Assembly (NCBI RefSeq): GCF_002843425.1 | Contig: NZ_NKXO01000018.1 | Location: forward strand, 1 to 64,000 | Length of the DNA: 64,000 bases | Origin: Raineya orbicola | GTDB lineage: Bacteria > Bacteroidota > Bacteroidia > Cytophagales > Thermonemataceae | Reading direction: 5' to 3' | In this document: positions 1-64,000 of the stretch, in pieces | Numbering within the stretch: position 1 is the stretch's first letter | How the letters are laid out: the number at the start of each line of letters is the position of its first letter | The notes under the pieces: model-generated | What the model was told of the DNA's origin: nothing | Seen by the model: only the letters and a program-made list of their open reading frames with translations | Databases searched by the model: none | Program-made: the position numbers and the translations under genes

Positions 1-120
1 GTCAATTTGTGGTCTGGAATTATTGCCTACAAATTCCTAGATAAAAAGCCCACTATTAGAGATTTTCAAGAAAAAAATCTACTTACAAATTTTGAACTTT
101 TTCAAGATATTGCCGCTTAA
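1..120 (+). CDS. C-terminal 39 residues of a probable IS transposase (5' end outside window)
   Basis: An open frame runs from the window edge to a TAA at 118-120. The last residues include NLWSGIIAYKFLDKKP, which resembles the C-terminal tail (N-L-x-x-G-x-I-A-Y-x-x-x-x-K-K-P) I associate with DDE transposases of Bacteroidota insertion sequences. I cannot name the IS family from so short a piece. Immediately downstream the frame of a repeat-rich protein resumes without any start codon, as expected if an IS has landed inside that gene. The short sequence TTAACTCACGTTAG at the stop codon could be the IS terminal end. This is inference: no second terminal repeat or target duplication can be seen, because the left end lies outside the window. 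Confidence 0.4.
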   Translation, partial: VNLWSGIIAYKFLDKKPTIRDFQEKNLLTNFELFQDIAA

Positions 121-130
121 CTCACGTTAG

Positions 131-1016
131 TTCTACTTATGCGGGACATTTTTCATCTAATTATGATGGTGCTTTGAGTGAAAGTTCATCTGTTTTAGAT
201 GCATTTGCTTTATGGGGGATTTTAGCAGGATCTAGTGGGGCGGGAGTAGTTGGTAGAAGTGGAGGAGGTGTTACCTCTTACTTAGCCAATACTGGCGGTT
301 CGTTTAGTAGTGCTTCAGGAACAGGAGTTTATGGAATCAGTAATTCTGCATCAGGTACTGGCGGAGTATTTGTAGGTAATAATTTAACCCCATCTAGTAC
401 TCTCGTTGATGGCTGTGGGATTTCAGGAAATGGTTTGAGTATAGGAGTATATGGATATGCTACGGGTAATGGCAATGACCGTTGGGGAGGGTATTTTGTT
501 GCGGCAACCAATGCGAACGCTTATGCTTACGTAGGAGGTAGGACTGGCGGAACTAACTATAAAATAAATGGACCTGGCACTGTTTCTACAATGGTTAAGG
601 ATTTGAATGGGGAGTATGTAAATATGTTTTGTCCAGAAAGCCCAGAAGTATTATTCCAAGATTATGGAACGGGAAAACTTGTAAATGGCAGAGCATACAT
701 TCAACTTGATCCGATTTTTGCAAAAAATATTTATGTAGATGAGGCACATCCTATGAAAGTCTTTATTCAGTTAGAGGGCGATTGCAAGGGAGTTTATGTA
801 ACAAACAAATCTAAAAATGGCTTTGAAGTGATAGAATTGCAAGGAGGAACCTCAAATGTAGCTTTCTCTTGGACTGTGGTTGCAAACAGAGCAAATACCT
901 ATGACGAAAATGGTAATTTAGACTCACGTTTTCAAGACATAAGGTTCCCGAAATCACCTAAAAAGCCATCAACCTTAGAATTAAAAAATCAAGTAAAAGA
1001 CAAGGGAACAAAATAA
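131..1016 (+). pseudogene. 5'-truncated repeat-rich surface or tail-fibre-like protein
   Basis: The reading frame is open from about 96, overlaps the transposase tail, and has no credible start; the first usable codon is a TTG at 174, which gives 280 residues. The N-terminal third is rich in Gly/Ser/Thr, with degenerate GVYG-type repeats (SGTGVYGISNSASGTGG). The C-terminal 150 residues form a compact domain (VLFQDYGTGKLVNGRAYIQL, LEGDCKGVYVTN, ELQGGTSNVAFSW). I recognise this domain as ending many long Bacteroidota surface proteins of unknown function. The frame begins in mid-repeat (STYAGHFSSNYDG), so the N terminus, including any signal peptide, is probably on the far side of the inserted element. 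The gene ends at a good terminator. Truncation is inferred; expression of the remnant is possible. Confidence 0.6.
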
Positions 1017-1037
1017 AAATCTTAATAGATGTTTTGG

Positions 1038-1063
1038 GGCTGGTAAAAGATACCAGCCTTTTT
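1038..1063 (+). terminator. Rho-independent terminator after the truncated repeat protein
   Basis: A perfect 8-bp stem, GGCTGGTA / TACCAGCC, with a 5-nt loop (AAAGA) is followed directly by five T. It lies 22 bp after the stop codon. Confidence 0.85.
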
Positions 1064-1122
1064 CATTGCAACCATAAATACAATTGTACATTTTTTTATT
1101 TTTTGTTTTCCATTTTTCCGTT

Positions 1123-1159
1123 ATTTGTAGAGACAAGGCATTGTCTTGTCTCTACAAAT
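1123..1159. repeat. REP-like hairpin (15-bp arms) beside the RAYT gene
   Basis: ATTTGTAGAGACAAG (1123-1137) and its exact reverse complement (1145-1159) are separated by GCATTGT. No T-run follows on either strand, so this is unlikely to be only a terminator. It shares the core GTAGAxAC(G)AAGGCATT with the hairpin at 1782-1812 on the other side of the RAYT transposase gene. That fits a repetitive extragenic palindrome of the type mobilised by RAYTs. An 11-bp tandem duplication (GAATACGAATT, 1161-1182) lies just beside it. Confidence 0.7.
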
Positions 1160-1214
1160 TGAATACGAATTGAATACGAATGAAAATGAATAATATTTTA
1201 CCCCCAATCTATTA

Positions 1215-1811
1215 TCATTTACCAAAAAATTTATCCTTTTCCCATTGTTGGGGGTTGTTGATGATATAATTTTCTATACGCTGATATTCTTCTGCATTGC
1301 GAATAATATGGTCATAAAAGCGGCTTTGCCAAGCAAATTCAAATCCTAAACGCCGAGCGTGCTTGCTTACAGCAGATTTATACGACCCTACAATGGACGA
1401 AATGCTATTCTTACCCGGATTTTGAAACCTATTTTGAGCAAAATTATTGCTTTCGCTATGTTTTAGTGATGTGGTTGGGAAACTATCTTCCAAAATCAAA
1501 ATGCCGTGAATATGATTAGGCATTACAATATATTCACCCAAAGTTACTTTTTGAGCGTGAAAGGGAATTTCAAGCCAAAAAATATCTGCCAAAACACCCA
1601 CCTGTGAGTATTGCATTTTACCCTCAATAATTTCTCCGAAGTAATGCCATCGGTCTTGGGTACAAATTGTAATAAAATACGCTCCTTGTGAGCCATAATC
1701 CCACCAAGAAGCTCTTGCCGAAGGTATCCGATATTTATTTTGAAACTTATCCAAAGTACTTTTCGTTAAAATTCCAAACAAAATGCCTTCGTTGCGTAGA
1801 TACGAAGGCAT
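1215..1811 (-). CDS. REP-associated tyrosine transposase (RAYT, Y1_Tnp/IS200-like)
   Basis: Single-strand DNA transposase of the Y1 (IS200/IS605-like) superfamily, 198 residues. Visible motifs are the family N terminus NKYRIPSARxxxWDYGxxGAYFITICT, the metal-binding HxH in MPNHIHGI (His100, His102), and a candidate catalytic Tyr144 in ISSIVGSYKSAVSKHAR. The C terminus (FxWQSRFYDHIIRNxEEYxRIxxYIxxNPxxW) is also typical. RAYTs are domesticated enzymes that act on REP palindromes, and REP-like hairpins stand at both ends of this gene. The annotated ATG lies inside the upstream hairpin. A TTG around residue 20 (LDKFQNKYR) would match the usual family start, so the first 19 residues are doubtful. 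The gene lies 27 bp downstream of sufB on the same strand. Confidence 0.85.
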   Translation of the reverse strand: MPSYLRNEGILFGILTKSTLDKFQNKYRIPSARASWWDYGSQGAYFITICTQDRWHYFGEIIEGKMQYSQVGVLADIFWLEIPFHAQKVTLGEYIVMPNHIHGILILEDSFPTTSLKHSESNNFAQNRFQNPGKNSISSIVGSYKSAVSKHARRLGFEFAWQSRFYDHIIRNAEEYQRIENYIINNPQQWEKDKFFGK

Positions 1812-1812
1812 T
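1782..1812. repeat. REP-like hairpin (11-bp arms) between sufB and RAYT
   Basis: AATGCCTTCGT (1782-1792) and its exact reverse complement (1802-1812) flank a 9-nt loop, TGCGTAGAT. Read on the + strand, GTAGATACGAAGGCATTG parallels GTAGAGACAAGGCATTG in the hairpin at 1123-1159. It overlaps the annotated RAYT start codon and lies just after the sufB stop, so it could also end sufB transcription (minus-strand downstream sequence is TTTTGTTTGG). Confidence 0.65.
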
Positions 1813-1838
1813 GAAAATATTTTGAATATACGATAGAT

Positions 1839-3275
1839 TTACCCTACACTACCTTCCAAACTGATAGCAAGTAACTTTTGAGCTTCAACGGCAAATTCCA
1901 TAGGAAGTTGGTTGAGTACCTCACGGGCATAACCATTGACAATCAAGGCAATGGCAGTTTCGGTATCTAAACCTCTTTGGTTGCAGTAAAAAATTTGGTC
2001 TTCGCCTATTTTGGAGGTGGTAGCCTCGTGTTCTATGGTCGCAGTTGGGTTTTTTACTTCAATATAAGGGAAAGTATGAGCCCCACACAAATTGCCCAGC
2101 AAAAGGCTATCGCATTGTGAGAAATTACGAGCATTTTCAGCTCTTTTATGAATTTCTACTAAACCTCTGTATGAATTTTGGCTCTTACCTGCTGAAATAC
2201 CCTTGCTCACAATACGGCTTTTGGTATTTTTGCCGATATGTATCATTTTGGTACCTGTATCGGCTTGTTGCATATTGTTGGTAACAGCCACCGAATAAAA
2301 TTCTCCCACAGAGTTATCGCCTTTCAAAATAACCGAAGGATATTTCCAAGTAATCGCAGAACCCGTTTCTACTTGTGTCCAAGAGATTTTAGAATTTTTA
2401 CCTGCACAAATACCTCTTTTGGTTACAAAATTGTAAATACCGCCTTTACCTTCCTTATCGCCCGGATACCAATTTTGAACGGTAGAATATTTAATTTCGG
2501 CATTATCCAAAGCGATAAGTTCCACAACAGCGGCGTGCAGTTGGTTTTCATCACGCATAGGAGCGGTGCAACCTTCCAAATAACTCACATAACTACCTTC
2601 GTCGGCAATGATAAGCGTTCTTTCAAATTGTCCTGTTCCCGATGCATTGATACGGAAATAAGTAGAAAGCTCCATCGGGCAACGCACCCCTTTGGGAATA
2701 TACACAAAAGAGCCGTCAGAAAATACGGCAGAATTCAAGGCGGCAAAGAAATTATCTGTTACAGGCACTACCGAACCCAAGTACTTTTTCACAAGTTCGG
2801 GGTGTTCTTGAATAGCCTCACTGATAGAACAGAAAATAATGCCAAGTTCCGCCAGCTTGCTCTTGAAAGTAGTAGCTACCGAAACGCTATCAATAACGGC
2901 ATCAACGGCAACCCCTGTGAGGCGTTTTTGCTCCTCTAAGGAAATACCTAATTTTTCAAAAGTTTTCAGGATTTCAGGATCTACTTCGTCGAGGCTGTTT
3001 AATTTAGGTTTCTTTTTGGGAGCAGAGTAATATTTTATGTCCTGATAGTCAATAGGCAAGTAATGCACATTCTGCCAAGAAGGTTCTTTCATTGTGAGCC
3101 ATTTCCGATACGCATTCAAACGCCACTCCAACATCCATTCAGGCTCATTTTTTTTGGCAGAAATAAAACGAATAATATCCTCATTTAAGCCTTTGGGGGC
3201 TTCTTCGGCTTCAATATTGCTTACAAAGCCATATTTGTAGTCAGAATTGATATGTTCAATCAAGATTTCGTCCAT
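1839..3275 (-). CDS. sufB: Fe-S cluster assembly scaffold protein SufB
   Basis: SufB is the core scaffold of the SufBC2D complex, which assembles Fe-S clusters in the cytoplasm from cysteine sulfur. The protein is 478 residues, close to the family length, with the SufBD beta-helix. Conserved segments include [45 protein letters not shown] and [12 protein letters not shown]; Cys388 in the last corresponds to the functional Cys405 of E. coli SufB. The C terminus [23 protein letters not shown] is diagnostic. Unusually, sufC, sufD and sufS do not follow; a RAYT gene does. A TATCTTTG -7 box lies 39 bp upstream of the ATG, so sufB probably has its own promoter. Confidence 0.97.
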
Positions 3276-3313
3276 AAGGGCGTAATTTTTATTTAGAATG
3301 AGTTTAGATTACA

Positions 3314-3321
3314 CAAAGATA
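3314..3321 (-). promoter_or_regulatory. Bacteroidota-type -7 box for sufB
   Basis: The minus strand reads TATCTTTG, an exact match to the TAnnTTTG consensus, 39 bp before the sufB ATG. No clear -33 TTTG is present. Confidence 0.5.
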
Positions 3322-3410
3322 TAACAAATTTTTGAGAAAAAAGTTTGCTATCGGAAAATTTTTCAAAGAAGTTGTTTAGGATTGTAATTTTTTATTTATT
3401 CTCGAATTAA

Positions 3411-3535
3411 AAACACCACCCCCGCCCCTCCTCATTGAGGAGGGGAGTTTTTTTTTTTAAGTCTTAAAAATCAAAACTTTAGGAATATTCAATCTCCCCT
3501 CCTTTACAAGGAGGGGATTAAGGGGTGGTTTTTCA
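3411..3535. repeat. GC-rich inverted-repeat pair in the carA-sufB gap
   Basis: This 331-bp gap (3276-3606) holds no gene. It contains two hairpins: CCCCTCCTCA (3425-3434) with its complement at 3436-3445, followed by 13 bases with 12 T; and CCCCTCCTT (3496-3504) with AAGGAGGGG (3508-3516). The flanks also pair with each other: ACCACCCCCGCCCCTCC at the left against GGAGGGGATTAAGGGGTGG at the right, making one large imperfect palindrome. The GC content contrasts sharply with the AT-rich surroundings. It resembles the dispersed ccccTCCTTtncAAGGAgggg intergenic repeats of Bacteroidota and may be a small MITE-like or REP-like element. Confidence 0.7.
3425..3458 (+). terminator. Strong hairpin followed by a T-run
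   Basis: A GC-rich stem (3425-3445) is followed on the + strand by AGTTTTTTTTTTT. Both neighbouring genes are on the minus strand, so this is not the terminator of an annotated gene. It may be carried by the repeat or block antisense transcription. Confidence 0.45.
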
Positions 3536-3606
3536 CAAGTGCAATAAAAGAATATTTTGATTTCAAGCTACAAATTCGGAAATCCTTTTTTAATCTTAAA
3601 TAACCT

Positions 3607-4710
3607 CTATTTTTGCATTAAGCTGATAAACTCATCAAACAAATAACGTGAATCGTGAGTGCCGGGCGAGGCTTCGGGGTGATATTGTACCGAAAAAGCG
3701 GGTTTATCGGTACGGCGTAAGCCCTCAACGCTATGGTCATTTAGATTGATGTGGGTAATTTGTATATGCGAACTTTGTTCAATTTCTTCTCTATTCACCC
3801 CAAAGCCGTGATTTTGAGAGGTTATTTCGCTTTTGCCTGTGATTACATTTTTTACGGGGTGATTTAAGCCTCTGTGTCCGTGATGCATTTTGTGTGTGCC
3901 TACACCGCTGGCAAGAGCTAAAATCTGATGCCCTAAACAAATCCCAAACAGAGGAGCATTGATTTCTAAAATTTGTTTTACGGTTTCAACAGCATAGGGC
4001 ATAGCGGCGGGGTCGCCGGGTCCGTTGGAAATAAAATATCCATCAGGATTAAATTTTTGCATTTCGCTTAAAGGAGTTTTTGCGGGAAATACCTGCATAT
4101 ACACGTTTCTTTCTGCCAAACAGCGTAAAATATTACGCTTGACCCCCAAATCTAAAACAGCTACTTTGTAGGTTGCCTGTGGATTGCCAAAAAAATAAGG
4201 TTGCTTTGTACTTACTTGTGAAGAGAGTTCAAGTCCTTTCATTGGAGGGGTTTCTTGGAGTTTGCTTTGCAAAAAATCTATATCCAAATTTTCTGATGAA
4301 ATAACCCCATTCATAGCTCCTTGGGTGCGAATATGTTGCACCAAACGGCGAGTATCTACTCCTGCAATGGCTACAATATTATTTTCCTCTAAATAAGATT
4401 GCAAAGATTTTTCGGCTTTGTGGCGTGAAAAAATATGAGAAAAGGCATTGCAAACCATTCCTCGGATAGTGGGTTTTTCTGCTTCTTGTTCCTCGTGGTA
4501 CGTGCCATAGATGCCTATATGAGCAGTAGTATTTACCACGATTTGCCCAAAATACGAAGGGTCGGTATAAATTTCCTGATAGCCCGTCATTCCTGTATTG
4601 AAGCAAATTTCGCCTGTGGTAGTGCCTGTTTTACCAATTGCAAAACCTTCAAAGAGTGTTCCATCTTCCAATAGCAAGCGAGCAGGAGGTAGAAAGGTGT
4701 ATTTCATCAT
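3607..4710 (-). CDS. carA: Carbamoyl-phosphate synthase small (glutaminase) subunit
   Basis: CarA hydrolyses glutamine and channels ammonia to CarB to make carbamoyl phosphate for pyrimidines and arginine. The protein is 367 residues, normal for CarA. The N-terminal CPSase_sm_chain domain contains GEICFNTGMTGYQEI and TDPSYFGQI. The C-terminal class I glutamine amidotransferase domain has the nucleophile Cys258 in GICLGHQ, and His344 and Glu346 in QYHPEASPG. carB is not adjacent. The ATG is followed by a second ATG, and either could be used. A TAACTTTG box 24 bp upstream marks the promoter, back to back with that of the divergent gene at 4794. Confidence 0.97.
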   Translation of the reverse strand: MMKYTFLPPARLLLEDGTLFEGFAIGKTGTTTGEICFNTGMTGYQEIYTDPSYFGQIVVNTTAHIGIYGTYHEEQEAEKPTIRGMVCNAFSHIFSRHKAEKSLQSYLEENNIVAIAGVDTRRLVQHIRTQGAMNGVISSENLDIDFLQSKLQETPPMKGLELSSQVSTKQPYFFGNPQATYKVAVLDLGVKRNILRCLAERNVYMQVFPAKTPLSEMQKFNPDGYFISNGPGDPAAMPYAVETVKQILEINAPLFGICLGHQILALASGVGTHKMHHGHRGLNHPVKNVITGKSEITSQNHGFGVNREEIEQSSHIQITHINLNDHSVEGLRRTDKPAFSVQYHPEASPGTHDSRYLFDEFISLMQK

Positions 4711-4733
4711 AAAGGTAGGCTTAAAAAATTGTG

Positions 4734-4741
4734 CAAAGTTA
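4734..4741 (-). promoter_or_regulatory. -7 box for carA
   Basis: The minus strand reads TAACTTTG, an exact TAnnTTTG match 24 bp before the carA start. A TTG at -33 is not obvious. Confidence 0.55.
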
Positions 4742-4749
4742 GTGAGAAA

Positions 4750-4780
4750 TTTGATTTGTAAGAAAAAAAAATTATTTTTG
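4750..4780 (+). promoter_or_regulatory. Promoter for the kinase-like gene at 4794
   Basis: TTTG (4750-4753), 19 bp, then TATTTTTG (4773-4780): both halves match the Bacteroidota consensus at ideal spacing. The ATG follows 13 bp later, so the mRNA leader must be very short. Confidence 0.65.
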
Positions 4781-4793
4781 GTAAAAAACTGCT

Positions 4794-5816
4794 ATGATTG
4801 AAATTTCCAAGAAAAAGCCTTTTTTTCCTGTTTCCAAAGGTTTAAGTGCATATTTGCAGAACTATCAGCGAAATTGTGTGTTGCCTGTAAGCTACGAGGA
4901 TTTACTTCGCTACACAGATGCTTTTCCTGTTTTGGATAAAAAAGGCAAAGACACACTCTGGAACTCTGTTATTTACAGCCAAGATATGACGCAAGAACTT
5001 GATAAAGCCCTAACCACCGTCTATGCCTTGCTCAAAACTGATGGCGATATTTCTGTAATGGAGCATTTACACGTAGATAGAATTGATTTTTGTGTTTTTG
5101 GAAATTCTCACCCTTTTCGTATCAAAATCATCAATAACTACAACGACAATTACGATTATTTTTACGTAAAAAAAGCCGATGCTTCTCGGATTTATGGTTT
5201 GGAGTTAGAACATTTGCTTTCGCCGAATAGAATCAGCTTTTTGGTGCATAAAAATACACTTATAGAAGAACACATTGCAGGCATACCCGGTGATGCTTTT
5301 ATTCAAAACTATCTCCAACGCCCCGAAATGAACCGAGTACGCATTGCCAAAGAGTTTGTTAAGTTCAATGAACGTTGTTTTATTCGTCTGCTCGGTGATA
5401 TGCGTGCTTACAACTATGTAGTGGATATTACCCCCGATTTTGATAATGAGCAGTATCGGGTGCGTGCCATTGATTTTGACCAGCAATCTTACGAGGGCAA
5501 ACACCGAATGTATTTACCTCAATTTTTCAAGGAAAACAATCCGATTGTGGAACTTTGTTTGAAGTATGTAAATAAAGAAACCGCCAAGCAGTACCAACAC
5601 GAAGAGCGAACACTCATTGGTAGAAGGCTGGTTTCGGCACGTTATCGGGTGAAAGATTTGATTGATGTAATGCGAAAAGACACCATTTCAAGCCCTGAAA
5701 AAACTTATCAGCTCAAACACGAACTTGCCGAGTATCACAAAAATAACGAATTCCTTAAATGCAAAACGATGGGAGATGTTGTTCGGATTCAGCTCAAAGT
5801 GGCATTGTTGAAATAA
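4794..5816 (+). CDS. Conserved hypothetical protein with protein-kinase-like motifs
   Basis: 340 residues, no signal peptide, cytoplasmic. I do not recognise a named family. Several segments line up with a kinase fold in the correct order: a VKK pair (Lys126/127), a following helix with Glu137/139, an acidic hinge-like EEHIAGIPGD, LGDMRAYNYVV (Asp202, Asn207; compare the HRDxxxxN catalytic loop), and RAIDFDQ (Asp227; compare DFG). The Gly-rich loop is not clear. An atypical small-molecule or protein kinase is therefore plausible, but this is inference. The gene is monocistronic, divergent from carA, with a very short leader. Confidence 0.75.
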   Translation: MIEISKKKPFFPVSKGLSAYLQNYQRNCVLPVSYEDLLRYTDAFPVLDKKGKDTLWNSVIYSQDMTQELDKALTTVYALLKTDGDISVMEHLHVDRIDFCVFGNSHPFRIKIINNYNDNYDYFYVKKADASRIYGLELEHLLSPNRISFLVHKNTLIEEHIAGIPGDAFIQNYLQRPEMNRVRIAKEFVKFNERCFIRLLGDMRAYNYVVDITPDFDNEQYRVRAIDFDQQSYEGKHRMYLPQFFKENNPIVELCLKYVNKETAKQYQHEERTLIGRRLVSARYRVKDLIDVMRKDTISSPEKTYQLKHELAEYHKNNEFLKCKTMGDVVRIQLKVALLK

Positions 5817-5853
5817 AAATTATGAATTTCACCTATTTGAAAGCAAATGCAAT

Positions 5854-5887
5854 AAAAAAACCTTTAAGATTTTCAGAATCTTAAAGG
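5854..5887 (-). terminator. Terminator of the lipoprotein gene at 5910
   Basis: Perfect 11-bp stem CCTTTAAGATT / AATCTTAAAGG with a 5-nt loop. On the minus strand it is followed by seven T. It may also serve the convergent gene ending at 5816. Confidence 0.85.
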
Positions 5888-5909
5888 CTCAAGGTATAAC
5901 TATCAGAAT

Positions 5910-6806
5910 TTACTCAACGATTGCCTTACGCACTTCTTGTGTTTTGGCTTGTAGGGGTTTGAGGTCTTCGGTAGAAACGGGAATTTTATCGCCTGTTTTG
6001 TAAGAGGCAAATTTTTCGCCGTATTTTTTCTCTGTGTAAATTTTCTTGATTTCTTTCAAGCCATTAAGCAAATCTTGGGCTTTGCCTGTGGGTTTTACGG
6101 CTTCCAAAGAACTGATAGCATCATCAAGCGATTTTTCTTGGTCGGCAATAATTTTTACCATTCTGCTGAAAACCAAGTCTTTGGTATTTTTGTCCATATC
6201 CGAAGGCATCGTGATGATGCTTGTAGAAATATGCAAACCTTCTACAAACATAGCTCCCAAAATAATTGCAGAAATGTTGGCTCTTTCGTTTGCTTTGAGG
6301 TATTTATCAATGTTTTGCACGGTTTCGTTGGCAATCTTGATGAGCGAATCTTTTTTATCAAGGTTTTTACCGAAACGCTCAATTTTTTGTTGGTCTATGG
6401 CAGAGCTAACACCAATCTTATCAGCGAGTTTTTGGCAAGCATTCATATAATCACTACCCATCTGAATTTTTTCGTAATTCAGCACGTATCCCAAATCCAT
6501 TACATAAGTACCGAAGTTCATTGCGGCAAGGTCATTGGTAGTGAGATATTTGTCTACATTTTTAGTAGGGTTAATGAGCTTTTCATAGAAATCATCAACG
6601 CCTGCCGAAGCAAGTAAATCAGGCAATTCTTGCACCGAAGGTAATTGCTTTACAGCATCAGAAACATTTTTAATTACTTCCTCTTTAACTTTCTGTGTGA
6701 TAGTAGTATCGGGCTTTTGCTCGCCTGAGCCTTTATTTTCACAACCTACTATCCAACAACCTGATACAAGCAAAGTTACAATAGCGAAAACTCGTTTGGT
6801 TTGCAT
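5910..6806 (-). CDS. Predicted lipoprotein of unknown function
   Basis: I chose the ATG at 6806 (298 residues) over a longer frame that opens at 6929. From 6806 the product begins MQTKRVFAIVTLLVSG and has a lipobox-like WIVGC, giving a lipoprotein signal peptide with the acylated Cys near residue 22. A TATGTTTG -7 box lies at 6840-6847, inside the longer frame. The rest is mostly helical and Lys-rich (repeated amphipathic segments such as DLLASAGVDDFYEKLINPTKNV and DKNTKDLVFSRMVKIIADQEKSLDDAISSL), without recognisable catalytic motifs. I know similar exported helical lipoproteins only as hypothetical. It lies downstream of, and on the same strand as, the VWA protein gene, but has its own promoter. 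Confidence 0.8.
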   Translation of the reverse strand: MQTKRVFAIVTLLVSGCWIVGCENKGSGEQKPDTTITQKVKEEVIKNVSDAVKQLPSVQELPDLLASAGVDDFYEKLINPTKNVDKYLTTNDLAAMNFGTYVMDLGYVLNYEKIQMGSDYMNACQKLADKIGVSSAIDQQKIERFGKNLDKKDSLIKIANETVQNIDKYLKANERANISAIILGAMFVEGLHISTSIITMPSDMDKNTKDLVFSRMVKIIADQEKSLDDAISSLEAVKPTGKAQDLLNGLKEIKKIYTEKKYGEKFASYKTGDKIPVSTEDLKPLQAKTQEVRKAIVE

Positions 6807-6839
6807 AAAAGATGTTTTTTTGGGTGAAAATTTGCAAGG

Positions 6840-6847
6840 CAAACATA
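6840..6847 (-). promoter_or_regulatory. -7 box for the lipoprotein gene
   Basis: The minus strand reads TATGTTTG (TAnnTTTG), with a TTGG about 20 bp further upstream. It decides the start of the downstream lipoprotein gene: the transcript would begin after the first ATG of the longer open frame. Confidence 0.6.
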
Positions 6848-6925
6848 ACAAAAAAAATAAAAACACCAAGCAGTTTGCAAAAAAATTACAAACTTCTGTA
6901 TCCGTAAAAAGCGAAATATATTTTT

Positions 6926-8551
6926 TCAATCTTTCAATTTTAGCAAATCTTTGTAAATAACCTTGATAACCTCCTTGCTTTCGGGGTTATACTGCCAATT
7001 GTTATCAAAATGATACACAATTTCGGGATTGGGTTTGGGTGAAATGGTTAGACTATGAAAGCGGGTATCTTTTTCTTGCTCCTGACGAATTTTCTTGATA
7101 ATATCTTCTCGCAAAGAAAACATTACAAAGTCGGAAATCATCAGCACATCAGCTTCTTTGTATTCATTGGTTTGAAGCATACGAATTGCCTCTATGAGAG
7201 CAGGGGCAGCATCTGTACCGCCGTGAAAAGACATCATCAAAAATTCAATGAGTAAATCCATTGAATTTGCCAAATTCAAAAGATTGATAGTTTTTATACC
7301 CACCGAAAAATTGATAAGATAAGCCTTCCTATTTTCAGTGCTTGCCATTTTGAGAATAGCAAAACATAGCGTTTTAGCAATTTGCTCGGGCGTGCCTTCC
7401 ATTGAGCCACTCGTATCTACGCATACGATAAAAGGGCCTTTTTCTTTTTTACGCACTTTTTGCTGACGAAAATACTGAATTTTATCGTGTTGCACCAAAG
7501 TTTTTCCCTGATACCGAAAGCTCAAAAGTTCTTTTTCAACATATTTTTTCCAGAAGGCGTTTTCAGTGGCGCTATCGCCCAAAAAAGCCATTTCCGAAGG
7601 CAACACGTTGGGCAAATAATTATCTTGAAAAACACCCCCAATTTCATCTTTTTTCTGAAAATCTGCTACCCAAGCCTTTCGGCTGATGATGTTTTCATAG
7701 ATTTCTTCGTTCGTTTCGCTGCGAGCCTGACGCATTTTGCCCAGCATTTCGGCAAGTTCTCGCAAACCTTGTTCTTTTTGTAGAATTTGAGCATATTTTT
7801 CGAGTAGTTCAAACCCTGCTTTATGCCATTTGCCCGAAGACATATCCCAAAAATGCCCAACCTCGCTTGCAAAAGGAGAAATTAACTCTATAAACTTGCT
7901 AAATTCCTCAATTTTATTTTCCAAGATTTGCAGAAAAGTCTCTTGCTCTTTTTCAGTTTGTTCTATTTCCCACTGCAAACGCTTGGCAGTAAGTAAGGCT
8001 TTCCACTGCGTAAGTAAATCATCTGCAATCACTTCAAGCTCTTGTAGTTCTTTTTCATATTTTTTGCCTTCCTTTTCCAAAGCAAAAAGGTCTATGTGGC
8101 GTAAAATGGCTTCAAACTTTTTTTCATAAAAGCTAATATCTAATTCTTGCGTTGTGTAAATTTCTTTGAGGTAGTTCGTAAGGTAATACCATTGCTTTGC
8201 CCACCAAAAAGCGGGCGTAGCTTCCCAACGCTGAAAAAGGCTAATTTCATCAAGAAAAGGATTTTTCGTATCTAATTGAACTTGTATTTTTTTGAGCCAT
8301 TTCAGCAAATCTACAAGTATTTGCTCGCTGGCTTGTTTGTATTTTTCTGCAATATCTCTGACTTTCGGGCTTTCCAAAATCTTATCAAGGGCTTGGGCTA
8401 TGGGCAGATTGTAAATTTGCAAAGAAGCAGAGAGCCTTTCCAAATTATTGGGCAAATGAAGTTTCTTTTTCAGGTATTCCGTTAGGTATTGACGAGTAGG
8501 GCGGTCAAAGATTTTTCCAAACTCTACAAAACGCGTGATTTCCTCTTGCAT
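6926..8551 (-). CDS. VWA-domain protein, ViaA-like
   Basis: 541 residues. A long helical N-terminal part (about 1-370) is rich in Glu/Lys/Gln and Trp. It is followed by a C-terminal von Willebrand A domain with a complete MIDAS: DTSGS at 379-383, Thr446 in HGGTDAAPAL and Asp474 in MISDF. This architecture matches ViaA, the partner of the MoxR-type AAA+ ATPase RavA, which in E. coli acts on respiratory Fe-S enzymes. No ravA-like gene is present within the window, so the partner must be elsewhere or the role differs. The stop lies inside the upstream part of the next gene's longer frame. The gene is divergent from the Fic gene, and one operator half-site lies about 60 bp upstream of this ATG. 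Confidence 0.85.
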   Translation of the reverse strand: MQEEITRFVEFGKIFDRPTRQYLTEYLKKKLHLPNNLERLSASLQIYNLPIAQALDKILESPKVRDIAEKYKQASEQILVDLLKWLKKIQVQLDTKNPFLDEISLFQRWEATPAFWWAKQWYYLTNYLKEIYTTQELDISFYEKKFEAILRHIDLFALEKEGKKYEKELQELEVIADDLLTQWKALLTAKRLQWEIEQTEKEQETFLQILENKIEEFSKFIELISPFASEVGHFWDMSSGKWHKAGFELLEKYAQILQKEQGLRELAEMLGKMRQARSETNEEIYENIISRKAWVADFQKKDEIGGVFQDNYLPNVLPSEMAFLGDSATENAFWKKYVEKELLSFRYQGKTLVQHDKIQYFRQQKVRKKEKGPFIVCVDTSGSMEGTPEQIAKTLCFAILKMASTENRKAYLINFSVGIKTINLLNLANSMDLLIEFLMMSFHGGTDAAPALIEAIRMLQTNEYKEADVLMISDFVMFSLREDIIKKIRQEQEKDTRFHSLTISPKPNPEIVYHFDNNWQYNPESKEVIKVIYKDLLKLKD

Positions 8552-8625
8552 AGCAGTTTTGTTTTCAAGAAAACTCCTTATGTGTTTTTTTGTTTGCCTT
8601 TAAGTCTTATTTGCATTTAAGGGTT

Positions 8626-8699
8626 TTTCTGCAAATAAGAAATTCCATATTTGTAGAAAAACGATTTTCTGCAAATATAAATTTTTATATTTGCAGAAA
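8626..8699. promoter_or_regulatory. Double 34-bp dyad operator of the Fic gene
   Basis: Four copies of the 12-mer TTTCTGCAAATA or its complement occur: 8626-8637 (+), 8648-8659 (-, one mismatch), 8666-8677 (+), 8688-8699 (-). They form two dyads, 8626-8659 and 8666-8699, each 34 bp and repeated with a 40-bp period, about four helical turns. The second dyad is a perfect 16+2+16 palindrome. A partial fifth copy, TATTTGCA, is at 8608-8615. The last half-site overlaps the -7 box of the Fic promoter, so binding there should block transcription. The likely ligand is the winged-helix domain of the Fic protein itself (inference). Confidence 0.75.
8686..8693 (+). promoter_or_regulatory. -7 box of the Fic gene, inside the operator
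   Basis: TATATTTG is an exact TAnnTTTG match 16 bp before the ATG at 8710. It is embedded in the last half-site of the palindrome. Confidence 0.6.
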
Positions 8700-8709
8700 G
8701 TCATTTTTT

Positions 8710-9843
8710 ATGATACGATTAAGTGAATTTCAAGCAGGTATTTGGCAAAAGCAATATCAGTATAAAAGTTTTGAGCCGACTTTTATCAATACAGCTTGGC
8801 AAATTGATGTTCCTGAAATTATTTTGCAATTGAGTCAAGCAGATAAAAAATTGGGCGAGTTAAATGCCTACTCTCAACTTATTCCTGATGTGGATTTTTT
8901 TATACAGATGCACGTTGTCAAGGAAAGTACATTGAGCAGTAAGATAGAAGGCACACAAACGAATATTGAGCAAGCCGTACAGAGAGCTGAACAAATTCAC
9001 CCCGAACAGCGAAAAGATTGGCAGGAAGTTCAGAACTATATTGAGGCAATGAACAAATCTATCGTTGCTTTGCAGAATTTACCACTTTCTAATCGTCTGA
9101 TAAAACAAGCTCATCAAATCCTTTTACAAGGTGTGCGAGGCGAATACAAACTGCCCGGTGAGTTCAGGCGAAGTCAAAACTGGATTGGTGGGGCAAGTCT
9201 GAATGATGCTATTTTTATTCCGCCTGCTCCTCAAAACCTTGATGAATTGATGAGCGACTTTGAAAAATTTTTACATAATCCTGAAACCAATTTGCCCCCT
9301 TTGCTTAAAATAGCTATTGCTCACTATCAGTTTGAAACTATTCACCCGTTCCTTGACGGCAATGGTAGAATAGGACGTTTGCTGATTACTTTATTTTTAG
9401 TAAGTGAAAATCAGCTATCTAAACCAACTTTGTATCTATCCGATTTTTTTGAGAAGCATAGAAATTTGTATTATGATAATTTACAAAGAGTTCGTACTCA
9501 TAACGATTTAGAGCAGTGGCTTAAATTCTTTTTACAGGGAGTAATTACAACCTCCGAAAATGCTATTCGTACTTTCCGAAATATTATTGATATGAAAGAG
9601 AAAAATGAAAATCTTATCACGCATTTGGGAAAAAAGCATAGCAAAGCACGAAAGTTATTAGAATTTCTTTACAGCAAGCCTGTTGTAGAAATTGCAGAGG
9701 TAGCTGATTATCTGCAAGTAGAATTCTCCACAGCCAGCCGTTTGGTGAAAGATTTTGTACAACTTCAATTATTGAAAGAAACCACCAATTACAAACGTAA
9801 TAGGCAATTTATTTTTCAGGAATATTTGCAATTATTTTCATAG
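8710..9843 (+). CDS. Fic-family AMP-transferase with winged-helix C terminus
   Basis: Fic enzymes usually transfer AMP from ATP to a protein Ser/Thr/Tyr. From the ATG at 8710 the protein is 377 residues; a longer frame from 8590 runs through the operator and is not credible. The N-terminal Fic_N domain carries the self-inhibitory motif SSKIEG (76-81; S/TxxxEG). The core has the complete active site HPFLDGNGRIGR (212-223). The C-terminal 80 residues look like a winged helix (KARKLLEFLYSKPVVEIAEVADYLQVEFSTASRLVKDFVQLQLLKE). All catalytic residues are present, so it should be active when inhibition is relieved. The target is unknown. No antitoxin gene is adjacent, as expected for the class with internal inhibition. 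The upstream dyads suggest autoregulation. Confidence 0.93.
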   Translation: MIRLSEFQAGIWQKQYQYKSFEPTFINTAWQIDVPEIILQLSQADKKLGELNAYSQLIPDVDFFIQMHVVKESTLSSKIEGTQTNIEQAVQRAEQIHPEQRKDWQEVQNYIEAMNKSIVALQNLPLSNRLIKQAHQILLQGVRGEYKLPGEFRRSQNWIGGASLNDAIFIPPAPQNLDELMSDFEKFLHNPETNLPPLLKIAIAHYQFETIHPFLDGNGRIGRLLITLFLVSENQLSKPTLYLSDFFEKHRNLYYDNLQRVRTHNDLEQWLKFFLQGVITTSENAIRTFRNIIDMKEKNENLITHLGKKHSKARKLLEFLYSKPVVEIAEVADYLQVEFSTASRLVKDFVQLQLLKETTNYKRNRQFIFQEYLQLFS

Positions 9844-9869
9844 AATTGCCAATTTTTAAGGATAAATTC

Positions 9870-9877
9870 TAACTTTG
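9870..9877 (+). promoter_or_regulatory. -7 box for cysS
   Basis: TAACTTTG is an exact match, with TTG at 9845-9847 (22-bp spacer). It lies 22 bp before the TTG start codon of cysS. Confidence 0.6.
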
Positions 9878-9899
9878 CACCCAAAAAACTTCACTAACC

Positions 9900-11399
9900 T
9901 TGAAACTCTACAATACTCTCACGCGTCAGAAAGAAAACTTTGAGCCGCTTAATCCGCCTTTTGTGGGCATTTATTTGTGCGGACCTACGGTGTATAACGA
10001 TGCCCACATAGGCAATGGCAGACCTGCCGTAGTGTTTGATGTCCTTCGCCGCTACCTTACTTACAAAGGCTATAAGGTGCGTTTTGTAAGAAATATCACC
10101 GATGTAGGGCATTTGCTGGGCGATACCAACGAAGGCGAAGATAGAATAAGCAAACAAGCCAAACTTGAACAGCTTGAACCTATGGAGATTGTTCAACGCT
10201 ATACGATTCGCTATCATAGCGTAATGGATAAACTCAACGTTTTGCGTCCTGATATTGAACCCACTGCCACAGGGCATATCTTGGAGCAAATTGAAATGAC
10301 CCAAAAAATCTTGCAAGCGGGTTTAGCTTATGAAGCGAATGGTTCGGTGTATTTTGATGTGGAAGCCTATCAGAAACGAAACTATAATTACGGCGAACTT
10401 TCGGGCAGAGTAATAGAAGAACTCATTGCAGGAGCAGGCGAGGAGCGTAGAACCTTAGAAGGGCAAGATGAAAAGAAAAACCCTGCTGATTTTGCTCTAT
10501 GGAAAAAAGCCTCTCCCGAACATCTGATGCGTTGGAATTCTCCTTGGGGCGAGGGTTTTCCCGGCTGGCATATTGAGTGTAGCGTAATGAGTACCAAATA
10601 TTTGGGCGAAACCTTTGATATTCACGGCGGCGGTATGGATTTGATTTTTCCGCATCACGAATGTGAAATTGCCCAAGCCAAAGCCGCTAATGCGGGCAAA
10701 AATCCCGTAAAATATTGGATGCACAACAATATGGTAACCGTGAATGGGCAAAAAATGAGTAAGTCTTTGGGCAATTTCATCAGCCTTGCTGAACTTTTTG
10801 AAGGTTCTCACGCCTTGCTTTCGCAAGCCTACTCGCCGATGGTAGTACGTTTATTTATTTTGCAGGCTCATTACCGCAGTACCATTGATTTTTCTGATGA
10901 AGCCCTGAAAGCTACACAAAAAAATTATTTCAAACTTATCAATGCAGGAAAAGCATTAAGCAAACTTCAATACACGCATTTTGAGCCTTCGCAACACGAT
11001 ACTAAATTAGAAAGCGAAATTCAAACAGAGTTCCAGAAAATATTTGAAGCCCTTGACGACGACTTAAATACGGCTCTTGCTATTACACATTTACTCGCTA
11101 TCACCAAGAAAATCAATACATTGCAAACAAATCAAGCAAAAATAAGCACCATTCAAGAAAGTACTTTTGCTTTTTTGCAAAAAATGTATCCGTTGGTGCT
11201 TACGGAAATTTTGGGCATTCAGGAAGGGCCTATCCAAGAAGTAGAGGCGCTTTTGCAGACTTTGCTTAAATTGTATGCAGAAGCCAAAGCCGAAAAAAAT
11301 TACGCAAAAGTTGATGAAATTCGTGCAGAACTTAAAAAAATTGGTATCACACTCAAAGATACCAAACAAGGTATTGACTGGGCTTATACCGAAGAATAA
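9900..11399 (+). CDS. cysS: Cysteinyl-tRNA synthetase
   Basis: Class I aminoacyl-tRNA synthetase charging tRNA-Cys, 499 residues. The N terminus [15 protein letters not shown] begins with a TTG codon; no ATG fits upstream, and the -7 box is close. Visible motifs: [12 protein letters not shown] (zinc Cys in CGPT and the HIGH-type signature), HIECS and HHECE (remaining zinc ligands), [15 protein letters not shown], and KMSKSLGN (KMSKS loop). The C-terminal DALR-like helical domain is complete. Monocistronic, downstream of the Fic gene on the same strand but with its own promoter. Confidence 0.97.
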
Positions 11400-11536
11400 T
11401 TTTTAGAGATATGCCTAAAATTTTCAAAATTAGTATGCTTGCATAATATTTTTTCATAAAAATTTGAATTTTGCCAAACAAAATACTTAACTTGCGACTT
11501 AATTACTGAAAATGTTTCACTCTAAAATGAACGCAA

Positions 11537-12274
11537 ATGAAAATTTTAGTTTGCATTACACACGTTCCTGATACCACCACAAAAATCAAATTCACGCCCG
11601 ATGGCTCAAAATTGGATACCACAGGCGTACAATTTGTGATTGGTCCTTACGACGATTATGCTCTTTCGCGTGCCGTAGAACTCAAAGAACAATTTGGTGC
11701 TACCCTAACCGTACTAAACGTAGGTACTGCCGAAACCGAGCCTTCTATTCGTAAAGCTCTGGCTTTGGGTTGTGATGATGCTATTCGCATTGATGCTGAA
11801 CCTACTGATGCTTTCTTTGTTGCCGAACAAATTGCTCATATTTGCAAGCAAAATAATTATGATTTAGTTCTGATGGGCAGAGAATCCATAGATTTCAATG
11901 GAGGACAAGTACACGGCATTGTGGGTGAGCTTTTAGGTATTCCTTCGTTTTCGCCTGTAATGAAATTGGATATTGAAGGCAACATTGCCAAAATGGCAAG
12001 AGAAATAGAAGGGGGAAAAGAATATTTGGAAGCTCCTCTGCCTTTGGTGTTGGGTTGCCAAGAGCCAATCGCCGAATGGAAAATCCCGAATATGCGTGGC
12101 ATTATGTCGGCTAAAAGCAAGCCCTTACAAGTAATTGCTCCTGCCAACCCACAAGAGCTTACCAAAAGTCTTTCATTTGAGTTACCGCCTCCCAAAGGAG
12201 CTTGTAAGATGATTCCTGCCGAAGAAGCAGAAAAACTCATAGAACTGCTCAAAACCGAAGCAAAAGTATTGTAA
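11537..12274 (+). CDS. etfB: Electron transfer flavoprotein beta subunit
   Basis: EtfB (245 residues) binds AMP and forms the EtfAB heterodimer, which takes electrons from acyl-CoA dehydrogenases and passes them to the quinone pool through ETF:quinone oxidoreductase. Typical segments: MKILVCITHVPDTTTKIKF, DDYALSRAVELKE, DLVLMGRESIDFNGGQVHGIVGELLGIP, and the C-terminal KPL-x(3)-P anchoring region. It is followed after 38 bp by etfA in the same operon. Confidence 0.95.
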   Translation: MKILVCITHVPDTTTKIKFTPDGSKLDTTGVQFVIGPYDDYALSRAVELKEQFGATLTVLNVGTAETEPSIRKALALGCDDAIRIDAEPTDAFFVAEQIAHICKQNNYDLVLMGRESIDFNGGQVHGIVGELLGIPSFSPVMKLDIEGNIAKMAREIEGGKEYLEAPLPLVLGCQEPIAEWKIPNMRGIMSAKSKPLQVIAPANPQELTKSLSFELPPPKGACKMIPAEEAEKLIELLKTEAKVL

Positions 12275-12312
12275 TGCAATTTTTTTCATAAACCTTCAAA
12301 AATTTGAGTCCG

Positions 12313-13269
12313 ATGTCAGTTTTAATATTTGTAGAAACCGCCGAAGGAAAAGCCAAACCCTCTTCATTAGAAGCTGTTGGATATGGTGCCAAAGTAGCCG
12401 AAATGCTTGGCACAACTGCTACGGCTTTGGTACTTGGTGATGCCCAAGAATTGGAAAAATTAGGTAATTATGGAGCAAGCAAAGTGCTTCACGTTGCCGA
12501 TAGCCGTCTGAATACAGGTATCATTCAGGCGTACAGCAATGTTATTGCTCAGGCTGTAGAAAAGGAAAATGCCTCTGTGCTTGTGCTTGCTAAATCCTCT
12601 TTGGGCGATGCTGTGGCGGCTCGTGTAGCAGGTAGATTAAAGGCAGGACTTGCCTCAAATGTTGTTGAGTTGCCTAATTTGAGCAATGGCTTTGTAGTAA
12701 AAAGAAGTATTTACACAGGCAAGGCTTTTGCCAATACAATGATTAGTACTGAAAAGAAAATTTTGGCAATCAAGAAAAATATCTATTCTGTAACGCCTTC
12801 AAGCAATACGGCAAGTGTTGAAGCCTTTGCTCCTACTTTGAATGATAGCGACTTTGTCGCAAAAATCACAAACACTGAAAAAGCCACAGGTACTATTTCT
12901 TTACCCGAAGCAAATATTGTGGTTTCAGGGGGAAGAGGCTTGAAAGGACCCGAAAACTGGGGCATTGTAGAAGAGCTTGCCAAAGTACTTGGTGCTGCTA
13001 CGGGTTGTTCAAAGCCTGTTTCTGACTTGCATTGGAGACCTCACCACGAACACGTAGGACAAACAGGCGTAAAAGTAAGTCCGAACCTTTACATTGCCAT
13101 TGGCATTTCGGGAGCTATTCAGCACTTGGCAGGGGTGAATTCTTCTAAATGCATTGTGGTTATCAATTCAGACCCCGAAGCACCCTTTTTCCAAGCCGCC
13201 GATTATGGCATCGTAGGCGATGCTTTCCAAGTAGTGCCTAAAATTATTGAGGCGGCAAAGAAAATGTAA
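12313..13269 (+). CDS. etfA: Electron transfer flavoprotein alpha subunit
   Basis: EtfA (318 residues from the ATG at 12313) carries the FAD. A TTG three codons upstream is in frame, but MSVLIFVETAEGK is the normal family start. The C-terminal FAD domain is clear: VVSGGRGLKGPENW, LGAATGCSKPVSDLHWRPHHEHVGQTGVKVSPNLYIAIGISGAIQHLAG and NSDPEAPFFQAADYGIVGD. It forms an operon with etfB and ends at a good terminator. Confidence 0.96.
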   Translation: MSVLIFVETAEGKAKPSSLEAVGYGAKVAEMLGTTATALVLGDAQELEKLGNYGASKVLHVADSRLNTGIIQAYSNVIAQAVEKENASVLVLAKSSLGDAVAARVAGRLKAGLASNVVELPNLSNGFVVKRSIYTGKAFANTMISTEKKILAIKKNIYSVTPSSNTASVEAFAPTLNDSDFVAKITNTEKATGTISLPEANIVVSGGRGLKGPENWGIVEELAKVLGAATGCSKPVSDLHWRPHHEHVGQTGVKVSPNLYIAIGISGAIQHLAGVNSSKCIVVINSDPEAPFFQAADYGIVGDAFQVVPKIIEAAKKM

Positions 13270-13280
13270 AAATCTTTCCA

Positions 13281-13316
13281 AAACCCGAAAAATTATTTTT
13301 TCGGGTTTTTCTTTTT
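13281..13316 (+). terminator. Terminator of etfBA
   Basis: 12-bp stem AAACCCGAAAAA / TTTTTCGGGTTT with a short TTAT loop, followed by TTCTTTTT. The convergent TonB receptor gene stops at its edge (13315), so the hairpin may serve both. Confidence 0.85.
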
Positions 13317-15519
13317 AGTGTAAATGCCATCTTACTCCTAAAAATCCTCTGATACCCTGCAAAGGTGCAAATCCATAGGCAGTATCAAAACTATCGCTGA
13401 AAGGATTTTGAGGATTAAAAAGCGGATTTTGAGGCATAAAATTCAGTAAGTTTTTTACGCCTGCATATATTTGCCACTTTTCTTTGACCGAAGTCGTAAT
13501 TTGTAGGTTTTGTATGCTATACCAAGGTGATTTTTCAGGACGGAAGTCGTTTTCTACTTGAACCAAAGGCATAGGGCTGTACAAATTGCCTGTCCAATCA
13601 AGGGTAGTGCGAATTTTAGCAAAAGTATAACTTACGCTCCAAGTTGCCGAAAAAGGAGAAACTAAAACTTGATTTCGGCGTTCTTGCTCTTGTACAAAAG
13701 ATTGCAGAAGCGTACAACCCAAATTCCAACGCAAGCCTTGTGGGCTTTGAAAATTTAAGTTACTTCCCCAGCCTCTCACTACTGAATAGCCTTGTAAGTT
13801 GTCATAAATAATTAAGTTATCATCTATTTCGTAGTTGGGCAAAATCCGATTGGTGAAGTACGTGTAAAAAAGATTGTTTTCCCAGGTAAGCAGGTTTTTG
13901 CCTGCAAGCAATGTTTTTTCATAACTTAAACTTACGTTCCAAGATTCTTCGGGTTTGAGCTGATTGGCAATTACTACTTGTCTTGCCCCAGTGAGAGCGG
14001 TGTGGTCTTCGGTAAAAAGATTGACTATTCGGAAACCTTTGCCGATATTGAAACGCAAGATGTTATCTTCATTAGCCGTAAATTTGTACGCCAAACGAGG
14101 CGTGAAAATATTGCCGTGAGCCGAGTTGTAATCGTATCGTAAGCCTATTAGAAGTGAGTTTTTAGGATTGAATTCGGTTTCGTTTTGTAGAAAAATGCTT
14201 GGTAAGTAGATTTTTGAGGGTTGGTTGCTATTGCCATCGGCGGTAGCTGTTGCGGGTGAGTTATCATCGTAAAAAGTGTAACGAAAAGCACTACCTGCAA
14301 GCAAATGATTACGATTATCTAATTTTTTCTCCCAAAGCATCTGAGCAAAAGCAATACTTTGTATAGCCTGATAAGGTGTATTTCCGTAAAAAGCATCTTG
14401 TAAGTGATGATTGAAAGAATATTGCAAAGAAAGTTTTTCAGAGGTAGGCAAGTCGTATCTACCGAGTAGTTCAAAGCGTTTGGTAAAAATGCTTTCGCCG
14501 TAAATTTGGTTAGAACCACGCAAAGACTCTGAAAAAGATATTTCGCCCCCTAAACGATTTTCATAAATGTACCGCCAAGCTATTGAAGTATTTTTTTTGT
14601 CTTTGCGTTCTACCTGCCATTTATTGAATATTGAAAAGCGTTTTTGCAAGGGAATATCTGTAAAATTATCAGCATTTACATCTCTTTTGCTATTGAATCC
14701 AAACACATTGGCACTCAACAGGGTAGAAAATTTGCCTATTTTTTGTGTAAAAGCTATATCAGCGTTGTATTCTTGATGAGAGGTAGCAAATACATCGGCA
14801 CTGAGCTTTTCGGCTTGTTGTGGCGATTTGGTGATGATATTGATAAGTCCCGCAACGGCTTCCGAACCATAAAGCGTAGAGGCTGTTCCTTTGACAACCT
14901 CAACCCGTTTGATAAGACTTGTAGGAATACCACTGAAACCATATACAGTTCCCAAACCACTTACCATAGGCATTCCGTCAATGAGTACCATTGTGTAAGG
15001 GGCTTCCATTCCATTGATTTGTATGCCCAGCGTACCGCAAACACTGCAAGTAATTTGAGGACGTACCCCATTGATATATTGCAAAGCATCTGCAAAATTT
15101 GAAGTAGGGTTTTTCTGTAAAAAATTCTCGCTATACACTTCTACTAAAATAGGACTTTGGGTAGTTTCAGTTTCTCGCAATGTACCCGAAACTACTATTT
15201 CGCTAATATTTTCACTAATTGCGAAAAGTAATAAACTTTCATTTCTGCCATCATTTATTACAATTTTCTTGGCTATTGGTAAAATACCCACTCCTTGAAC
15301 CCGAAGGGTATATTCTCCTATGGGTACATTTTCTATCAGAAAAAAGCCTGTGCTATCGGTTATGGTTGAAAAATTGGTTTTTTCTAACTTTACCATAGCT
15401 CCTACAATGGCTTGGCGGTTGAGGTCATCTTTTACAAAGCCTTGTAAAGTGCCTGTTTGAGCAAGTAAAAAATTGCTCAAACAGTAACTAAACAAAAAAG
15501 AAAGGTATTTTTCTATCAT
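13315..15519 (-). CDS. TonB-dependent outer-membrane receptor with CarboxypepD_reg-like domain
   Basis: 734 residues. A signal peptide (SFLFSYCLSNFLLAQ) is followed by a carboxypeptidase-regulatory-like domain (TLQGFVKDDLNRQAIVGAMVKLEKT...GFFLIENVPIGEYTLRVQGVG). Next comes the plug (ILVEVYSENFLQKNPTSNFADALQYINGVRPQ, VLIDGMPMVSGLG, RVEVVKGTASTLYGSEAVAGLINIITK), then a 22-strand-type beta-barrel ending in the aromatic C terminus GFLGVRWHLH. The plug contains a Cys-x-x-Cys pair (ITCSVCGTLGIQINGMEAP), conserved in a subgroup of Bacteroidota receptors. The substrate cannot be told; the type is closest to ferric-siderophore or cobalamin receptors. No SusD partner is present. Convergent with etfBA. 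Confidence 0.93.
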   Translation of the reverse strand: MIEKYLSFLFSYCLSNFLLAQTGTLQGFVKDDLNRQAIVGAMVKLEKTNFSTITDSTGFFLIENVPIGEYTLRVQGVGILPIAKKIVINDGRNESLLLFAISENISEIVVSGTLRETETTQSPILVEVYSENFLQKNPTSNFADALQYINGVRPQITCSVCGTLGIQINGMEAPYTMVLIDGMPMVSGLGTVYGFSGIPTSLIKRVEVVKGTASTLYGSEAVAGLINIITKSPQQAEKLSADVFATSHQEYNADIAFTQKIGKFSTLLSANVFGFNSKRDVNADNFTDIPLQKRFSIFNKWQVERKDKKNTSIAWRYIYENRLGGEISFSESLRGSNQIYGESIFTKRFELLGRYDLPTSEKLSLQYSFNHHLQDAFYGNTPYQAIQSIAFAQMLWEKKLDNRNHLLAGSAFRYTFYDDNSPATATADGNSNQPSKIYLPSIFLQNETEFNPKNSLLIGLRYDYNSAHGNIFTPRLAYKFTANEDNILRFNIGKGFRIVNLFTEDHTALTGARQVVIANQLKPEESWNVSLSYEKTLLAGKNLLTWENNLFYTYFTNRILPNYEIDDNLIIYDNLQGYSVVRGWGSNLNFQSPQGLRWNLGCTLLQSFVQEQERRNQVLVSPFSATWSVSYTFAKIRTTLDWTGNLYSPMPLVQVENDFRPEKSPWYSIQNLQITTSVKEKWQIYAGVKNLLNFMPQNPLFNPQNPFSDSFDTAYGFAPLQGIRGFLGVRWHLH

Positions 15520-15674
15520 AATTCACCGTAATTATTCACTATACAAAAATAGAAATTCCGAATTTTAGGCAAATCTAAAAATTTTTATTGATAAGCAAAA
15601 ATAAAAATATAGAATTTTAAAAAAATATTAAAGTTGTATGTAGAATAGCTTGAATTATGAGGGTAATCAATTGG

Positions 15675-15713
15675 TTTTCAAAAATTAAAGAAGCCCTCAT
15701 TTTAAGTGAGGGC
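15675..15713 (-). terminator. Terminator of mnmD
   Basis: GCCCTCA (15693-15699) pairs with TGAGGGC (15707-15713). On the minus strand it is followed by a T-rich tract (TTCTTTAATTTTT). Confidence 0.7.
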
Positions 15714-15733
15714 ATCGGGGTTGTTCTACAATT

Positions 15734-16408
15734 TTACATTTTTCGGGCTCTTGTCATTTCACGCTTACCCAAGGCACCGGGTAATTTTTCTACTTGTAAG
15801 CCAAGCGTTTTCAAATCTCTGCGAAGTTGTCCTTTGGCAGAATAAGTAACCCAAAAAGCCCCTTTTCTCATAGCATTTGTAGTACGCCTGATTTGCTCTA
15901 TTTCCCACAATTCGGGTTGTACATTGGGGGCGAAGGCATCAAAATACACAATATCAAAGATTGCATCGCTTTGGTATGCTTGCAAAGCAATTTTTCTTTT
16001 TTCCAAAACAAAATTATCTGCAATAGGAACAGGTTTATCCCATTCTGCTTGATGCATTGCTTCAAAATAGGTTTCTAAATGGCTATCAACTTGCTCAACA
16101 TATCCCAAAGGCTTTATTTGCTCGTAGGTAAGGGGATAAATTTCCAAAGTTTGGTAGTAAATAGAAAGATTTTTCTGCAAGGCACTTTGTAGCGTGAGCA
16201 AAGCGTTCAGTCCTGTACCAAAGCCTATTTCCAAAATTCGGATAGTATCTTGAAAATTCGGATTTTCTGAAAGCCAATCGTGCAAGCCAGCCTGCAAAAA
16301 TACGTACAGAGACTCTGCAATAGAACCATTCCGAGAGTGATAAGTTTCGTTGAGAGCTGTATTTAGGAGCGTTTTAGAACCATCGGTGGTAGTGTAGAGT
16401 GTGAGCAT
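15734..16408 (-). CDS. mnmD: tRNA wobble-uridine methyltransferase MnmD
   Basis: MnmD transfers a methyl group from SAM to 5-aminomethyl-2-thiouridine at position 34 of some tRNAs. In E. coli it is fused to MnmC2; here it is a stand-alone protein of 224 residues. Motifs: TTDGSKTLLN (substrate side), ETYHSRNG, LEIGFGTGLNALLTL (SAM motif I), FDIVYFDAFAPNVQPELW and the diagnostic C terminus KLPGALGKREMTRA. Divergent from hisH. A hairpin terminator follows the stop. Confidence 0.93.
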   Translation of the reverse strand: MLTLYTTTDGSKTLLNTALNETYHSRNGSIAESLYVFLQAGLHDWLSENPNFQDTIRILEIGFGTGLNALLTLQSALQKNLSIYYQTLEIYPLTYEQIKPLGYVEQVDSHLETYFEAMHQAEWDKPVPIADNFVLEKRKIALQAYQSDAIFDIVYFDAFAPNVQPELWEIEQIRRTTNAMRKGAFWVTYSAKGQLRRDLKTLGLQVEKLPGALGKREMTRARKM

Positions 16409-16461
16409 TTGTTTTTTGATTTTGAATTTTGCTTTTTTGCATAAATTTTAAGCATAACAAA

Positions 16462-17052
16462 ATGAATGTTGCTATCGTACAATATAACGCAGGAAATGTA
16501 CAATCAGTTTTATTTGCATTGAAGCGTTTGGGAGTTGAAGGAATTCTTACCGATAAGCCCGAAATTTTGCAAACTGCCGATAGAGTAATTTTTCCAGGGG
16601 TAGGAGAGGCAAGTTCTGCTATGAACTATTTGCAAAATAGAGGATTAGATAAGGTGATTAGAAGTCTTACCCAGCCTGTTTTAGGAATATGTTTAGGACT
16701 TCAACTGCTCTGCAAACACTCCGAAGAAGGAAATACAGAGTGTTTGGGTATATTTGACTTGAAAGTAAAGAAATTTCCTACTGATAGAGGTAGTAAAGTG
16801 CCTCACGTGGGTTGGAATAGCATTGAAAATTTAAGGTCGGAGCTTTTCAGCAATGTAGTTAGCGGTTCTTATGTGTATTATGTGCATAGTTACTACGCTG
16901 AAATAGGTTCAGCAACTATCGCCCAAACGGAATATATTTTGCCTTTTAGTGCCGCCCTGCAACATAAAAACTTTTATGCTGTGCAGTTTCACCCCGAAAA
17001 AAGTAGCAATATAGGAGAGCAGATTCTGAAAAACTTTCTACAAAAAAGCTGA
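16462..17052 (+). CDS. hisH: Imidazole glycerol phosphate synthase, glutaminase subunit HisH
   Basis: HisH hydrolyses glutamine and passes ammonia to HisF in histidine biosynthesis. I use the ATG at 16462 (196 residues, MNVAIVQYNAGNVQSV), the usual family start; the longer frame adds 11 implausible residues. The class I amidotransferase triad is visible: Cys in GICLGLQLL, and His and Glu in VQFHPEKS. FPGVGEA forms the oxyanion region. hisF and the rest of the his genes are not adjacent; hisA is 16 kb away on the other strand. Confidence 0.95.
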   Translation: MNVAIVQYNAGNVQSVLFALKRLGVEGILTDKPEILQTADRVIFPGVGEASSAMNYLQNRGLDKVIRSLTQPVLGICLGLQLLCKHSEEGNTECLGIFDLKVKKFPTDRGSKVPHVGWNSIENLRSELFSNVVSGSYVYYVHSYYAEIGSATIAQTEYILPFSAALQHKNFYAVQFHPEKSSNIGEQILKNFLQKS

Positions 17053-17193
17053 CTTTCTTTTGTCTTTGACAATCAAAAAATTGTAAAAAAATGTAGCAGA
17101 TTTCAAAAAATCTGTAAATTTGCCACTCAAAATTTTATTTTGCGAAAAAAAGCGTTTTGTTTTACCGAAAAAAATATAAAATTTCTAAAACCA

Positions 17194-18480
17194 ATGGCAT
17201 ATTTATTCACATCTGAATCGGTATCTGAAGGACACCCCGACAAAGTAGCAGACCAAATTTCTGATGCTATCCTTGATGCAATGCTCGCCCAAGACCCCAA
17301 TTCGCGTGTTGCTTGCGAAACGCTGGTTACCACGGGGTTAGCTGTAATTGCAGGTGAGGTTACCACACAAGCCTACGTAGATATTCCCGAAGTTGTACGC
17401 CAAACCATTGAACGTATCGGCTATACCAAAGCTGAATATCAATTTGAATCTAAATCTTGCGGTGTAATGGTTACCCTTCACGCCCAATCGCCTGATATTG
17501 CTCAAGGTGTTGATGAAGGAAAAGGCTTGGATAAAGACCAAGGTGCAGGCGACCAAGGAATGATGTTCGGTTATGCTACCAACGAAACCCCTGAATATAT
17601 GCCTATGGCTCTTGCTTTTTCACATAGAATTGTGAAAGAGTTGGCTCGTATTCGTAAAGAACAACCCGAACTAATGCCTTATTTACGCCCCGATGCCAAA
17701 TCACAGGTTACTATTGAATACGATGATAAGGGCAAGCCTAAAAGAGTACATACTATTGTGGTTTCTACCCAACACGATGAGTTTGATACAGAAGCTAAAA
17801 TGCTCAAAAGAATTAGCGAAGATGTAAAAAAACACGTCATTGCACGTGTTATTCCTGCGGAATTGTTGGATAAAAAAACCATTTATCACATTAACCCTAC
17901 GGGAAAATTTGTAATCGGCGGACCTCACGGCGATACGGGACTAACTGGTAGGAAAATCATTGTAGATACTTACGGTGGAAAAGGGGCTCACGGGGGAGGA
18001 GCGTTTTCAGGTAAAGATTCTTCCAAAGTGGATAGAAGTGCCGCCTATGCCGCCCGCCATATTGCGAAGAATATCGTTGCCGCAGGATTGGCAGACGAAG
18101 CTCTGGTACAAGTAGCTTACGCAATTGGCATTTCTAAACCTGTTTCGCTCAATGTAAATACTTTTGGTACAGCCAAAATAAAACTCACTGACGCTCAAAT
18201 AGCTGAAAAAATTGCTGAAATGTTTGATATGCGTCCCAAAGCTATCGTAGAACGCTTGGGCTTGAAAAATCCAATTTTTTCTCCTACTGCCGCCTACGGA
18301 CACGTGGGCAGAGAGCCTTACAAAGCCAAAGTTGATGTTTCGTATGTAGAAGTAAAAGAAGACAAAAACAGCAAACAAGAAATCCGCAAGAAAACTAAAA
18401 AAGAAGTAGAGTTTTTCACTTGGGAAAAGTTGGATTATGTTGATGCTATTCGTAAAGCCTTTGGCTTAAAGAAAAAATAA
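17194..18480 (+). CDS. metK: S-adenosylmethionine synthetase
   Basis: Makes SAM from methionine and ATP. From the ATG at 17194 the protein has 428 residues, about 40 more than E. coli MetK, mostly in loops (KKIKDKGK-type insertions and the C-terminal [26 protein letters not shown]). Motifs: [54 protein letters not shown] and [31 protein letters not shown] box at 17115-17122 suggests a leader of about 65 nt. I see no SAM-riboswitch-like fold in it. A strong terminator follows. Confidence 0.97.
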
Positions 18481-18504
18481 CCTGCAAACATCAGATTTTG
18501 TAAA

Positions 18505-18547
18505 AAAACCTATCAAGCTCTTCGGGTTTGATAGGTTTTGTTTTTTC
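18505..18547 (+). terminator. Terminator of metK
   Basis: 12-bp perfect stem AAAACCTATCAA / TTGATAGGTTTT with an 11-nt loop, followed by GTTTTTTC. Confidence 0.9.
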
Positions 18548-18594
18548 AAACAATTTCATAAAGTTTTGGTTTCAAATAAAAAACATCTGCATTT

Positions 18595-19227
18595 ATGGCT
18601 CATTTTACAAAGGAATCTTTGCTCACTTTGGAAACCTTGTACCGCCGAAACCTAATGAATACTCTACTCGGTTTCAAAAATGCTAATCTCATAGGCACAA
18701 GAGATAAAAAGGGGAATGAAAATCTTGCTATCTTTAATTCTTTGGTTCATTTGGGGGCAAATCCGCCTCATATTGCTTTCGTAATGCGACCTACCACCGT
18801 AGAAAGGCATACCTATGATAATATTCACGAAACAGGGTTTTATACTTTCAATCACGTACATACAAGTTTTGTAGAAAAGGCTCATCAGACTTCTGCTAAA
18901 TACCCCAAAGAAGTTTCAGAATTTGAGACTTGCGGTTTGACACCCATTTACAGAAATCATTTTCCTGCTCCTTTCGTAGCCGAAAGTTCAATTCAGATAG
19001 GAATGAAATTCGTAGAAGCCGTTTTTATTCCCACAAACGAAGTGTATTTGATAATTGGCGAAGTGCAAGAATTCTTTGTGCCTGATGATTGCTTGCGTTC
19101 TGATGGTTTTATTGATTTGCAAAAAGCAGGAACAGCAGTGGTGAGCGGTTTAGATGCCTACTATGAAGCACAAGCAATAGCCCGATTCAGCTATGCACGT
19201 CCTCAACAAGAATTGAAAAAAATTTAA
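18595..19227 (+). CDS. Flavin-reductase-like (FMN-binding split-barrel) protein
   Basis: 210 residues, the flavoredoxin/DIM6-NTAB type of FMN-binding split barrel. Supporting segments are NLIGTRDKKGNENLAIFNSLVHLGANPPHIAFVMRP (FMN phosphate-binding region), ERHTYDNIHETGFYTFNHV, and the later FVEAVFIPTNEVYLIIGEVQEFFVPD. It probably transfers electrons from NAD(P)H to flavin or acts as a small flavoprotein; the substrate is unknown. Monocistronic, between the metK terminator and a bidirectional hairpin. Confidence 0.85.
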   Translation: MAHFTKESLLTLETLYRRNLMNTLLGFKNANLIGTRDKKGNENLAIFNSLVHLGANPPHIAFVMRPTTVERHTYDNIHETGFYTFNHVHTSFVEKAHQTSAKYPKEVSEFETCGLTPIYRNHFPAPFVAESSIQIGMKFVEAVFIPTNEVYLIIGEVQEFFVPDDCLRSDGFIDLQKAGTAVVSGLDAYYEAQAIARFSYARPQQELKKI

Positions 19228-19241
19228 GATTGAAAAGAAAA

Positions 19242-19273
19242 GCGACAACACCAATTTATTATGATGTTGTCGC
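19242..19273. terminator. Bidirectional terminator between the flavin-reductase-like gene and sdhB
   Basis: GCGACAACA (19242-19250) pairs with TGTTGTCGC (19265-19273). T-rich tracts follow in both directions, and the two flanking genes converge. Confidence 0.75.
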
Positions 19274-19284
19274 AAAATTTTGTT

Positions 19285-20061
19285 TTATACAAGTTCTTCT
19301 TCGGCGGTGAGTTTGGCTATGTAGTAATCTCTATTCATACGAGCTATGTTGCGAAGTGAAATTCCTTTGGGGCATTGAGCTTCGCAAGCCCCTGTATTGG
19401 TACAAGAGCCAAAGCCTTCGACGTCCATTTGGGCAATCATTTTTTGCACACGGCGTTTGCGTTCGGCTTGCCCTTGTGGCAATAAGCCTAAATGAGCTAT
19501 TTTTGCGGCTACGAAAAGCATAGCCGAAGCATTTTTGCAAGAAGCTACACAAGCTCCGCAGCCAATACAGGTAGCGGCATCCATTGCTTCGCTGGCTACG
19601 TGTTTAGGAATAGGAATTTCATTAGCATCTACGGTTACGCCTGTATTTACGGAAATAAACCCTCCTGCCTGAATGATGCGGTCAAATGCACTTCTATCTA
19701 CTACCAAGTCTTTGATAACAGGGAAGGCTTTGGCACGCCAAGGTTCAATATAAATGGTATCGCCGTCTTTGAAGCTACGCATATGTAGCTGGCAAGTGGT
19801 AGTTTGCTTGGGTCCGTGGGGCTGTCCGTTGATAAACAAACTACACATTCCGCAAATACCTTCTCGGCAGTCGTGGTCAAAAGCAACGGGGTCTTCGCCT
19901 TTACGAAGCAAATCCTCATTGAGTACATCAAGCATCTCTAAAAAAGACATATCGGGGGAAGCAGTAACTTTGTACTCCACCATTCTGCCTTTGTCGTTTT
20001 TATTTTTTTGTCGCCAAATTTTGAGGGTCAGATTTAATTTTTGGGTGCTATTACCTGCCAT
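19285..20061 (-). CDS. sdhB: Succinate dehydrogenase / fumarate reductase iron-sulfur subunit
   Basis: SdhB (258 residues) carries the three Fe-S clusters linking the flavoprotein to the quinone site. The 2Fe-2S motif is [27 protein letters not shown], the 4Fe-4S motif [11 protein letters not shown], and the 3Fe-4S/4Fe-4S motif [17 protein letters not shown]. The KIWRQK N terminus and the [32 protein letters not shown] segment match the B-type enzymes of Bacteroidota. The membrane and flavoprotein subunits (sdhC, sdhA) normally sit immediately upstream, but here the upstream neighbour is rimM, so sdhB stands alone. Confidence 0.95.
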
Positions 20062-20213
20062 AGTTGTAATAGGTTTGGTTCGCTATTAAAAATAACTGTT
20101 CAGTCTAATTGTTTGTGAGTTGGCACAATATTAAAATAATTTTTAGCTAAAATCAATCTAAATAAGTGAAATTTTAAGGCAAAAATATACTACAAAGTAG
20201 GGTTAAATAATAG

Positions 20214-20771
20214 CTAATCTTGCAAATACACATCTAGTAACCCTTCGGGCAGAGCAACGTGTAGCTTTTTTTCTTTCCTATCTACTTGCAGAATTACTTC
20301 ATCATTGATAGGAATGAGTATTTCTTTGCCTTTGTAGAGAATTACTATGAGAGCTGTTTGCGTAGTAGTATAAACATCTTTGACTTCTGCTAAATCGCCT
20401 AAATTTTTATCTACTACCCAAAATCCAATAATTTCGTGGAAATAAAACTGCTTTTCGCCAAGTTCGGGTAAAAAAGAAAGTGGCAAAAAGAGTTTGTAAC
20501 CTATAATTTCTTGGGCTTGTTCAATGCTATCAATGTTTTTGAGTTTGAGCAATGCGGTTTGAGGTTTGTTGGGTAATAGCCGTATTCCTTCTACTTCAAA
20601 TTTTTGGAGTTTTCCTTCTATTTCCACCCAAACTTCTTGCAGTGTTTGGTAATCTTCGGGATAATCTACATCTAAAAAAATACTCAATTCTCCGTAAAGA
20701 GCGTGAGTTTTTAAGATTTTACCTAATTCAAAACAATCATCTTGGCGTAAGTCAGACATATATTTTGACAT
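20214..20771 (-). CDS. rimM: 16S rRNA processing protein RimM
   Basis: Assembly factor for the head of the 30S subunit, 185 residues from the first ATG; Met5 (MSDLRQDDCFELGKI) is an equally good start. The N-terminal beta-barrel contains ELGKILKTHALYGELSIFLDVD and RLLPNKPQTALLKLKNIDSIEQAQEIIGYKLFLP. The C-terminal PRC barrel contains FYFHEIIGFWVVDK and EILIPINDEVILQVDRKEKKLHVALPEGLLDVY. The usual partners rpsP and trmD are not adjacent. Confidence 0.94.
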   Translation of the reverse strand: MSKYMSDLRQDDCFELGKILKTHALYGELSIFLDVDYPEDYQTLQEVWVEIEGKLQKFEVEGIRLLPNKPQTALLKLKNIDSIEQAQEIIGYKLFLPLSFLPELGEKQFYFHEIIGFWVVDKNLGDLAEVKDVYTTTQTALIVILYKGKEILIPINDEVILQVDRKEKKLHVALPEGLLDVYLQD

Positions 20772-20808
20772 TTAGACATAAGATATAAAACACCAGACAC
20801 GAGTTTTT

Positions 20809-21327
20809 TTAGGTACGAATAGGCATTTCAGGGTAAGGGATAAGGTTTTCTATCAAAAACACAATGCTTTCTTTTACAAACAATGAAACTACAATAATAA
20901 TCGTTCCAACCAAAATACCTACTGCTATGTTATTCTGACTAATTTCCTGTAATTCATCTATTTCTGTATTGATAAAATTGAATAAGTACATACCCAACAC
21001 TACCACAGCAAAAGAAAAAATATAACCCAAAAGAATAAAAATTAGGGTGTATTTTAATGCTCCAAAAAATACCGCCGTAGTTTCTGTTTCTGTGGTTCTT
21101 ATGATATTGACCGCCTTAAAAATAGGCTCGCCTAATCCTGAAATGATGTAGCCCACCGAAAAAATAACCGAAGCCAAAAGCACAGCAAAAGAAACATTTT
21201 GAGGGGTAATCTGGTACTTACGGCGAATAAAACGAATAAAAATTCTTGTTGTGCTGAAAGTTACCAAGACTGCTAAAAGGAAGGTCATTATCAGATGTAA
21301 AATTGCTAAAAACAAACTAATTTTCAT
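20809..21327 (-). CDS. DUF350-like integral membrane protein
   Basis: 172 residues with about four transmembrane helices. The two halves are related and each looks like a DUF350 unit: the first around SFAVLLASVIFSVGYIISG, the second ending NNIAVGILVGTIIIVVSLFVKESIVFLIENLIPYP. The DUF350 family has no established function. A TATCTTTG promoter box lies 69 bp upstream, in the region shared with the divergent XRE gene. Confidence 0.75.
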   Translation of the reverse strand: MKISLFLAILHLIMTFLLAVLVTFSTTRIFIRFIRRKYQITPQNVSFAVLLASVIFSVGYIISGLGEPIFKAVNIIRTTETETTAVFFGALKYTLIFILLGYIFSFAVVVLGMYLFNFINTEIDELQEISQNNIAVGILVGTIIIVVSLFVKESIVFLIENLIPYPEMPIRT

Positions 21328-21395
21328 ATATTTTCAGGAATTTAAGGGTTTTTAAGTAAACCTAATAGAATTGACATAAAACAATGCAATTCGCA

Positions 21396-21403
21396 CAAAG
21401 ATA
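21396..21403 (-). promoter_or_regulatory. -7 box for the DUF350 gene
   Basis: The minus strand reads TATCTTTG, an exact match to TAnnTTTG. Confidence 0.5.
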
Positions 21404-21477
21404 ATTTTATTTTTTCAAAAATCCTTTTCATATTTGCTCAAAGTTTTGTAAATTTTGAAAAACTTTTACAAAGAGCA

Positions 21478-22386
21478 ATGAGCCAACTAAGTAAAAATTT
21501 ACGTTATTTACGCCATATCAGCGATTGTACTCAGGAAGAGTTTGCTCAAATTTTGGGCATTAAGCGTTCAGCTTTGGGTTCGTATGAAGAGGGCAGAGCC
21601 AATCCGAATTTTGCTGTAATGATGCAAATTAGCAAATTGTTCGGTATTACTATTGAGCAACTGATGTCGGTTGATGTAAGCACTTTGGAAGTGAGTCCTA
21701 TTAAAGTTCCTGAAAAGATAATCGTAAATAGCGAAGGAGAAACAGATGAGCCTTTGAGTGAGGAGATTTTAGAAGTATTACATAAAGAAGAAATCCATAC
21801 CGAAAAGCCTGAAATTGAAGCCAAAAGTGATTGGCGAGCATTAGAAAAAGAAAAAATTCACCCTGAAACAAAAAAAATTCGTAGGGAAGAGAAACACGAA
21901 GAAATTAAAGAAAAATTTTATCCTACGCTTGATGACGGCTTGTTTTCGGAAGAAAATCAGACCGAGTTTTTTACAGATACGGATAAAGGCGATATTCCTT
22001 TTGTTAAGCAAAATAATCTTATCAATTATTTGGCTCATTACGCTGAAAAGCAGTTTGTGGAAAGTTTGCCGAAAATTCAGATAAGCCTGCTTCCTAAAAA
22101 TCAGGAATACAGAGCTTTTGAAATGGACAAATCTTTTCCTTTGGAAAAATCTATTTGTATTGGTTCGTATCTTAAAAATTGGTACAATGTGCAAACAGGT
22201 GAAACCTACCTGTTTCTTACCCAAAAACAAGGCTTAATTTACGGAAAAGCTGAAAATCGTTTGAGAAATGAAGGTTACATTGCAGTTTCAGGACTTTCGC
22301 AACATTACAAAGTGTATTTGCGTGAAATTTTTGAAATTTGGCAGTTTCAACTTTTTTTGAGTGCAGGTAAAATTGAAAATATCTGA
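21478..22386 (+). CDS. XRE-family regulator with a degenerate LexA/S24-like C-terminal domain
   Basis: 302 residues. Helix-turn-helix domain at 4-62 (LSKNLRYLRHISDCTQEEFAQILGIKRSALGSYEEGRANPNFAVMMQISKLFGITIEQLMS). A charged linker (about 75-195) is rich in Glu and Lys. The C-terminal domain (about 205-300: YRAFEMDKSFPLEKSICIGSYLKNW...TYLFLTQKQGLIYGKAENRL...EIFEIWQF) resembles the S24/LexA beta-fold found behind XRE domains in this phylum. The Ser-Met and Lys of a working peptidase are not evident, so it is probably a sensor or dimerisation module. Its TGA overlaps the ATG of the next gene. Confidence 0.85.
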   Translation: MSQLSKNLRYLRHISDCTQEEFAQILGIKRSALGSYEEGRANPNFAVMMQISKLFGITIEQLMSVDVSTLEVSPIKVPEKIIVNSEGETDEPLSEEILEVLHKEEIHTEKPEIEAKSDWRALEKEKIHPETKKIRREEKHEEIKEKFYPTLDDGLFSEENQTEFFTDTDKGDIPFVKQNNLINYLAHYAEKQFVESLPKIQISLLPKNQEYRAFEMDKSFPLEKSICIGSYLKNWYNVQTGETYLFLTQKQGLIYGKAENRLRNEGYIAVSGLSQHYKVYLREIFEIWQFQLFLSAGKIENI

Positions 22387-23438
22387 TGAAAGAAGGCGTT
22401 TTCTTACGCAGAAACAAAAAAAAATGGGAAGCGATTGAGCAAGAAACCCGCAATGTAAGTTCTGTTCACCCTGATAGACTTGGTGAAATTTTTATAGAAC
22501 TTTGTGATGACCTTTCCTATGCTCGTACTCATCATAGCAATAGCCCTATTGCCAAGTATCTCAATACCCTTACAGCACGCATACATCAAACAATCTACAA
22601 ACAGCAAAATATCCGTTTTTCGCAAATCGCCCAATTTTGGACAAGAGATGTACCACTTGTAATGGTTTCTGTGCGTAAGCAAATGCTGGTGAGCTTTGTA
22701 ATTTTTGCAATCTCTTGTGCCATAGGTGTAATTTCTACTCTCAACGACAAAGCAGGCGAGTATGAATTTGCACGAGGTATTTTAGGAGATGCTTATGTGG
22801 AAATGACATTGCAAAACATTAAAGAAGGCAAGCCAATGGCAGTGTACGAAAATAAAGAGTCTATCCCTATGTTTCTGGCGATAGCTTACAATAATATTCG
22901 TGTGGCTTTTATGAGTTTTGCTTGGGGAGGTTTTGCAAGTATTTTGGGGGTGTATGCTTTCTTTTTTCTTTCCATTGGTTCGGCTTATATTCTTTTTGTG
23001 AATGGTGTAATGGTAGGAACATTTCAGACACTTTTCTACAAAGAGAATTTGCTTTGGGAATCGGCAAGTGTGATTTGGCTACACGGCACTATTGAAATCT
23101 GGTCTATTGTTTTAGCAGGAGGGGCTGGTATTGTAATGGGGAATAGTATTTTTTTCCCTAAAACTTACTCTCGTCGTGAGTCTTTTAGGCGAGGGGCAGA
23201 AAAAGCGGGAAAAATAATGTTGAGCCTTTTGCCTTTCATTACGCTTGCCGCCTTTATTGAAAGTTTTGTTACGCGTTATGCAGATATGCACGTTATTCTG
23301 AAATTGCTTATCATATTAGGTTCATTGGCTTTGGTGGTGTTTTATTTCGTGATATATCCTTTTATAGTAGAAAAACGCGAAGAAATGCGTAAAGAGCAAG
23401 AAAAAATAGAGTTACCGAGCGTAGAACTAAACCGATAA
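22386..23438 (+). CDS. SpoIIM/DUF95-family integral membrane protein
   Basis: 350 residues with about six transmembrane segments. The N-terminal 90 residues are cytoplasmic (NKKKWEAIEQETRNVSSVHPDRLGEIFIELCDDLSYART). The family signature LWESASVIWLHGTIEIWSIVLAGGAGIVMG is clear. SpoIIM homologues outside sporulating Firmicutes have no settled role; they often sit near RDD, DUF4129/transglutaminase or MoxR genes, none of which is here. Start and stop codons overlap (TGATG), so translation is coupled to the XRE regulator, and the two probably act together. This coupling to an XRE regulator is the unusual point. Confidence 0.85.
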   Translation: MKEGVFLRRNKKKWEAIEQETRNVSSVHPDRLGEIFIELCDDLSYARTHHSNSPIAKYLNTLTARIHQTIYKQQNIRFSQIAQFWTRDVPLVMVSVRKQMLVSFVIFAISCAIGVISTLNDKAGEYEFARGILGDAYVEMTLQNIKEGKPMAVYENKESIPMFLAIAYNNIRVAFMSFAWGGFASILGVYAFFFLSIGSAYILFVNGVMVGTFQTLFYKENLLWESASVIWLHGTIEIWSIVLAGGAGIVMGNSIFFPKTYSRRESFRRGAEKAGKIMLSLLPFITLAAFIESFVTRYADMHVILKLLIILGSLALVVFYFVIYPFIVEKREEMRKEQEKIELPSVELNR

Positions 23439-23476
23439 AGATTTGTTACGGAGTTGAGAATAAGATATTGAGGCTT

Positions 23477-24739
23477 CTACAAATTTTCAATCTGTTTTTG
23501 TTTTCTTATGTCACGTTTGAGTTGTCGGAGTTCTTTGCGAGCTGTTTTTCGTTTTTTATTTTTTTTTTCAGCATATCGGGCTAATTTTTCCAAATATTCT
23601 CTTGCTTTTTCTAATTTTCTTTGCTGGCGGTAATACCTATACAGCCATTCCAAAGCAGTGTGGTAATATCCTGAATCATAAGCCTTTATACTTTCTGCAA
23701 AGAAAATAACTTTCTCAAAATACTCAATGGCTTTTAGCGTATCTTTGCCAATGTGTGTTTGGGCTAAAATGTAAGAAGCAAAACGACCACTAATAGCCTC
23801 ATAACCAAATTGTTTTTTTTCAATTCTTGCTAAAATTTCTTTAGCAAGAGTTTCAGCTTCATCGCTACGTCCCATAAAAAAAGTACTGATAGCGTGAATG
23901 CGGTGAAAATAAGGGTTTTGAGGATAAGTTTCGTACATTCTTTTAGCAATGGGGGCAACTAAATGGGTTTTCCCTTCGCCATTGTAAATAAACATCAGAA
24001 AATAATTCGCCATTACACGCGTATAAAAGGCTTTACGAGCTACTTCATCAAGTTGTTTGATGCCCAGCTCTTTATTACCTTTGGGGAAGGCGGCTACAAT
24101 GGGAGCAAGAAAAGGATAATTTTCGGGTATCCATTCGGCAAAATAATTGTAAAGTCCATCACCAAACAAAAATTCAGGGCTTAATGCATTGATTTCCTTG
24201 CCTCTACGCATATTACGCAAGGCATTTCTGCCCGCAGAAGCGGCTTTGAGCCACTGCTCGCGGTCGGCGTGTAATCTGCCCTTAAAACCATACGCCGCCG
24301 CCAAAAAAAAGGAGGCTTCCACGTTTTTGGGATTGGCTCGGTACAAATTTTCAGCTTTGCTTAGGGTTGTATCAATATAGGCTAAAAAAGTATCATCATA
24401 GGTGTTGTTATCAGTATCGGGCATAATTTTCCACCACTGGCTCAAAGCCATTAGAAAATAGGGGAGAGGGTGCTGTGGATAGCGTTTGCGTATTTGCAGA
24501 AACTCTTTTTCGGCAGTCTGAAACTGAAAATTATACATTTGGTCAAGAGCATCGGCAAGTTCAGCTTGTAGGCTTTCGTCCATCAGCAAAATAGGGGGAA
24601 TGGTATCTAAAGCAGAATTAGCCTTGCTTTGTGCAAAAACGTTTTGAGGACAGAAATAAAACGAAATTAGCAAGATTTTACAAGTAATAAAACGAATTAT
24701 TCTGTTTTCTAAAATATGCAGATATTGAGAATTTAGCAT
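23477..24739 (-). CDS. Exported TPR-type protein of unknown function
   Basis: I use the ATG at 24739 (420 residues), which opens a signal peptide (ILENRIIRFITCKILLISFYFCPQNVFAQ). The frame continues 11 codons further up, to 24772. The mature protein is helical and TPR-like: an early FQTAEKEFLQIRKRYPQHPLPYFLMALS, DTTLSKAENLYRANPKNVEASFFLAAAYGFKGRL, then GRSDEAETLAKEILARIEK and LKAIEYFEKVI. It ends in a strongly basic, coiled tail (KKNKKRKTARKELRQLKRDIRKQKQ). I know this family only as conserved hypothetical. It is divergent from the patatin gene; with the longer start the two genes would overlap by 11 bp. Confidence 0.8.
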   Translation of the reverse strand: MLNSQYLHILENRIIRFITCKILLISFYFCPQNVFAQSKANSALDTIPPILLMDESLQAELADALDQMYNFQFQTAEKEFLQIRKRYPQHPLPYFLMALSQWWKIMPDTDNNTYDDTFLAYIDTTLSKAENLYRANPKNVEASFFLAAAYGFKGRLHADREQWLKAASAGRNALRNMRRGKEINALSPEFLFGDGLYNYFAEWIPENYPFLAPIVAAFPKGNKELGIKQLDEVARKAFYTRVMANYFLMFIYNGEGKTHLVAPIAKRMYETYPQNPYFHRIHAISTFFMGRSDEAETLAKEILARIEKKQFGYEAISGRFASYILAQTHIGKDTLKAIEYFEKVIFFAESIKAYDSGYYHTALEWLYRYYRQQRKLEKAREYLEKLARYAEKKNKKRKTARKELRQLKRDIRKQKQIENL

Positions 24740-24830
24740 TTTTTTTAGTTTAGGTGCAGAAATGGTAACCACTTTATATTACCGCTTGATTGGGTTTTAT
24801 TGTAAATATTCCCCTTCAAAGCTACAATTT

Positions 24831-24861
24831 TTGCACTTACTTTGCAAGTTTTTTATATTTG
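24831..24861 (+). promoter_or_regulatory. Promoter of the patatin-ScfR operon
   Basis: TTG (24831-24833), 20 bp, TATATTTG (24854-24861). The ATG chosen for the patatin follows 20 bp later, which rules out the longer upstream frame. Confidence 0.65.
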
Positions 24862-24881
24862 CACACAAACCGAGATTTTTG

Positions 24882-25892
24882 ATGAAAACACTGGATTTGG
24901 CATTGCAAGGCGGAGGCTCACACGGAGCTTTTACTTGGGGAGTTATAGAAAGGCTTTTGGAAGATGAGCGGTTGCAAATTGATGGCTTGTGTGGGACGAG
25001 TGCAGGGGCGATGAATGCAACTGTTGTGGCTTATGGCTTAATGCAAGGCGGTAGAAAAGGTGCGATTGATTTGCTCTATAAATTTTGGAAAAAAATTGCT
25101 GATGAGCAAAAGTTTTCATTTATACAACCCAGTCTTTACGAAAAATGGTTTGGTGATAGTGGAAAGTTGGATTATTCGCCTGCTTATCAGATTTTGGATT
25201 TCTTTACAATGGTGTTTTCCCCCTATCAGTTCAATCTTTTAGACTACAACCCTTTGGAAAGTATTTTGGAAAACTTAATAGACTTTGAGGCTCTCAAATC
25301 GTATAAGGGCTGTAAGTTATTTGTGTGTGCTACAAATGTTTGCACGGGTAGAGCAAAGATTTTTTCGGGTGAAGAGATTAGTCTCAAAGCGGTGATGGCT
25401 TCGGCTTGCTTGCCTTTTTTATTCAAAGCCGTAGAAATTGATGGCAACTACTATTGGGACGGAGGCTATATGGGTAACCCACCCATTTTTCCGCTTATCA
25501 ATGATACTGAAACCTCCGATATTTTACTCATACAAATCAATCCGATACGGATTAAAGATGTGCCTCGTACTGCTGATGAAATTCGCGACCGCATCAATAC
25601 ATTGAGTTTCAATACCAGTCTAATGCACGAAATGCGGCGTGTAAATCTAATACAACGTCTTTTGCAACTTGGGTTGAATTTAGATGGAAAGTCGCGTAAA
25701 ATCAATATACACCACATCAATCCCGAAGAACTGATGAGCGAAATGAGTGTTTCCAGCAAACTCAATGCTGACTGGAAATTTCTTTTGCGTTTGCGTGCTT
25801 ATGGCAGAGAAGCCGCCGAAAAGTGGCTTTCTGAAAATTATGAAAAAATCGGCGTAGAATCTACTTGTAACTTAAAGGAGGTATTTTTGTAG
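24882..25892 (+). CDS. Patatin-like phospholipase (RssA type), copy 1
   Basis: Ser-Asp acyl hydrolase of the patatin family, 336 residues. Motifs: oxyanion loop LQGGGSHGAF, nucleophile Ser in GTSAG, and the catalytic Asp in YYWDGGYMGNPP. No signal peptide, so it is cytoplasmic or peripheral. It shares strong similarity along its whole length with the second patatin at 31343-32386, including a conserved C terminus (GVxSxCxxxxxFL). A consensus AAAGGAGGT near its 3' end precedes the GTG of the next gene; stop and GTG are only 3 bp apart, so the two are almost certainly cotranscribed. Confidence 0.92.
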   Translation: MKTLDLALQGGGSHGAFTWGVIERLLEDERLQIDGLCGTSAGAMNATVVAYGLMQGGRKGAIDLLYKFWKKIADEQKFSFIQPSLYEKWFGDSGKLDYSPAYQILDFFTMVFSPYQFNLLDYNPLESILENLIDFEALKSYKGCKLFVCATNVCTGRAKIFSGEEISLKAVMASACLPFLFKAVEIDGNYYWDGGYMGNPPIFPLINDTETSDILLIQINPIRIKDVPRTADEIRDRINTLSFNTSLMHEMRRVNLIQRLLQLGLNLDGKSRKINIHHINPEELMSEMSVSSKLNADWKFLLRLRAYGREAAEKWLSENYEKIGVESTCNLKEVFL

Positions 25893-25895
25893 TCT

Positions 25896-27350
25896 GTGAT
25901 TAGTAAGGAACACATACGGCTTATTTTTGGCTTAAAAATCAAGCAAGCAAGGCAAGAAAAAGGGCTTTCTCTTTCCGAACTTGCTCAAAAAACAGGTATT
26001 TCTGTTTCGTATCTCAACGAAATTGAAAAGGGCAAAAAATATCCTCAAAGTGAAAAAATTGCTACGCTTGCCGAAACTTTGGGCGTAAATTACGACTGGC
26101 TTGTTTCGCTCAAACTCAATAAAAAATTATTGCCGCTTAGCAAATTGCTGGCTTCGGGCTTTTTTGAGGAATTTCCACTTGAAATTTTTGGCATTGAGCC
26201 TGCTCAATTTTTAGAAATCCTTGTTAATGCCCCCGATAAAGTAACGGCTTTTATTAGTACACTTCTGGAAATAGCCCGTAGTTATGATATGCAAATTGAA
26301 GAGTTTTACTTTTCAGCTTTGCGTTCTTATCAGGAAATGCACGAAAATTATTTTGCAGATATAGAAGCAGAAGCAAAAAAATGTAGAGAAATTTATTTTG
26401 CGGCAAGCCAAATACCTCAAACGCAAACCCTACAAAAAATTTTAGAGGAAAAATTTCATATCCAAGTACAAGAATTTGAATTTGAGCCTTCTCTCCAACA
26501 TTTACGTTCTTTACTGAAAGGTAAAACCTTGCTTATCAATCGTTTGCTTAATGAGGAGCAAAGACGTTTTGTGCTGGCACGTGAATTAGGGTATGCCATA
26601 CTTAAACCAACTCACAGAACATATACTTTTTCTTGGGTTGAGGTAAAATCTTTTGAAGAAGTTTTGAGCAACTTTCGGGCATCATATTTTGCGGGGGCAT
26701 TACTTTTGCCTGAAAATGAGTTGCTTGCAGATTTAGATGTTTTTTTTAGCAAAGAAAATTTTGAGGCGGATTTTCTGATAAACTTACTTGCTAAATATCA
26801 CGTCAGCCCTGAAACTTTTTTGTATCGCTTTACAAATTTATTGCCAAAGCATTTTGGTTTGAATGAGCTTTTTTTCTTGCGATTTGATAATGCCGAAAAT
26901 CAATTCAATCTCACCAAAGAGCTTCATCTTTCGGGCTTACACAATCCTCACGCTTCGGCACTTGGAGAGCATTATTGCAGGCGTTGGATTTCCATTAGTA
27001 TTCTGCAAGATTTACAGCAAAAGCCTAATCCCGAAAGAGAAATTTTGTGTAAGGCTCAAATTTCGGAATATTACAATTCGGATAATCGTTACTGGGTGCT
27101 GGCAATGGCTCGCTCTCTTTCGCCTACGCCTGCTCTGAGTAGCGTAGCGGTAGGTATCAAAATTACTTCTCACTCTCAAAAAGTAATTCAATTTCTACAA
27201 AATGGTGCTTTATTGGTCAGAAAGGTAGGCGAAACTTGTGAGCGTTGCATTGCTCACAACTGCCCCGAAAGAGCCGCCAAAGCTACTATTTTACAAAAGT
27301 TAGAAAGACAAAAAGCAAGCCGAGAAGCTATTGCTAGATTGTTGTTGTGA
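25896..27350 (+). CDS. XRE / ImmA-like regulator of the short-chain acyl-CoA regulator (ScfR) family
   Basis: 484 residues. N-terminal HTH (FGLKIKQARQEKGLSLSELAQKTGISVSYLNEIEKGKKYPQSEKIATLAETLG). The middle region looks like the IrrE/ImmA (DUF955) fold: LLINRLLNEEQRRFVLARELGYAIL aligns with the HExxH helix, but it reads ARELGYA, so the metal site is lost. The C-terminal ScfR domain includes CERCIAHNCPERAA. Relatives such as RamB and MccR/PrpR respond to acyl-CoA thioesters and control fatty-acid, propionate or acetate metabolism. The start is GTG, preceded by AAAGGAGGT at 14 bp. Coupling to a patatin suggests control of lipid or acyl-chain turnover (inference). Confidence 0.88.
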   Translation: MISKEHIRLIFGLKIKQARQEKGLSLSELAQKTGISVSYLNEIEKGKKYPQSEKIATLAETLGVNYDWLVSLKLNKKLLPLSKLLASGFFEEFPLEIFGIEPAQFLEILVNAPDKVTAFISTLLEIARSYDMQIEEFYFSALRSYQEMHENYFADIEAEAKKCREIYFAASQIPQTQTLQKILEEKFHIQVQEFEFEPSLQHLRSLLKGKTLLINRLLNEEQRRFVLARELGYAILKPTHRTYTFSWVEVKSFEEVLSNFRASYFAGALLLPENELLADLDVFFSKENFEADFLINLLAKYHVSPETFLYRFTNLLPKHFGLNELFFLRFDNAENQFNLTKELHLSGLHNPHASALGEHYCRRWISISILQDLQQKPNPEREILCKAQISEYYNSDNRYWVLAMARSLSPTPALSSVAVGIKITSHSQKVIQFLQNGALLVRKVGETCERCIAHNCPERAAKATILQKLERQKASREAIARLLL

Positions 27351-27442
27351 GAAATAGAATGGGTATTTGAAACTTTGAAACAAATTCCCTCTTAAAAGTG
27401 TTACACTACACAATATAACTTACATTCATTATTCTGCAAGAT

Positions 27443-27628
27443 ATGTCAAAATTTTTGCGATATTTCAAGGTAGGTGAAGTTTTTGTGTATTTTATCAGAG
27501 TATTCAAAAAACACGACCCTCGCTATCCTATCAATCAGAACATTCGGATAATGCACGGTATCAATCGGATTTCTATTGTGATGTTCCTAATTTGTCTGGT
27601 AGTGATTTTCGTAAGAAGATGCACCTGA
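27443..27628 (+). CDS. Small membrane protein, DUF6728-like
   Basis: 61 residues. The sequence FLRYFKVGEVFVYFIRVFKKxDPRxPxNxNIRxMHGINRISIxMFLxxLVV has a basic amphipathic N-terminal half and one C-terminal transmembrane helix. I recognise the pattern VGEVxxYFxRxxxxxDPxxxxNxNxRxMHGINxISxxMF as a small family widespread in Bacteroidota, annotated DUF6728; the function is unknown. The last 42 bp overlap the end of the convergent SpoIIE gene. Start ATG at 27443. Confidence 0.7.
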   Translation: MSKFLRYFKVGEVFVYFIRVFKKHDPRYPINQNIRIMHGINRISIVMFLICLVVIFVRRCT

Positions 27629-29668
27629 AAAATGTTTGATAGGATTGTAGCGAAAGCCAATTAGCGTAATATCGTCAGTTTGAGCTTCGTTTGCTTCTTT
27701 TTTCCATAAATATAAATTTTTGGAAAGTAAGTCTTTTTGTTGCTCTACGGGTAAGAAGCTAAACTCTTTGAGCAAACTTTTGAACTGCTTTGAGCCAAAT
27801 TTCTTGTTTTGTTTTCCGCCAAATTGATCTTTGAAGCCATCGGAAGCCATATAGAAATAGGTGGGATATTCTAAATAAATTTTATGTTCGCTGAATGGCT
27901 CTGATCCTCGGAAATTACTACCTACCGAACTCTTGTTGGCTTCTAATACGTGTAATTGATATTCTTGCACATAATACAATGGTATGCCCGCTCCTGCATA
28001 ATACATCATATTTTTGCCTCTATGAATAACTAAAACACCCAGTTCCATTCCGTCAATGAGTTGATTGACTTCTTTGTGCAAACGAATAAGGGTTTCTTGA
28101 TGCATTTGCTCCAAAATTTCGGCGGGTTGTATGATGCCTCTTTCGTGAACTACTACATTGAGGGCATTTACCCCCAAACTGCTCATTAAAGCTCCGGGAA
28201 CACCGTGTCCTGTGCAATCACCTACGGCAATAATAAGTAAATCCTCTTTTTCTGCTATCCAATAGAAATCGCCACTTACGATATCTTTGGGCTCCCAAAT
28301 TACAAAATATTCCCCCAGAAGCCTATCCAGCATCGCTTTGCTGGGTAGCATAGCTTCTTGAATAACCAAAGCATATCCAATACTTTGAATAAAATCTTGG
28401 TTTTTCAGCTCAATTTCTTGGTTACGGACTTCAATTTCTTTGTTTTGAGCTACAATTTGGCGATTGGCTTCTTCTAATTCTTTCAAAGTATTTTTAATTT
28501 CATTATTTTTTTCAGCAAGTTGATAATTGATTTTATTGATTTTGCGATTGTTCAGGAAAATCCAAATACCTCCCAAAAGTACAACAAACGAAAACACCAA
28601 ACCCAAAATCCGAATAATTTGCTCTTTTTGAAGCTTTTCTTTCAAGATTTGGTTTTCACTTTCTTTTTGCTGTAAATCAAAACGAACACGCATCTGGTCT
28701 ATTTGCAGCATACGTTGGTTGCTGAAAATGGTATCACGCAGAGCTTGCCTTTTTTTGTAGTAGAAATAGGCTTTATCAATATTATTTTGCTTTTCGTAGA
28801 GTTCGCTCAGAAATTCGTAGATATTGCTTTCTTGCTCTTTGCTTTGAAAGTTTTTGGCAATTTCCAAGGCTTCCATCAAAGGTTTTTCGGCTTCTTTGTA
28901 GCGTTGGGTGCGAATAAAGACTTTGCCTATATCTTGCAAAGAAGAAACTTTGGCTGTGGCATCATTTTGATTGATAGCGATATTCAAGGCTTTTCGGTAG
29001 TATTCCAAGGCTTCGTTGTATTTTTCACGAATAGCTAAGACATCTCCTACTCTATTGAGTGCCGCTCCTAAATCTTGCTGATTGCCTAAATCTTGTCTCA
29101 ATACAAGACACTTTTGAGCCATTTCTTCGGCTTTTTCTAAATCGCCAAGTTTCTGAAAAGCCTCGCTTAAACGAATGTATGTATAGGCTTCACCTCGCTT
29201 ATCTTTGAGCTTCTTAAAAATCTCTTGGGCTTTCTGCATAAATTTGATACTCTCGGCGGTATTACCCGTTAGGCGGAGTAAATCGCCCAGATTGTTATTA
29301 GCATATGCAATTTCTTGTAAGTTTTGATACTTTTCGGCAATATGAAGAGCTTCGTAAAACTTTTTCTCGGCTTCGGGAAAGTCGCTAATATTGCGATATA
29401 AAACACCTCTATGATTGAATATTCTCGCTAAAATAGCTTCATTTTTTAGCTCATTGGCAAGATAAACGGCATCTCTGTTGTATTCAAAGGCTTTGTTGAT
29501 ATTGGAATTGCGATACTGCCAACCCAATTCTATCAAGATTTGCAAGCGTATGCTATCAGGTTTGGGGTGCTTTTCAAGCTCTTTTTGCAAACTATCAATG
29601 AGGGCTTTTTTCTGTGAAAAAAGCGGCAAGGCAAATATCCAAACTATCCCCAATACAAACCAACGCAT
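27587..29668 (-). CDS. TPR sensor with SpoIIE-type PP2C phosphatase output
   Basis: 693 residues. Signal peptide (MRWFVLGIVWIFALPLFSQ), about seven tetratricopeptide repeats (for example IFNHRGVLYRNISDFPEAEKKFYEALHIAE and ALNRVGDVLAIREKYNEALEYYRKALNIA), a transmembrane helix (IIRILGLVFSFVVLLGGIWIFL), a coiled coil with repeated EVRNQEIELKNQ heptads, and a cytoplasmic SpoIIE phosphatase. In the last, SGDFYW, DCTGHGVPGALMS and TDDITLIGF supply the metal-binding Asp residues. It probably dephosphorylates an anti-sigma-factor antagonist or similar protein in response to a periplasmic signal. No anti-sigma partner is adjacent. A short tail beyond the phosphatase domain overlaps the DUF6728-like gene. 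Confidence 0.9.
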   Translation of the reverse strand: MRWFVLGIVWIFALPLFSQKKALIDSLQKELEKHPKPDSIRLQILIELGWQYRNSNINKAFEYNRDAVYLANELKNEAILARIFNHRGVLYRNISDFPEAEKKFYEALHIAEKYQNLQEIAYANNNLGDLLRLTGNTAESIKFMQKAQEIFKKLKDKRGEAYTYIRLSEAFQKLGDLEKAEEMAQKCLVLRQDLGNQQDLGAALNRVGDVLAIREKYNEALEYYRKALNIAINQNDATAKVSSLQDIGKVFIRTQRYKEAEKPLMEALEIAKNFQSKEQESNIYEFLSELYEKQNNIDKAYFYYKKRQALRDTIFSNQRMLQIDQMRVRFDLQQKESENQILKEKLQKEQIIRILGLVFSFVVLLGGIWIFLNNRKINKINYQLAEKNNEIKNTLKELEEANRQIVAQNKEIEVRNQEIELKNQDFIQSIGYALVIQEAMLPSKAMLDRLLGEYFVIWEPKDIVSGDFYWIAEKEDLLIIAVGDCTGHGVPGALMSSLGVNALNVVVHERGIIQPAEILEQMHQETLIRLHKEVNQLIDGMELGVLVIHRGKNMMYYAGAGIPLYYVQEYQLHVLEANKSSVGSNFRGSEPFSEHKIYLEYPTYFYMASDGFKDQFGGKQNKKFGSKQFKSLLKEFSFLPVEQQKDLLSKNLYLWKKEANEAQTDDITLIGFRYNPIKHFSGASSYENHYQTN

Positions 29669-29694
29669 AAAATAACTTCTCTAAGATTGCCCAA

Positions 29695-30339
29695 TTAAAT
29701 TTGAATAGTTTTTCCCCAGTTTTCAGGGTTTTTACGCCATTCTTGCAAAATAGCCATTGCCTTTTCATTTATCAAATCCCGCTTCATTGCTTCTACAATA
29801 ACATCTTGAAAAGTGGTAAGTGAAATAAATGGTACATTTAGATTTTCAAAAACTTTTTCGGCTTGTTCAAAGCCATAGTTCATTACAGAAACAATTCCAA
29901 GTACCTCATAATTCGCTTTTTGAAGAGCCTCTATTACTTTTGCCGAACTGCCTCCCGTAGAAACCAAATCTTCAATAACAACTACTTTTTGATGAGGCGT
30001 TATTTTTCCTTCAATTTGGTTGCCCAAGCCGTGTTTTTTGGCTTCCGAACGCACATATACCAAGGGCAAATTCATTGTATCGGCAATGAGTGAGGCTTGT
30101 GGAATGCCTGCGGTGGCTACCCCTGCAATACATTCTACTTTGGGAAAATAATGCTCAATAGCTTGAACAAAAGCATTTTTAATAAAAGTGCGTATTTGCG
30201 GAAAAGATAGCGTAAGGCGATTATCGCAATAAATAGGTGAAAGCCAACCCGAAGCCCACTGAAAAGGTTCATTAGGACGTAGGCGTATCGCTTCAATTTC
30301 TAAAAGATAGCCCGCTATTTGTTCTGATATTTTTCTCAT
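29695..30339 (-). CDS. pyrE: Orotate phosphoribosyltransferase
   Basis: Converts orotate and PRPP to orotidine 5'-phosphate in pyrimidine synthesis. 214 residues. Motifs: FQWASGWLSPIYCDNRLTLSFP at the N terminus, VAGVATAGIPQASLIAD, the YVRSEAKKHGLGNQIEG loop, and the PRPP-binding signature VVVIEDLVSTGGSSAKVIEAL. It stands alone between the SpoIIE gene and the EamA operon; carA, at 3.6 kb, belongs to the same pathway. Confidence 0.96.
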   Translation of the reverse strand: MRKISEQIAGYLLEIEAIRLRPNEPFQWASGWLSPIYCDNRLTLSFPQIRTFIKNAFVQAIEHYFPKVECIAGVATAGIPQASLIADTMNLPLVYVRSEAKKHGLGNQIEGKITPHQKVVVIEDLVSTGGSSAKVIEALQKANYEVLGIVSVMNYGFEQAEKVFENLNVPFISLTTFQDVIVEAMKRDLINEKAMAILQEWRKNPENWGKTIQI

Positions 30340-30397
30340 TGGTTTTTCTCACTTTCTATAACAAAAATAATATTGAATTTTGTTTCAAAAAATAGTT

Positions 30398-30820
30398 TTA
30401 TTTCCAGGTAAGCACTAAAATTCCTGCAATAATTAGCAAAGCTCCAAGTAGTATTCGCCACGTAAAAGTTTCGTTCAAAAAGATAAAAGAAAGCAAAAGC
30501 GTAATGAATATGCTTCCTTTATCAATAAGGGCAACTTCTGAAACAGAACCTATCTTAATAGCTTTGTAGTAGAAAATCCACGAAAGCGAAGTGGTAAGTC
30601 CTGAAATACCCAAAAATAAAATGTCTTTTTTAGTAAGATTTGAAAAATCTTTTAATGAATTGAAAGCAAAGATATTGAGCCATACAAAGGTAAATACAAA
30701 AATTGTTCTAACAGCCAACCCCGTATCTCCTGAAACGTTTTTCAAACCTGTTTTGGCGACAACAGAGGTAAGTCCAGCAAAGAAGGTAGCTATCAGGGCG
30801 AATACGTGGTACTGTTTCAT
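30398..30820 (-). CDS. Single-domain EamA (DMT-superfamily) membrane protein
   Basis: 140 residues with five predicted transmembrane helices; one EamA domain instead of the usual two (SWIFYYKAIKIGSVSEVALIDKGSIFITLLLSFIFLNETFTWRILLGALLIIAGILVL). Such half-size proteins probably work as dimers, exporting small molecules; the substrate is unknown. Its ATG starts 1 bp after the stop of the TPR gene, so it is the last gene of the patatin-TPR-EamA operon. Confidence 0.88.
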   Translation of the reverse strand: MKQYHVFALIATFFAGLTSVVAKTGLKNVSGDTGLAVRTIFVFTFVWLNIFAFNSLKDFSNLTKKDILFLGISGLTTSLSWIFYYKAIKIGSVSEVALIDKGSIFITLLLSFIFLNETFTWRILLGALLIIAGILVLTWK

Positions 30821-30821
30821 T

Positions 30822-31322
30822 TTATCTACCTCGTTTCAAATTGCAACGACTAATAGATTCTTGATAAATCTGAATATCATTATGATTGAGCGAGAGATTG
30901 ATAGCCTTCTGGTAATGCTCTATGGCTTTATCGTAATCACCAAGTATTTCATACATTATAGCGTATTCATTGTAAATTTGATTCATAGCGATACCCGGCT
31001 GTTGCATAGCTTTCTCCAAATGAACTTTCAACTCTTCAAATTTATTCATAGTAGAAAGACAAATCGCATAGTTGATATAAGCAGGTAGATATTCGGGCGA
31101 GTTTTCCAAAGATTTCTTGTAATACTCTTCTGCTTTGAGATAGTCTTTCATTTTGGTTTCATAAATCCAGCCCAAATGATTATAGGCTCTGCCATAAGCG
31201 GGATTGAGTTGAATGATTTCTTGCAATTTGCTAATAGCATCACCTATGCGATTTTGCTTGATAAGCTCATCTGCTTCAAAGAACATATTATCTAATTCAG
31301 CATTTTCATAATAGTTACTCAT
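30822..31322 (-). CDS. Cytoplasmic TPR protein
   Basis: 166 residues with no signal peptide. Three to four tetratricopeptide repeats are visible (AISKLQEIIQLNPAYGRAYNHLGWIYETKMKDYLKAEEYYKKSLENSPEYLPAYINYAICL; GDYDKAIEHYQKAINL). A scaffold or adaptor role is all that can be said. It sits between patatin copy 2 (20 bp upstream) and the EamA gene (1 bp downstream), so it is probably in the same transcript. Confidence 0.85.
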   Translation of the reverse strand: MSNYYENAELDNMFFEADELIKQNRIGDAISKLQEIIQLNPAYGRAYNHLGWIYETKMKDYLKAEEYYKKSLENSPEYLPAYINYAICLSTMNKFEELKVHLEKAMQQPGIAMNQIYNEYAIMYEILGDYDKAIEHYQKAINLSLNHNDIQIYQESISRCNLKRGR

Positions 31323-31342
31323 ACGATTTGTTTTTTTTGAGT

Positions 31343-32386
31343 TTATAGGAAAGTTTTACGAATATCACAAGAGGAGCGAACCCCAATACTATCGTAGTGT
31401 AGGTCAAGCCACTCGGAGGCATATTTTCTGCCCATCTGAAACAGATGTTCAATAAATTCCCAAGTGGCATTGAGCTTGCTGGAAACGTTGTATTCGGCAA
31501 TATCTTTTTCGGGGTTGATTTGATGAATAAAAATACGCCTGAATTTGCCGTCAGGGTTGATACCCATATCCAGCAGTCTATCAATGAAAGCAACTTTACG
31601 CATTTCAAGCATCAGAGGCGTATTGAAGCTAATTTCATTGATGCGGTCGCGAATAGCGGCGGCTTCTGTGGGGCTTTTTTCAATATGAATAGGATTGATT
31701 TGCACGATGAGAATATCGCTACAATTTGTGCCATCAATGAGAGGAAACATAGGCGGATTTCCCATATAGCCTCCGTCCCAGTAGTCTTCGCCGTCAATGG
31801 TTACGGTTTTGAACAAAAAAGGCAAACAGCCCGAAGCCATTACGGCATCAATGGAAATATTTTTCAGGTCAAAAACTTTGGCTCTACCTGTGCGTACATT
31901 GGTAGCACAAACAAAAAGTTTGGTTTCTTGGCAAGATTTAAGCCTCTCAAAATCTACAATTTCTAAAAGTACATCTCGCAAGGGGTTGTAATCCATAGGA
32001 TTGAACTGAAAAGGCGAGGAGAACATTGAAAGGAACTCAAAATACAAAAAACCCGGTGAGTAATCCATATTCCCTTCGCTATTGAGTTTATCAAGCCAAG
32101 TAGGTTGCAAAAGCGAAAAACGTGAGGACTCTGAAATTTTTGTCCAAAATGTATGTAAAAGCTCTCGAGCTTTCTCTCTCCCTCCAAGCATTAAACCGTA
32201 CGCAAGCACGGTGGCATTCATTGCTCCTGCACTGGTGCCGCAAAAGCCGTCCAGTTTCAAATTATCCTCTTCTAAAAGTCTATCTAAAACTCCCCAAGTA
32301 AATGCTCCGTGAGAGCCACCCCCTTGTAAAGCCACTGCCAAGTGCTTTTCTTGGGTACGATTTTTACTTACACTTTTCTTTGCCAT
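31343..32386 (-). CDS. Patatin-like phospholipase (RssA type), copy 2
   Basis: 347 residues. LQGGGSHGAF oxyanion loop, GTSAG nucleophile, and DYWDGGYMGNPP with the catalytic Asp. It is a clear paralogue of the patatin at 24882: the two agree closely through ALQGGGSHGAFTWGV, CGTSAGAMNATV and GGYMGNPPxFPLI. It has a basic N-terminal extension (MAKKSVSKNRTQEKH). First gene of an apparent operon with a TPR protein and an EamA protein. The physiological substrate is not known. Confidence 0.92.
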   Translation of the reverse strand: MAKKSVSKNRTQEKHLAVALQGGGSHGAFTWGVLDRLLEEDNLKLDGFCGTSAGAMNATVLAYGLMLGGREKARELLHTFWTKISESSRFSLLQPTWLDKLNSEGNMDYSPGFLYFEFLSMFSSPFQFNPMDYNPLRDVLLEIVDFERLKSCQETKLFVCATNVRTGRAKVFDLKNISIDAVMASGCLPFLFKTVTIDGEDYWDGGYMGNPPMFPLIDGTNCSDILIVQINPIHIEKSPTEAAAIRDRINEISFNTPLMLEMRKVAFIDRLLDMGINPDGKFRRIFIHQINPEKDIAEYNVSSKLNATWEFIEHLFQMGRKYASEWLDLHYDSIGVRSSCDIRKTFL

Positions 32387-32466
32387 AGCATTTTTTGCGA
32401 AAACTAAATGGTTTTTCTGAAAAGTGCAATATTTTTTGCGTAAAAATCTGTTTCAAAAACAGCAAA

Positions 32467-33189
32467 TCAACAAAAAATCTTTAATGCTTGCAGAGAAATC
32501 TTGCCTTCGTAAATAGCTTTACCGATAATTACTCCCTCTACACCAATATTTTGTAAAGCCTCAATATCTTGCAAAGAGGCTACTCCACCGCTTGCAATGA
32601 GTTTCAGAGAAGAGGATTTTTGTAGAATTTTCTGATATAAACTGGTGGCTGTTCCTTGTAAAAGTCCGTCTTTACTTACATCAGTGCAAATAACGTATTG
32701 TATGCCTTTTTTTTCGTAAAAATCCAAAAAATCCCAAATACTTTGGCTTGCTACTTCTTGCCAACCGCTTACGGCAATTTTTTCATTCCGAACATCTGCC
32801 CCTAAAATAATACGTTCTGCCCCCAGCTTTGCTATCCATTTTTGCACTAATTCGGGGTTTCGGACAGCAATACTGCCTGCTGTAATTTGCTTTGCTCCTG
32901 CATCAAAAACTTTCTGCAAATCCTCATCAGATTGAACGCCTCCGCCAAAATCTATGTGTAAAGTCGTTTGGCTTGCAATTTGTTCTAAAACTTTCAGATT
33001 GATGACTTTTTTAGCTTTTGCTCCGTCTAAATCTACTAAATGCAAAAAACGAAAGCCCGCCGCCTCAAACTGCTTAGCAACTTCCAGCGGGTTTTCGTTG
33101 TAAATCTTTTTTTGGTTGTAGTCGCCTTGAGTAAGCCGAACACACTTGCCCTCAATAATATCTATGGCGGGAATGATACGCATTTTCAA
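32467..33189 (-). CDS. hisA: Phosphoribosylformimino-5-aminoimidazole carboxamide ribotide isomerase HisA
   Basis: Histidine biosynthesis, Amadori rearrangement of ProFAR to PRFAR. 240 residues, TIM barrel with the N-terminal IIPAIDIIEGKCVRLTQGDY (catalytic Asp), FLHLVDLDGAK, IDFGGGVQS, VICTDVSKDGLLQG (second catalytic Asp) and ASGGVASLQDI phosphate-binding loop. It starts 2 bp after the gltX stop, forming an odd but tight pair with gltX. hisF is not next to it, so hisA is separated from the rest of the pathway in this window. Confidence 0.96.
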   Translation of the reverse strand: MKMRIIPAIDIIEGKCVRLTQGDYNQKKIYNENPLEVAKQFEAAGFRFLHLVDLDGAKAKKVINLKVLEQIASQTTLHIDFGGGVQSDEDLQKVFDAGAKQITAGSIAVRNPELVQKWIAKLGAERIILGADVRNEKIAVSGWQEVASQSIWDFLDFYEKKGIQYVICTDVSKDGLLQGTATSLYQKILQKSSSLKLIASGGVASLQDIEALQNIGVEGVIIGKAIYEGKISLQALKIFC

Positions 33190-33191
33190 AA

Positions 33192-34745
33192 TTATTGTTG
33201 GGGTAAAGAAATAGATTTCAGGGCGTTTTCCAGACGTTCTACTACTTCATTTTTACCTAAAATTTGCATAATGGAGGCTAAATCGGGTCCTGCACCTACC
33301 CCTGTAAGCGTTACACGCAAAACAGGCATTACTTGTCCCATTTTCAATCCTCGTTTTTCGGCTTCTTGGTGTAAGGCTTCTTTGGCTTTTTCGCCTGTAA
33401 AATCGCTTTCTTGGGAAAACTTTTCTTTGAGCGAAGCAATTACTTCAGCGGTTTGCTCATTCCATTTTTGCTTGATAACATTTTCATCATAAACAGCGGG
33501 TTTTTCAAAGAAATAACGAGCTTCCCGCCAAATATCATCAGGGAAAGTAGCACGCTCTTTCATTACCTCGCAAATAGAAATAAGTTGATCTTCGTTATAT
33601 TTGGCATAATCTATACCTGCCTTTTGCAAGCCTTCTGTAAGGTATTTGAGCAGTTCTTTGCCTGATTTCATTCGCAAATATTGCTGATTGAACCACTTGG
33701 CTTTTTCAATCTCAAATTTTGAACCCGATTTACCTATACGCTCCACAGAAAATAGTTGAATAAGTTCTTGCATAGAAAAAATCTCTTGATTTGTACCGGG
33801 GTTCCAGCCTAAAAGAGCTAAAAAATTGATAATCGCTTCGGGTAAATATCCTGCTTCGCGATAGCCGATAGAACCTTGCCAAGTGAGTGGGAAAATCGGA
33901 AAGCCCATTGCTTCGGCATCGCGTTTGGAAAGTTTGCCGTGGTTTTCTTGAATGATTTTGCCTTTGGCATCTTTGAGGTCGGGTTTGAGGATTAGTGGTA
34001 AATGGGCAAATTCGGGGTGTTCCCAGCCAAACATTTGGTATAAAAGTACGTGAAAAGGAGCCGAAGGTAGCCACTCTTCGCCACGAATCACGTGGGTGAT
34101 TTCCATTAAGTGGTCATCTACTACATTTGCAAGATGATAAGTAGGCATTCCGTCAGATTTAAGAAGAACTTTGTCGTCCAAAGTAGCACTTTCCACAGCC
34201 ACCCAACCTCGTATCAGGTCTTTGAAGCGAATAGTTTGCTTGGCGGGTACTTTCAGACGTATTACGTAAGGTTCGCCGTTTTGCAAGCGTCTTTCTACTT
34301 CATCAGCAGGCAAGGTGAGCGAATTTTTCATCTGCATACGCGAAACCATATTGTAAGAGGTACTTTTTGCCTTTGCCGCCTCCAACCGCTGACGCATGGC
34401 TTCCAGCTCTTCTTCGGTATCAAAAGCGTAGTAGGCACTGCCATTTTCAATCAGTTTTTTTACATATTCCTGATAAATCGCTTTTCTTTCTGATTGGCGA
34501 TAGGGGGCGTGTTTGCCACCTTTCTCGGGACTTTCGTCTGCTTCAATGCCTACCCAACGCAGAGCTTCAATGATATACTCTTCTGCACCTTCTACATAGC
34601 GAGTTTGGTCGGTATCTTCAATGCGTATGATAAAAGTTCCGCCTGTTTGTTTGGCAAGTAAATAATTGTAGAGAGCGGTACGTACCCCGCCGATATGCAA
34701 ACCTCCCGTAGGACTGGGAGCAAAACGAACTCTCACAGGTTTCAT
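33192..34745 (-). CDS. gltX: Glutamyl-tRNA synthetase
   Basis: Class I synthetase, 517 residues. FAPSPTGGLHIGGVRTALYNYL contains the HIGH signature, and KLSKRDAEAMG is the KMSKS-type loop. IRIEDTDQTR and RGEEWLPSAPFH are also present. The C-terminal anticodon-binding domain is complete. TAACTTTG at 34774-34781 (minus) is the promoter box; hisA follows in the same transcript. Confidence 0.97.
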   Translation of the reverse strand: MKPVRVRFAPSPTGGLHIGGVRTALYNYLLAKQTGGTFIIRIEDTDQTRYVEGAEEYIIEALRWVGIEADESPEKGGKHAPYRQSERKAIYQEYVKKLIENGSAYYAFDTEEELEAMRQRLEAAKAKSTSYNMVSRMQMKNSLTLPADEVERRLQNGEPYVIRLKVPAKQTIRFKDLIRGWVAVESATLDDKVLLKSDGMPTYHLANVVDDHLMEITHVIRGEEWLPSAPFHVLLYQMFGWEHPEFAHLPLILKPDLKDAKGKIIQENHGKLSKRDAEAMGFPIFPLTWQGSIGYREAGYLPEAIINFLALLGWNPGTNQEIFSMQELIQLFSVERIGKSGSKFEIEKAKWFNQQYLRMKSGKELLKYLTEGLQKAGIDYAKYNEDQLISICEVMKERATFPDDIWREARYFFEKPAVYDENVIKQKWNEQTAEVIASLKEKFSQESDFTGEKAKEALHQEAEKRGLKMGQVMPVLRVTLTGVGAGPDLASIMQILGKNEVVERLENALKSISLPQQ

Positions 34746-34773
34746 TCTTGTACAGCTTAATTTTTTAGGACTG

Positions 34774-34781
34774 CAAAGTTA
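34774..34781 (-). promoter_or_regulatory. -7 box for gltX-hisA
   Basis: The minus strand reads TAACTTTG, an exact TAnnTTTG match 29 bp before the gltX ATG. Confidence 0.55.
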
Positions 34782-34882
34782 GCGTTTTTTAGGATACACT
34801 TGCAGGAAATTTCAAAAAACTTGATTGCAGATTTGTAGGATTGAAGCGAAAAAGATATTTTTGCGGAAATTTTGAGCAATTA

Positions 34883-34954
34883 GGCCCCGTAGTTCAATGG
34901 ATAGAATAGAAGTTTCCTAAACTTTTGATGTGGGTTCGATTCCCGCCGGGGCTA
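34883..34954 (+). tRNA. tRNA-Arg (anticodon CCT)
   Basis: Full cloverleaf. Acceptor GGCCCCG / CGGGGCT (first pair G-U), T8 A9, D stem GTTC / GAAT with loop AATGGATA, anticodon stem GAAGT / ACTTT with loop TTCCTAA (anticodon CCT, codon AGG), and T stem GTGGG / CCCGC with loop TTCGATT. Discriminator A; CCA is not encoded. It lies in a 349-bp gap (34746-35094) that is otherwise free of genes, apart from the gltX promoter and a short dyad (TTGGA-N7-TCCAA near 35029-35045) before lpd. Confidence 0.95.
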
Positions 34955-35094
34955 CAAAAAATTTCCTTATCATTCTGTACGAAAAGCCTATTTTTCACGC
35001 TTTTTCAGTGAGCCAACTTGCAATTTTTTGGAAATATTCTCCAAGTTACGTATTTTCACACCAAATTTTTTTTCAACCATAAACTTTACGGAAA

Positions 35095-36501
35095 ATGCAG
35101 TTTCAATTTGATGTAGCCGTTATTGGTTCGGGTCCGGGCGGATACGTAGCCGCTATTCGTTCTGCTCAATTAGGTTTCAAAACCGCAATCATTGAAAAAT
35201 ACAATACACTTGGAGGTACTTGCCTAAACGTGGGTTGTATCCCTTCCAAGGCTTTGCTTGATTCATCAGAACATTATTACAATGCCTTACATACCTTCGC
35301 CGAACACGGCATTAAAGTAAAAGAAGTAAAAGTCGATTTTGAGCAAATGATAAAACGCAAATCCGAAGTTGTGAAAATGACTTGCGATGGCGTTCAGTTT
35401 TTGATGAATAAAAATAAAATCAGCGTTTTTAATGGCATAGGCTCTTTTGTAGATAAAAATACACTTAAAATCACGAAAGCCGATGGCTCTGCCGAGCAAA
35501 TTACGGCTAAAAATATCATTATTGCCACAGGCTCTAAGCCTGCTACCTTGCCCGGCGTACAGATTGATAAAAAACGCATTATTACCTCTACGGAAGCATT
35601 GAGCTTAGAAAAACTCCCTAAATCAATGATTGTCATTGGGGCAGGTGTGATTGGGGCAGAGTTAGGTTCGGTATATGCTCGCCTTGGTACCAAAATTACA
35701 ATGATAGAATACGCAAGCTCTATGATTCCCACAATGGACGGCACAATGGGAAAAGAACTTTTCAAAGCTACCAAAAAATTAGGAATAGATTTTCACTTCA
35801 ATCATAAAGTTACTTCGGTAGAAAACACAGGCAAGGAAGTCATTGTAAAAGCTGATAACGCCAAAGGAGAAAGTCAAGAATTTAGAGCAGAATATTGTTT
35901 AATTTCCATAGGTAGAAAACCTTACACCGAAGGTTTGGCATTGGAAAATGCAGGTCTGAAAACTGATGAAAGAGGCAGAATAGAAGTTGATGAACATTTA
36001 GAAACCAAAGTAAAGGGGATTTACGCCATAGGCGATGTGGTACGTGGAGCGATGCTTGCCCACAAAGCCGAAGAAGAAGGCATTTTTGTTGCTGAAACTA
36101 TTGCAGGACAAAAACCGCATATCAATTATTTGCTTATTCCGAACGTGGTTTATACTTGGCCCGAAGTAGCGGGGGTAGGTTATACCGAAGAAGAACTCAA
36201 ACAAAAAGGTATTCCTTACAAGGTAGGACAATTCCCTTACAGAGCATTAGGCAGAGCCAGAGCCAGTATGGATATTGATGGACTTGTAAAAGTGCTTGCT
36301 CACAAAGATACAGACGAAATTTTGGGTATGCACATCATTGGGGCAAGAGCCGCCGATATGATTGCCGTTGGAGTTACAGCTATGGAGTTTAGAGCCTCTG
36401 CCGAAGACATTGCCCGTCAGAGTCACGCTCACCCAACTTATATGGAGGCAGTGAAAGAGGCTTGCCTTGCCGCTTCCGAAAATAGACCTTTGCATATTTA
36501 G
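35095..36501 (+). CDS. lpdA: Dihydrolipoyl dehydrogenase
   Basis: E3 component of 2-oxoacid dehydrogenase complexes and glycine cleavage; reoxidises dihydrolipoamide with NAD+. 468 residues. FAD-binding GSGPGG (11-16), redox-active disulfide GGTCLNVGC (Cys43, Cys48), NAD-binding VIGAGVIGAELGSVYARLG, second FAD motif GIYAIGDV, and the C-terminal catalytic HPTxxE (His446, Glu451). The E1 and E2 genes are not adjacent. Confidence 0.97.
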   Translation: MQFQFDVAVIGSGPGGYVAAIRSAQLGFKTAIIEKYNTLGGTCLNVGCIPSKALLDSSEHYYNALHTFAEHGIKVKEVKVDFEQMIKRKSEVVKMTCDGVQFLMNKNKISVFNGIGSFVDKNTLKITKADGSAEQITAKNIIIATGSKPATLPGVQIDKKRIITSTEALSLEKLPKSMIVIGAGVIGAELGSVYARLGTKITMIEYASSMIPTMDGTMGKELFKATKKLGIDFHFNHKVTSVENTGKEVIVKADNAKGESQEFRAEYCLISIGRKPYTEGLALENAGLKTDERGRIEVDEHLETKVKGIYAIGDVVRGAMLAHKAEEEGIFVAETIAGQKPHINYLLIPNVVYTWPEVAGVGYTEEELKQKGIPYKVGQFPYRALGRARASMDIDGLVKVLAHKDTDEILGMHIIGARAADMIAVGVTAMEFRASAEDIARQSHAHPTYMEAVKEACLAASENRPLHI

Positions 36502-36512
36502 AATTGTATTGG

Positions 36513-36543
36513 GGGCTTTACTGAATAGTGAAGCCCTCTTTAG
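36513..36543 (+). terminator. Terminator of lpd
   Basis: 10-bp stem GGGCTTTACT / AGTGAAGCCC (one G-U pair) with loop GAAT, followed by TCTTT. Confidence 0.75.
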
Positions 36544-36571
36544 AATGATTTTTTGATGTGTAAAGCAAATA

Positions 36572-37132
36572 CTACCAATTTCGCAGAGCAATTACACATC
36601 TTTCTTGTGAAAGTTTCTGAATTTCATCGGCAATATTCAGTTCTGTTTTGGCGTCGTGAAAAAGTCTTAGATATTCTTTTTTGAGTTCTTTGCGTTTCAT
36701 TGCTTCTAAGAAGCGTCTTATTTCGTCTTCGGTTTCAAGAAGCAAGCGAGGTACAAGGGTAGGTTTGCCTGTTTCATCTTTGGCAACCATCGTAAAGTAG
36801 CTAGTGTTAGTGTGCCTTTGCTCACCTGTTTTGATGTTTTCAGCGGTTACCTTGATGCCTACCACCAAAGAAGTTTTTCCAACATAATTTACTGATGCGG
36901 CAAAACGCACCAAATCGCCTACTTCCACAGGGCTTAAAAACTCAACATTATCCACTGTTACGGTTACGCAATACGCCCCTGCGTGTTTAGAGGCACAGGC
37001 ATAAGCTACTTTATCCATAATAGAAAGTAGAATACCGCCGTGAATTTTCCCACCGAAATTGGCATAAGCAGGTATCATCAGTTCTACAAGTTCGGTTTGC
37101 GAGTATCGTACAGGCAAAATGTCGGCAATCAT
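36572..37132 (-). CDS. Acyl-CoA thioesterase (hotdog fold, YciA/BFIT type)
   Basis: 186 residues. The hotdog domain is evident: MIPAYANFGGKIHGGILLSIMDKVAYACASKHAGAYCVTVTVDNVEFLSPVEVGDLVRFAASVNYVGKTSLVVGIKV. The catalytic segment NFGGKIHGG has Asn in the position common to this subgroup. The C-terminal extension is helical and charged. It hydrolyses acyl-CoA; chain-length preference cannot be read from sequence. Monocistronic, convergent with lpd. Confidence 0.9.
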   Translation of the reverse strand: MIADILPVRYSQTELVELMIPAYANFGGKIHGGILLSIMDKVAYACASKHAGAYCVTVTVDNVEFLSPVEVGDLVRFAASVNYVGKTSLVVGIKVTAENIKTGEQRHTNTSYFTMVAKDETGKPTLVPRLLLETEDEIRRFLEAMKRKELKKEYLRLFHDAKTELNIADEIQKLSQERCVIALRNW

Positions 37133-37299
37133 ACCAGTAAAATTTTAACAAAATAACTCAAAAAATTAAGAAGGGCAAATCTTTTTTAGAGAAATTTCCA
37201 TTTGAAAACTAATAAACGTTTTTCAAACTTTCCTGCTGTATTTGGCTTTTACAATAAAAATGTTTTTCTTTGCGTTAGCAAGAAAACATAAGAATTTCT

Positions 37300-37854
37300 G
37301 TGAAAATTTACACTAAAACAGGCGATAAAGGGCAAACCTCTTTGGTAAGCGGGAAAAGAGTAGCAAAGTTTCATTTACGCATAGAAAGCTACGGAACCGT
37401 AGATGAGCTAAATTCTTACATAGGTTTGGTTCGCGACCAAGAGGTGAATGAAAAACGTAAAGATATTTTGAAAGAAATTCAGGATAGACTTTTTACGATT
37501 GGCTCACTTTTGGCTTCCGAGCCAGAAAATCAAAAAAAGAAAGTTCCTGATTTACTGGAAACTGATGTAGAGCTTTTAGAAAAAGAAATTGATAAAATGG
37601 ACGAAGAGTTGCCTGCTATGCGATTTTTTATTTTGCCCGGTGGGCATACTGCTATTTCTTTTGGGCATATTGCTCGTACGGTTTGTCGCCGTGCTGAAAG
37701 ATTGGTACTAAAACTTTCTCACGAAGAAGAAATCATCGCAGGAGAGTTGATTGTTCGTTATTTGAACCGACTTTCAGATTATTTGTTCGTACTTTGCCGA
37801 AAAATGCACCAAGAATTAGGCATAGACGAAATACCTTGGAAACCTCGCATCTAA
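37300..37854 (+). CDS. Cob(I)alamin adenosyltransferase, PduO type
   Basis: Makes adenosylcobalamin from cob(I)alamin and ATP. 184 residues, starting at GTG (MKIYTKTGDKGQTSL). Signatures: TKTGDKGxTSL (ATP site), ESYGTVDELNSYIGL, FILPGGH, and RTVCRRAERLVLKL followed by LNRLSDYLFVLCR. No B12-dependent mutase or other cobalamin gene lies nearby. ilvE begins 14 bp downstream, so the two are probably cotranscribed. Confidence 0.94.
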   Translation: MKIYTKTGDKGQTSLVSGKRVAKFHLRIESYGTVDELNSYIGLVRDQEVNEKRKDILKEIQDRLFTIGSLLASEPENQKKKVPDLLETDVELLEKEIDKMDEELPAMRFFILPGGHTAISFGHIARTVCRRAERLVLKLSHEEEIIAGELIVRYLNRLSDYLFVLCRKMHQELGIDEIPWKPRI

Positions 37855-37868
37855 AACAATTAAAACAA

Positions 37869-38942
37869 ATGACTTCTATGATTGAAACCCTGCCTTTGGA
37901 AATTGAACTCACCTCTCAATCTCGCATAGATGGCGTAGATTTTGAAAATCTTGGCTTCGGTAGAGTTTTTTCTGACCATATGCTTGTGGCAGAATATAAA
38001 AACGGCGAATGGGTGAGTGCCAAAGTGATGCCTTACGGCAATTTGTATATGAGTCCTGCAATGTCGGTACTGCACTACGGGCAAAGTATTTTTGAAGGTT
38101 TGAAAGCTCAATATATGAAAGATGGACGTATTTCGGTATTCAGACCTTGGGAAAATCATAAGCGAATGCTTGCCTCTGCTGAAAGAATGTGTATGCCTGC
38201 TGTCCCTGAAGATTTGTTTATCGGAGGAATTAAACAACTCATTGAAATTGATAAAAAATGGATACCCAAACAAAAAGGAGCAAGTTTGTATATTCGTCCT
38301 TTTATGTTTGCTTCTGAGGAATTTTTGGGGGTAAGACCTTCGCAAGAATACAAATTTATCATTTTTACCTGTCCTGTGGGGAATTATTACTCTGAACCTG
38401 TACGCCTGAAAATTGAAACACATTATTCTCGTGTAGCTCAAGGGGGAATTGGTTGTGCAAAAACCGCAGGAAACTATGCGGCTTCGCTATATGGAGCGGT
38501 AAAAGTGCAAAAAATGGGCTATCATCAAGCTCTTTGGACAAATAGCCTCACTCACGAGTACATTGAGGAAGTTGGTACTATGAATATTATGTTCCGAATA
38601 GGCAATCGTGTTCTTACTCCTGAACTTGGCGATACTATTCTGAAAGGTGTTACACGCGATAGCGTACTCACTTTGGCACGTGAGTGGGGCTATGAGGTAG
38701 AAGAACGCAAAGTGAGTGTTAAGGAAATAGCCGAAGCCTTGCAAAATGGTATGCTTGATGAAGCCTTTGGCTTGGGTACGGCGGCAGTAGTGGCTCACGT
38801 GAAAGTTATGCACTACGATGGAAAAGATTACGAGCTACCGCCTCTTGAAAAACGTACATTAGCAAATAAAATATACGATTATCTTATCCAATTGCGTAAC
38901 GGAGACATTGAAGATACGCATAACTGGCTACTGATTCTATGA
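37869..38942 (+). CDS. ilvE: Branched-chain amino acid aminotransferase
   Basis: PLP enzyme interconverting Ile/Leu/Val and their 2-oxo acids. I use the ATG at 37869 (357 residues; MTSMIETLPLEIE). The longer frame from 37794 overlaps the upstream gene and is not needed. BCAT group II features: GQSIFEGLKAQ, RPFMFASEEFLGVRPSQEYKFIIFTCPVGNYY, the PLP lysine in GCAKTAGNYAASL, EVGTMNIMF and GTAAVVAHV. Terminator follows at 38979. Confidence 0.96.
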   Translation: MTSMIETLPLEIELTSQSRIDGVDFENLGFGRVFSDHMLVAEYKNGEWVSAKVMPYGNLYMSPAMSVLHYGQSIFEGLKAQYMKDGRISVFRPWENHKRMLASAERMCMPAVPEDLFIGGIKQLIEIDKKWIPKQKGASLYIRPFMFASEEFLGVRPSQEYKFIIFTCPVGNYYSEPVRLKIETHYSRVAQGGIGCAKTAGNYAASLYGAVKVQKMGYHQALWTNSLTHEYIEEVGTMNIMFRIGNRVLTPELGDTILKGVTRDSVLTLAREWGYEVEERKVSVKEIAEALQNGMLDEAFGLGTAAVVAHVKVMHYDGKDYELPPLEKRTLANKIYDYLIQLRNGDIEDTHNWLLIL

Positions 38943-38978
38943 TGAATTAGAGTTCGTCTTTTTTACAAAACTTCTATA

Positions 38979-39009
38979 AAACGGCAGTGTTAAAAACATT
39001 GCCGTTTTT
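38979..39009 (+). terminator. Terminator of the adenosyltransferase-ilvE pair
   Basis: 11-bp stem ACGGCAGTGTT / AACATTGCCGT (one G-U) with loop AAA, followed by TTTTTC. It overlaps the start of the longest open frame of the next gene, so that gene must start further down. Confidence 0.9.
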
Positions 39010-39066
39010 CATCATAGTTTTAAGAGAATTCCTTTTTTATTCTTTCTTTTGGAACAAAATTTGCCT

Positions 39067-39074
39067 TACCTTTG
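39067..39074 (+). promoter_or_regulatory. -7 box for the GH3/beta-lactamase fusion
   Basis: TACCTTTG (TAnnTTTG), 20 bp before the ATG at 39095. Confidence 0.55.
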
Positions 39075-39094
39075 GCAGGAAAATAACCAGCTCT

Positions 39095-42073
39095 ATGTAT
39101 AAAAAACTTGTAGTAGTAGCTTTATTGCCTGCTTTTATTCCTTTGTTTCATTTATTACAGCACAGAAAAGTAGTTACATTTGCAGAAAAATATATTGAGC
39201 CAAGTTTTGTTTTTTTTAGTCAAGAGGAGCGTTGGGTAGATAGTGTTTTTCGTAAGATGAGCCTTGATGAAAAAATCGGGCAACTTTTTATGGTGGCAGC
39301 CTATTCCAATAAAGACGAAAAACACTACAGAGAAATTGAAAAGTTCATCAAAGAGCATCATATCGGTGGTTTGATATTCTTTCAGGGTAATCCCTACAAG
39401 CAAGCCCAATTAACTAACCGCTATCAAGCTAAAAGCGAAGTACCTTTGCTAATTGCCATAGATGCTGAATGGGGCTTGGCAATGCGTTTAGATAGCACTT
39501 TGGCGTATCCTTATCAGATTACTTTGGGAGCTTTACGAGCTGAAAATGACTCTCTCATTGAAGTTATGGGTGAGCAAATCGGTAAGCAGTGCAAACGTTT
39601 GGGCATACACGTAAATTTTGCCCCTGTGGTGGATATCAACAACAACCCCGCTAACCCTGTGATAGGTTTTCGTTCTTTTGGTGAAAACAAAGAAAAAGTA
39701 GCTCGCAAAGGCATAGCCTATATGAAAGGCTTGCAGAAAAGTGGTGTAATGGCGGTTGCTAAACATTTTCCTGGGCACGGCGATACCGACCAAGATTCGC
39801 ATTACGCTTTGCCGCAACTCAAACATAGCACAGAGCGTTTGGATAGTCTTGAACTTTATCCTTTTCGTAAGCTCATTGAGGCAGGTGTGCAGGGCATAAT
39901 GGTTGCTCATCTGAATATTCCCGCTTACGAAACGCGTCCCAATTATGCTACAACACTTTCCGAAAATGTCGTGAAAAATCTGCTTACGCAAAAAATGGGC
40001 TTTTCAGGGCTGATTTTCACAGATGCCCTTAATATGAAAGGTGTTAGTGATTATTTTCCCGCAGGTGAATTGGAAGTTTTGGCTTTACAAGCAGGAAACG
40101 ATGTTTTACTTTTTCCAACCAATATCCCTTTGGCAGTGAAAGCTATCAAAAAAGCATTGAAAAAGAAGAAAATAAAAAAAGAAGTCTTTGAGCGAAGTGT
40201 CAAAAAAATTTTGAGAGCCAAGTACCGAGCAGGGCTACATCGCTACGAGCCTATTGCCTTGCAAAACCTCACTCAAGAACTTAATCCCGAAAAAGAGTTT
40301 GAAAAACTTACTGAAAAAATTTATCAGAAATCTATCACGTTGGCTTGCAATCAGGATAGTTTAGTGCCTTTTGTACATTTAGATTTGCATAATTTTGCTT
40401 CGGTGGCAATCAACGCAAATCCTAAAAACGAACAGGCTTGGCAAGAAATGCTTTCCAACTATACCGAATTTGAGCATATTGGTTTGCAAACTACCAAAGA
40501 AAACTGGCAAAATATTTCTGAAAAGTTACAAAAATTAGATAGCACTAAAACTTTAATTGTGGGTATTTTTGGAATGAGTAGGCTGGCTACTAAAAAATAT
40601 GGCATTGATAGCCTGACTATCAGAGCGGTAGAGCAAATTCAGCGTAGGCATAAACACGTTTTAGTATGTGTATTTGGCAATCCGTACAGTTTGCGATTTT
40701 TGAAGGCTCGCAATGCTTTGGTGGCTTATGAAGAGAATGAATTTACGCTTAAATACGTGCCGCAAATGATTTTCGGGGCTTTCGGAATAGAAGGACAAAT
40801 ACCTGTTTCGGTAGGAAATATTAAGGAAGGAGAAGGGCAAAAGACATTAGAAATAGCACGTTTGCAATATGGCTTCAGTCCTGAAAGTGTAGGAATGAGC
40901 AGTGATACGCTTCGTAAAATGGATACGCTCATTCAGAGTGCTATTTTGAATAGGGTATTCCCTGGTTGTCAGGTGCTTGTAGCTCGCAAAGGTAAGGTAG
41001 TTTGGCATAAAGCCTATGGCTATCACGCCTACGAAAGTACTCAAAAAGTAACTTTACAAAGCATCTATGATTTGGCTTCAATCAGCAAGGTAGCGGGTAC
41101 TACGCAGGCATTGATGTTTTTGTTTGATATAGGCAAATTAGACCTTTCGCTAAAAGCCGCTGATTATCTGCCCGAGCTTGCCAAAAGCAACAAGAAAAAT
41201 ATGATTATTCACGATATTTTGCTTCATCAGGCGGGGCTGAAACCTTATGAACTTTTTTACAAACGCACTTTGGGCAAAATGCGAGAACCTTCGGAAAAGT
41301 ATTTCAGCTATACTAAAAATGATACCTTCTGCGTACAAGTAGCTCCTAATTTATTTGCTCGTAAAGATATTGAAGAAATTGTTTGGCAATGGGTTATTCA
41401 GAGTGATTTGCTTAAAAAGAAAGGCAAGCGTTATCCTTACGAATACAGCGATTTAGGCTTTTTCATTATGAAAAGAATAGTGGATAAATTGCTCAACGAG
41501 CCGATGGATAAATTTTTAAGGCGAAACTTTTATCTACCTTTGGGGGCAAATACGCTTTGTTATAAACCTTTGGAACATTTTCCCAAAGAACGAATTGTAC
41601 CCACTGAAAATGATAAATATTTTCGCAGGGAACTTCTTTGGGGAACAGTTCACGACCCCACTGCCGCACTAATTGGCGGAGTAGCAGGACACGCAGGACT
41701 TTTTGGCACTGCCAACGACCTTGCCAAACTCTTGCAAATGAACCTTCAAAAAGGCTATTATGGAGGCATTCGTTATCTTGTTCCTGAAACTATTGAGCTT
41801 TTTACTTCACAAACTGATAGTCTCAATCGTAGAGGTTTGGGTTGGGATAAACCCCCGAAAGGAGCTATTTTTACTTATATTTCGCAATTTTCTACTCCCA
41901 AATCTTACGGACACGCAGGCTATACAGGCACAGTAGCCTGGGTAGATCCTGAAAAAGAACTCATTATTATTTTTCTTTCCAACAGAGTTCACCCCAACGA
42001 TAATAATCGTATGATTAGACAACATACGCGTCGTAAGGTGCAAGATATTGTTTATCAGGCACTATTGGAGTAA
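39095..42073 (+). CDS. GH3 N-acetylglucosaminidase (NagZ-like) fused to a class C beta-lactamase-type serine hydrolase
   Basis: 992 residues from the ATG at 39095. A hydrophobic N terminus (KLVVVALLPAFIPLFHLL) acts as signal or anchor. GH3 domain (about 45-400): the NagZ active site KHFPGHGDTDQDSH (223-236) supplies the His-Asp dyad, and the nucleophile is Asp310 in FTDALNM. A linker resembling GH3 domain 2 (about 400-590) follows. The C-terminal beta-lactamase/transpeptidase domain (about 600-985) has SISK (SxxK, 662-665), YSD at the YxN position and GHAGYTG at the KTG position. NagZ removes GlcNAc from muropeptides. The second domain could be a D,D-peptidase, esterase or amidase. The fusion points to peptidoglycan turnover in the periplasm. 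Its 3' end overlaps the Lrp gene by 12 bp. Confidence 0.92.
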   Translation: MYKKLVVVALLPAFIPLFHLLQHRKVVTFAEKYIEPSFVFFSQEERWVDSVFRKMSLDEKIGQLFMVAAYSNKDEKHYREIEKFIKEHHIGGLIFFQGNPYKQAQLTNRYQAKSEVPLLIAIDAEWGLAMRLDSTLAYPYQITLGALRAENDSLIEVMGEQIGKQCKRLGIHVNFAPVVDINNNPANPVIGFRSFGENKEKVARKGIAYMKGLQKSGVMAVAKHFPGHGDTDQDSHYALPQLKHSTERLDSLELYPFRKLIEAGVQGIMVAHLNIPAYETRPNYATTLSENVVKNLLTQKMGFSGLIFTDALNMKGVSDYFPAGELEVLALQAGNDVLLFPTNIPLAVKAIKKALKKKKIKKEVFERSVKKILRAKYRAGLHRYEPIALQNLTQELNPEKEFEKLTEKIYQKSITLACNQDSLVPFVHLDLHNFASVAINANPKNEQAWQEMLSNYTEFEHIGLQTTKENWQNISEKLQKLDSTKTLIVGIFGMSRLATKKYGIDSLTIRAVEQIQRRHKHVLVCVFGNPYSLRFLKARNALVAYEENEFTLKYVPQMIFGAFGIEGQIPVSVGNIKEGEGQKTLEIARLQYGFSPESVGMSSDTLRKMDTLIQSAILNRVFPGCQVLVARKGKVVWHKAYGYHAYESTQKVTLQSIYDLASISKVAGTTQALMFLFDIGKLDLSLKAADYLPELAKSNKKNMIIHDILLHQAGLKPYELFYKRTLGKMREPSEKYFSYTKNDTFCVQVAPNLFARKDIEEIVWQWVIQSDLLKKKGKRYPYEYSDLGFFIMKRIVDKLLNEPMDKFLRRNFYLPLGANTLCYKPLEHFPKERIVPTENDKYFRRELLWGTVHDPTAALIGGVAGHAGLFGTANDLAKLLQMNLQKGYYGGIRYLVPETIELFTSQTDSLNRRGLGWDKPPKGAIFTYISQFSTPKSYGHAGYTGTVAWVDPEKELIIIFLSNRVHPNDNNRMIRQHTRRKVQDIVYQALLE

Positions 42074-42526
42074 AAGCGGACGATTCAGACGCTCTTCTAA
42101 TGAAATAAATGTTTCGGTACGTTGTACTCCCGGTACGGTTTGAATTTTCTCATTCAAAACCTCTCGCAGATGCTTGGTATCTTTGCAAATGATTTTCGCA
42201 AAAATACTATACGCCCCTGTGGTGTAATGCAAATTTACTACTTCGGGAATTGCCTCTAAGGCTTCTACGGCTTCCTCATAAAGCGAACTTCTTTCTAAGT
42301 AAATTCCAATAAATGCCGTAATATCCCAGCCTAATTTGTGATAATCTACTTTGAGCGTGGCTCCTTGCACTACTCCCAAACGCTTGAGTTTTTCCATACG
42401 TACGTGTACGGTACCATTGGAAACAAAAGCCTTTTCTGCTACACTGCTGTACGGCTGATTAGCATCTTGCAAAAGTAAATTGATAATGCGATAGTCGGTT
42501 TTGTCAAATTGATAATTTTCAGACAT
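42062..42526 (-). CDS. Lrp/AsnC-family transcriptional regulator
   Basis: 154 residues from the ATG at 42526 (MSENYQFDKTDYRIINLLLQDANQPYSSVAEKAFVSNGTVHVRMEKLKRLGVVQG); ten codons of longer frame precede it. N-terminal AsnC helix-turn-helix and C-terminal RAM ligand-binding domain (AFIGIYLERSSLYEEAVEALEAIPEVVNLHYTTGAYSIFAKIICKDTKHLREVLNEKIQTVPGVQRTETFISLEE). Probably amino-acid responsive. The upstream region holds repeated TTTTTTGAAA motifs that may be its operator. Convergent overlap of 12 bp with the GH3 gene. Confidence 0.93.
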   Translation of the reverse strand: MSENYQFDKTDYRIINLLLQDANQPYSSVAEKAFVSNGTVHVRMEKLKRLGVVQGATLKVDYHKLGWDITAFIGIYLERSSLYEEAVEALEAIPEVVNLHYTTGAYSIFAKIICKDTKHLREVLNEKIQTVPGVQRTETFISLEERLNRPLLLQ

Positions 42527-42537
42527 AACAGAAATGT

Positions 42538-42615
42538 GTTTTTGAAAATTTTTCAAATAAAATTAAATTTTTTGAAAAAATAATAATTTTTTGAAAGTTT
42601 TTTTGAAAAAATTTG
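42538..42615. promoter_or_regulatory. AT-rich repeated TTTTTTGAAA tract upstream of lrp
   Basis: At least four copies of T5-7GAAA and one inverted TTTTTCAAA occur within 78 bp between the Lrp gene and the tRNA-like RNA gene. Lrp proteins bind AT-rich phased sites, so autoregulation is possible. The downstream edge includes the TTTG of the RNA gene's putative promoter. This tract is part of the 391-bp gap 42527-42917, which also holds the RNA and its terminator. Confidence 0.45.
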
Positions 42616-42643
42616 CAACAAAATAGGCTTTCGTTTAATATTG
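42612..42643 (+). promoter_or_regulatory. Putative promoter of the tRNA-like RNA
   Basis: TTTG (42612-42615), 20 bp, TAATATTG (42636-42643; one mismatch to TAnnTTTG). Transcription would begin about 15 nt before the acceptor stem, leaving a short leader for RNase P. Confidence 0.45.
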
Positions 42644-42666
42644 TAGCAGAAATTCAGTTATTACTT

Positions 42667-42814
42667 TGTAGGGTGGTGAAATTTTGGCAGACACACCCTC
42701 CTCTCTCGGGGGCGGGGATACAGAAAGAAAGCTATGGCTCGGTAGGTGTAATTATTACGGCTACGAAGCCTTTTGCCTAATCTCCTCGTGAAGGTTCGAG
42801 TCCTTCCCCTACAG
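42667..42814 (+). ncRNA. tRNA-Leu-like RNA with a 77-nt structured variable region
   Basis: Acceptor TGTAGGG (42667-42673) pairs perfectly with CCCTACA (42807-42813), discriminator G. T8 G9, then D stem GTG / CAC with a GG-containing loop (AAATTTTGGCAGA), as in class II (leucine) tRNAs. Anticodon stem CCCTC / GGGGG has loop CTCTCTC (nominal anticodon CTC, pyrimidine at 37). T stem GAAGG / CCTTC has loop TTCGAGT. Between anticodon stem and T stem lie 77 nt (42713-42789) instead of about 13. They fold as a base stem CGGGGA / TCCTCG, a small AGC-TATG-GCT hairpin, and TAGG / CCTA enclosing GTAA-TTA-TTAC and GGCT-ACGA-AGCC. A terminator follows at once. It may be a tRNA-derived regulatory RNA or a tRNA pseudogene with an insertion; a normal decoding tRNA is unlikely. 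Confidence 0.7.
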
Positions 42815-42820
42815 CTACGA

Positions 42821-42851
42821 AAGGTTTGAATGAAAGTTCAAACCTTTTTTT
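42821..42851 (+). terminator. Terminator of the tRNA-like RNA
   Basis: 10-bp perfect stem AAGGTTTGAA / TTCAAACCTT with loop TGAAAG, ending in seven T. Confidence 0.9.
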
Positions 42852-42917
42852 ATTTTGAAAAATGTAGTGTGGTATGAAAATTTGTTAGTTTTGCGTTAAG
42901 GTGCTAACAAAACTTAA

Positions 42918-44150
42918 ATGCTTATGCAACAGACTATTTCTGCTCAAAAAATCTGGCTTACCGTAATGGTAGCGGCTCTGGGATATTTTGTAGATATTTA
43001 TGATTTATTGCTTTTTAGCATTATTCGCATAGAAAGTTTGAAGGGTTTGGGCTATACCTCAGCCGAAGATATTGAAAACTATGGTCATTTGCTTATCAAT
43101 ACGCAAATGATAGGGCTTTTGCTTGGGGGGATTGTCTTTGGGATTTTGGGCGATAAAAAAGGACGTCTTTCGGTGCTTTTTGGCTCTATTATTACCTATT
43201 CGCTCGCCAATATTGCCAATGGTTTTGTAACAAGTATTGAGCAGTATGTTGTTTTACGCTTTATTGCGGGTATTGGGCTAGCGGGGGAATTGGGAGCAGG
43301 TATTACGCTGGTCAATGAAATAATGAGTAAAGAAAAACGAGGTTACGGAGTTACGGTAGTAGCTTCGGTAGGGCTTTTGGGGGCGGTAGTAGCTTCATTG
43401 ATAAGTAACAAGTTTGGCTGGCGACCTGCTTTCTGGATAGGCGGAGGTATGGGAATTGCCCTGCTACTTTTGAGAGTTGGTGTAGCTGAATCAGGTCTGT
43501 TTTCACAATCCAAAGTAGAAGGTGTGCAAAGAGGCAATTTTGCTATGATTTTCAACAATTCTAAAAGGTTGAAAATTTATCTCTATTCTATTATTTGCAC
43601 CATTCCTGTGTGGTATGTGATAGGACTTTTAGTTTCTTTTTGTAAAGAATTTGGCGAGGCTTTGCAAATGTCTGAAATTCCTTTACCTCGTTGGGCGATA
43701 CTTTTTGCTTATTCAGGCTTGAGCGTAGGAGATATGGCAAGCGGACTGATAAGTCAATGGACACGCTCTCGGAAAAAAGTACAATACTTGTTCCTAACGC
43801 TTGGGGCTATTTTTAGTGCCATTTATCTGTTGAGCGGCGGTATTTCATTGGAGATGTTTTATGCTTTGTGCTTTGTATTGGGAGTAGCTTCGGGGTATTG
43901 GGTGATTTCCATTACTTCGGTTTCGGAGCATTTTGGTACAAATTTGAGAGCCACCGTAACTACTACGGTGCCAAATTTTGTAAGAGGCTCTTTTGTACTC
44001 GTTGATGTGAGTTACAACCTGCTTAAAAGCTCTTTGGGAAGGTTGGAAAGTGCGGCTGTGGTAGGAGCAGTGGTATTTGTACTGGCGATTTGGTCAGTAA
44101 GGCAGTTAGAAGAAACTTTTGGCAAAGACCTTAACTTTCAGGAGTATTGA
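42918..44150 (+). CDS. MFS transporter
   Basis: 410 residues with about twelve transmembrane helices. The conserved loop 2-3 motif is GILGDKKGRLSVLFGS (G-x-x-x-D-x-x-G-R), and RFIAGIGLAGELGAGITLVNEIMSKEKRG resembles the metabolite:H+ symporter / sugar-porter groups (A-E-x-R-G-like turn). The first helix has GYFVDIYDLLLFSI, where the Asp residues are typical of organic-acid symporters. Substrate unknown. Second gene after the tRNA-like RNA terminator; monocistronic. Confidence 0.9.
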   Translation: MLMQQTISAQKIWLTVMVAALGYFVDIYDLLLFSIIRIESLKGLGYTSAEDIENYGHLLINTQMIGLLLGGIVFGILGDKKGRLSVLFGSIITYSLANIANGFVTSIEQYVVLRFIAGIGLAGELGAGITLVNEIMSKEKRGYGVTVVASVGLLGAVVASLISNKFGWRPAFWIGGGMGIALLLLRVGVAESGLFSQSKVEGVQRGNFAMIFNNSKRLKIYLYSIICTIPVWYVIGLLVSFCKEFGEALQMSEIPLPRWAILFAYSGLSVGDMASGLISQWTRSRKKVQYLFLTLGAIFSAIYLLSGGISLEMFYALCFVLGVASGYWVISITSVSEHFGTNLRATVTTTVPNFVRGSFVLVDVSYNLLKSSLGRLESAAVVGAVVFVLAIWSVRQLEETFGKDLNFQEY

Positions 44151-44223
44151 GTAAAAAATGTTCAATTTGCCTTGATAGGTAATGAGCTAAAAAGTTTCCA
44201 CAAAAAAAAGTAAATCTTACAAG

Positions 44224-45945
44224 ATGAAAAACGTTTTTTTCCCTTACGGACTGAGTAATTTTCCGCAGGTAGTCAGCGAGTATGTGTATGTGGATAAGAC
44301 TTCCTACATAGAGCTACTGGAAACAAGGCGTGAGCGTTTTTTAGTGTATTTGCGTCCTCGTCGTTTTGGGAAAAGTTTGTTTGTATCGCTTTTGGAGCAT
44401 TATTATGATATAAACCGCAAAGCAGATTTTCAGAGGTTGTTTGCTAATTATTACATTGGTAAAAATCCAACTGCAAGGGCAAATAGCTATCGGATATTGT
44501 ATTTCAATTTTAGTGCTATCAATACGGATACGTGTGAAAGCAGTCAAGATGGTTTTAATAGCCGAGTAGCCAATCAGGTGAGTGGTTTTATTATGAAGTA
44601 CAAAATCTTTGAGCAAAAAATAGTTGATTTCATTCTACAAGACAATGATGCAGAAAAGATTTTAGACCGCTTATTTGATAAATACGTAGTTCAGAAAGAA
44701 AAAGTGCCTATCTACATACTCATAGACGAATACGACCACTTTACGAATGAAATACTTGCCCGCAGTATTCAGGAGTTTAAGGAAACGGTATCTTTGAATG
44801 GTTATGTACGAAAGTTTTACGAAGCTATCAAAAACGCCACTCAGCAGGGTGTTGTAGATAGGTTCTTTATTACGGGGGTTTCGCCTATTACAATGGACAG
44901 CCTGACGAGTGGTTTTAATATTGTTAAGCACCTAACCCATCATAAAAATTTTGAGGCAATGATGGGCTTTTCGGAAGCAGAAGTACGAGAACTATTGAAT
45001 TTGGTGCTAACCGATAAAAGCCGCGAGGAGCAAATAATGCAAGATTTACGAGATTACTACAATGGTTATCGTTTTTACCCATTGAGCGAGCAGAATATTT
45101 ACAATTCAGATATGGTGCTGTATTTTCTTGACCATTTCAAGCACGAGCAAACTTATCCAGGTCAGATGTTAGACCCGAACATCGCTCCTGATTATGGTAA
45201 GCTCAAAGAGATGTTCAAAGTAGCGAATTTGCAAGAAAACTTACAGGTTTTGGAGGAGGTTTTAGAAAAAGGCAGTGTAGAAAGCGAGCTGATATATCAG
45301 TTTCATTTTGAAAAAGATTTTGGCAAGAAAGAATTCGTAAATTTTCTGTTTTACTTGGGGAATTTAACTATCAAAGAAAGTGATTTGACGGGGGCGGTTA
45401 TTTTCAAGATACCTAACAAAGTGATAGAAGTGCTATATTGGCAATATTATGCGGAAGTATTGCAGACTTGGGCAAATTTACCTCGTGAGGAAGATTGGGT
45501 ATTTCCTGCGGTACGAGAAATGGCACTTACGGGCAAATATGAGAAGTTTTTTGCATTGATAGAAAAGCTGTTGCAAAATCTTTCAAACCGAGATTATATT
45601 CGTTTTGACGAAAAGCACGTAAAAATGGCAATGATAGCGTATTTTAGTCAGTCTAATATTTTTTGGGTACAGAGTGAGCGAGAAGTAGCAGGAGGGGGCT
45701 ATGTGGATATAGAGTTATTTATTCGTCCTAATAATCCTTTTACGCATCATCAGTTTGCGATTGAGTTAAAATATCTGAAAAAAGAGCAAGAGGCTTTGCT
45801 TGCAGAGACAATGCAAGAGGCGAAAGAGCAAATTTTGAGTTATTACCGAAACGATACACTTTTACAAAGCAAAAAAATGCTCAACTTGCTGGCAGTGGTA
45901 GTGGTGAAGGATAAAATTTGGGTAGAAAAAGTGCACTTATCTTGA
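44224..45945 (+). CDS. AAA-ATPase-like protein with PD-(D/E)XK nuclease-like domain (DUF1703 type)
   Basis: 573 residues. AAA-ATPase_like N-terminal region: FPYGLSNFPQVVSEYVYVDKTSYIELLE and the P-loop variant LRPRRFGKSLFVSLLEHYYD, with IYILIDEYDHFTN as Walker B. The C-terminal PDDEXK_9 domain has Asp in GGGYVDIELFI and the E-x-K of AIELKYLKK. This family is abundant and often multicopy in Bacteroidota, and its function is not established; suggestions are nuclease, defence or mobile-element related. Both catalytic halves look intact. It stands alone between the MFS gene and the act operon. Confidence 0.93.
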   Translation: MKNVFFPYGLSNFPQVVSEYVYVDKTSYIELLETRRERFLVYLRPRRFGKSLFVSLLEHYYDINRKADFQRLFANYYIGKNPTARANSYRILYFNFSAINTDTCESSQDGFNSRVANQVSGFIMKYKIFEQKIVDFILQDNDAEKILDRLFDKYVVQKEKVPIYILIDEYDHFTNEILARSIQEFKETVSLNGYVRKFYEAIKNATQQGVVDRFFITGVSPITMDSLTSGFNIVKHLTHHKNFEAMMGFSEAEVRELLNLVLTDKSREEQIMQDLRDYYNGYRFYPLSEQNIYNSDMVLYFLDHFKHEQTYPGQMLDPNIAPDYGKLKEMFKVANLQENLQVLEEVLEKGSVESELIYQFHFEKDFGKKEFVNFLFYLGNLTIKESDLTGAVIFKIPNKVIEVLYWQYYAEVLQTWANLPREEDWVFPAVREMALTGKYEKFFALIEKLLQNLSNRDYIRFDEKHVKMAMIAYFSQSNIFWVQSEREVAGGGYVDIELFIRPNNPFTHHQFAIELKYLKKEQEALLAETMQEAKEQILSYYRNDTLLQSKKMLNLLAVVVVKDKIWVEKVHLS

Positions 45946-45993
45946 AACAAACTTCTCTAACAGAAAGTAACATACAGGGCTATAAAAAAGTTT

Positions 45994-46023
45994 TTTGTTT
46001 AGAAAAATTCTAAATTATCTTTG
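45994..46023 (+). promoter_or_regulatory. Promoter of the act operon
   Basis: TTTG (45994-45997), 18 bp, TATCTTTG (46016-46023). Transcription would start near 46030. Confidence 0.65.
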
Positions 46024-46201
46024 TATTTTTTAGCTAAATCTTGTAAATCAGAGTTTTATGAAAAGGCTAAAAAAAACTGCTTCAAAAATTTTGAATTTGT
46101 TGCGAATTGTGTTTGTAAGTAAAAAAACGCCTATTATTTTTGTACTGCTAAAAGAACCGATTTTTTCAATAGAAAAAATGTACGCTAATAATTTTACTTC
46201 T

Positions 46202-47452
46202 ATGCACAACAAAACTTTTACTCGGTATATCTTGGCGATAGCAACTTGTTGGGTATTGCTTTGTTCTAATACCCTGACGGCTCAAAACGCGGGGAAAGCC
46301 GATGCCGCCAAGGGTAAAGATTTATATGCACAGAATTGTGCCACTTGCCACAAAATTCATAGCAACGCCACTGGACCTGCTCTGAAAGATGTAAGCCAAC
46401 GCCGTACCGAAGCGTGGCTTATCAAGTGGATACGCAATTCGCAGTCCGTAATAAAAAGTGGAGACCCCATTGCAGTTAAGCTCTACAACGAGTGGAATCA
46501 AACTGCAATGAATTCATTTCCCGATTTTACCGACCAAGATATTAAAAATATTTTGGCTTATATTGATGAAGAAAGTAAAAAAGAACCCGTAAAAGCCACT
46601 GCAACTGCTCAAACAGGCGGAGGAGCAACAACTGCTGCGGCTACTGATGGGGGATACACCAATATTATATTAGGTGCTTTGGCGGCGATTTTGCTTGTGA
46701 TTTTAGCCGTGCTTTTGGTGCTTACTTCATTACTTACTAAACTGCTCAAGCAAAGAGATGATTTAGATGAAGCAGATAAAGAGATTGTGGAGTCAAAATT
46801 TGATTTGGCTAAAATATTAGGTAGTAAAGCCTTTATTGGTACCGTAGCGGGTATTGTTTTCCTTGTGATTGCCAAAGCAGGTATTGATAAAGTAATGGAT
46901 ATAGGTATGCAGATTGGCTATGCTCCTACACAGCCTATTCCTTTTTCTCATAAATTACACGTGGGTAAGTACGAAATTGCTTGTCAGTATTGTCATACTA
47001 CCGTAATGAAGGCAAAATCGGCAGGTATTCCTTCTGCAAATATTTGTATGAATTGCCATAATGCTATCAAGACAGGTTCGCCCAATATGCAAAAAATTTA
47101 TAGCTACATTGAAAATAATCAGCCTATTCCTTGGGTGAGAGTACATAATTTGCCTGACTTGGCATATTTCAACCACTCACAGCATACTGTTGCAGGGCAA
47201 ATCGCCTGTGAGCAGTGCCACGGCGAAATCAAAGAAATGGAAGTCGTACAGCAACGCTCACCGCTCACTATGGGTTGGTGTATAGATTGCCATCGCCAAA
47301 CACTTGTAAGCTACACAACCAAAGATGCTGATGGCAAAGATGTCTTGAATCCTTATTACGAAAAACTTCTCGCTTTCCACAAATCCAAAGGAAAAACCAA
47401 GTTCAAAGTGGAAGATATGGGTGGTTTGGAATGCTCAAAATGTCATTACTAA
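46202..47452 (+). CDS. actA: Alternative Complex III subunit ActA (multihaem cytochrome c)
   Basis: Periplasmic electron-exit subunit of Alternative Complex III, which oxidises menaquinol. I use Met at 46202 (416 residues), which begins a signal peptide (FTRYILAIATCWVLLCSNTLTAQ); the frame is open with other ATGs back to 46058. Six CxxCH motifs: CATCH (46-50), then CQYCH, CMNCH, CEQCH, CIDCH and CSKCH. The first belongs to a separate monohaem cytochrome c domain fused in front of the normal pentahaem ActA, joined by a Thr/Ala/Gly-rich linker and a transmembrane helix (IILGALAAILLVILAVLLVLTSLL). First gene of the operon. Confidence 0.93.
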   Translation: MHNKTFTRYILAIATCWVLLCSNTLTAQNAGKADAAKGKDLYAQNCATCHKIHSNATGPALKDVSQRRTEAWLIKWIRNSQSVIKSGDPIAVKLYNEWNQTAMNSFPDFTDQDIKNILAYIDEESKKEPVKATATAQTGGGATTAAATDGGYTNIILGALAAILLVILAVLLVLTSLLTKLLKQRDDLDEADKEIVESKFDLAKILGSKAFIGTVAGIVFLVIAKAGIDKVMDIGMQIGYAPTQPIPFSHKLHVGKYEIACQYCHTTVMKAKSAGIPSANICMNCHNAIKTGSPNMQKIYSYIENNQPIPWVRVHNLPDLAYFNHSQHTVAGQIACEQCHGEIKEMEVVQQRSPLTMGWCIDCHRQTLVSYTTKDADGKDVLNPYYEKLLAFHKSKGKTKFKVEDMGGLECSKCHY

Positions 47453-47515
47453 TAAATTTTACATAAAACTTACTTCAATCCTCATTACGAGGCTCACTTA
47501 AAGCAAGTTCAACGT

Positions 47516-50500
47516 ATGGAAAACAAAAAGATATATTGGAAAGGTTTTGAAGAATTAACCAATGACCTTGAATTCGTGAAAAAGGCAGATAAGGAGTTTC
47601 CTGAATTTCTACCTATTGCCGAAAAAGATGATAATGGCAATACTTCACGACGCGATTTTTTGAAACTAATGGGTTTTAGCGTTGCGGCAGTATCGCTGGC
47701 AGCTTGTGAAGCTCCTGTAAAAAATGCTATTCCTTATTTGAACAAGCCCGAAGAGATTGACCCTTCTATTCCAAATTATTATGCCAGCACTTATTTTGCT
47801 GATGGTGAATATTGTAGCATTTTAGTAAAAACCCGCGAAGGCAGACCTATCAAAATTGAAGGTAATACGCTTTCCAAAGTTACCAAAGGAGCTACTTCGG
47901 CACGCGTGCAGGCATCTGTACTTAATCTGTATGACCTTGCCCGCCTCAATTCTTTTATGAAGGGCAATCAGAAAATAAAAATTAAAGATGCCGACCAAGA
48001 AATTATCAATGCTTTACAAAGTACATCAGGTACTATTTACATTGTAACTCACACTATTATCAGCCCTTCTACAAAGGCTGTATTGGCTGAATTTACCAAG
48101 AAATACCCTTCTACCAAAGTAGTTACTTATGATGCCATTTCGGCGTATGGTATTTTGAAAGCCAATGAAAAATCTTTTGGTGTGTATGCTTTGCCGACTT
48201 ATGATTTTAGCAAAGCTGATGTGATTGTAGGCATCAATGCCGATTTCTTGGGTACTTGGCTCAATGCTCTGGAATACAGCGGACAATATGCCCAAACTCG
48301 CCGTTTGAACAAAGAAAAAATCTCTATTTCTCGCCACTATCAGTTTGAAAGTGGAATGTCGCTTACAGGTGCAAATGCCGACTACCGCACTGCTATTCGC
48401 CCTTCGCAAGAGGCTTTGGTGGTAGCACATCTCTATAATGAAATTGTTGGTGGTTTGAGTGTGCCTGCTATTAGTGATAATGCGGTAGTAGAGAAAATCA
48501 AGAAAGCCGCCGCTGACCTCAAAAATGCCAAAGGTAAAGCTCTCGTAGTTTGTGGTTCTAATGATGTAAATGTACAGATTTTAGTGAATGCCATAAACAA
48601 CGAGTTATCAAGTTACAGCTCTACCATAGATTTAGCTCACCCCAACTACACCAAACAAGGCAATGACGAGGAAATGGCTAAATTCGTTGATGACCTCAAA
48701 GGTGGTAGTGTAGGTGCAGTAATTTTCTATGGCACAAACCCTGTATATGACTACCCTCGTGGCAAAGAAATTGCAGATGCCCTGAAAAATGTGTCTTTAA
48801 GTATTTCTCTTGCCGACCGTGCCGATGAAACCGCCAAACTTTGTAAATATATTTGCCCTGATGCCAACTTTTTAGAGTCTTGGGGCGATGCAATGCCTTG
48901 TGCAGGACATTATAGCTTACAACAGCCTGCTATTACGTTTATTTACCCCGAAGGCACACGACAAGCACAAGATAGTTTCCTTACTTGGGCAGGTTCAAAA
49001 GCCACTTACTACAATTTCTTACGTGGTTACTGGAAGAACAACTTACTCAAAGGCACTGACTTTGAAAATGCTTGGATAAAAGCACTGCACGACGGCGTAT
49101 TTGAAACTACTTCGGTAGCTATCACTGATGATACCAAGAAAGAAGAGAAGCCTACAACTACTGCGGTTGCCTTCAAAGCCGATGTCAATGCGGCAGTTTC
49201 TGCGATTGCTTTCAAAGAAGGTAAGGGTAAAGAATTGCACTTATACACAAAAATCGGCTTGGGTAGTGGCAAATTTGCTAATAACCCTTGGTTGCAAGAA
49301 CTACCCGACCCTGTTACTAAGGCTACTTGGGATAATTACGCCGCTATTTCCAAAACCTATGCCAAAGAGTTGGGTGTAGAAACAGGGGATATTGTAAAAG
49401 TTACTGCCAAAGGTATTTCTTTTGAACTTCCTGTACTCGTTCAACCCGGACAGCAAAAAGATACGATTTCAATTGCTCTGGGTTACGGACATACCGATGT
49501 AGGTAAATGCGGCAATGGTGTAGGGCAAAATGCTTATCCTGCTGTTGCTTTGAAAGGTGAAAGTTTAGTGTATGCCTCTGATGAAGTTGCTTTGAGCAAA
49601 ACTGATAAAAAAGTGCAAATGGCTCTTACGCAAACCCATCAAACCCTTATGGGTAGAGGACACGTGAGAGAGGCTAAACTTGCAGAATATAGCAAAAACC
49701 CTAAAATTATTCGTGAAAAATACGATGTGTATATCCAGACTTCGGAAGGTCCTAAAAAACCTACCGAACTGACAATGTGGAAAGGACACGAAGAAGCCTA
49801 CAACAAAAATCACTGGTGGGGACTTGCCATTGACCTGAACGCCTGCACGGGTTGTAGTGCCTGTCTGATTGCCTGTCAGTCTGAAAATAATGTCCCTGTG
49901 GTGGGTAGAAAAGAAGTGGTGTATGCTCGTGAAATGCACTGGATACGTATAGACCGCTACTATAGCACCGATGCTGATTTGAATGATAAGAGCATCGGGG
50001 GCTATAAGAAAATGGAAGAACCTTCGGATAATCCTGAAGTATTATTCTTGCCTGTGATGTGTCAGCATTGTAACAATGCTCCTTGCGAAACGGTTTGTCC
50101 TGTGGTAGCTACTACGCACAGCTCCGAAGGTTTGAACCAAATGACTTATAACCGTTGTGTAGGTACGCGTTATTGTGCCAACAACTGTCCTTTCAAGGTT
50201 CGCCGCTTCAACTGGTTCAATTATACCAACGACGAAAAATTCACCACCGTGAATTTTATGGCTCAATCTGATTTGGGTAGAATGGTACTCAACCCCGATG
50301 TAACTGTGCGTTCTCGCGGGGTTATGGAAAAATGTTCGCTTTGCGTACAACGCATTCAGGCGGGTAAGTTGGAGGCGAAAAAAGAGAAACGTAAAGTAAA
50401 AGATGGTGATATAAAAGTGGCTTGTCAGCAGGCTTGCCCCACAGGAGCAATTGTTTTTGGAGATATGAACGACCCTGAAAGTGAAATCGTGAAACTTGTG

Positions 50501-50641
50501 GGTATCACTAAAAACGAAAAGAAAGACATAGTGGCTAACGACCCTCGTGCTTACCATTTGCTTGAAGAAATCAATGTGAAAGCCAATGTTACCTATTTAG
50601 CCAAAATTAGAAATCAAGACGAAAACAACAAAAAAGCCTAA
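47516..50641 (+). CDS. actB: Alternative Complex III subunit ActB (molybdopterin-like and Fe-S domains)
   Basis: 1041 residues. A twin-arginine-like signal (SRRDFLKLMGFSVAAVSLAAC) starts about residue 43. The N-terminal two thirds have the fold of complex iron-sulfur molybdoenzymes, but the protein does not bind molybdenum in known complexes. The C-terminal Fe-S domain (about 760-1000) carries four cluster motifs: CTGCSACLIACQSENN, CQHCNNAPCETVCP, CVGTRYCANNCPFK and CSLCVQRIQ...CQQACP. It relays electrons from the quinol side to ActA and ActE. It sits 63 bp after actA. Confidence 0.96.
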   Translation: MENKKIYWKGFEELTNDLEFVKKADKEFPEFLPIAEKDDNGNTSRRDFLKLMGFSVAAVSLAACEAPVKNAIPYLNKPEEIDPSIPNYYASTYFADGEYCSILVKTREGRPIKIEGNTLSKVTKGATSARVQASVLNLYDLARLNSFMKGNQKIKIKDADQEIINALQSTSGTIYIVTHTIISPSTKAVLAEFTKKYPSTKVVTYDAISAYGILKANEKSFGVYALPTYDFSKADVIVGINADFLGTWLNALEYSGQYAQTRRLNKEKISISRHYQFESGMSLTGANADYRTAIRPSQEALVVAHLYNEIVGGLSVPAISDNAVVEKIKKAAADLKNAKGKALVVCGSNDVNVQILVNAINNELSSYSSTIDLAHPNYTKQGNDEEMAKFVDDLKGGSVGAVIFYGTNPVYDYPRGKEIADALKNVSLSISLADRADETAKLCKYICPDANFLESWGDAMPCAGHYSLQQPAITFIYPEGTRQAQDSFLTWAGSKATYYNFLRGYWKNNLLKGTDFENAWIKALHDGVFETTSVAITDDTKKEEKPTTTAVAFKADVNAAVSAIAFKEGKGKELHLYTKIGLGSGKFANNPWLQELPDPVTKATWDNYAAISKTYAKELGVETGDIVKVTAKGISFELPVLVQPGQQKDTISIALGYGHTDVGKCGNGVGQNAYPAVALKGESLVYASDEVALSKTDKKVQMALTQTHQTLMGRGHVREAKLAEYSKNPKIIREKYDVYIQTSEGPKKPTELTMWKGHEEAYNKNHWWGLAIDLNACTGCSACLIACQSENNVPVVGRKEVVYAREMHWIRIDRYYSTDADLNDKSIGGYKKMEEPSDNPEVLFLPVMCQHCNNAPCETVCPVVATTHSSEGLNQMTYNRCVGTRYCANNCPFKVRRFNWFNYTNDEKFTTVNFMAQSDLGRMVLNPDVTVRSRGVMEKCSLCVQRIQAGKLEAKKEKRKVKDGDIKVACQQACPTGAIVFGDMNDPESEIVKLVGITKNEKKDIVANDPRAYHLLEEINVKANVTYLAKIRNQDENNKKA

Positions 50642-50675
50642 TTTTTTCATAAGTATTCAAAAACAAACAGGATAT

Positions 50676-52187
50676 ATGCAAGTAACATCAGCCATAAGAG
50701 AACCTCTCGTAACAGGTGGTAAAACGATGCACGACATCACCAACGACATCTGTAAGAGGGTAGAAGAAGCCCCCAGCAAAAGCTGGTTAATGGCTTTTGG
50801 AGCATCAGTGGTGCTTTTTGTGGTAGGCGGTTTGTCACTAGCTCAAACGTGGTGGTATGGAATAGGCGTGTGGGGGCTAAATAAAACCGTAGGTTGGGCT
50901 TGGGACATCACCAACTTCGTATGGTGGGTAGGTATTGGTCACGCAGGTACGCTTATTTCTGCAATTCTCTTGCTTTTCCGTCAGAAATGGAGAACTTCTA
51001 TCAACCGTGCCGCCGAAGCGATGACTATCTTTGCTGTAATTTGTGCGGGTTCGTTTATCCTGATGCATATGGGGCGTACTTGGCTGGCTCATTGGGCTTT
51101 GCCACTACCTAATACTTACGGCTCGCTTTGGGTAAATTTCCATTCGCCACTGGTTTGGGACGTGTTTGCGATTTCTACCTATCTTACCGTTTCCACGGTG
51201 TTTTGGTATGTAGGGCTTATTCCTGATTTAGGTACTATTCGCGACCGCTTTGTGCGTACTTTGGAAGAAAACCCTTTGCTCCCTACCGATACTCCCGCAG
51301 AACGCAAAGCTAAACTCAAAAAACGTCGTCCTATTGCCGCATTTATTTACAGAATACTTTCTTTTGGTTGGGAAGGCGGTTCTAAAACTTGGGCAAGATA
51401 CGAGTACGTGGCTCTTATTTTAGCAGGTCTTTCTACACCTTTGGTACTTTCTGTGCATACCATAGTAAGTTTTGACTTCGCAACTTCCGTAATTCCCGGT
51501 TGGCACACTACTATTTTCCCGCCTTATTTCGTTGCAGGGGCGATTTTCTCTGGGTTTGCAATGGTGCTTACGCTAATGCTCGTAACACGTGTAGTGTATA
51601 AATTGGAGGATTATATCACAATGGAACACATTGAGCTAATGAATAAAATTGTGATGCTTACGGGTTCTATTGTGGGTGTGGCGTATATCACAGAGTTTTT
51701 TATTGCTTGGTATTCGGGGGTAGAAGCAGAAAGTTATGCTTTTATCAACCGTGCTTTTGGTCCTTATTGGTGGGCTTATTGGGCAATGATGAGTTGCAAC
51801 GTTATTTCGCCACAGCTTTTCTGGTTCAAATCTATTCGTACCAATTTGGTTTGGACTTTTGTGCTTTCTATTGTGGTAAATGTGGGTATGTGGTTTGAGC
51901 GTTTCGTAATTATCGTTACCTCTTTGCACAGAGATTATCTGCCCTCCAGCTGGACATATTTTGTTCCTACTATTTACGATGTAGGTGATTATGTATTCAG
52001 CTTTGCTTTGTTCTTTGTTTGCTTTTTCTTGTTTGCAAAATACTTGCCTGTAATCAATATGGCAGAAGTAAAAACCGTGTTGAACTCTACCAGTGAAGAG
52101 GCAAGAGCGAAAGCCTTTGCAAAACTCAAAGCAGGAGCAGAGGCTTTGAAAGCAAGTCCTGCTTACGATAAAGGAAACCAAGTATAA
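50676..52187 (+). CDS. actC: Alternative Complex III subunit ActC (NrfD/PsrC-type quinol-oxidising subunit)
   Basis: 503 residues with about ten transmembrane helices. Characteristic stretches are WDITNFVWWVGIGHAGTLISAILLLFRQKWRTSINRAAEAMTIFAV, MHMGRTWLAHWALPLPN, STPLVLSVHTIVSFDFATSVIPGWHTTIFPPYFVAGAIFSG, and FERFVIIVTSLHRDYLPSSW. It is thought to hold the menaquinol site and a proton channel. 35 bp after actB. Confidence 0.96.
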   Translation: MQVTSAIREPLVTGGKTMHDITNDICKRVEEAPSKSWLMAFGASVVLFVVGGLSLAQTWWYGIGVWGLNKTVGWAWDITNFVWWVGIGHAGTLISAILLLFRQKWRTSINRAAEAMTIFAVICAGSFILMHMGRTWLAHWALPLPNTYGSLWVNFHSPLVWDVFAISTYLTVSTVFWYVGLIPDLGTIRDRFVRTLEENPLLPTDTPAERKAKLKKRRPIAAFIYRILSFGWEGGSKTWARYEYVALILAGLSTPLVLSVHTIVSFDFATSVIPGWHTTIFPPYFVAGAIFSGFAMVLTLMLVTRVVYKLEDYITMEHIELMNKIVMLTGSIVGVAYITEFFIAWYSGVEAESYAFINRAFGPYWWAYWAMMSCNVISPQLFWFKSIRTNLVWTFVLSIVVNVGMWFERFVIIVTSLHRDYLPSSWTYFVPTIYDVGDYVFSFALFFVCFFLFAKYLPVINMAEVKTVLNSTSEEARAKAFAKLKAGAEALKASPAYDKGNQV

Positions 52188-52214
52188 TTCTAAAACTTAC
52201 AAAAACCAAGTACA

Positions 52215-52760
52215 ATGGCAGCAAGTAAAGAACCTAAAAAATATTTGGTAGGCATCTACGACCACGAAGATAAAGTAGTAGAAGCCGTTAAAAAAGTACA
52301 AAAAGATGGTGTAAAAGTTGAGGAAGTATATTCGCCTCACCCCATTCACCACATAGATACATACATTGGGCATCCACGTACGCGTATACCTATTGCGGCT
52401 TTTATGTTTGGTGCTACGGGTACGATACTAGCTATCACGATGATAGTCTTTATGATGAAAATAGATTGGCCTATGATAATTGGTGGGAAAAACCCACTCT
52501 ATCCGCCTACTATGGTGCCTGTAACTTTTGAGGCAACCGTACTGATTTGTGCTTTGGGTATGGTAGCTACTTTCCTGATTACCAACAATATGGGTCCCGG
52601 TAAAGTGGAATTTATGTTTGATAGACGCACCACAGATGATAAATATGCTTTGGTAGTTGATTTGGAAAAGAACACCAAGTCTGCCGAAGAAATTAGCCAA
52701 ATTCTTATCAAATATGGTGCAGAAACTACACCTCCCCCACGTATTGTTGAAAAGTCTTAA
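52215..52760 (+). CDS. actD: Alternative Complex III subunit ActD (DUF3341)
   Basis: 181 residues with two transmembrane helices (IPIAAFMFGATGTILAITMIVFMM and VTFEATVLICALGMVATFLI). The N-terminal domain starts KKYLVGIYDHEDKVVEAVKKVQKDGVKVEEVYSPHPIHHID, the family signature. A structural subunit. 27 bp after actC. Confidence 0.95.
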   Translation: MAASKEPKKYLVGIYDHEDKVVEAVKKVQKDGVKVEEVYSPHPIHHIDTYIGHPRTRIPIAAFMFGATGTILAITMIVFMMKIDWPMIIGGKNPLYPPTMVPVTFEATVLICALGMVATFLITNNMGPGKVEFMFDRRTTDDKYALVVDLEKNTKSAEEISQILIKYGAETTPPPRIVEKS

Positions 52761-52781
52761 CACCTTAAACGAAAACGCACA

Positions 52782-53468
52782 ATGAACTTGAAAAAATATA
52801 TTGCTTTTTCAGCGGTTGTAACAAGCCTCGTACTACATTCGTGTCAGCGTGGTCCGAATGACCCTGGTACTGAGTTTGCTCCTAATATGTATGTTTCTAC
52901 GGCGTATGAGCCATATAGTATGGTAAAAGATAGTACCAACAAAATCAATCCTTATGGTATCAATTTACGTGAGCCTGCACAAGGTACAGTAGCCCGTAGA
53001 AACTATAAAACCACTTATAAAGACGCAAGTACGGGTGAAGAGTATGATTTGGGCTTAATGGTTTATCGCACTCACCCTGATAGTCTGGAAGAAGCGGCAA
53101 AAACTTTGAAAAACCCTCTAAAAATTACCAAACAAGTAATAGCAGAAGGTAAAGTTTTGTATGAATATTTTTGCCAACATTGCCACGGAGCCGAAGGCAA
53201 AGGTGATGGTAAAGTAGGACAAAAATATGGGGGGGTAGCTAATTTGACAGGAGGGCAAATTGCCAAAGCAAATGGTGGTCATATTTTTCACGTTATTACT
53301 CACGGAAAAGGTAGAATGTGGCCTCACGGCTCACAAATGAATGCTTTGGAGCGTTGGAAAATTGTGAGTTACGTACACGTATTGCAAGGGCAAATCAATC
53401 CTGATGGTACGCCTGTAGTAAAAGAGGAAGAAAAGAAAGAGGAGAAAAAAGAGGAAACTAAAAAGTAA
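52782..53468 (+). CDS. actE: Alternative Complex III subunit ActE (monohaem cytochrome c lipoprotein)
   Basis: 228 residues. Lipoprotein signal (IAFSAVVTSLVLHSC), then the act-specific segment (MYVSTAYEPYSM...NPYGINLREPAQGTVAR). The cytochrome c domain has YEYFCQHCHGAEGKGDGKVGQ (haem c) and a distal Met in MWPHGSQM. A strongly charged tail follows (KEEEKKEEKKEETKK). It carries electrons from the complex towards the oxidase. Confidence 0.94.
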   Translation: MNLKKYIAFSAVVTSLVLHSCQRGPNDPGTEFAPNMYVSTAYEPYSMVKDSTNKINPYGINLREPAQGTVARRNYKTTYKDASTGEEYDLGLMVYRTHPDSLEEAAKTLKNPLKITKQVIAEGKVLYEYFCQHCHGAEGKGDGKVGQKYGGVANLTGGQIAKANGGHIFHVITHGKGRMWPHGSQMNALERWKIVSYVHVLQGQINPDGTPVVKEEEKKEEKKEETKK

Positions 53469-53535
53469 TTTCACACAAGAAATTCTTATCTTGTGCTTGA
53501 TGTCTTGTGTCTAAAATTTTTAACAAACTATACTT

Positions 53536-54888
53536 ATGGCAGAAGTACACGTACATTACGATTTGAATGAGAAATATACCTTTACTCCCGAGCTCAAAAA
53601 GAAACTGATGATAGGAATGGGTGTGGGGCTTGTATTACTTATTTTGGGAGTTATTTTAGCATATGCAGGTATTGGCTTTGGTCATCACGAAGCTCACGAA
53701 GCGGGTAAAGCCGCCCAAGAGGCGACTAAACACGCCGAAGGAGGGCATCACGGGGCTACGCCACTCACACGTCTTTGGGCAAATTTGTGGCTTAATGGCG
53801 TATTTTTTACCTACATAGCCGCTATGGGTGTCCTTTTTGTAGCTATTCAATATGTAGCTTACGCAGGCTGGTCGGCTACTATTCGCAGAGTAGCGGAGGC
53901 TTTCGGGGCATTTTTACCCTTTACTGCACCTGTTTTGCTAATTACTTTCTTTCTTGGTGGGCACGACCTTTTCCACTGGACACACCACGACCTTTACGAA
54001 AAAGGCAAAGCTACCTATGACCCCATTATAGCAGGAAAATCAGGATTTTTCTTTTTCCCTTTGGAAGCAGGTTCATTCCCTTTGTTTTGGCTTTTACGCT
54101 TGGTAGCTTTTATAGGGATATGGTATGTCCTTTATCGCGTACTAATTAAAAATTCAGTTGCGGAAGATTATTTGACAGATAAAACAGATTTTAGCTATCA
54201 CAAGCGTAATATCACTATTGGAGCTATTTTTGTTGTTTTCTTTGGTTTGAGCGAATCAGTTTCGGCTTGGGACTGGGTAATGAGCATTGATACCCACTGG
54301 TATAGCACTATGTTTGGCTGGTATGTTTTTGCAAGTTCTTGGGTTTCGGCTCTTGCTGTCCTTACGCTTGCAGTGGTATTTTTGAAAGAAAAAGGTTATT
54401 TGAAAATGGTGAATGAGAACCATTTGCACGATTTGGGTAAATTTATGTTTGCTTTCAGTATATTCTGGACTTATATTTGGTTTGCTCAATATATGTTGCA
54501 GGCTTACTCCAACATTCCCGAAGAAATTGAATATTGGGTGGCTCGCCACGATGGTTTGGAAGGGGTGTATTCGCCTATGATTGTGATGAATGTAATCATC
54601 AATTTCCTTTTTCCATTCCTATTCTTGATGACAAGAGACGCTAAACGCAAAGAAATTTTCTTGAAAATTACAGCCTTTGGCATCTTAATGGGGCATTATT
54701 TAGATTTCTTTGTGATGGTTATGCCTGGCACTGTAAAAGGCAATGGTGGATTTTTCCTTATGGAAATAGGTACGCTAATGCTTTTTGCTTGTGCTTTTGT
54801 GTATGTGTTTGCAACCCAACTTTCAAAACAAGGCTTGATTGCGAAAAATCATCCTATGATGGAAGAAAGTTTGCATCACAGCATCTAA
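53536..54888 (+). CDS. actF: Alternative Complex III subunit ActF (NrfD-like membrane subunit)
   Basis: 450 residues with about ten transmembrane helices, related to ActC. A His-rich loop follows the first helix (FGHHEAHEAGKAAQEATKHAEGGHHG). Conserved stretches: RRVAEAFGAFLPFTAPVLLITFFLGGHDLFHWTH, LSESVSAWDWVMSIDTHWYSTMFGWYVFASSWVSALA, and GRFMFAFSIFWTYIWFAQYMLQAYSNIPEE-like DLGKFMFAFSIFWTYIW. Last act gene; the oxidase genes follow after 67 bp. Confidence 0.95.
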   Translation: MAEVHVHYDLNEKYTFTPELKKKLMIGMGVGLVLLILGVILAYAGIGFGHHEAHEAGKAAQEATKHAEGGHHGATPLTRLWANLWLNGVFFTYIAAMGVLFVAIQYVAYAGWSATIRRVAEAFGAFLPFTAPVLLITFFLGGHDLFHWTHHDLYEKGKATYDPIIAGKSGFFFFPLEAGSFPLFWLLRLVAFIGIWYVLYRVLIKNSVAEDYLTDKTDFSYHKRNITIGAIFVVFFGLSESVSAWDWVMSIDTHWYSTMFGWYVFASSWVSALAVLTLAVVFLKEKGYLKMVNENHLHDLGKFMFAFSIFWTYIWFAQYMLQAYSNIPEEIEYWVARHDGLEGVYSPMIVMNVIINFLFPFLFLMTRDAKRKEIFLKITAFGILMGHYLDFFVMVMPGTVKGNGGFFLMEIGTLMLFACAFVYVFATQLSKQGLIAKNHPMMEESLHHSI

Positions 54889-54955
54889 AATTTTTGATGT
54901 TTGAAAACAAACTCGCTAAACATTTTTTTATAGCAAAAAATAATTTTCAAAACTT

Positions 54956-56089
54956 ATGAACGGCTTGCTTCTAACTTCTATTGCAGTTTTGGTACTAGTG
55001 ATGTTCTTTATTGTGTTTAGAATGTCAAATCTGGTATCCATTTTACGTACAAAAAGCAAGAAAGGGGAGGAAATTGATGTATCTACCAACAATTTTCACG
55101 CATATTTGTTTTTGCTTCTGCCATTGGCAGGTACTATTTGGGCTTTTTGGTATGGCATCAAACACTCGGGATTGTGGTGGCAACCTGACGCGGCTATTCA
55201 CGGGGCTGAATATGACTGGCTGTCTAAGATTGCTCACGTTATTATCATACTTATGTTTTTGGTAACGAATGCGGCGTTATTTTACTTTGCTTACAAATAT
55301 CGTTACAAAAGAAATCATAAAGCTACTTTCTACCCTGATAATATGAAATTGGAAGTAGTATGGACAATCGTGCCTGCTATCATTCTGGCTGTTTTGGTAT
55401 TTACTGGGTGGAATTTGTGGAGAAAAGTTACCAAAGATGCTCCTGAAAATGCTATTCAGATTGAAGTGGTAGGAAAGCAGTTTAATTGGATTGCTCGTTA
55501 CCCTGGTAAAGACGGAAAATTTGGTGGTTATAACTTCCGCTATACCGATGATGTGAATGAGCTTGGTTTAGATTTTACAGATAAAAATGTAAATGACGAC
55601 TTTCAGGCTACTGAATTAGTTTTGGTGAAGGGGAAACCCGTTCAACTCAAAATTCGTGCAAGAGATGTGATTCACAGTGTAAGTTTGCCTCACTTCCGCC
55701 AAAAAATGGACGCAGTACCCGGACAACCTACTACTATGTGGTTTATACCGACCAAAACTACCCAAGAAATGCGTGAAGAGCTAAAATCCAACCCCGAATA
55801 TCTGAAACCTGACCCTTCTACTACCAAAGGAGACCCCAAAGATATGAAGGCTCGCTGGGAAACCTTTGACTACGAAATTGTTTGTCAGGAAATTTGTGGT
55901 AGAGGGCATTTTAGTATGCGTATGAGGGTAATTGTACTTGATGAAAAAGAATATGAGGCTTGGGTTGCTAAACAAGAGCCTTTCGTAGTGAAAAACAAAG
56001 AATACGTTTCAGAGGCTATCAAGCGTCAGACTAAAATGAAACAAGCATCAGGACAAGCTCTCGTAGAAAATACCTCTATGAGTAACTAA
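54956..56089 (+). CDS. coxB: Cytochrome c oxidase subunit II
   Basis: 377 residues with three hydrophobic segments near the N terminus (MNGLLLTSIAVLVLVMFFIVF; AYLFLLLPLAGTIWAFWYGI; IIILMFLVTNAALFYFAYKY) and a following KLEVVWTIVPAIILAVLVFTGW helix. The periplasmic CuA domain has all ligands: His in DVIHSVSLPHF, and Cys-x-Glu-x-Cys-x3-His-x2-Met in CQEICGRGHFSM. There is no fused cytochrome c, so ActE or a soluble cytochrome must deliver electrons. Next to the act operon, as in ACIII-oxidase supercomplexes. Confidence 0.95.
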   Translation: MNGLLLTSIAVLVLVMFFIVFRMSNLVSILRTKSKKGEEIDVSTNNFHAYLFLLLPLAGTIWAFWYGIKHSGLWWQPDAAIHGAEYDWLSKIAHVIIILMFLVTNAALFYFAYKYRYKRNHKATFYPDNMKLEVVWTIVPAIILAVLVFTGWNLWRKVTKDAPENAIQIEVVGKQFNWIARYPGKDGKFGGYNFRYTDDVNELGLDFTDKNVNDDFQATELVLVKGKPVQLKIRARDVIHSVSLPHFRQKMDAVPGQPTTMWFIPTKTTQEMREELKSNPEYLKPDPSTTKGDPKDMKARWETFDYEIVCQEICGRGHFSMRMRVIVLDEKEYEAWVAKQEPFVVKNKEYVSEAIKRQTKMKQASGQALVENTSMSN

Positions 56090-56105
56090 AATTTTGGCAA
56101 AAGTA

Positions 56106-56137
56106 TTTGTATTAAAATATTTATTTTTGTAAATTTG
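56106..56137 (+). promoter_or_regulatory. Separate promoter for coxA
   Basis: TTTG (56106-56109), 20 bp, TAAATTTG (56130-56137), both exact. It lies in the 94-bp gap between coxB and coxA, 46 bp before the ATG. Confidence 0.6.
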
Positions 56138-56183
56138 TATAACAATTTTTTTCGCTTACGTACTCTAACTATTTGAAAATACT

Positions 56184-58115
56184 ATGGCATCAGCAGTTGC
56201 ACACGCTCACGATGTACATACTCACGAAGAGCATCACGAGCATCATCACGAAACATTTCTAACCAAGTATGTTTTTTCTACCGACCACAAAACGATTGCC
56301 AAGCAATTTTTGGTAACAGGTATTTTGTGGGCTTTTGTAGGCGGTTTGCTTTCTATTTTATTCCGCTTGAAACTTGGTTTCCCTGAAATGGATTATACTT
56401 GGCTCAAACCACTTTTGGGCAAGTGGGTTACTGGCGAAGCAGGACAAGGACAATTAGACCCCGAATTCTATTTAGCTTTGGTTACTATGCACGGAACAAT
56501 TATGGTGTTCTTTGTGCTAACAGCAGGTTTGAGCGGAACATTTTCTAATTTCCTCATTCCTTTGCAAATAGGTGCCAGAGATATGGCTTCGGGCTTCTTG
56601 AATATGCTTTCATACTGGTTTTTCTTTGCTTCCAGTGTGATTATGGCGGCTTCTTTTTTCCTTGACGGCGGTCCTGCGGCAGGAGGTTGGGTAGTTTATC
56701 CGCCATTGAGTGCTTTGCCACAAGCCCTAAAAGGTTCAGGTTCAGGAATGACCTACTGGCTCGTATCAATGACCTTATTTATTATTTCATCATTACTGGG
56801 AGGTATCAATTACATCACTACCGTTATTAACCTTCGTACCAAAGGAATGACCTTTTCCCGCTTGCCGCTTACTATTTGGGCATTCTTTGTTACAGCAATA
56901 ATTGGTTTGCTTTCTTTCCCTGTGTTGTTTTCAGCGGCTTTGCTTCTTGTATTTGATAGAAGTTTAGGAACAAGTTTTTATCTGTCAGATATTTATGTAG
57001 CAGGTCAGGCTCTTGACCACACAGGTGGTAGTGCAATTTTGTATCAACACTTGTTCTGGTTCCTCGGACACCCCGAAGTGTATATAGTACTTTTACCTGC
57101 TTTGGGTATTACTTCTGAAATCATTGCAACCAATGCTCGCAAGCCTATATTCGGTTATAAGGCAATGGTTGGCTCAATTCTTTTCATTGGTATTCTTTCT
57201 TTTATTGTGTGGGCTCACCATATGTTTGTAACAGGTATGGACCCTTTCTTGGGTAGTATCTTTATGTTCCTAACACTCATTATTGCAGTACCTTCGGCAG
57301 TAAAAGCCTTCAATTATATCACTACGCTTTGGCGAGGAAATATTCGTTACACACCTGCAATGCTATTCTCAATAGGTCTTGTATCTTTGTTTATTTCAGG
57401 TGGTGTAACAGGAATTATTTTGGGTAATAATGCTTTGGATATTTACCTACACGATACTTACTATGTAGTAGCACACTTCCATTTGGTAATGGGTTCGGCT
57501 TCGTTCTTTGGAATGATGGCGGGTGTGTATCATTGGTTCCCTAAAATGTTTGGCAGAATGATGGACGAGAAACTGGGTTACATTCATTTCTGGCTAACAT
57601 TCATAGGGGTATATTTGGTATTTTTCCCTATGCACTTCATCGGAATAGCAGGTTTCCCTCGCCGTTATTACGAATTTTCAGCTTATGCCGCTTTCCGTGA
57701 CGAAGTATATTTGAATTTGAACCAATTTATCAGCGTTGCCGCCGTAATAACTTTTGGTGCTCAACTTATTTTCGGCTTTAACTTCTTCTATTCTATGTGG
57801 AGAGGTAGAAAAGCTACTCAAAATCCTTGGAATTCTAATACTCTGGAATGGACTGCTCCGCTTGAACCCGGACACGGCAACTGGCCTGGGCAAATTCCTT
57901 TTGTGTATCGCTGGGCTTATGATTACAGCAAGCCTAATGCTGAAAAAGACGGATTTACTGATTTTATCCCTCAAAATGTTCCATATTCAATGACACCTCA
58001 TTCTAATTTGCCCCACGAAAATGAGATGATAGCATTAGAAAAAGAGGAAATGTTACCTCACGATACAACCCTTGAACTTGCAGAACTTGCAAAAAAGAAA
58101 GAAGTAACTGCATAA
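56184..58115 (+). CDS. coxA: Cytochrome c oxidase subunit I
   Basis: 643 residues with at least twelve transmembrane helices. Haem a His in TMHGTIMVFF; CuB site and cross-linked Tyr in GHPEVYIVLLPA; CuB His-His in WAHHMF; haem a3/a ligands in HDTYYVVAHFHLVMG. The N terminus is strikingly His-rich: nine His in the first 22 residues, before the usual FLTKYVFSTDHKTIAKQF. Subunits III and IV do not follow; murG on the other strand does. A strong terminator ends the gene. Confidence 0.97.
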   Translation: MASAVAHAHDVHTHEEHHEHHHETFLTKYVFSTDHKTIAKQFLVTGILWAFVGGLLSILFRLKLGFPEMDYTWLKPLLGKWVTGEAGQGQLDPEFYLALVTMHGTIMVFFVLTAGLSGTFSNFLIPLQIGARDMASGFLNMLSYWFFFASSVIMAASFFLDGGPAAGGWVVYPPLSALPQALKGSGSGMTYWLVSMTLFIISSLLGGINYITTVINLRTKGMTFSRLPLTIWAFFVTAIIGLLSFPVLFSAALLLVFDRSLGTSFYLSDIYVAGQALDHTGGSAILYQHLFWFLGHPEVYIVLLPALGITSEIIATNARKPIFGYKAMVGSILFIGILSFIVWAHHMFVTGMDPFLGSIFMFLTLIIAVPSAVKAFNYITTLWRGNIRYTPAMLFSIGLVSLFISGGVTGIILGNNALDIYLHDTYYVVAHFHLVMGSASFFGMMAGVYHWFPKMFGRMMDEKLGYIHFWLTFIGVYLVFFPMHFIGIAGFPRRYYEFSAYAAFRDEVYLNLNQFISVAAVITFGAQLIFGFNFFYSMWRGRKATQNPWNSNTLEWTAPLEPGHGNWPGQIPFVYRWAYDYSKPNAEKDGFTDFIPQNVPYSMTPHSNLPHENEMIALEKEEMLPHDTTLELAELAKKKEVTA

Positions 58116-58135
58116 AGTTTAGATAAATCAAACTG

Positions 58136-58172
58136 AAATGACAGGCTCACGAGCCTGTCATTTTCTTTTTTT
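58136..58172 (+). terminator. Terminator of the act-cox region
   Basis: 13-bp perfect stem AAATGACAGGCTC / GAGCCTGTCATTT with a 2-nt loop, then TCTTTTTTT. The strongest hairpin in the window. Confidence 0.92.
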
Positions 58173-59262
58173 ACCAAATTTTCATCACCTCTCTAACAAT
58201 TTCTTGGGCGGCATTGGGTTTGGCAAAACGTTTGATATTTTTCTGTAATTCTTTTTGCAGAGCCTCATCAAAAAGTAAATCAATTGTATCGCCTACTAAA
58301 AAAGCTTCGGCGTGTTTATCGGCAACCATCAAGGCGGCTCTATTATTTACAAGTACTTTGGCGTTTTTAGTCTGGTGGTCTTCGGCTACATTGGGCGAAG
58401 GTACTAAAATACAAGGTTTCCCAGCAAGGCATAGCTCTGAGATAGACAAAGCCCCTGCCCTTGAAACAACCACGTCTGCGACCGAATATGCCAAGTCCAT
58501 TACATTGATGAAGTCAAAAACTTTGATAAGGCTTGTTTTAGCTTCGGCTACACTTTTTTTAGCAGTTTCGTAGAAGTGTTTGCCTGTTTGCCAAATCACC
58601 TGAATATCGTTTTCTATTAGCCTATTTATGTTTTTTTGTATGCTCAAATTGATAGTTCTTGCTCCAAGACTACCACCTATCACAAGGAGCGTTTTTTTAT
58701 GCTCTTGCAATCCAAAATGTTGCAAAGCGTTAAGGTGTTTGTTTTCAAGCTCTAAAATATCTTTTCGTACAGGATTACCTGTGAAAACAATTTTTTCTTT
58801 CGGAAAATATTTATCCATTTGAGGATATGCTACGCATATTTTTTTAGCTTTTCGTGATAGAAGTTTGTTGGTAATGCCTGCGTAGCTGTTTTGCTCTTGA
58901 ATGAGTGTAGGTATTTTCATCAAAGAAGCCATTAGCAGTGTAGGAGCACTGGCATATCCTCCTACACCAATACATATATCGGGTTTGAACTCTTGCAAAA
59001 TTTTGCGAGCTTGTGTCAGACTTTTCAGGAGTTTCAAGGGGAAGCGTAAGTTTTCGGTACTGAGCCTTCTTTGAATACCCGCAATATCCAAACCAATAAT
59101 TTTATACCCTGCCAGAGGTACCTTTTGCATTTCCATACGATTATTTGCACCTACAAACAAGATTTCGGTAGCAGGAGCTTGTAGTTTGATTTCGTTGGCG
59201 ATAGCTATGGCAGGGTAGATGTGTCCGCCTGTACCCCCACCACTAATGATGACTTTTTTCAA
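58171..59262 (-). CDS. murG: UDP-GlcNAc:lipid I N-acetylglucosaminyltransferase MurG
   Basis: Adds GlcNAc to lipid I to make lipid II on the inner membrane face. 363 residues. GGTGGHIYPAIAIANEI (N-terminal G-loop), GVGGYASAPTLLMAS, QEQNSYAGITNKLLSRKAKKICVAY, VIGGSLGARTINLSI and RAGALSISELCLAGKPCILVPSP with DHQTKNA (UDP-GlcNAc site). It stands outside a dcw cluster. TAACTTTG at 59284-59291 is its promoter box. Confidence 0.96.
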   Translation of the reverse strand: MKKVIISGGGTGGHIYPAIAIANEIKLQAPATEILFVGANNRMEMQKVPLAGYKIIGLDIAGIQRRLSTENLRFPLKLLKSLTQARKILQEFKPDICIGVGGYASAPTLLMASLMKIPTLIQEQNSYAGITNKLLSRKAKKICVAYPQMDKYFPKEKIVFTGNPVRKDILELENKHLNALQHFGLQEHKKTLLVIGGSLGARTINLSIQKNINRLIENDIQVIWQTGKHFYETAKKSVAEAKTSLIKVFDFINVMDLAYSVADVVVSRAGALSISELCLAGKPCILVPSPNVAEDHQTKNAKVLVNNRAALMVADKHAEAFLVGDTIDLLFDEALQKELQKNIKRFAKPNAAQEIVREVMKIW

Positions 59263-59283
59263 TTTGCTTGCGTTTTAGGTGAG

Positions 59284-59291
59284 CAAAGTTA
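59284..59291 (-). promoter_or_regulatory. -7 box for murG
   Basis: The minus strand reads TAACTTTG, 22 bp before the murG ATG. The rest of the 59263-59460 gap holds only the terminator of the next gene. Confidence 0.55.
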
Positions 59292-59317
59292 AAAATGAAC
59301 TTGGAAAACGCCAAAAG

Positions 59318-59341
59318 AAAAAACCCTCTTTCAAGAGGGTT
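59318..59341 (-). terminator. Terminator of the 7TMR-DISM/SpoIIE gene
   Basis: AACCCTCTT / AAGAGGGTT with a very short loop. On the minus strand it is followed by TTTTTC. It lies 120 bp after the stop at 59461. Confidence 0.7.
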
Positions 59342-59460
59342 ATGAGAACCACTAATAAGCATACGTAAAAAGACTATGCAAAAGTGTAACAAAAGTCTAA
59401 CAAAAACAAGAAAAACTTAAAATTTTTTTAGGATAATGTTTGTTTTGACAAAATAAAGTT

Positions 59461-61647
59461 TTACAATCTTATACCCATTACCAAAATATCATCTCTTTGG
59501 GGGGCATTTTTTTGAAACATTAGGAGTTCTTCTTTCAAAAAATAACATTGTCTATCCATCGGTTCTTTACCATAAAGTAAGAGCAAAGTTTTGAGCTTAT
59601 CGGTACCAAACTTTTGCCTGTCAGGATTCGGATTATCGGTATAACCATCAGTAGAAAGATAAATAACATCTCCTTTTTGAAGCGAGTATTGGTAGGTTTC
59701 GTAAGGAGTTTGCATAATTCCCAAACCACTTCCGCCGATATGACTACGTGAGCCTTTTAGCTCAATAATGGTATCATCTTTGAAAATGTATAGAGGGCGT
59801 CTTGCTCCTGCAAAATACAATTCAAATTCTTCTTCATTTTTAATATCTATGCGGCACAGGCATACGTCCATACCGTCATTGTTACCTGTTTCTCTTTGTC
59901 TGAGCGAAGTAATCACTCCTTCATTGAGGGCAGAAAGCACTTGGGCAGGGTCAAAAATTTTGTTTTCGTTAATGATTTTATTAAGCAGAGTGTTACCTAT
60001 CATACTCATAAAAGCCCCAGGAACGCCGTGTCCTGTGCAATCTACGGCAGCAAAGAAAAGATGATTTTCTATTTTGGAAAACCAGTAGAAATCTCCTGAA
60101 ACCACATCTTTGGGGAAATAAATCAGGAAAAAGTCATCTACGTAGTTTCTGATAATGGTTTCGTCAGGTAAAATGGCTTTTTGTATATGGCTTGCATACT
60201 GAATACTTTGGCTCATATGAGTATTCAGTTCGGTAAGTTCTTTGTTTTTAACTTCAATAAAATCTCTTTGAGCCGTAATTTCCTCTCTTTGTTGCTGTAG
60301 TTCTTCATTTTGAGCTAAAATTTCTTCTTGTTTTTGTTTTAATTCGTGAGTTCTTTCGGCTACTTTTCTTTCTAGCATTTCGTTTTGTTCTTTGATGATG
60401 CGAGCATTTTCTTCTAAAGCCTTCAAGGCTTCGGCTTGTGCCAACGCACGCTCTTTACGAATGGTGTTTACTCTATCAGCGAGAGCAAAGGAAAGCCCCA
60501 CCACTTGAAACATCGCTCCGATAAGATGAGAAACCCTCAAAAATGGGTGATTAGGCACAACTCCTGCAGCAATTAAGGCTACCGTCATAATGCCTATTAA
60601 GAAAAATGCCCAAGAAAGAATAAAGTAAATAGCTGATTTATTCCCAATACGCCAAACCACAACCCCTGTAATCAGTTCTACAATGCCTACAATAAGCATA
60701 GCGATGGTGCCTATTCTCACCGAAATAGAGTAGGGAAGTACCAAGCCAAGTAGAGAAAACATTCCCAGTAAAGCTGCCAAACTCCACAAAACCTTGTTAA
60801 AGCGAGGTAGATACTTTTCTGTACTTAAAAACGAAATCATAAACAAAATCGCTCCAGCTCCGCCTGCACACAAACCCATAGGCACTACGGTATTGCCCCA
60901 CCAAGTGGCATTAGACCACAAGTATTGGAAGGCGTGTCCATTGAGTGCTGCTTGAACAGTTCCATAGAAAACGATATAAATCACATAATACAGGTAGCTA
61001 TTATTGCGAACTGCAAAGAATAGCACTAAATTGTAAATACCCATTATGAGCAATATGCCATAAAAAAAGCCAAACAAAATTTCTGTAATAGCAATGTGTT
61101 TGATAAGTCGGGGTGGGCTGTAAAGATAAGCAGGGAATTGAAGGGAACTATCGCTATCAATTTTTATCAGAAAAGTGCGTGTTTCAAAAGGTTCTAATTT
61201 GAGCGGGAAAACTAAATTTCTGTAAAAAAAAGGTCTTCTACTAAAAGGAACAACATCTCCGACTGTATTTATTACTTTTTCCCAAGAGCTTTCTCCATTT
61301 TGGCTAAAAATATCTACTTTATCCAAAAGAGGATAATCAAATTCTAAGTAGAAAGTTTCTGCTTTGTTGTTTTTGTTGTGTAACTGAAATTTGAGCCATA
61401 GATTGATTTTCTTGAAACCTAAGTTAGGGTCATCTTTAGTAATAGGTTTCCACTTTTCTGCTTCCATTTTGCTGATTTCTTTCAGTGACATTAGCTTGGA
61501 AGCGTCTTCATAATACATAAAATACTTGCTAATGTTTTCTACTTCAATACTTTCAGGAATTTCATAAGGCTTTGTTTGGGCGATAACGAAGGATATTGAA
61601 AAAAGCCAGCAAAATACGACTAATTTCAAAAAATATGATTGCTTCAT
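59461..61647 (-). CDS. 7TMR-DISM sensor with SpoIIE-type PP2C phosphatase output
   Basis: 728 residues from the ATG at 61647, which opens a signal peptide (MKQSYFLKLVVFCWLFSISFVIAQ); nine codons precede it in frame. Extracellular 7TMR-DISMED2-like beta domain (about 30-185, with INLWLKFQLHNKNNKAETFYLEFDYPLLDKVDIFS). Seven transmembrane helices (about 190-395). A long coiled coil (RKVAERTHELKQKQEEILAQNEELQQQREEITAQ). Then the SpoIIE phosphatase: VSGDFYW, DCTGHGVPGAFMSMIG, DGYTDNPN and RDDILVMGI provide the metal Asp residues. Probably transduces an external ligand to a partner-switching pathway. Two SpoIIE phosphatases in this window share output but not sensor. Confidence 0.92.
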   Translation of the reverse strand: MKQSYFLKLVVFCWLFSISFVIAQTKPYEIPESIEVENISKYFMYYEDASKLMSLKEISKMEAEKWKPITKDDPNLGFKKINLWLKFQLHNKNNKAETFYLEFDYPLLDKVDIFSQNGESSWEKVINTVGDVVPFSRRPFFYRNLVFPLKLEPFETRTFLIKIDSDSSLQFPAYLYSPPRLIKHIAITEILFGFFYGILLIMGIYNLVLFFAVRNNSYLYYVIYIVFYGTVQAALNGHAFQYLWSNATWWGNTVVPMGLCAGGAGAILFMISFLSTEKYLPRFNKVLWSLAALLGMFSLLGLVLPYSISVRIGTIAMLIVGIVELITGVVVWRIGNKSAIYFILSWAFFLIGIMTVALIAAGVVPNHPFLRVSHLIGAMFQVVGLSFALADRVNTIRKERALAQAEALKALEENARIIKEQNEMLERKVAERTHELKQKQEEILAQNEELQQQREEITAQRDFIEVKNKELTELNTHMSQSIQYASHIQKAILPDETIIRNYVDDFFLIYFPKDVVSGDFYWFSKIENHLFFAAVDCTGHGVPGAFMSMIGNTLLNKIINENKIFDPAQVLSALNEGVITSLRQRETGNNDGMDVCLCRIDIKNEEEFELYFAGARRPLYIFKDDTIIELKGSRSHIGGSGLGIMQTPYETYQYSLQKGDVIYLSTDGYTDNPNPDRQKFGTDKLKTLLLLYGKEPMDRQCYFLKEELLMFQKNAPQRDDILVMGIRL

Positions 61648-61682
61648 GTTGTGTTTTAGTATTTTAATAAACAAATTAGATA

Positions 61683-63884
61683 TTACCTTGCAAAATAACT
61701 AAAATAATAGCACTCCTTGATGGCGTTTCTATAAAACTGCGTATTTCGGTATTTGTTTTTGAGATTTTGAAAATTGGTGCGATATTCAGGTACAAAGAAG
61801 TGGTCTATGGTATTACTAAACATTTTATTTTCTTGTTCTTTTCTGAATTTATCACTCTGAAACATTTGATTTTGTTCGGCTTTGGCGGCAAGAAACATCA
61901 AGCGAGCCGCCATTTCACGATTGCCTGCTTTTTCATAGAGTTGAGCGGCTTTTTCGTAATATTCTTGGGCTTTGGAGCAGTCGGTATGTTTGCCTAAATA
62001 CGAACTGCTGCGAAAATAATCCATAGCTTTCCAAGCGTGTCCGAAATAAGTAGTGTTGTAGTAGATATTGCCAAGTCTGTGATGAGCATCAGCCGAGTTT
62101 TTGCGAGCTTGTGCCTCCAATGTCCTGATTTGACTGATTAAATTGAGTTTAGTATAAGTTTTCTTGCGAGAGCAGTTGATACAATCTATGATTTCATCGC
62201 TGGTAGGGTCGCCTTCAAGTGTCAAGTTGATGCCTGATTGTTTGAAAAGTTTTTCTGCTTCCTCTAAATTGCCTTCACGAAGCAAAAGTGTGGCTTTGAT
62301 TTCTTGTAAAATAGCTTTGGGCTTTTGTGTATCTATTTTACTCAAAAGCTCTTTTTCGTAGCTGGTGTAACTATCTTGCGAGGCAAAAGCAATAAGTTCA
62401 TCAATAAATTTTTGTTCAATTTTAATATCATAAATTGTTTTAGAAGAAAGATAGGCTTTGGCTTTTTCGCCTTGTCTTTCATAGAGGCGTGCAAAAGTGC
62501 CTCGCATAAGTTCTTTGAGGGCTTTACTTTGTGTAGCTACTATTTTCTGATAAATTTTCTCTTCGGTATCTTTTTCTAAAATGTTGAGCTCGGAAAGTTC
62601 AAGCATTGTTTCAAAAACTTGCATCTGTTTTTGGGCATCAGGAGAAAGACTTTCTTTTTTGAGCAAAGCGAAACTTTTGCGTGCTTCTTGGGGTTTTTCA
62701 AGTAAATAATCACAATAGCCCAAAGCCATTACCCAAAGAGCTTGCTTTTGAGGATTTTTGGCTGTTTTAAGATATTGCATTACAAAAGATTTGAGTTTAG
62801 GAATATAAGCACGGTATAAAGCGACTTGGTCGGTATTAGCAAAGCCGCTTTCCGTACTACGTAGAGGCATAAGGGTCATTTCAATTTTATTGATTTCACG
62901 CAAAAGAAGCATATCCAAGTAGTCGGATTCAGGCAAAAGGCTGTAAATAGCCATCATTTCGGGGAGTATCAAATTTTGAGGGTGTATGCCTCTGATAAAA
63001 AACAAAGTCGCTTTTTCCTGATTATTTTTACAAAGGCTTAAAGCCTTTTTCCAGTCTTCGTCAGTAAAAATTTTACAACTTAAAAATGAGCTAATTCGCT
63101 TGGCAGCAGATTTTTCAAATACTACTGCAAAAAGATAGGCAGAAAGAGCATTTTGTCCCATTTTTTGCAAAGCTCCTGCTTTGTGAGCCATTGCCCAATA
63201 TTTTACAATATTTTCAGTTTTGAGTGGTTCGAGTAGGTTGTCGTAGAGTAAAATAGTTCTTTTGAAATCTTTGGCATAATGAGCCAAACGTACTGCCTGA
63301 TAACCATAGCGAAGTTTAATGAAAACATCTTTGGCAGAAGCAAAGCGCTTTTCAGCTTCTTTGGAATAGGCTAAAAGGTTTTCCTGTGCATTGGGGGGCG
63401 TTTCTGCCCAAGGGTTTTCAATGAAGGTATAACGCTCACATTTTTTGGCAAAAGAAAGATATTCAATAGCTTCGGCATCTTTTTTTTGAGTAGCCCAATA
63501 CTGCACTACACTATTTTCGGCGAGCTTTTTATCGTTGAGCGATTTTTGTAAAAGAACAAAACTGCGAATTTTATCCCAATCGGCTTGGGTAGATTTATAA
63601 ATGATAGTTTCTAAATCTTTCGTAGAAACTTTGTTTTCCATAAAAGTTTGCCACTCTATTAGATTTTCGTCTCTTTCGTTTTTTTGCAAAATATCTTCGC
63701 TTTCGTAGAAGCGGCTGAATGAAAAATAAAAAGGACGAAAGCGGCTATTTTGTGAAAGCTCGGGATTGAAAAAGCGATATAATTCCCAATCAGGTTCAAA
63801 GTAAGCACAACTTTCTACGTGCCAAGTGTTACAAAGGAAAAATACATTAAAACCAATAATGAACCAGATTTTGAAGTTTTTCAT
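61683..63884 (-). CDS. Large exported helical-repeat protein of unknown function
   Basis: 733 residues with a signal peptide (KIWFIIGFNVFFLCNTWHVESC), then CAYFEPDWELYRFFNPEL. The rest is TPR- or Sel1-like helical repeats (EYYEKAAQLYEKAGNREMAARLMFLAAKAEQ, NLEEAEKLFKQSGINL, KDFKRTILLYDNLLEP). I do not recognise a named family, though an opening of type CAYxxPDxxxxxFF recurs in Bacteroidota conserved hypotheticals. It is immediately upstream of the 7TMR-DISM/SpoIIE gene on the same strand, with 35 bp between them, so it may be in its operon. It begins within the last 38 bp of the gene upstream. Confidence 0.8.
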   Translation of the reverse strand: MKNFKIWFIIGFNVFFLCNTWHVESCAYFEPDWELYRFFNPELSQNSRFRPFYFSFSRFYESEDILQKNERDENLIEWQTFMENKVSTKDLETIIYKSTQADWDKIRSFVLLQKSLNDKKLAENSVVQYWATQKKDAEAIEYLSFAKKCERYTFIENPWAETPPNAQENLLAYSKEAEKRFASAKDVFIKLRYGYQAVRLAHYAKDFKRTILLYDNLLEPLKTENIVKYWAMAHKAGALQKMGQNALSAYLFAVVFEKSAAKRISSFLSCKIFTDEDWKKALSLCKNNQEKATLFFIRGIHPQNLILPEMMAIYSLLPESDYLDMLLLREINKIEMTLMPLRSTESGFANTDQVALYRAYIPKLKSFVMQYLKTAKNPQKQALWVMALGYCDYLLEKPQEARKSFALLKKESLSPDAQKQMQVFETMLELSELNILEKDTEEKIYQKIVATQSKALKELMRGTFARLYERQGEKAKAYLSSKTIYDIKIEQKFIDELIAFASQDSYTSYEKELLSKIDTQKPKAILQEIKATLLLREGNLEEAEKLFKQSGINLTLEGDPTSDEIIDCINCSRKKTYTKLNLISQIRTLEAQARKNSADAHHRLGNIYYNTTYFGHAWKAMDYFRSSSYLGKHTDCSKAQEYYEKAAQLYEKAGNREMAARLMFLAAKAEQNQMFQSDKFRKEQENKMFSNTIDHFFVPEYRTNFQNLKNKYRNTQFYRNAIKECYYFSYFAR

Positions 63885-64000
63885 AAGGATATTGTTGAAT
63901 AAGTTGGTTATCTAAATGGTAAAAAATCATTTCAGTAATAGGTATTTTAGAGGCAACTTTCTTGGTAAGTTTTTCTATATTTTCAAGGCTTACACTTTCC
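63847..64000 (-). CDS. 3' end of an unidentified gene (partial at window edge)
   Basis: An open frame enters from the window end and stops at TAA (63847-63849), giving about 50 residues (SLENIEKLTKKVASKIP, then YPYEKLQNLVHYWF). It overlaps the first 38 bp of the next gene, which suggests translational coupling. I cannot identify it from this fragment. Confidence 0.45.
   Translation of the reverse strand, partial: ESVSLENIEKLTKKVASKIPITEMIFYHLDNQLIQQYPYEKLQNLVHYWF

Follow-up and report, generated by a model that had tools for sequence, protein, structure and literature searches.

Comparison across genomes places an RNA encoded by Raineya orbicola in a conserved RNA family of many Bacteroidota and large phages, a kind of tRNA-like non-coding RNA that is, as far as we found, previously undescribed. 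The RNA lies in the window, the whole 64,000-nucleotide stretch of contig NZ_NKXO01000018.1 that was analyzed, and has the cloverleaf features of an elongator tRNA: a 7-bp acceptor stem, D, anticodon, and T arms, G18G19, and TTCRA, with T8 and G9 between the acceptor and D stems. The first-pass annotation of the window had pointed to these stems, the GG loop, the T arm, and a 77-nt gap, all of which are located where it placed them (Table 1). It further knew of no described bacterial tRNA with so long a variable (V) arm. ARAGORN leaves the giant form in the window uncalled, and searches of Rfam 15 at gathering and loose thresholds gave only chance matches at the window RNA, with no family reaching its gathering score. 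We found no published description of the family in a search of journal articles, mostly open-access ones, and a review of odd tRNAs (PMC7609411), queried for Bacteroidetes and for long arms, gave nothing except tRNA-Sec.

Table 1. Features of the giant-V-arm RNA and its surroundings in the window
Feature	Position	Strand	Support or remark
Giant-V-arm tRNA-like RNA, predicted mature form U1 to G73	42667..42814	+	107.9 bits with family covariance model R1
Acceptor stem TGTAGGG/CCCTACA	42667-42673 / 42807-42813	+	U1-A72, G2-C71, U3-A70 nearly invariant in family
D arm, stem GTG/CAC, Leu-type loop with GG	42676..42694	+	Covarying stem: ATG/CAT, TTG/CAA, ACG/CGT, GTG/CAC
Anticodon arm CCCTC-CTCTCTC-GGGGG	42696..42712	+	Family: U35 C36 invariant, C38 195/196, pyrimidine at 37
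Giant variable arm of exactly 77 nt, from anticodon stem to T stem	42713..42789	+	
V-arm base stem P1, GGGG pairing with CCTC	42714..42717 / 42784-42787	+	Covariation
P2 helix, AGA pairing with TCT	42722..42724 / 42781-42783	+	Family pairing counts at loop-adjacent pair
Internal loop, 5' side AAGAAA (family RAYAAA)	42725..42730	+	
Hypervariable distal arm P3	42731..42776	+	7-102 nt across family
Internal loop, 3' side CTAA	42777..42780	+	CTAA in 195/196 members
T arm GAAGG-TTCGAGT-CCTTC	42790..42806	+	
Discriminator G73 (invariant) and encoded C74	42814..42815	+	As in these genomes' real tRNA genes
Putative Bacteroidota-type promoter TTTG-N20-TAATATTG	42612..42643	+	Sequence; one mismatch in window copy versus TAnnTTTG
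Intrinsic terminator AAGGTTTGAA...TTCAAACCTT, then T run	42821..42851	+	Sequence
Lrp/AsnC-family regulator gene, divergent	42062..42556	-	Pfam PF01037 1.1e-20, PF13412
MFS transporter gene, other flank of RNA	42918-44150	+	

In 59 related genomes, a DNA search turned up homologues along the full length of the RNA, as well as tandem arrays, in other families of the order. A structural finder (acceptor, D, anticodon, and T arms, with V length left free), run on the DNA-search matches and on a pattern scan of GTDB genomes, recovered at least 196 chromosomal members in at least 133 loci, with up to 6 copies per locus. Carriers belong to the Cytophagales, Chitinophagales, Saprospiria, Ignavibacteria, and Kapabacteria; the 80 matches listed from the GTDB scan come from Cytophagales, Chitinophagales, Saprospiraceae, Ignavibacteria, Kapabacteria, and other or unplaced Bacteroidota-type MAGs. 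Within the order, 114 of 146 genomes and 61 of 80 genera carry the RNA, and several of the non-carriers are small (1 to 1.6 Mb). Many free-living Bacteroidota in a sample of the phylum lack it. BLAST searches of plasmids with the window RNA and of INPHARED phages with the L205 RNA returned nothing. An extra one or two U residues occur in the 5' strand of the T stem (GGA-U-GG/CCUCC, GAG-U-GG/CCCUC) at loci of different lineages (L235, L240, L246, L229, L242, L022, and L034).

Folding energy alone is weak evidence here (z of -1.4, unexceptional), so the case for the family rests on comparison. Among 66 diverse members, 99.5% of cells in the tRNA stems and V-arm base are paired, against 93.4% in shuffles; double-sided changes occur in 15 of 24 pairs, against 6.5 in shuffles; and all five stems covary. 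Pairing falls to 52 to 65% in slid-register controls. Since the finder itself requires pairing, sites anchored by sequence only served as a bias control, and the seven acceptor pairs still form at 140 of 145 of them. A decayed tRNA gene or a chance fold could be read into the weak z-score and into two degenerate copies found elsewhere (L103 and L156). Order-wide conservation and covariation refute this idea, to which we give almost no credence, and with it falls the suggestion in the first-pass annotation that the tRNA gene had been disrupted. Another of its suggestions, a new tRNA-derived RNA, is supported.

The V region is 39 to 133 nt long throughout the family, one short-V relative excepted, versus a normal limit of ~24 nt for elongator tRNAs. 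Its parts follow a fixed order: N44 (mostly T), a 4-bp P1 (GGGG/CCCC, GAAG/CTTC, GGTG/CACC, or mixed), usually 3 to 5 unpaired nucleotides, a 3-bp P2, the internal loop RAYAAA/CUAA, P3, and G-T48. The P2 pair adjoining the internal loop is paired in 190 of 194 members (GC in 149, CG in 29, AT in 10), compared with a mean of 131 and a maximum of 143 in 1,000 shuffles, and the first P3 pair forms in 186 of 194, in every orientation. In the window copy, the base stem proposed at first pass (CGGGGA/TCCTCG) had the right register, the family core being GGGG/CCTC plus AGA/TCT; the inner TAGG/CCTA stem is not shared by the family. The placement of P1, with a single unpaired G before T48, reproduces the arrangement in tRNA-Leu(GAG) of the same genome. 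The great variation in insert length might be expected of a tRNA with a spliced, intron-like insert, an option also raised at first pass. However, the insert is a structured variable arm, laid out as in tRNA-Leu (T44, stem, G, T48) and closed by a base stem that covaries, its internal loop is conserved, and Rfam finds no group I or group II intron in the window RNA, all of which makes splicing very improbable. Given that the family covariance model also matches real tRNA-Leu at ~55 to 60 bits, an origin of the family from tRNA-Leu is likely.

Two further observations concern the arm. A motif, GGGTTGACCAC (or GGGGTAGACCAC), recurs in P3 of many members from different clades (L040, L041, L072, and L159, and phage copies L232, L237, and L239). 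In phage copies L233, L228, L243, L238, and L236, both sides of the internal loop have changed together (AAUAGA or AAUAGG / UGAA), perhaps as a tandem G-A form of the motif.

The putative promoter and the strong terminator noted at first pass are present as sequence in the window, and both signals are enriched across the family. TAnnTTTG lies within 70 nt upstream of 83 of 192 members (7 expected), and terminator-like hairpins follow 112 of 190 (8 in shuffles). All members that reach position 74 encode C there, as do 149 of the 150 real tRNAs that were parsed (the remaining one is incomplete at its end), while positions 75 and 76 are free. This pattern agrees with 3' maturation of the tRNA type and with CCA addition.

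We asked which tRNA identity the conserved bases resemble. In PMC9976931, the strong Asp determinants are G73, G34, U35, C36, and C38, with G1-C72 and G2-C71 conserved in bacteria. The family has G73 in every member reaching that base, G2-C71 in 219 of 219, U35 and C36 in all 196 loops, C38 in 195, and G34 in 168; the first pair is U1-A72 (218/219). Its commonest loop, CUGUCUC, is the tRNA-Asp loop of the same genome (CUGUCAC) with A37 changed to U. This loop stays constant on anticodon stems that vary with full compensation (for example, CCGTC/GACGG, CCCAC/GTGGG, and CCCGA/TCGGG). Among tRNAs at these loci, the discriminator is G73 in 6/6 Asp (one of them the short form described below), A73 in 10/10 Glu, and A73 in 16/16 Leu, and only tRNA-Asp combines G73 with such a loop among the tRNAs of these organisms and phages. 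A Glu identity, to which the nominal anticodon CTC of the window copy would point, was rejected because Glu tRNAs here carry A73. The "leucine-type" label given at first pass fits the body, with its D arm, its V arm of class II, and the model match to tRNA-Leu, and fails for identity, where G73 and U35-C36-C38 are those of tRNA-Asp.

Features needed for decoding are less well kept. Position 37 is U in 186 members, C in 8, G in 2, and never A, so that a purine stands there in only 2 of 196 (the window copy has T37); position 33 is U in 154, G in 30, and A in 12, U33 having been lost in several lineages; and position 34 drifts, with C in the window copy and Hymenobacter relatives and A or U elsewhere. 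The doubt about decoding voiced at first pass is well founded on these counts. Judged from its bases, the element set is Asp-like, with U1-A72 and the variable position 34 as exceptions, while decoding features have been lost. An ordinary decoding tRNA-Asp (or tRNA-Glu, with CUC, in the window copy) bearing an exotic variable arm would explain the 7-nt loop, the Asp anticodon of most members, and the ARAGORN name tRNA-Asp(atc) for the short-V form. Against it stand the pyrimidine at 37, the G or A at 33 in 42 of 196 members, the drift at 34, and the normal tRNA-Asp that the genome and four phage arrays also encode, and we regard it as improbable.

That short-V form, in genome G019, is a natural deletion: a 77-nt version, in a genus where two other genomes have 114-nt forms. 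It has acceptor TGTGGGG/CTCTACA, anticodon stem CTAGC/GCTAG, loop CTATCTC, V region TACAATT, G73, and C74; the loop and acceptor end have outlasted both the V arm and the original anticodon-stem sequence. No further short-V forms were found in 296 genomes of the class. In PMC9262613, the entries for Hymenobacter sp. DG5B include a "tRNA-Asp-AUC", left unstudied there, which is possibly the short form.

The RNA has a conserved partner, a regulator. In 56 of 133 loci (at least 133 in all), the first upstream gene belongs to one orthologous Lrp/AsnC family, always divergent and usually 50 to 240 nt away, an arrangement that spans Ignavibacteria to Cytophagales. Among 392 genomes of the phylum, 47 have the Lrp orthologue (E < 1e-43), of which 42 have the full RNA and 1 the short form, and 0 of the 345 others have the RNA, an association scored on the best candidates per genome and inflated by shared ancestry. 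Every RNA-carrying genome of this sample has the orthologue. Upstream of the RNA, toward the Lrp gene, AT-rich dyads such as TTG-N9-CAA are overrepresented (24 versus 5.7 expected). Several AT-rich TTTTTTGAAAAA-like dyads also occur between the Lrp gene and the RNA in the window (42540-42615), where they are possible operators.

The RNA also occurs on 27 viral contigs, in 23 distinct copies; some of these contigs are 112 to 326 kb long, and some carry terminase, portal, RNA ligase, and QueC genes, a gene content that fits tailed phages. Phage loops are CUGUCUC in 20 copies, UUGUCUC in 2, and CCGUCUC in 1. In 16 contigs the RNA lies within 11 nt of a tRNA, often with spacers of 5 to 10 nt, in arrays of up to ~20, of which several include tmRNA and four an ordinary tRNA-Asp. 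Such close packing among tRNAs suggests that tRNA-processing enzymes excise the RNA. A second tRNA-like element was seen in phages, with constant ends (AGTCAGGTGGCGRAATTGGTAGACG ... ATACAGGTTCGAATCCTGTCCTGACT) and a hypervariable middle in which no anticodon arm is obvious. It lies on the minus strand of L228 (6143-6262, 6478-6616, and 7683-7830), in L232, L233, and L242-L245, and at ~100 more viral loci; 135 distinct copies of 83 to 281 nt (median, 112) occur in 106 loci, up to five per locus, and ARAGORN calls none of those checked.

The phage copies bear on two further explanations. As an uncharged decoy or riboregulator, the RNA would mimic tRNA-Asp, and the enzyme that it titrates would be AspRS, an anticodon nuclease, or a modification enzyme; phages would carry it to blunt host anticodon nucleases or to keep that balance. 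An invariant loop on varied stems, presence in phage arrays, tandem copies (up to 6, suggestive of a dosage effect), and the Lrp link would all suit such a role. We consider it doubtful, since the conservation of G73 and C74, along with an intact elbow, points to use of the 3' end, and carriage by most genomes of the order is unlike that of typically patchy defense genes. Alternatively, the RNA might be linked to translation through a special ribosomal job, such as tmRNA-like rescue, recoding, or an Asp-specific event, with the giant arm binding a dedicated factor. This option, which draws on the full tRNA elbow and on phage copies beside large tRNA sets and sometimes tmRNA, seems to us unlikely: inspection showed no tag-like reading frame, position 37 carries a pyrimidine, several lineages have lost U33, and the RNA is absent from many free-living Bacteroidota.

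The reading that we prefer, with a confidence somewhat short of even, is that the RNA mimics a tRNA but does not decode, with AspRS probably charging it for a role away from the ribosome. After excision and CCA addition, the ordinary AspRS would charge the RNA with aspartate via G73, U35, C36, C38, G2-C71, and mostly G34; a dedicated AspRS paralogue was not seen, as a search for a duplicated class IIb synthetase gave only three PF00152 (Asp/Asn/Lys-type) proteins in the genome. U37, the loss of U33 in several lineages, and the giant arm would keep the RNA from the ribosome; the divergent Lrp regulator, presumably amino-acid responsive, would set its expression; and the V arm with its RAYAAA/CUAA loop would be a docking platform for a partner. 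Whether charged or not, the RNA might then serve a purpose other than elongation: donating aspartate, or sensing or titrating aspartate/AspRS status. Against charging with aspartate, U1-A72 replaces the G1-C72 of bacterial tRNA-Asp, position 34 is variable, the giant V arm may hinder AspRS, and, because U37 is conserved yet does not count among the Asp determinants, the loop may be read by some other ligand. More tentative still is the wider proposal of an aminoacylated, non-decoding RNA class, core to much of the Bacteroidota and their phages, that delivers or senses aspartate outside elongation under a dedicated Lrp/AsnC regulator.

Standard annotation is blind to this tRNA-shaped RNA of most Cytophagales and of large-phage tRNA arrays. 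If charged, it would represent a non-translational aminoacyl-RNA system, which would be categorically new if aminoacylation with a non-translational use is shown; if a decoy, it would represent a phage-host RNA conflict of a new kind. In both cases, the bases to test can be read from the sequence.

Among known RNAs, the family resembles bacterial class II tRNA-Leu in its D arm, its elbow, and the layout of its V arm (T44, stem, one unpaired G, T48); from this tRNA it differs in G73 rather than A73, the loop CUGUCUC, and the length of the V arm. With tRNA-Asp(GUC) it shares G73, G2-C71, U35, C36, C38, and a loop identical except at position 37, but its body is class II, its first pair is U1-A72 rather than the bacterial Asp G1-C72, it has U37, and neither G34 nor U33 is obligatory. 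tmRNA is likewise tRNA-like and likewise found in phage tRNA arrays; in contrast, the family has D and anticodon arms and no tag frame by inspection, and the window RNA has no match to RF00023 in a search that detects true phage tmRNAs. tRNA-Sec and allo-tRNAs are also natural tRNAs of unusual architecture with a long V arm, whereas the acceptor branch of the family is a normal 7/5 one, its V arm is far longer, and it has no matching codon role. Bacterial Y RNAs (YrlA) are non-coding RNAs that mimic tRNA; no Ro60/Rsr-like gene was noticed among the genes neighboring our RNA, and, unlike Y RNAs as generally described, the family has a complete cloverleaf with an anticodon arm.
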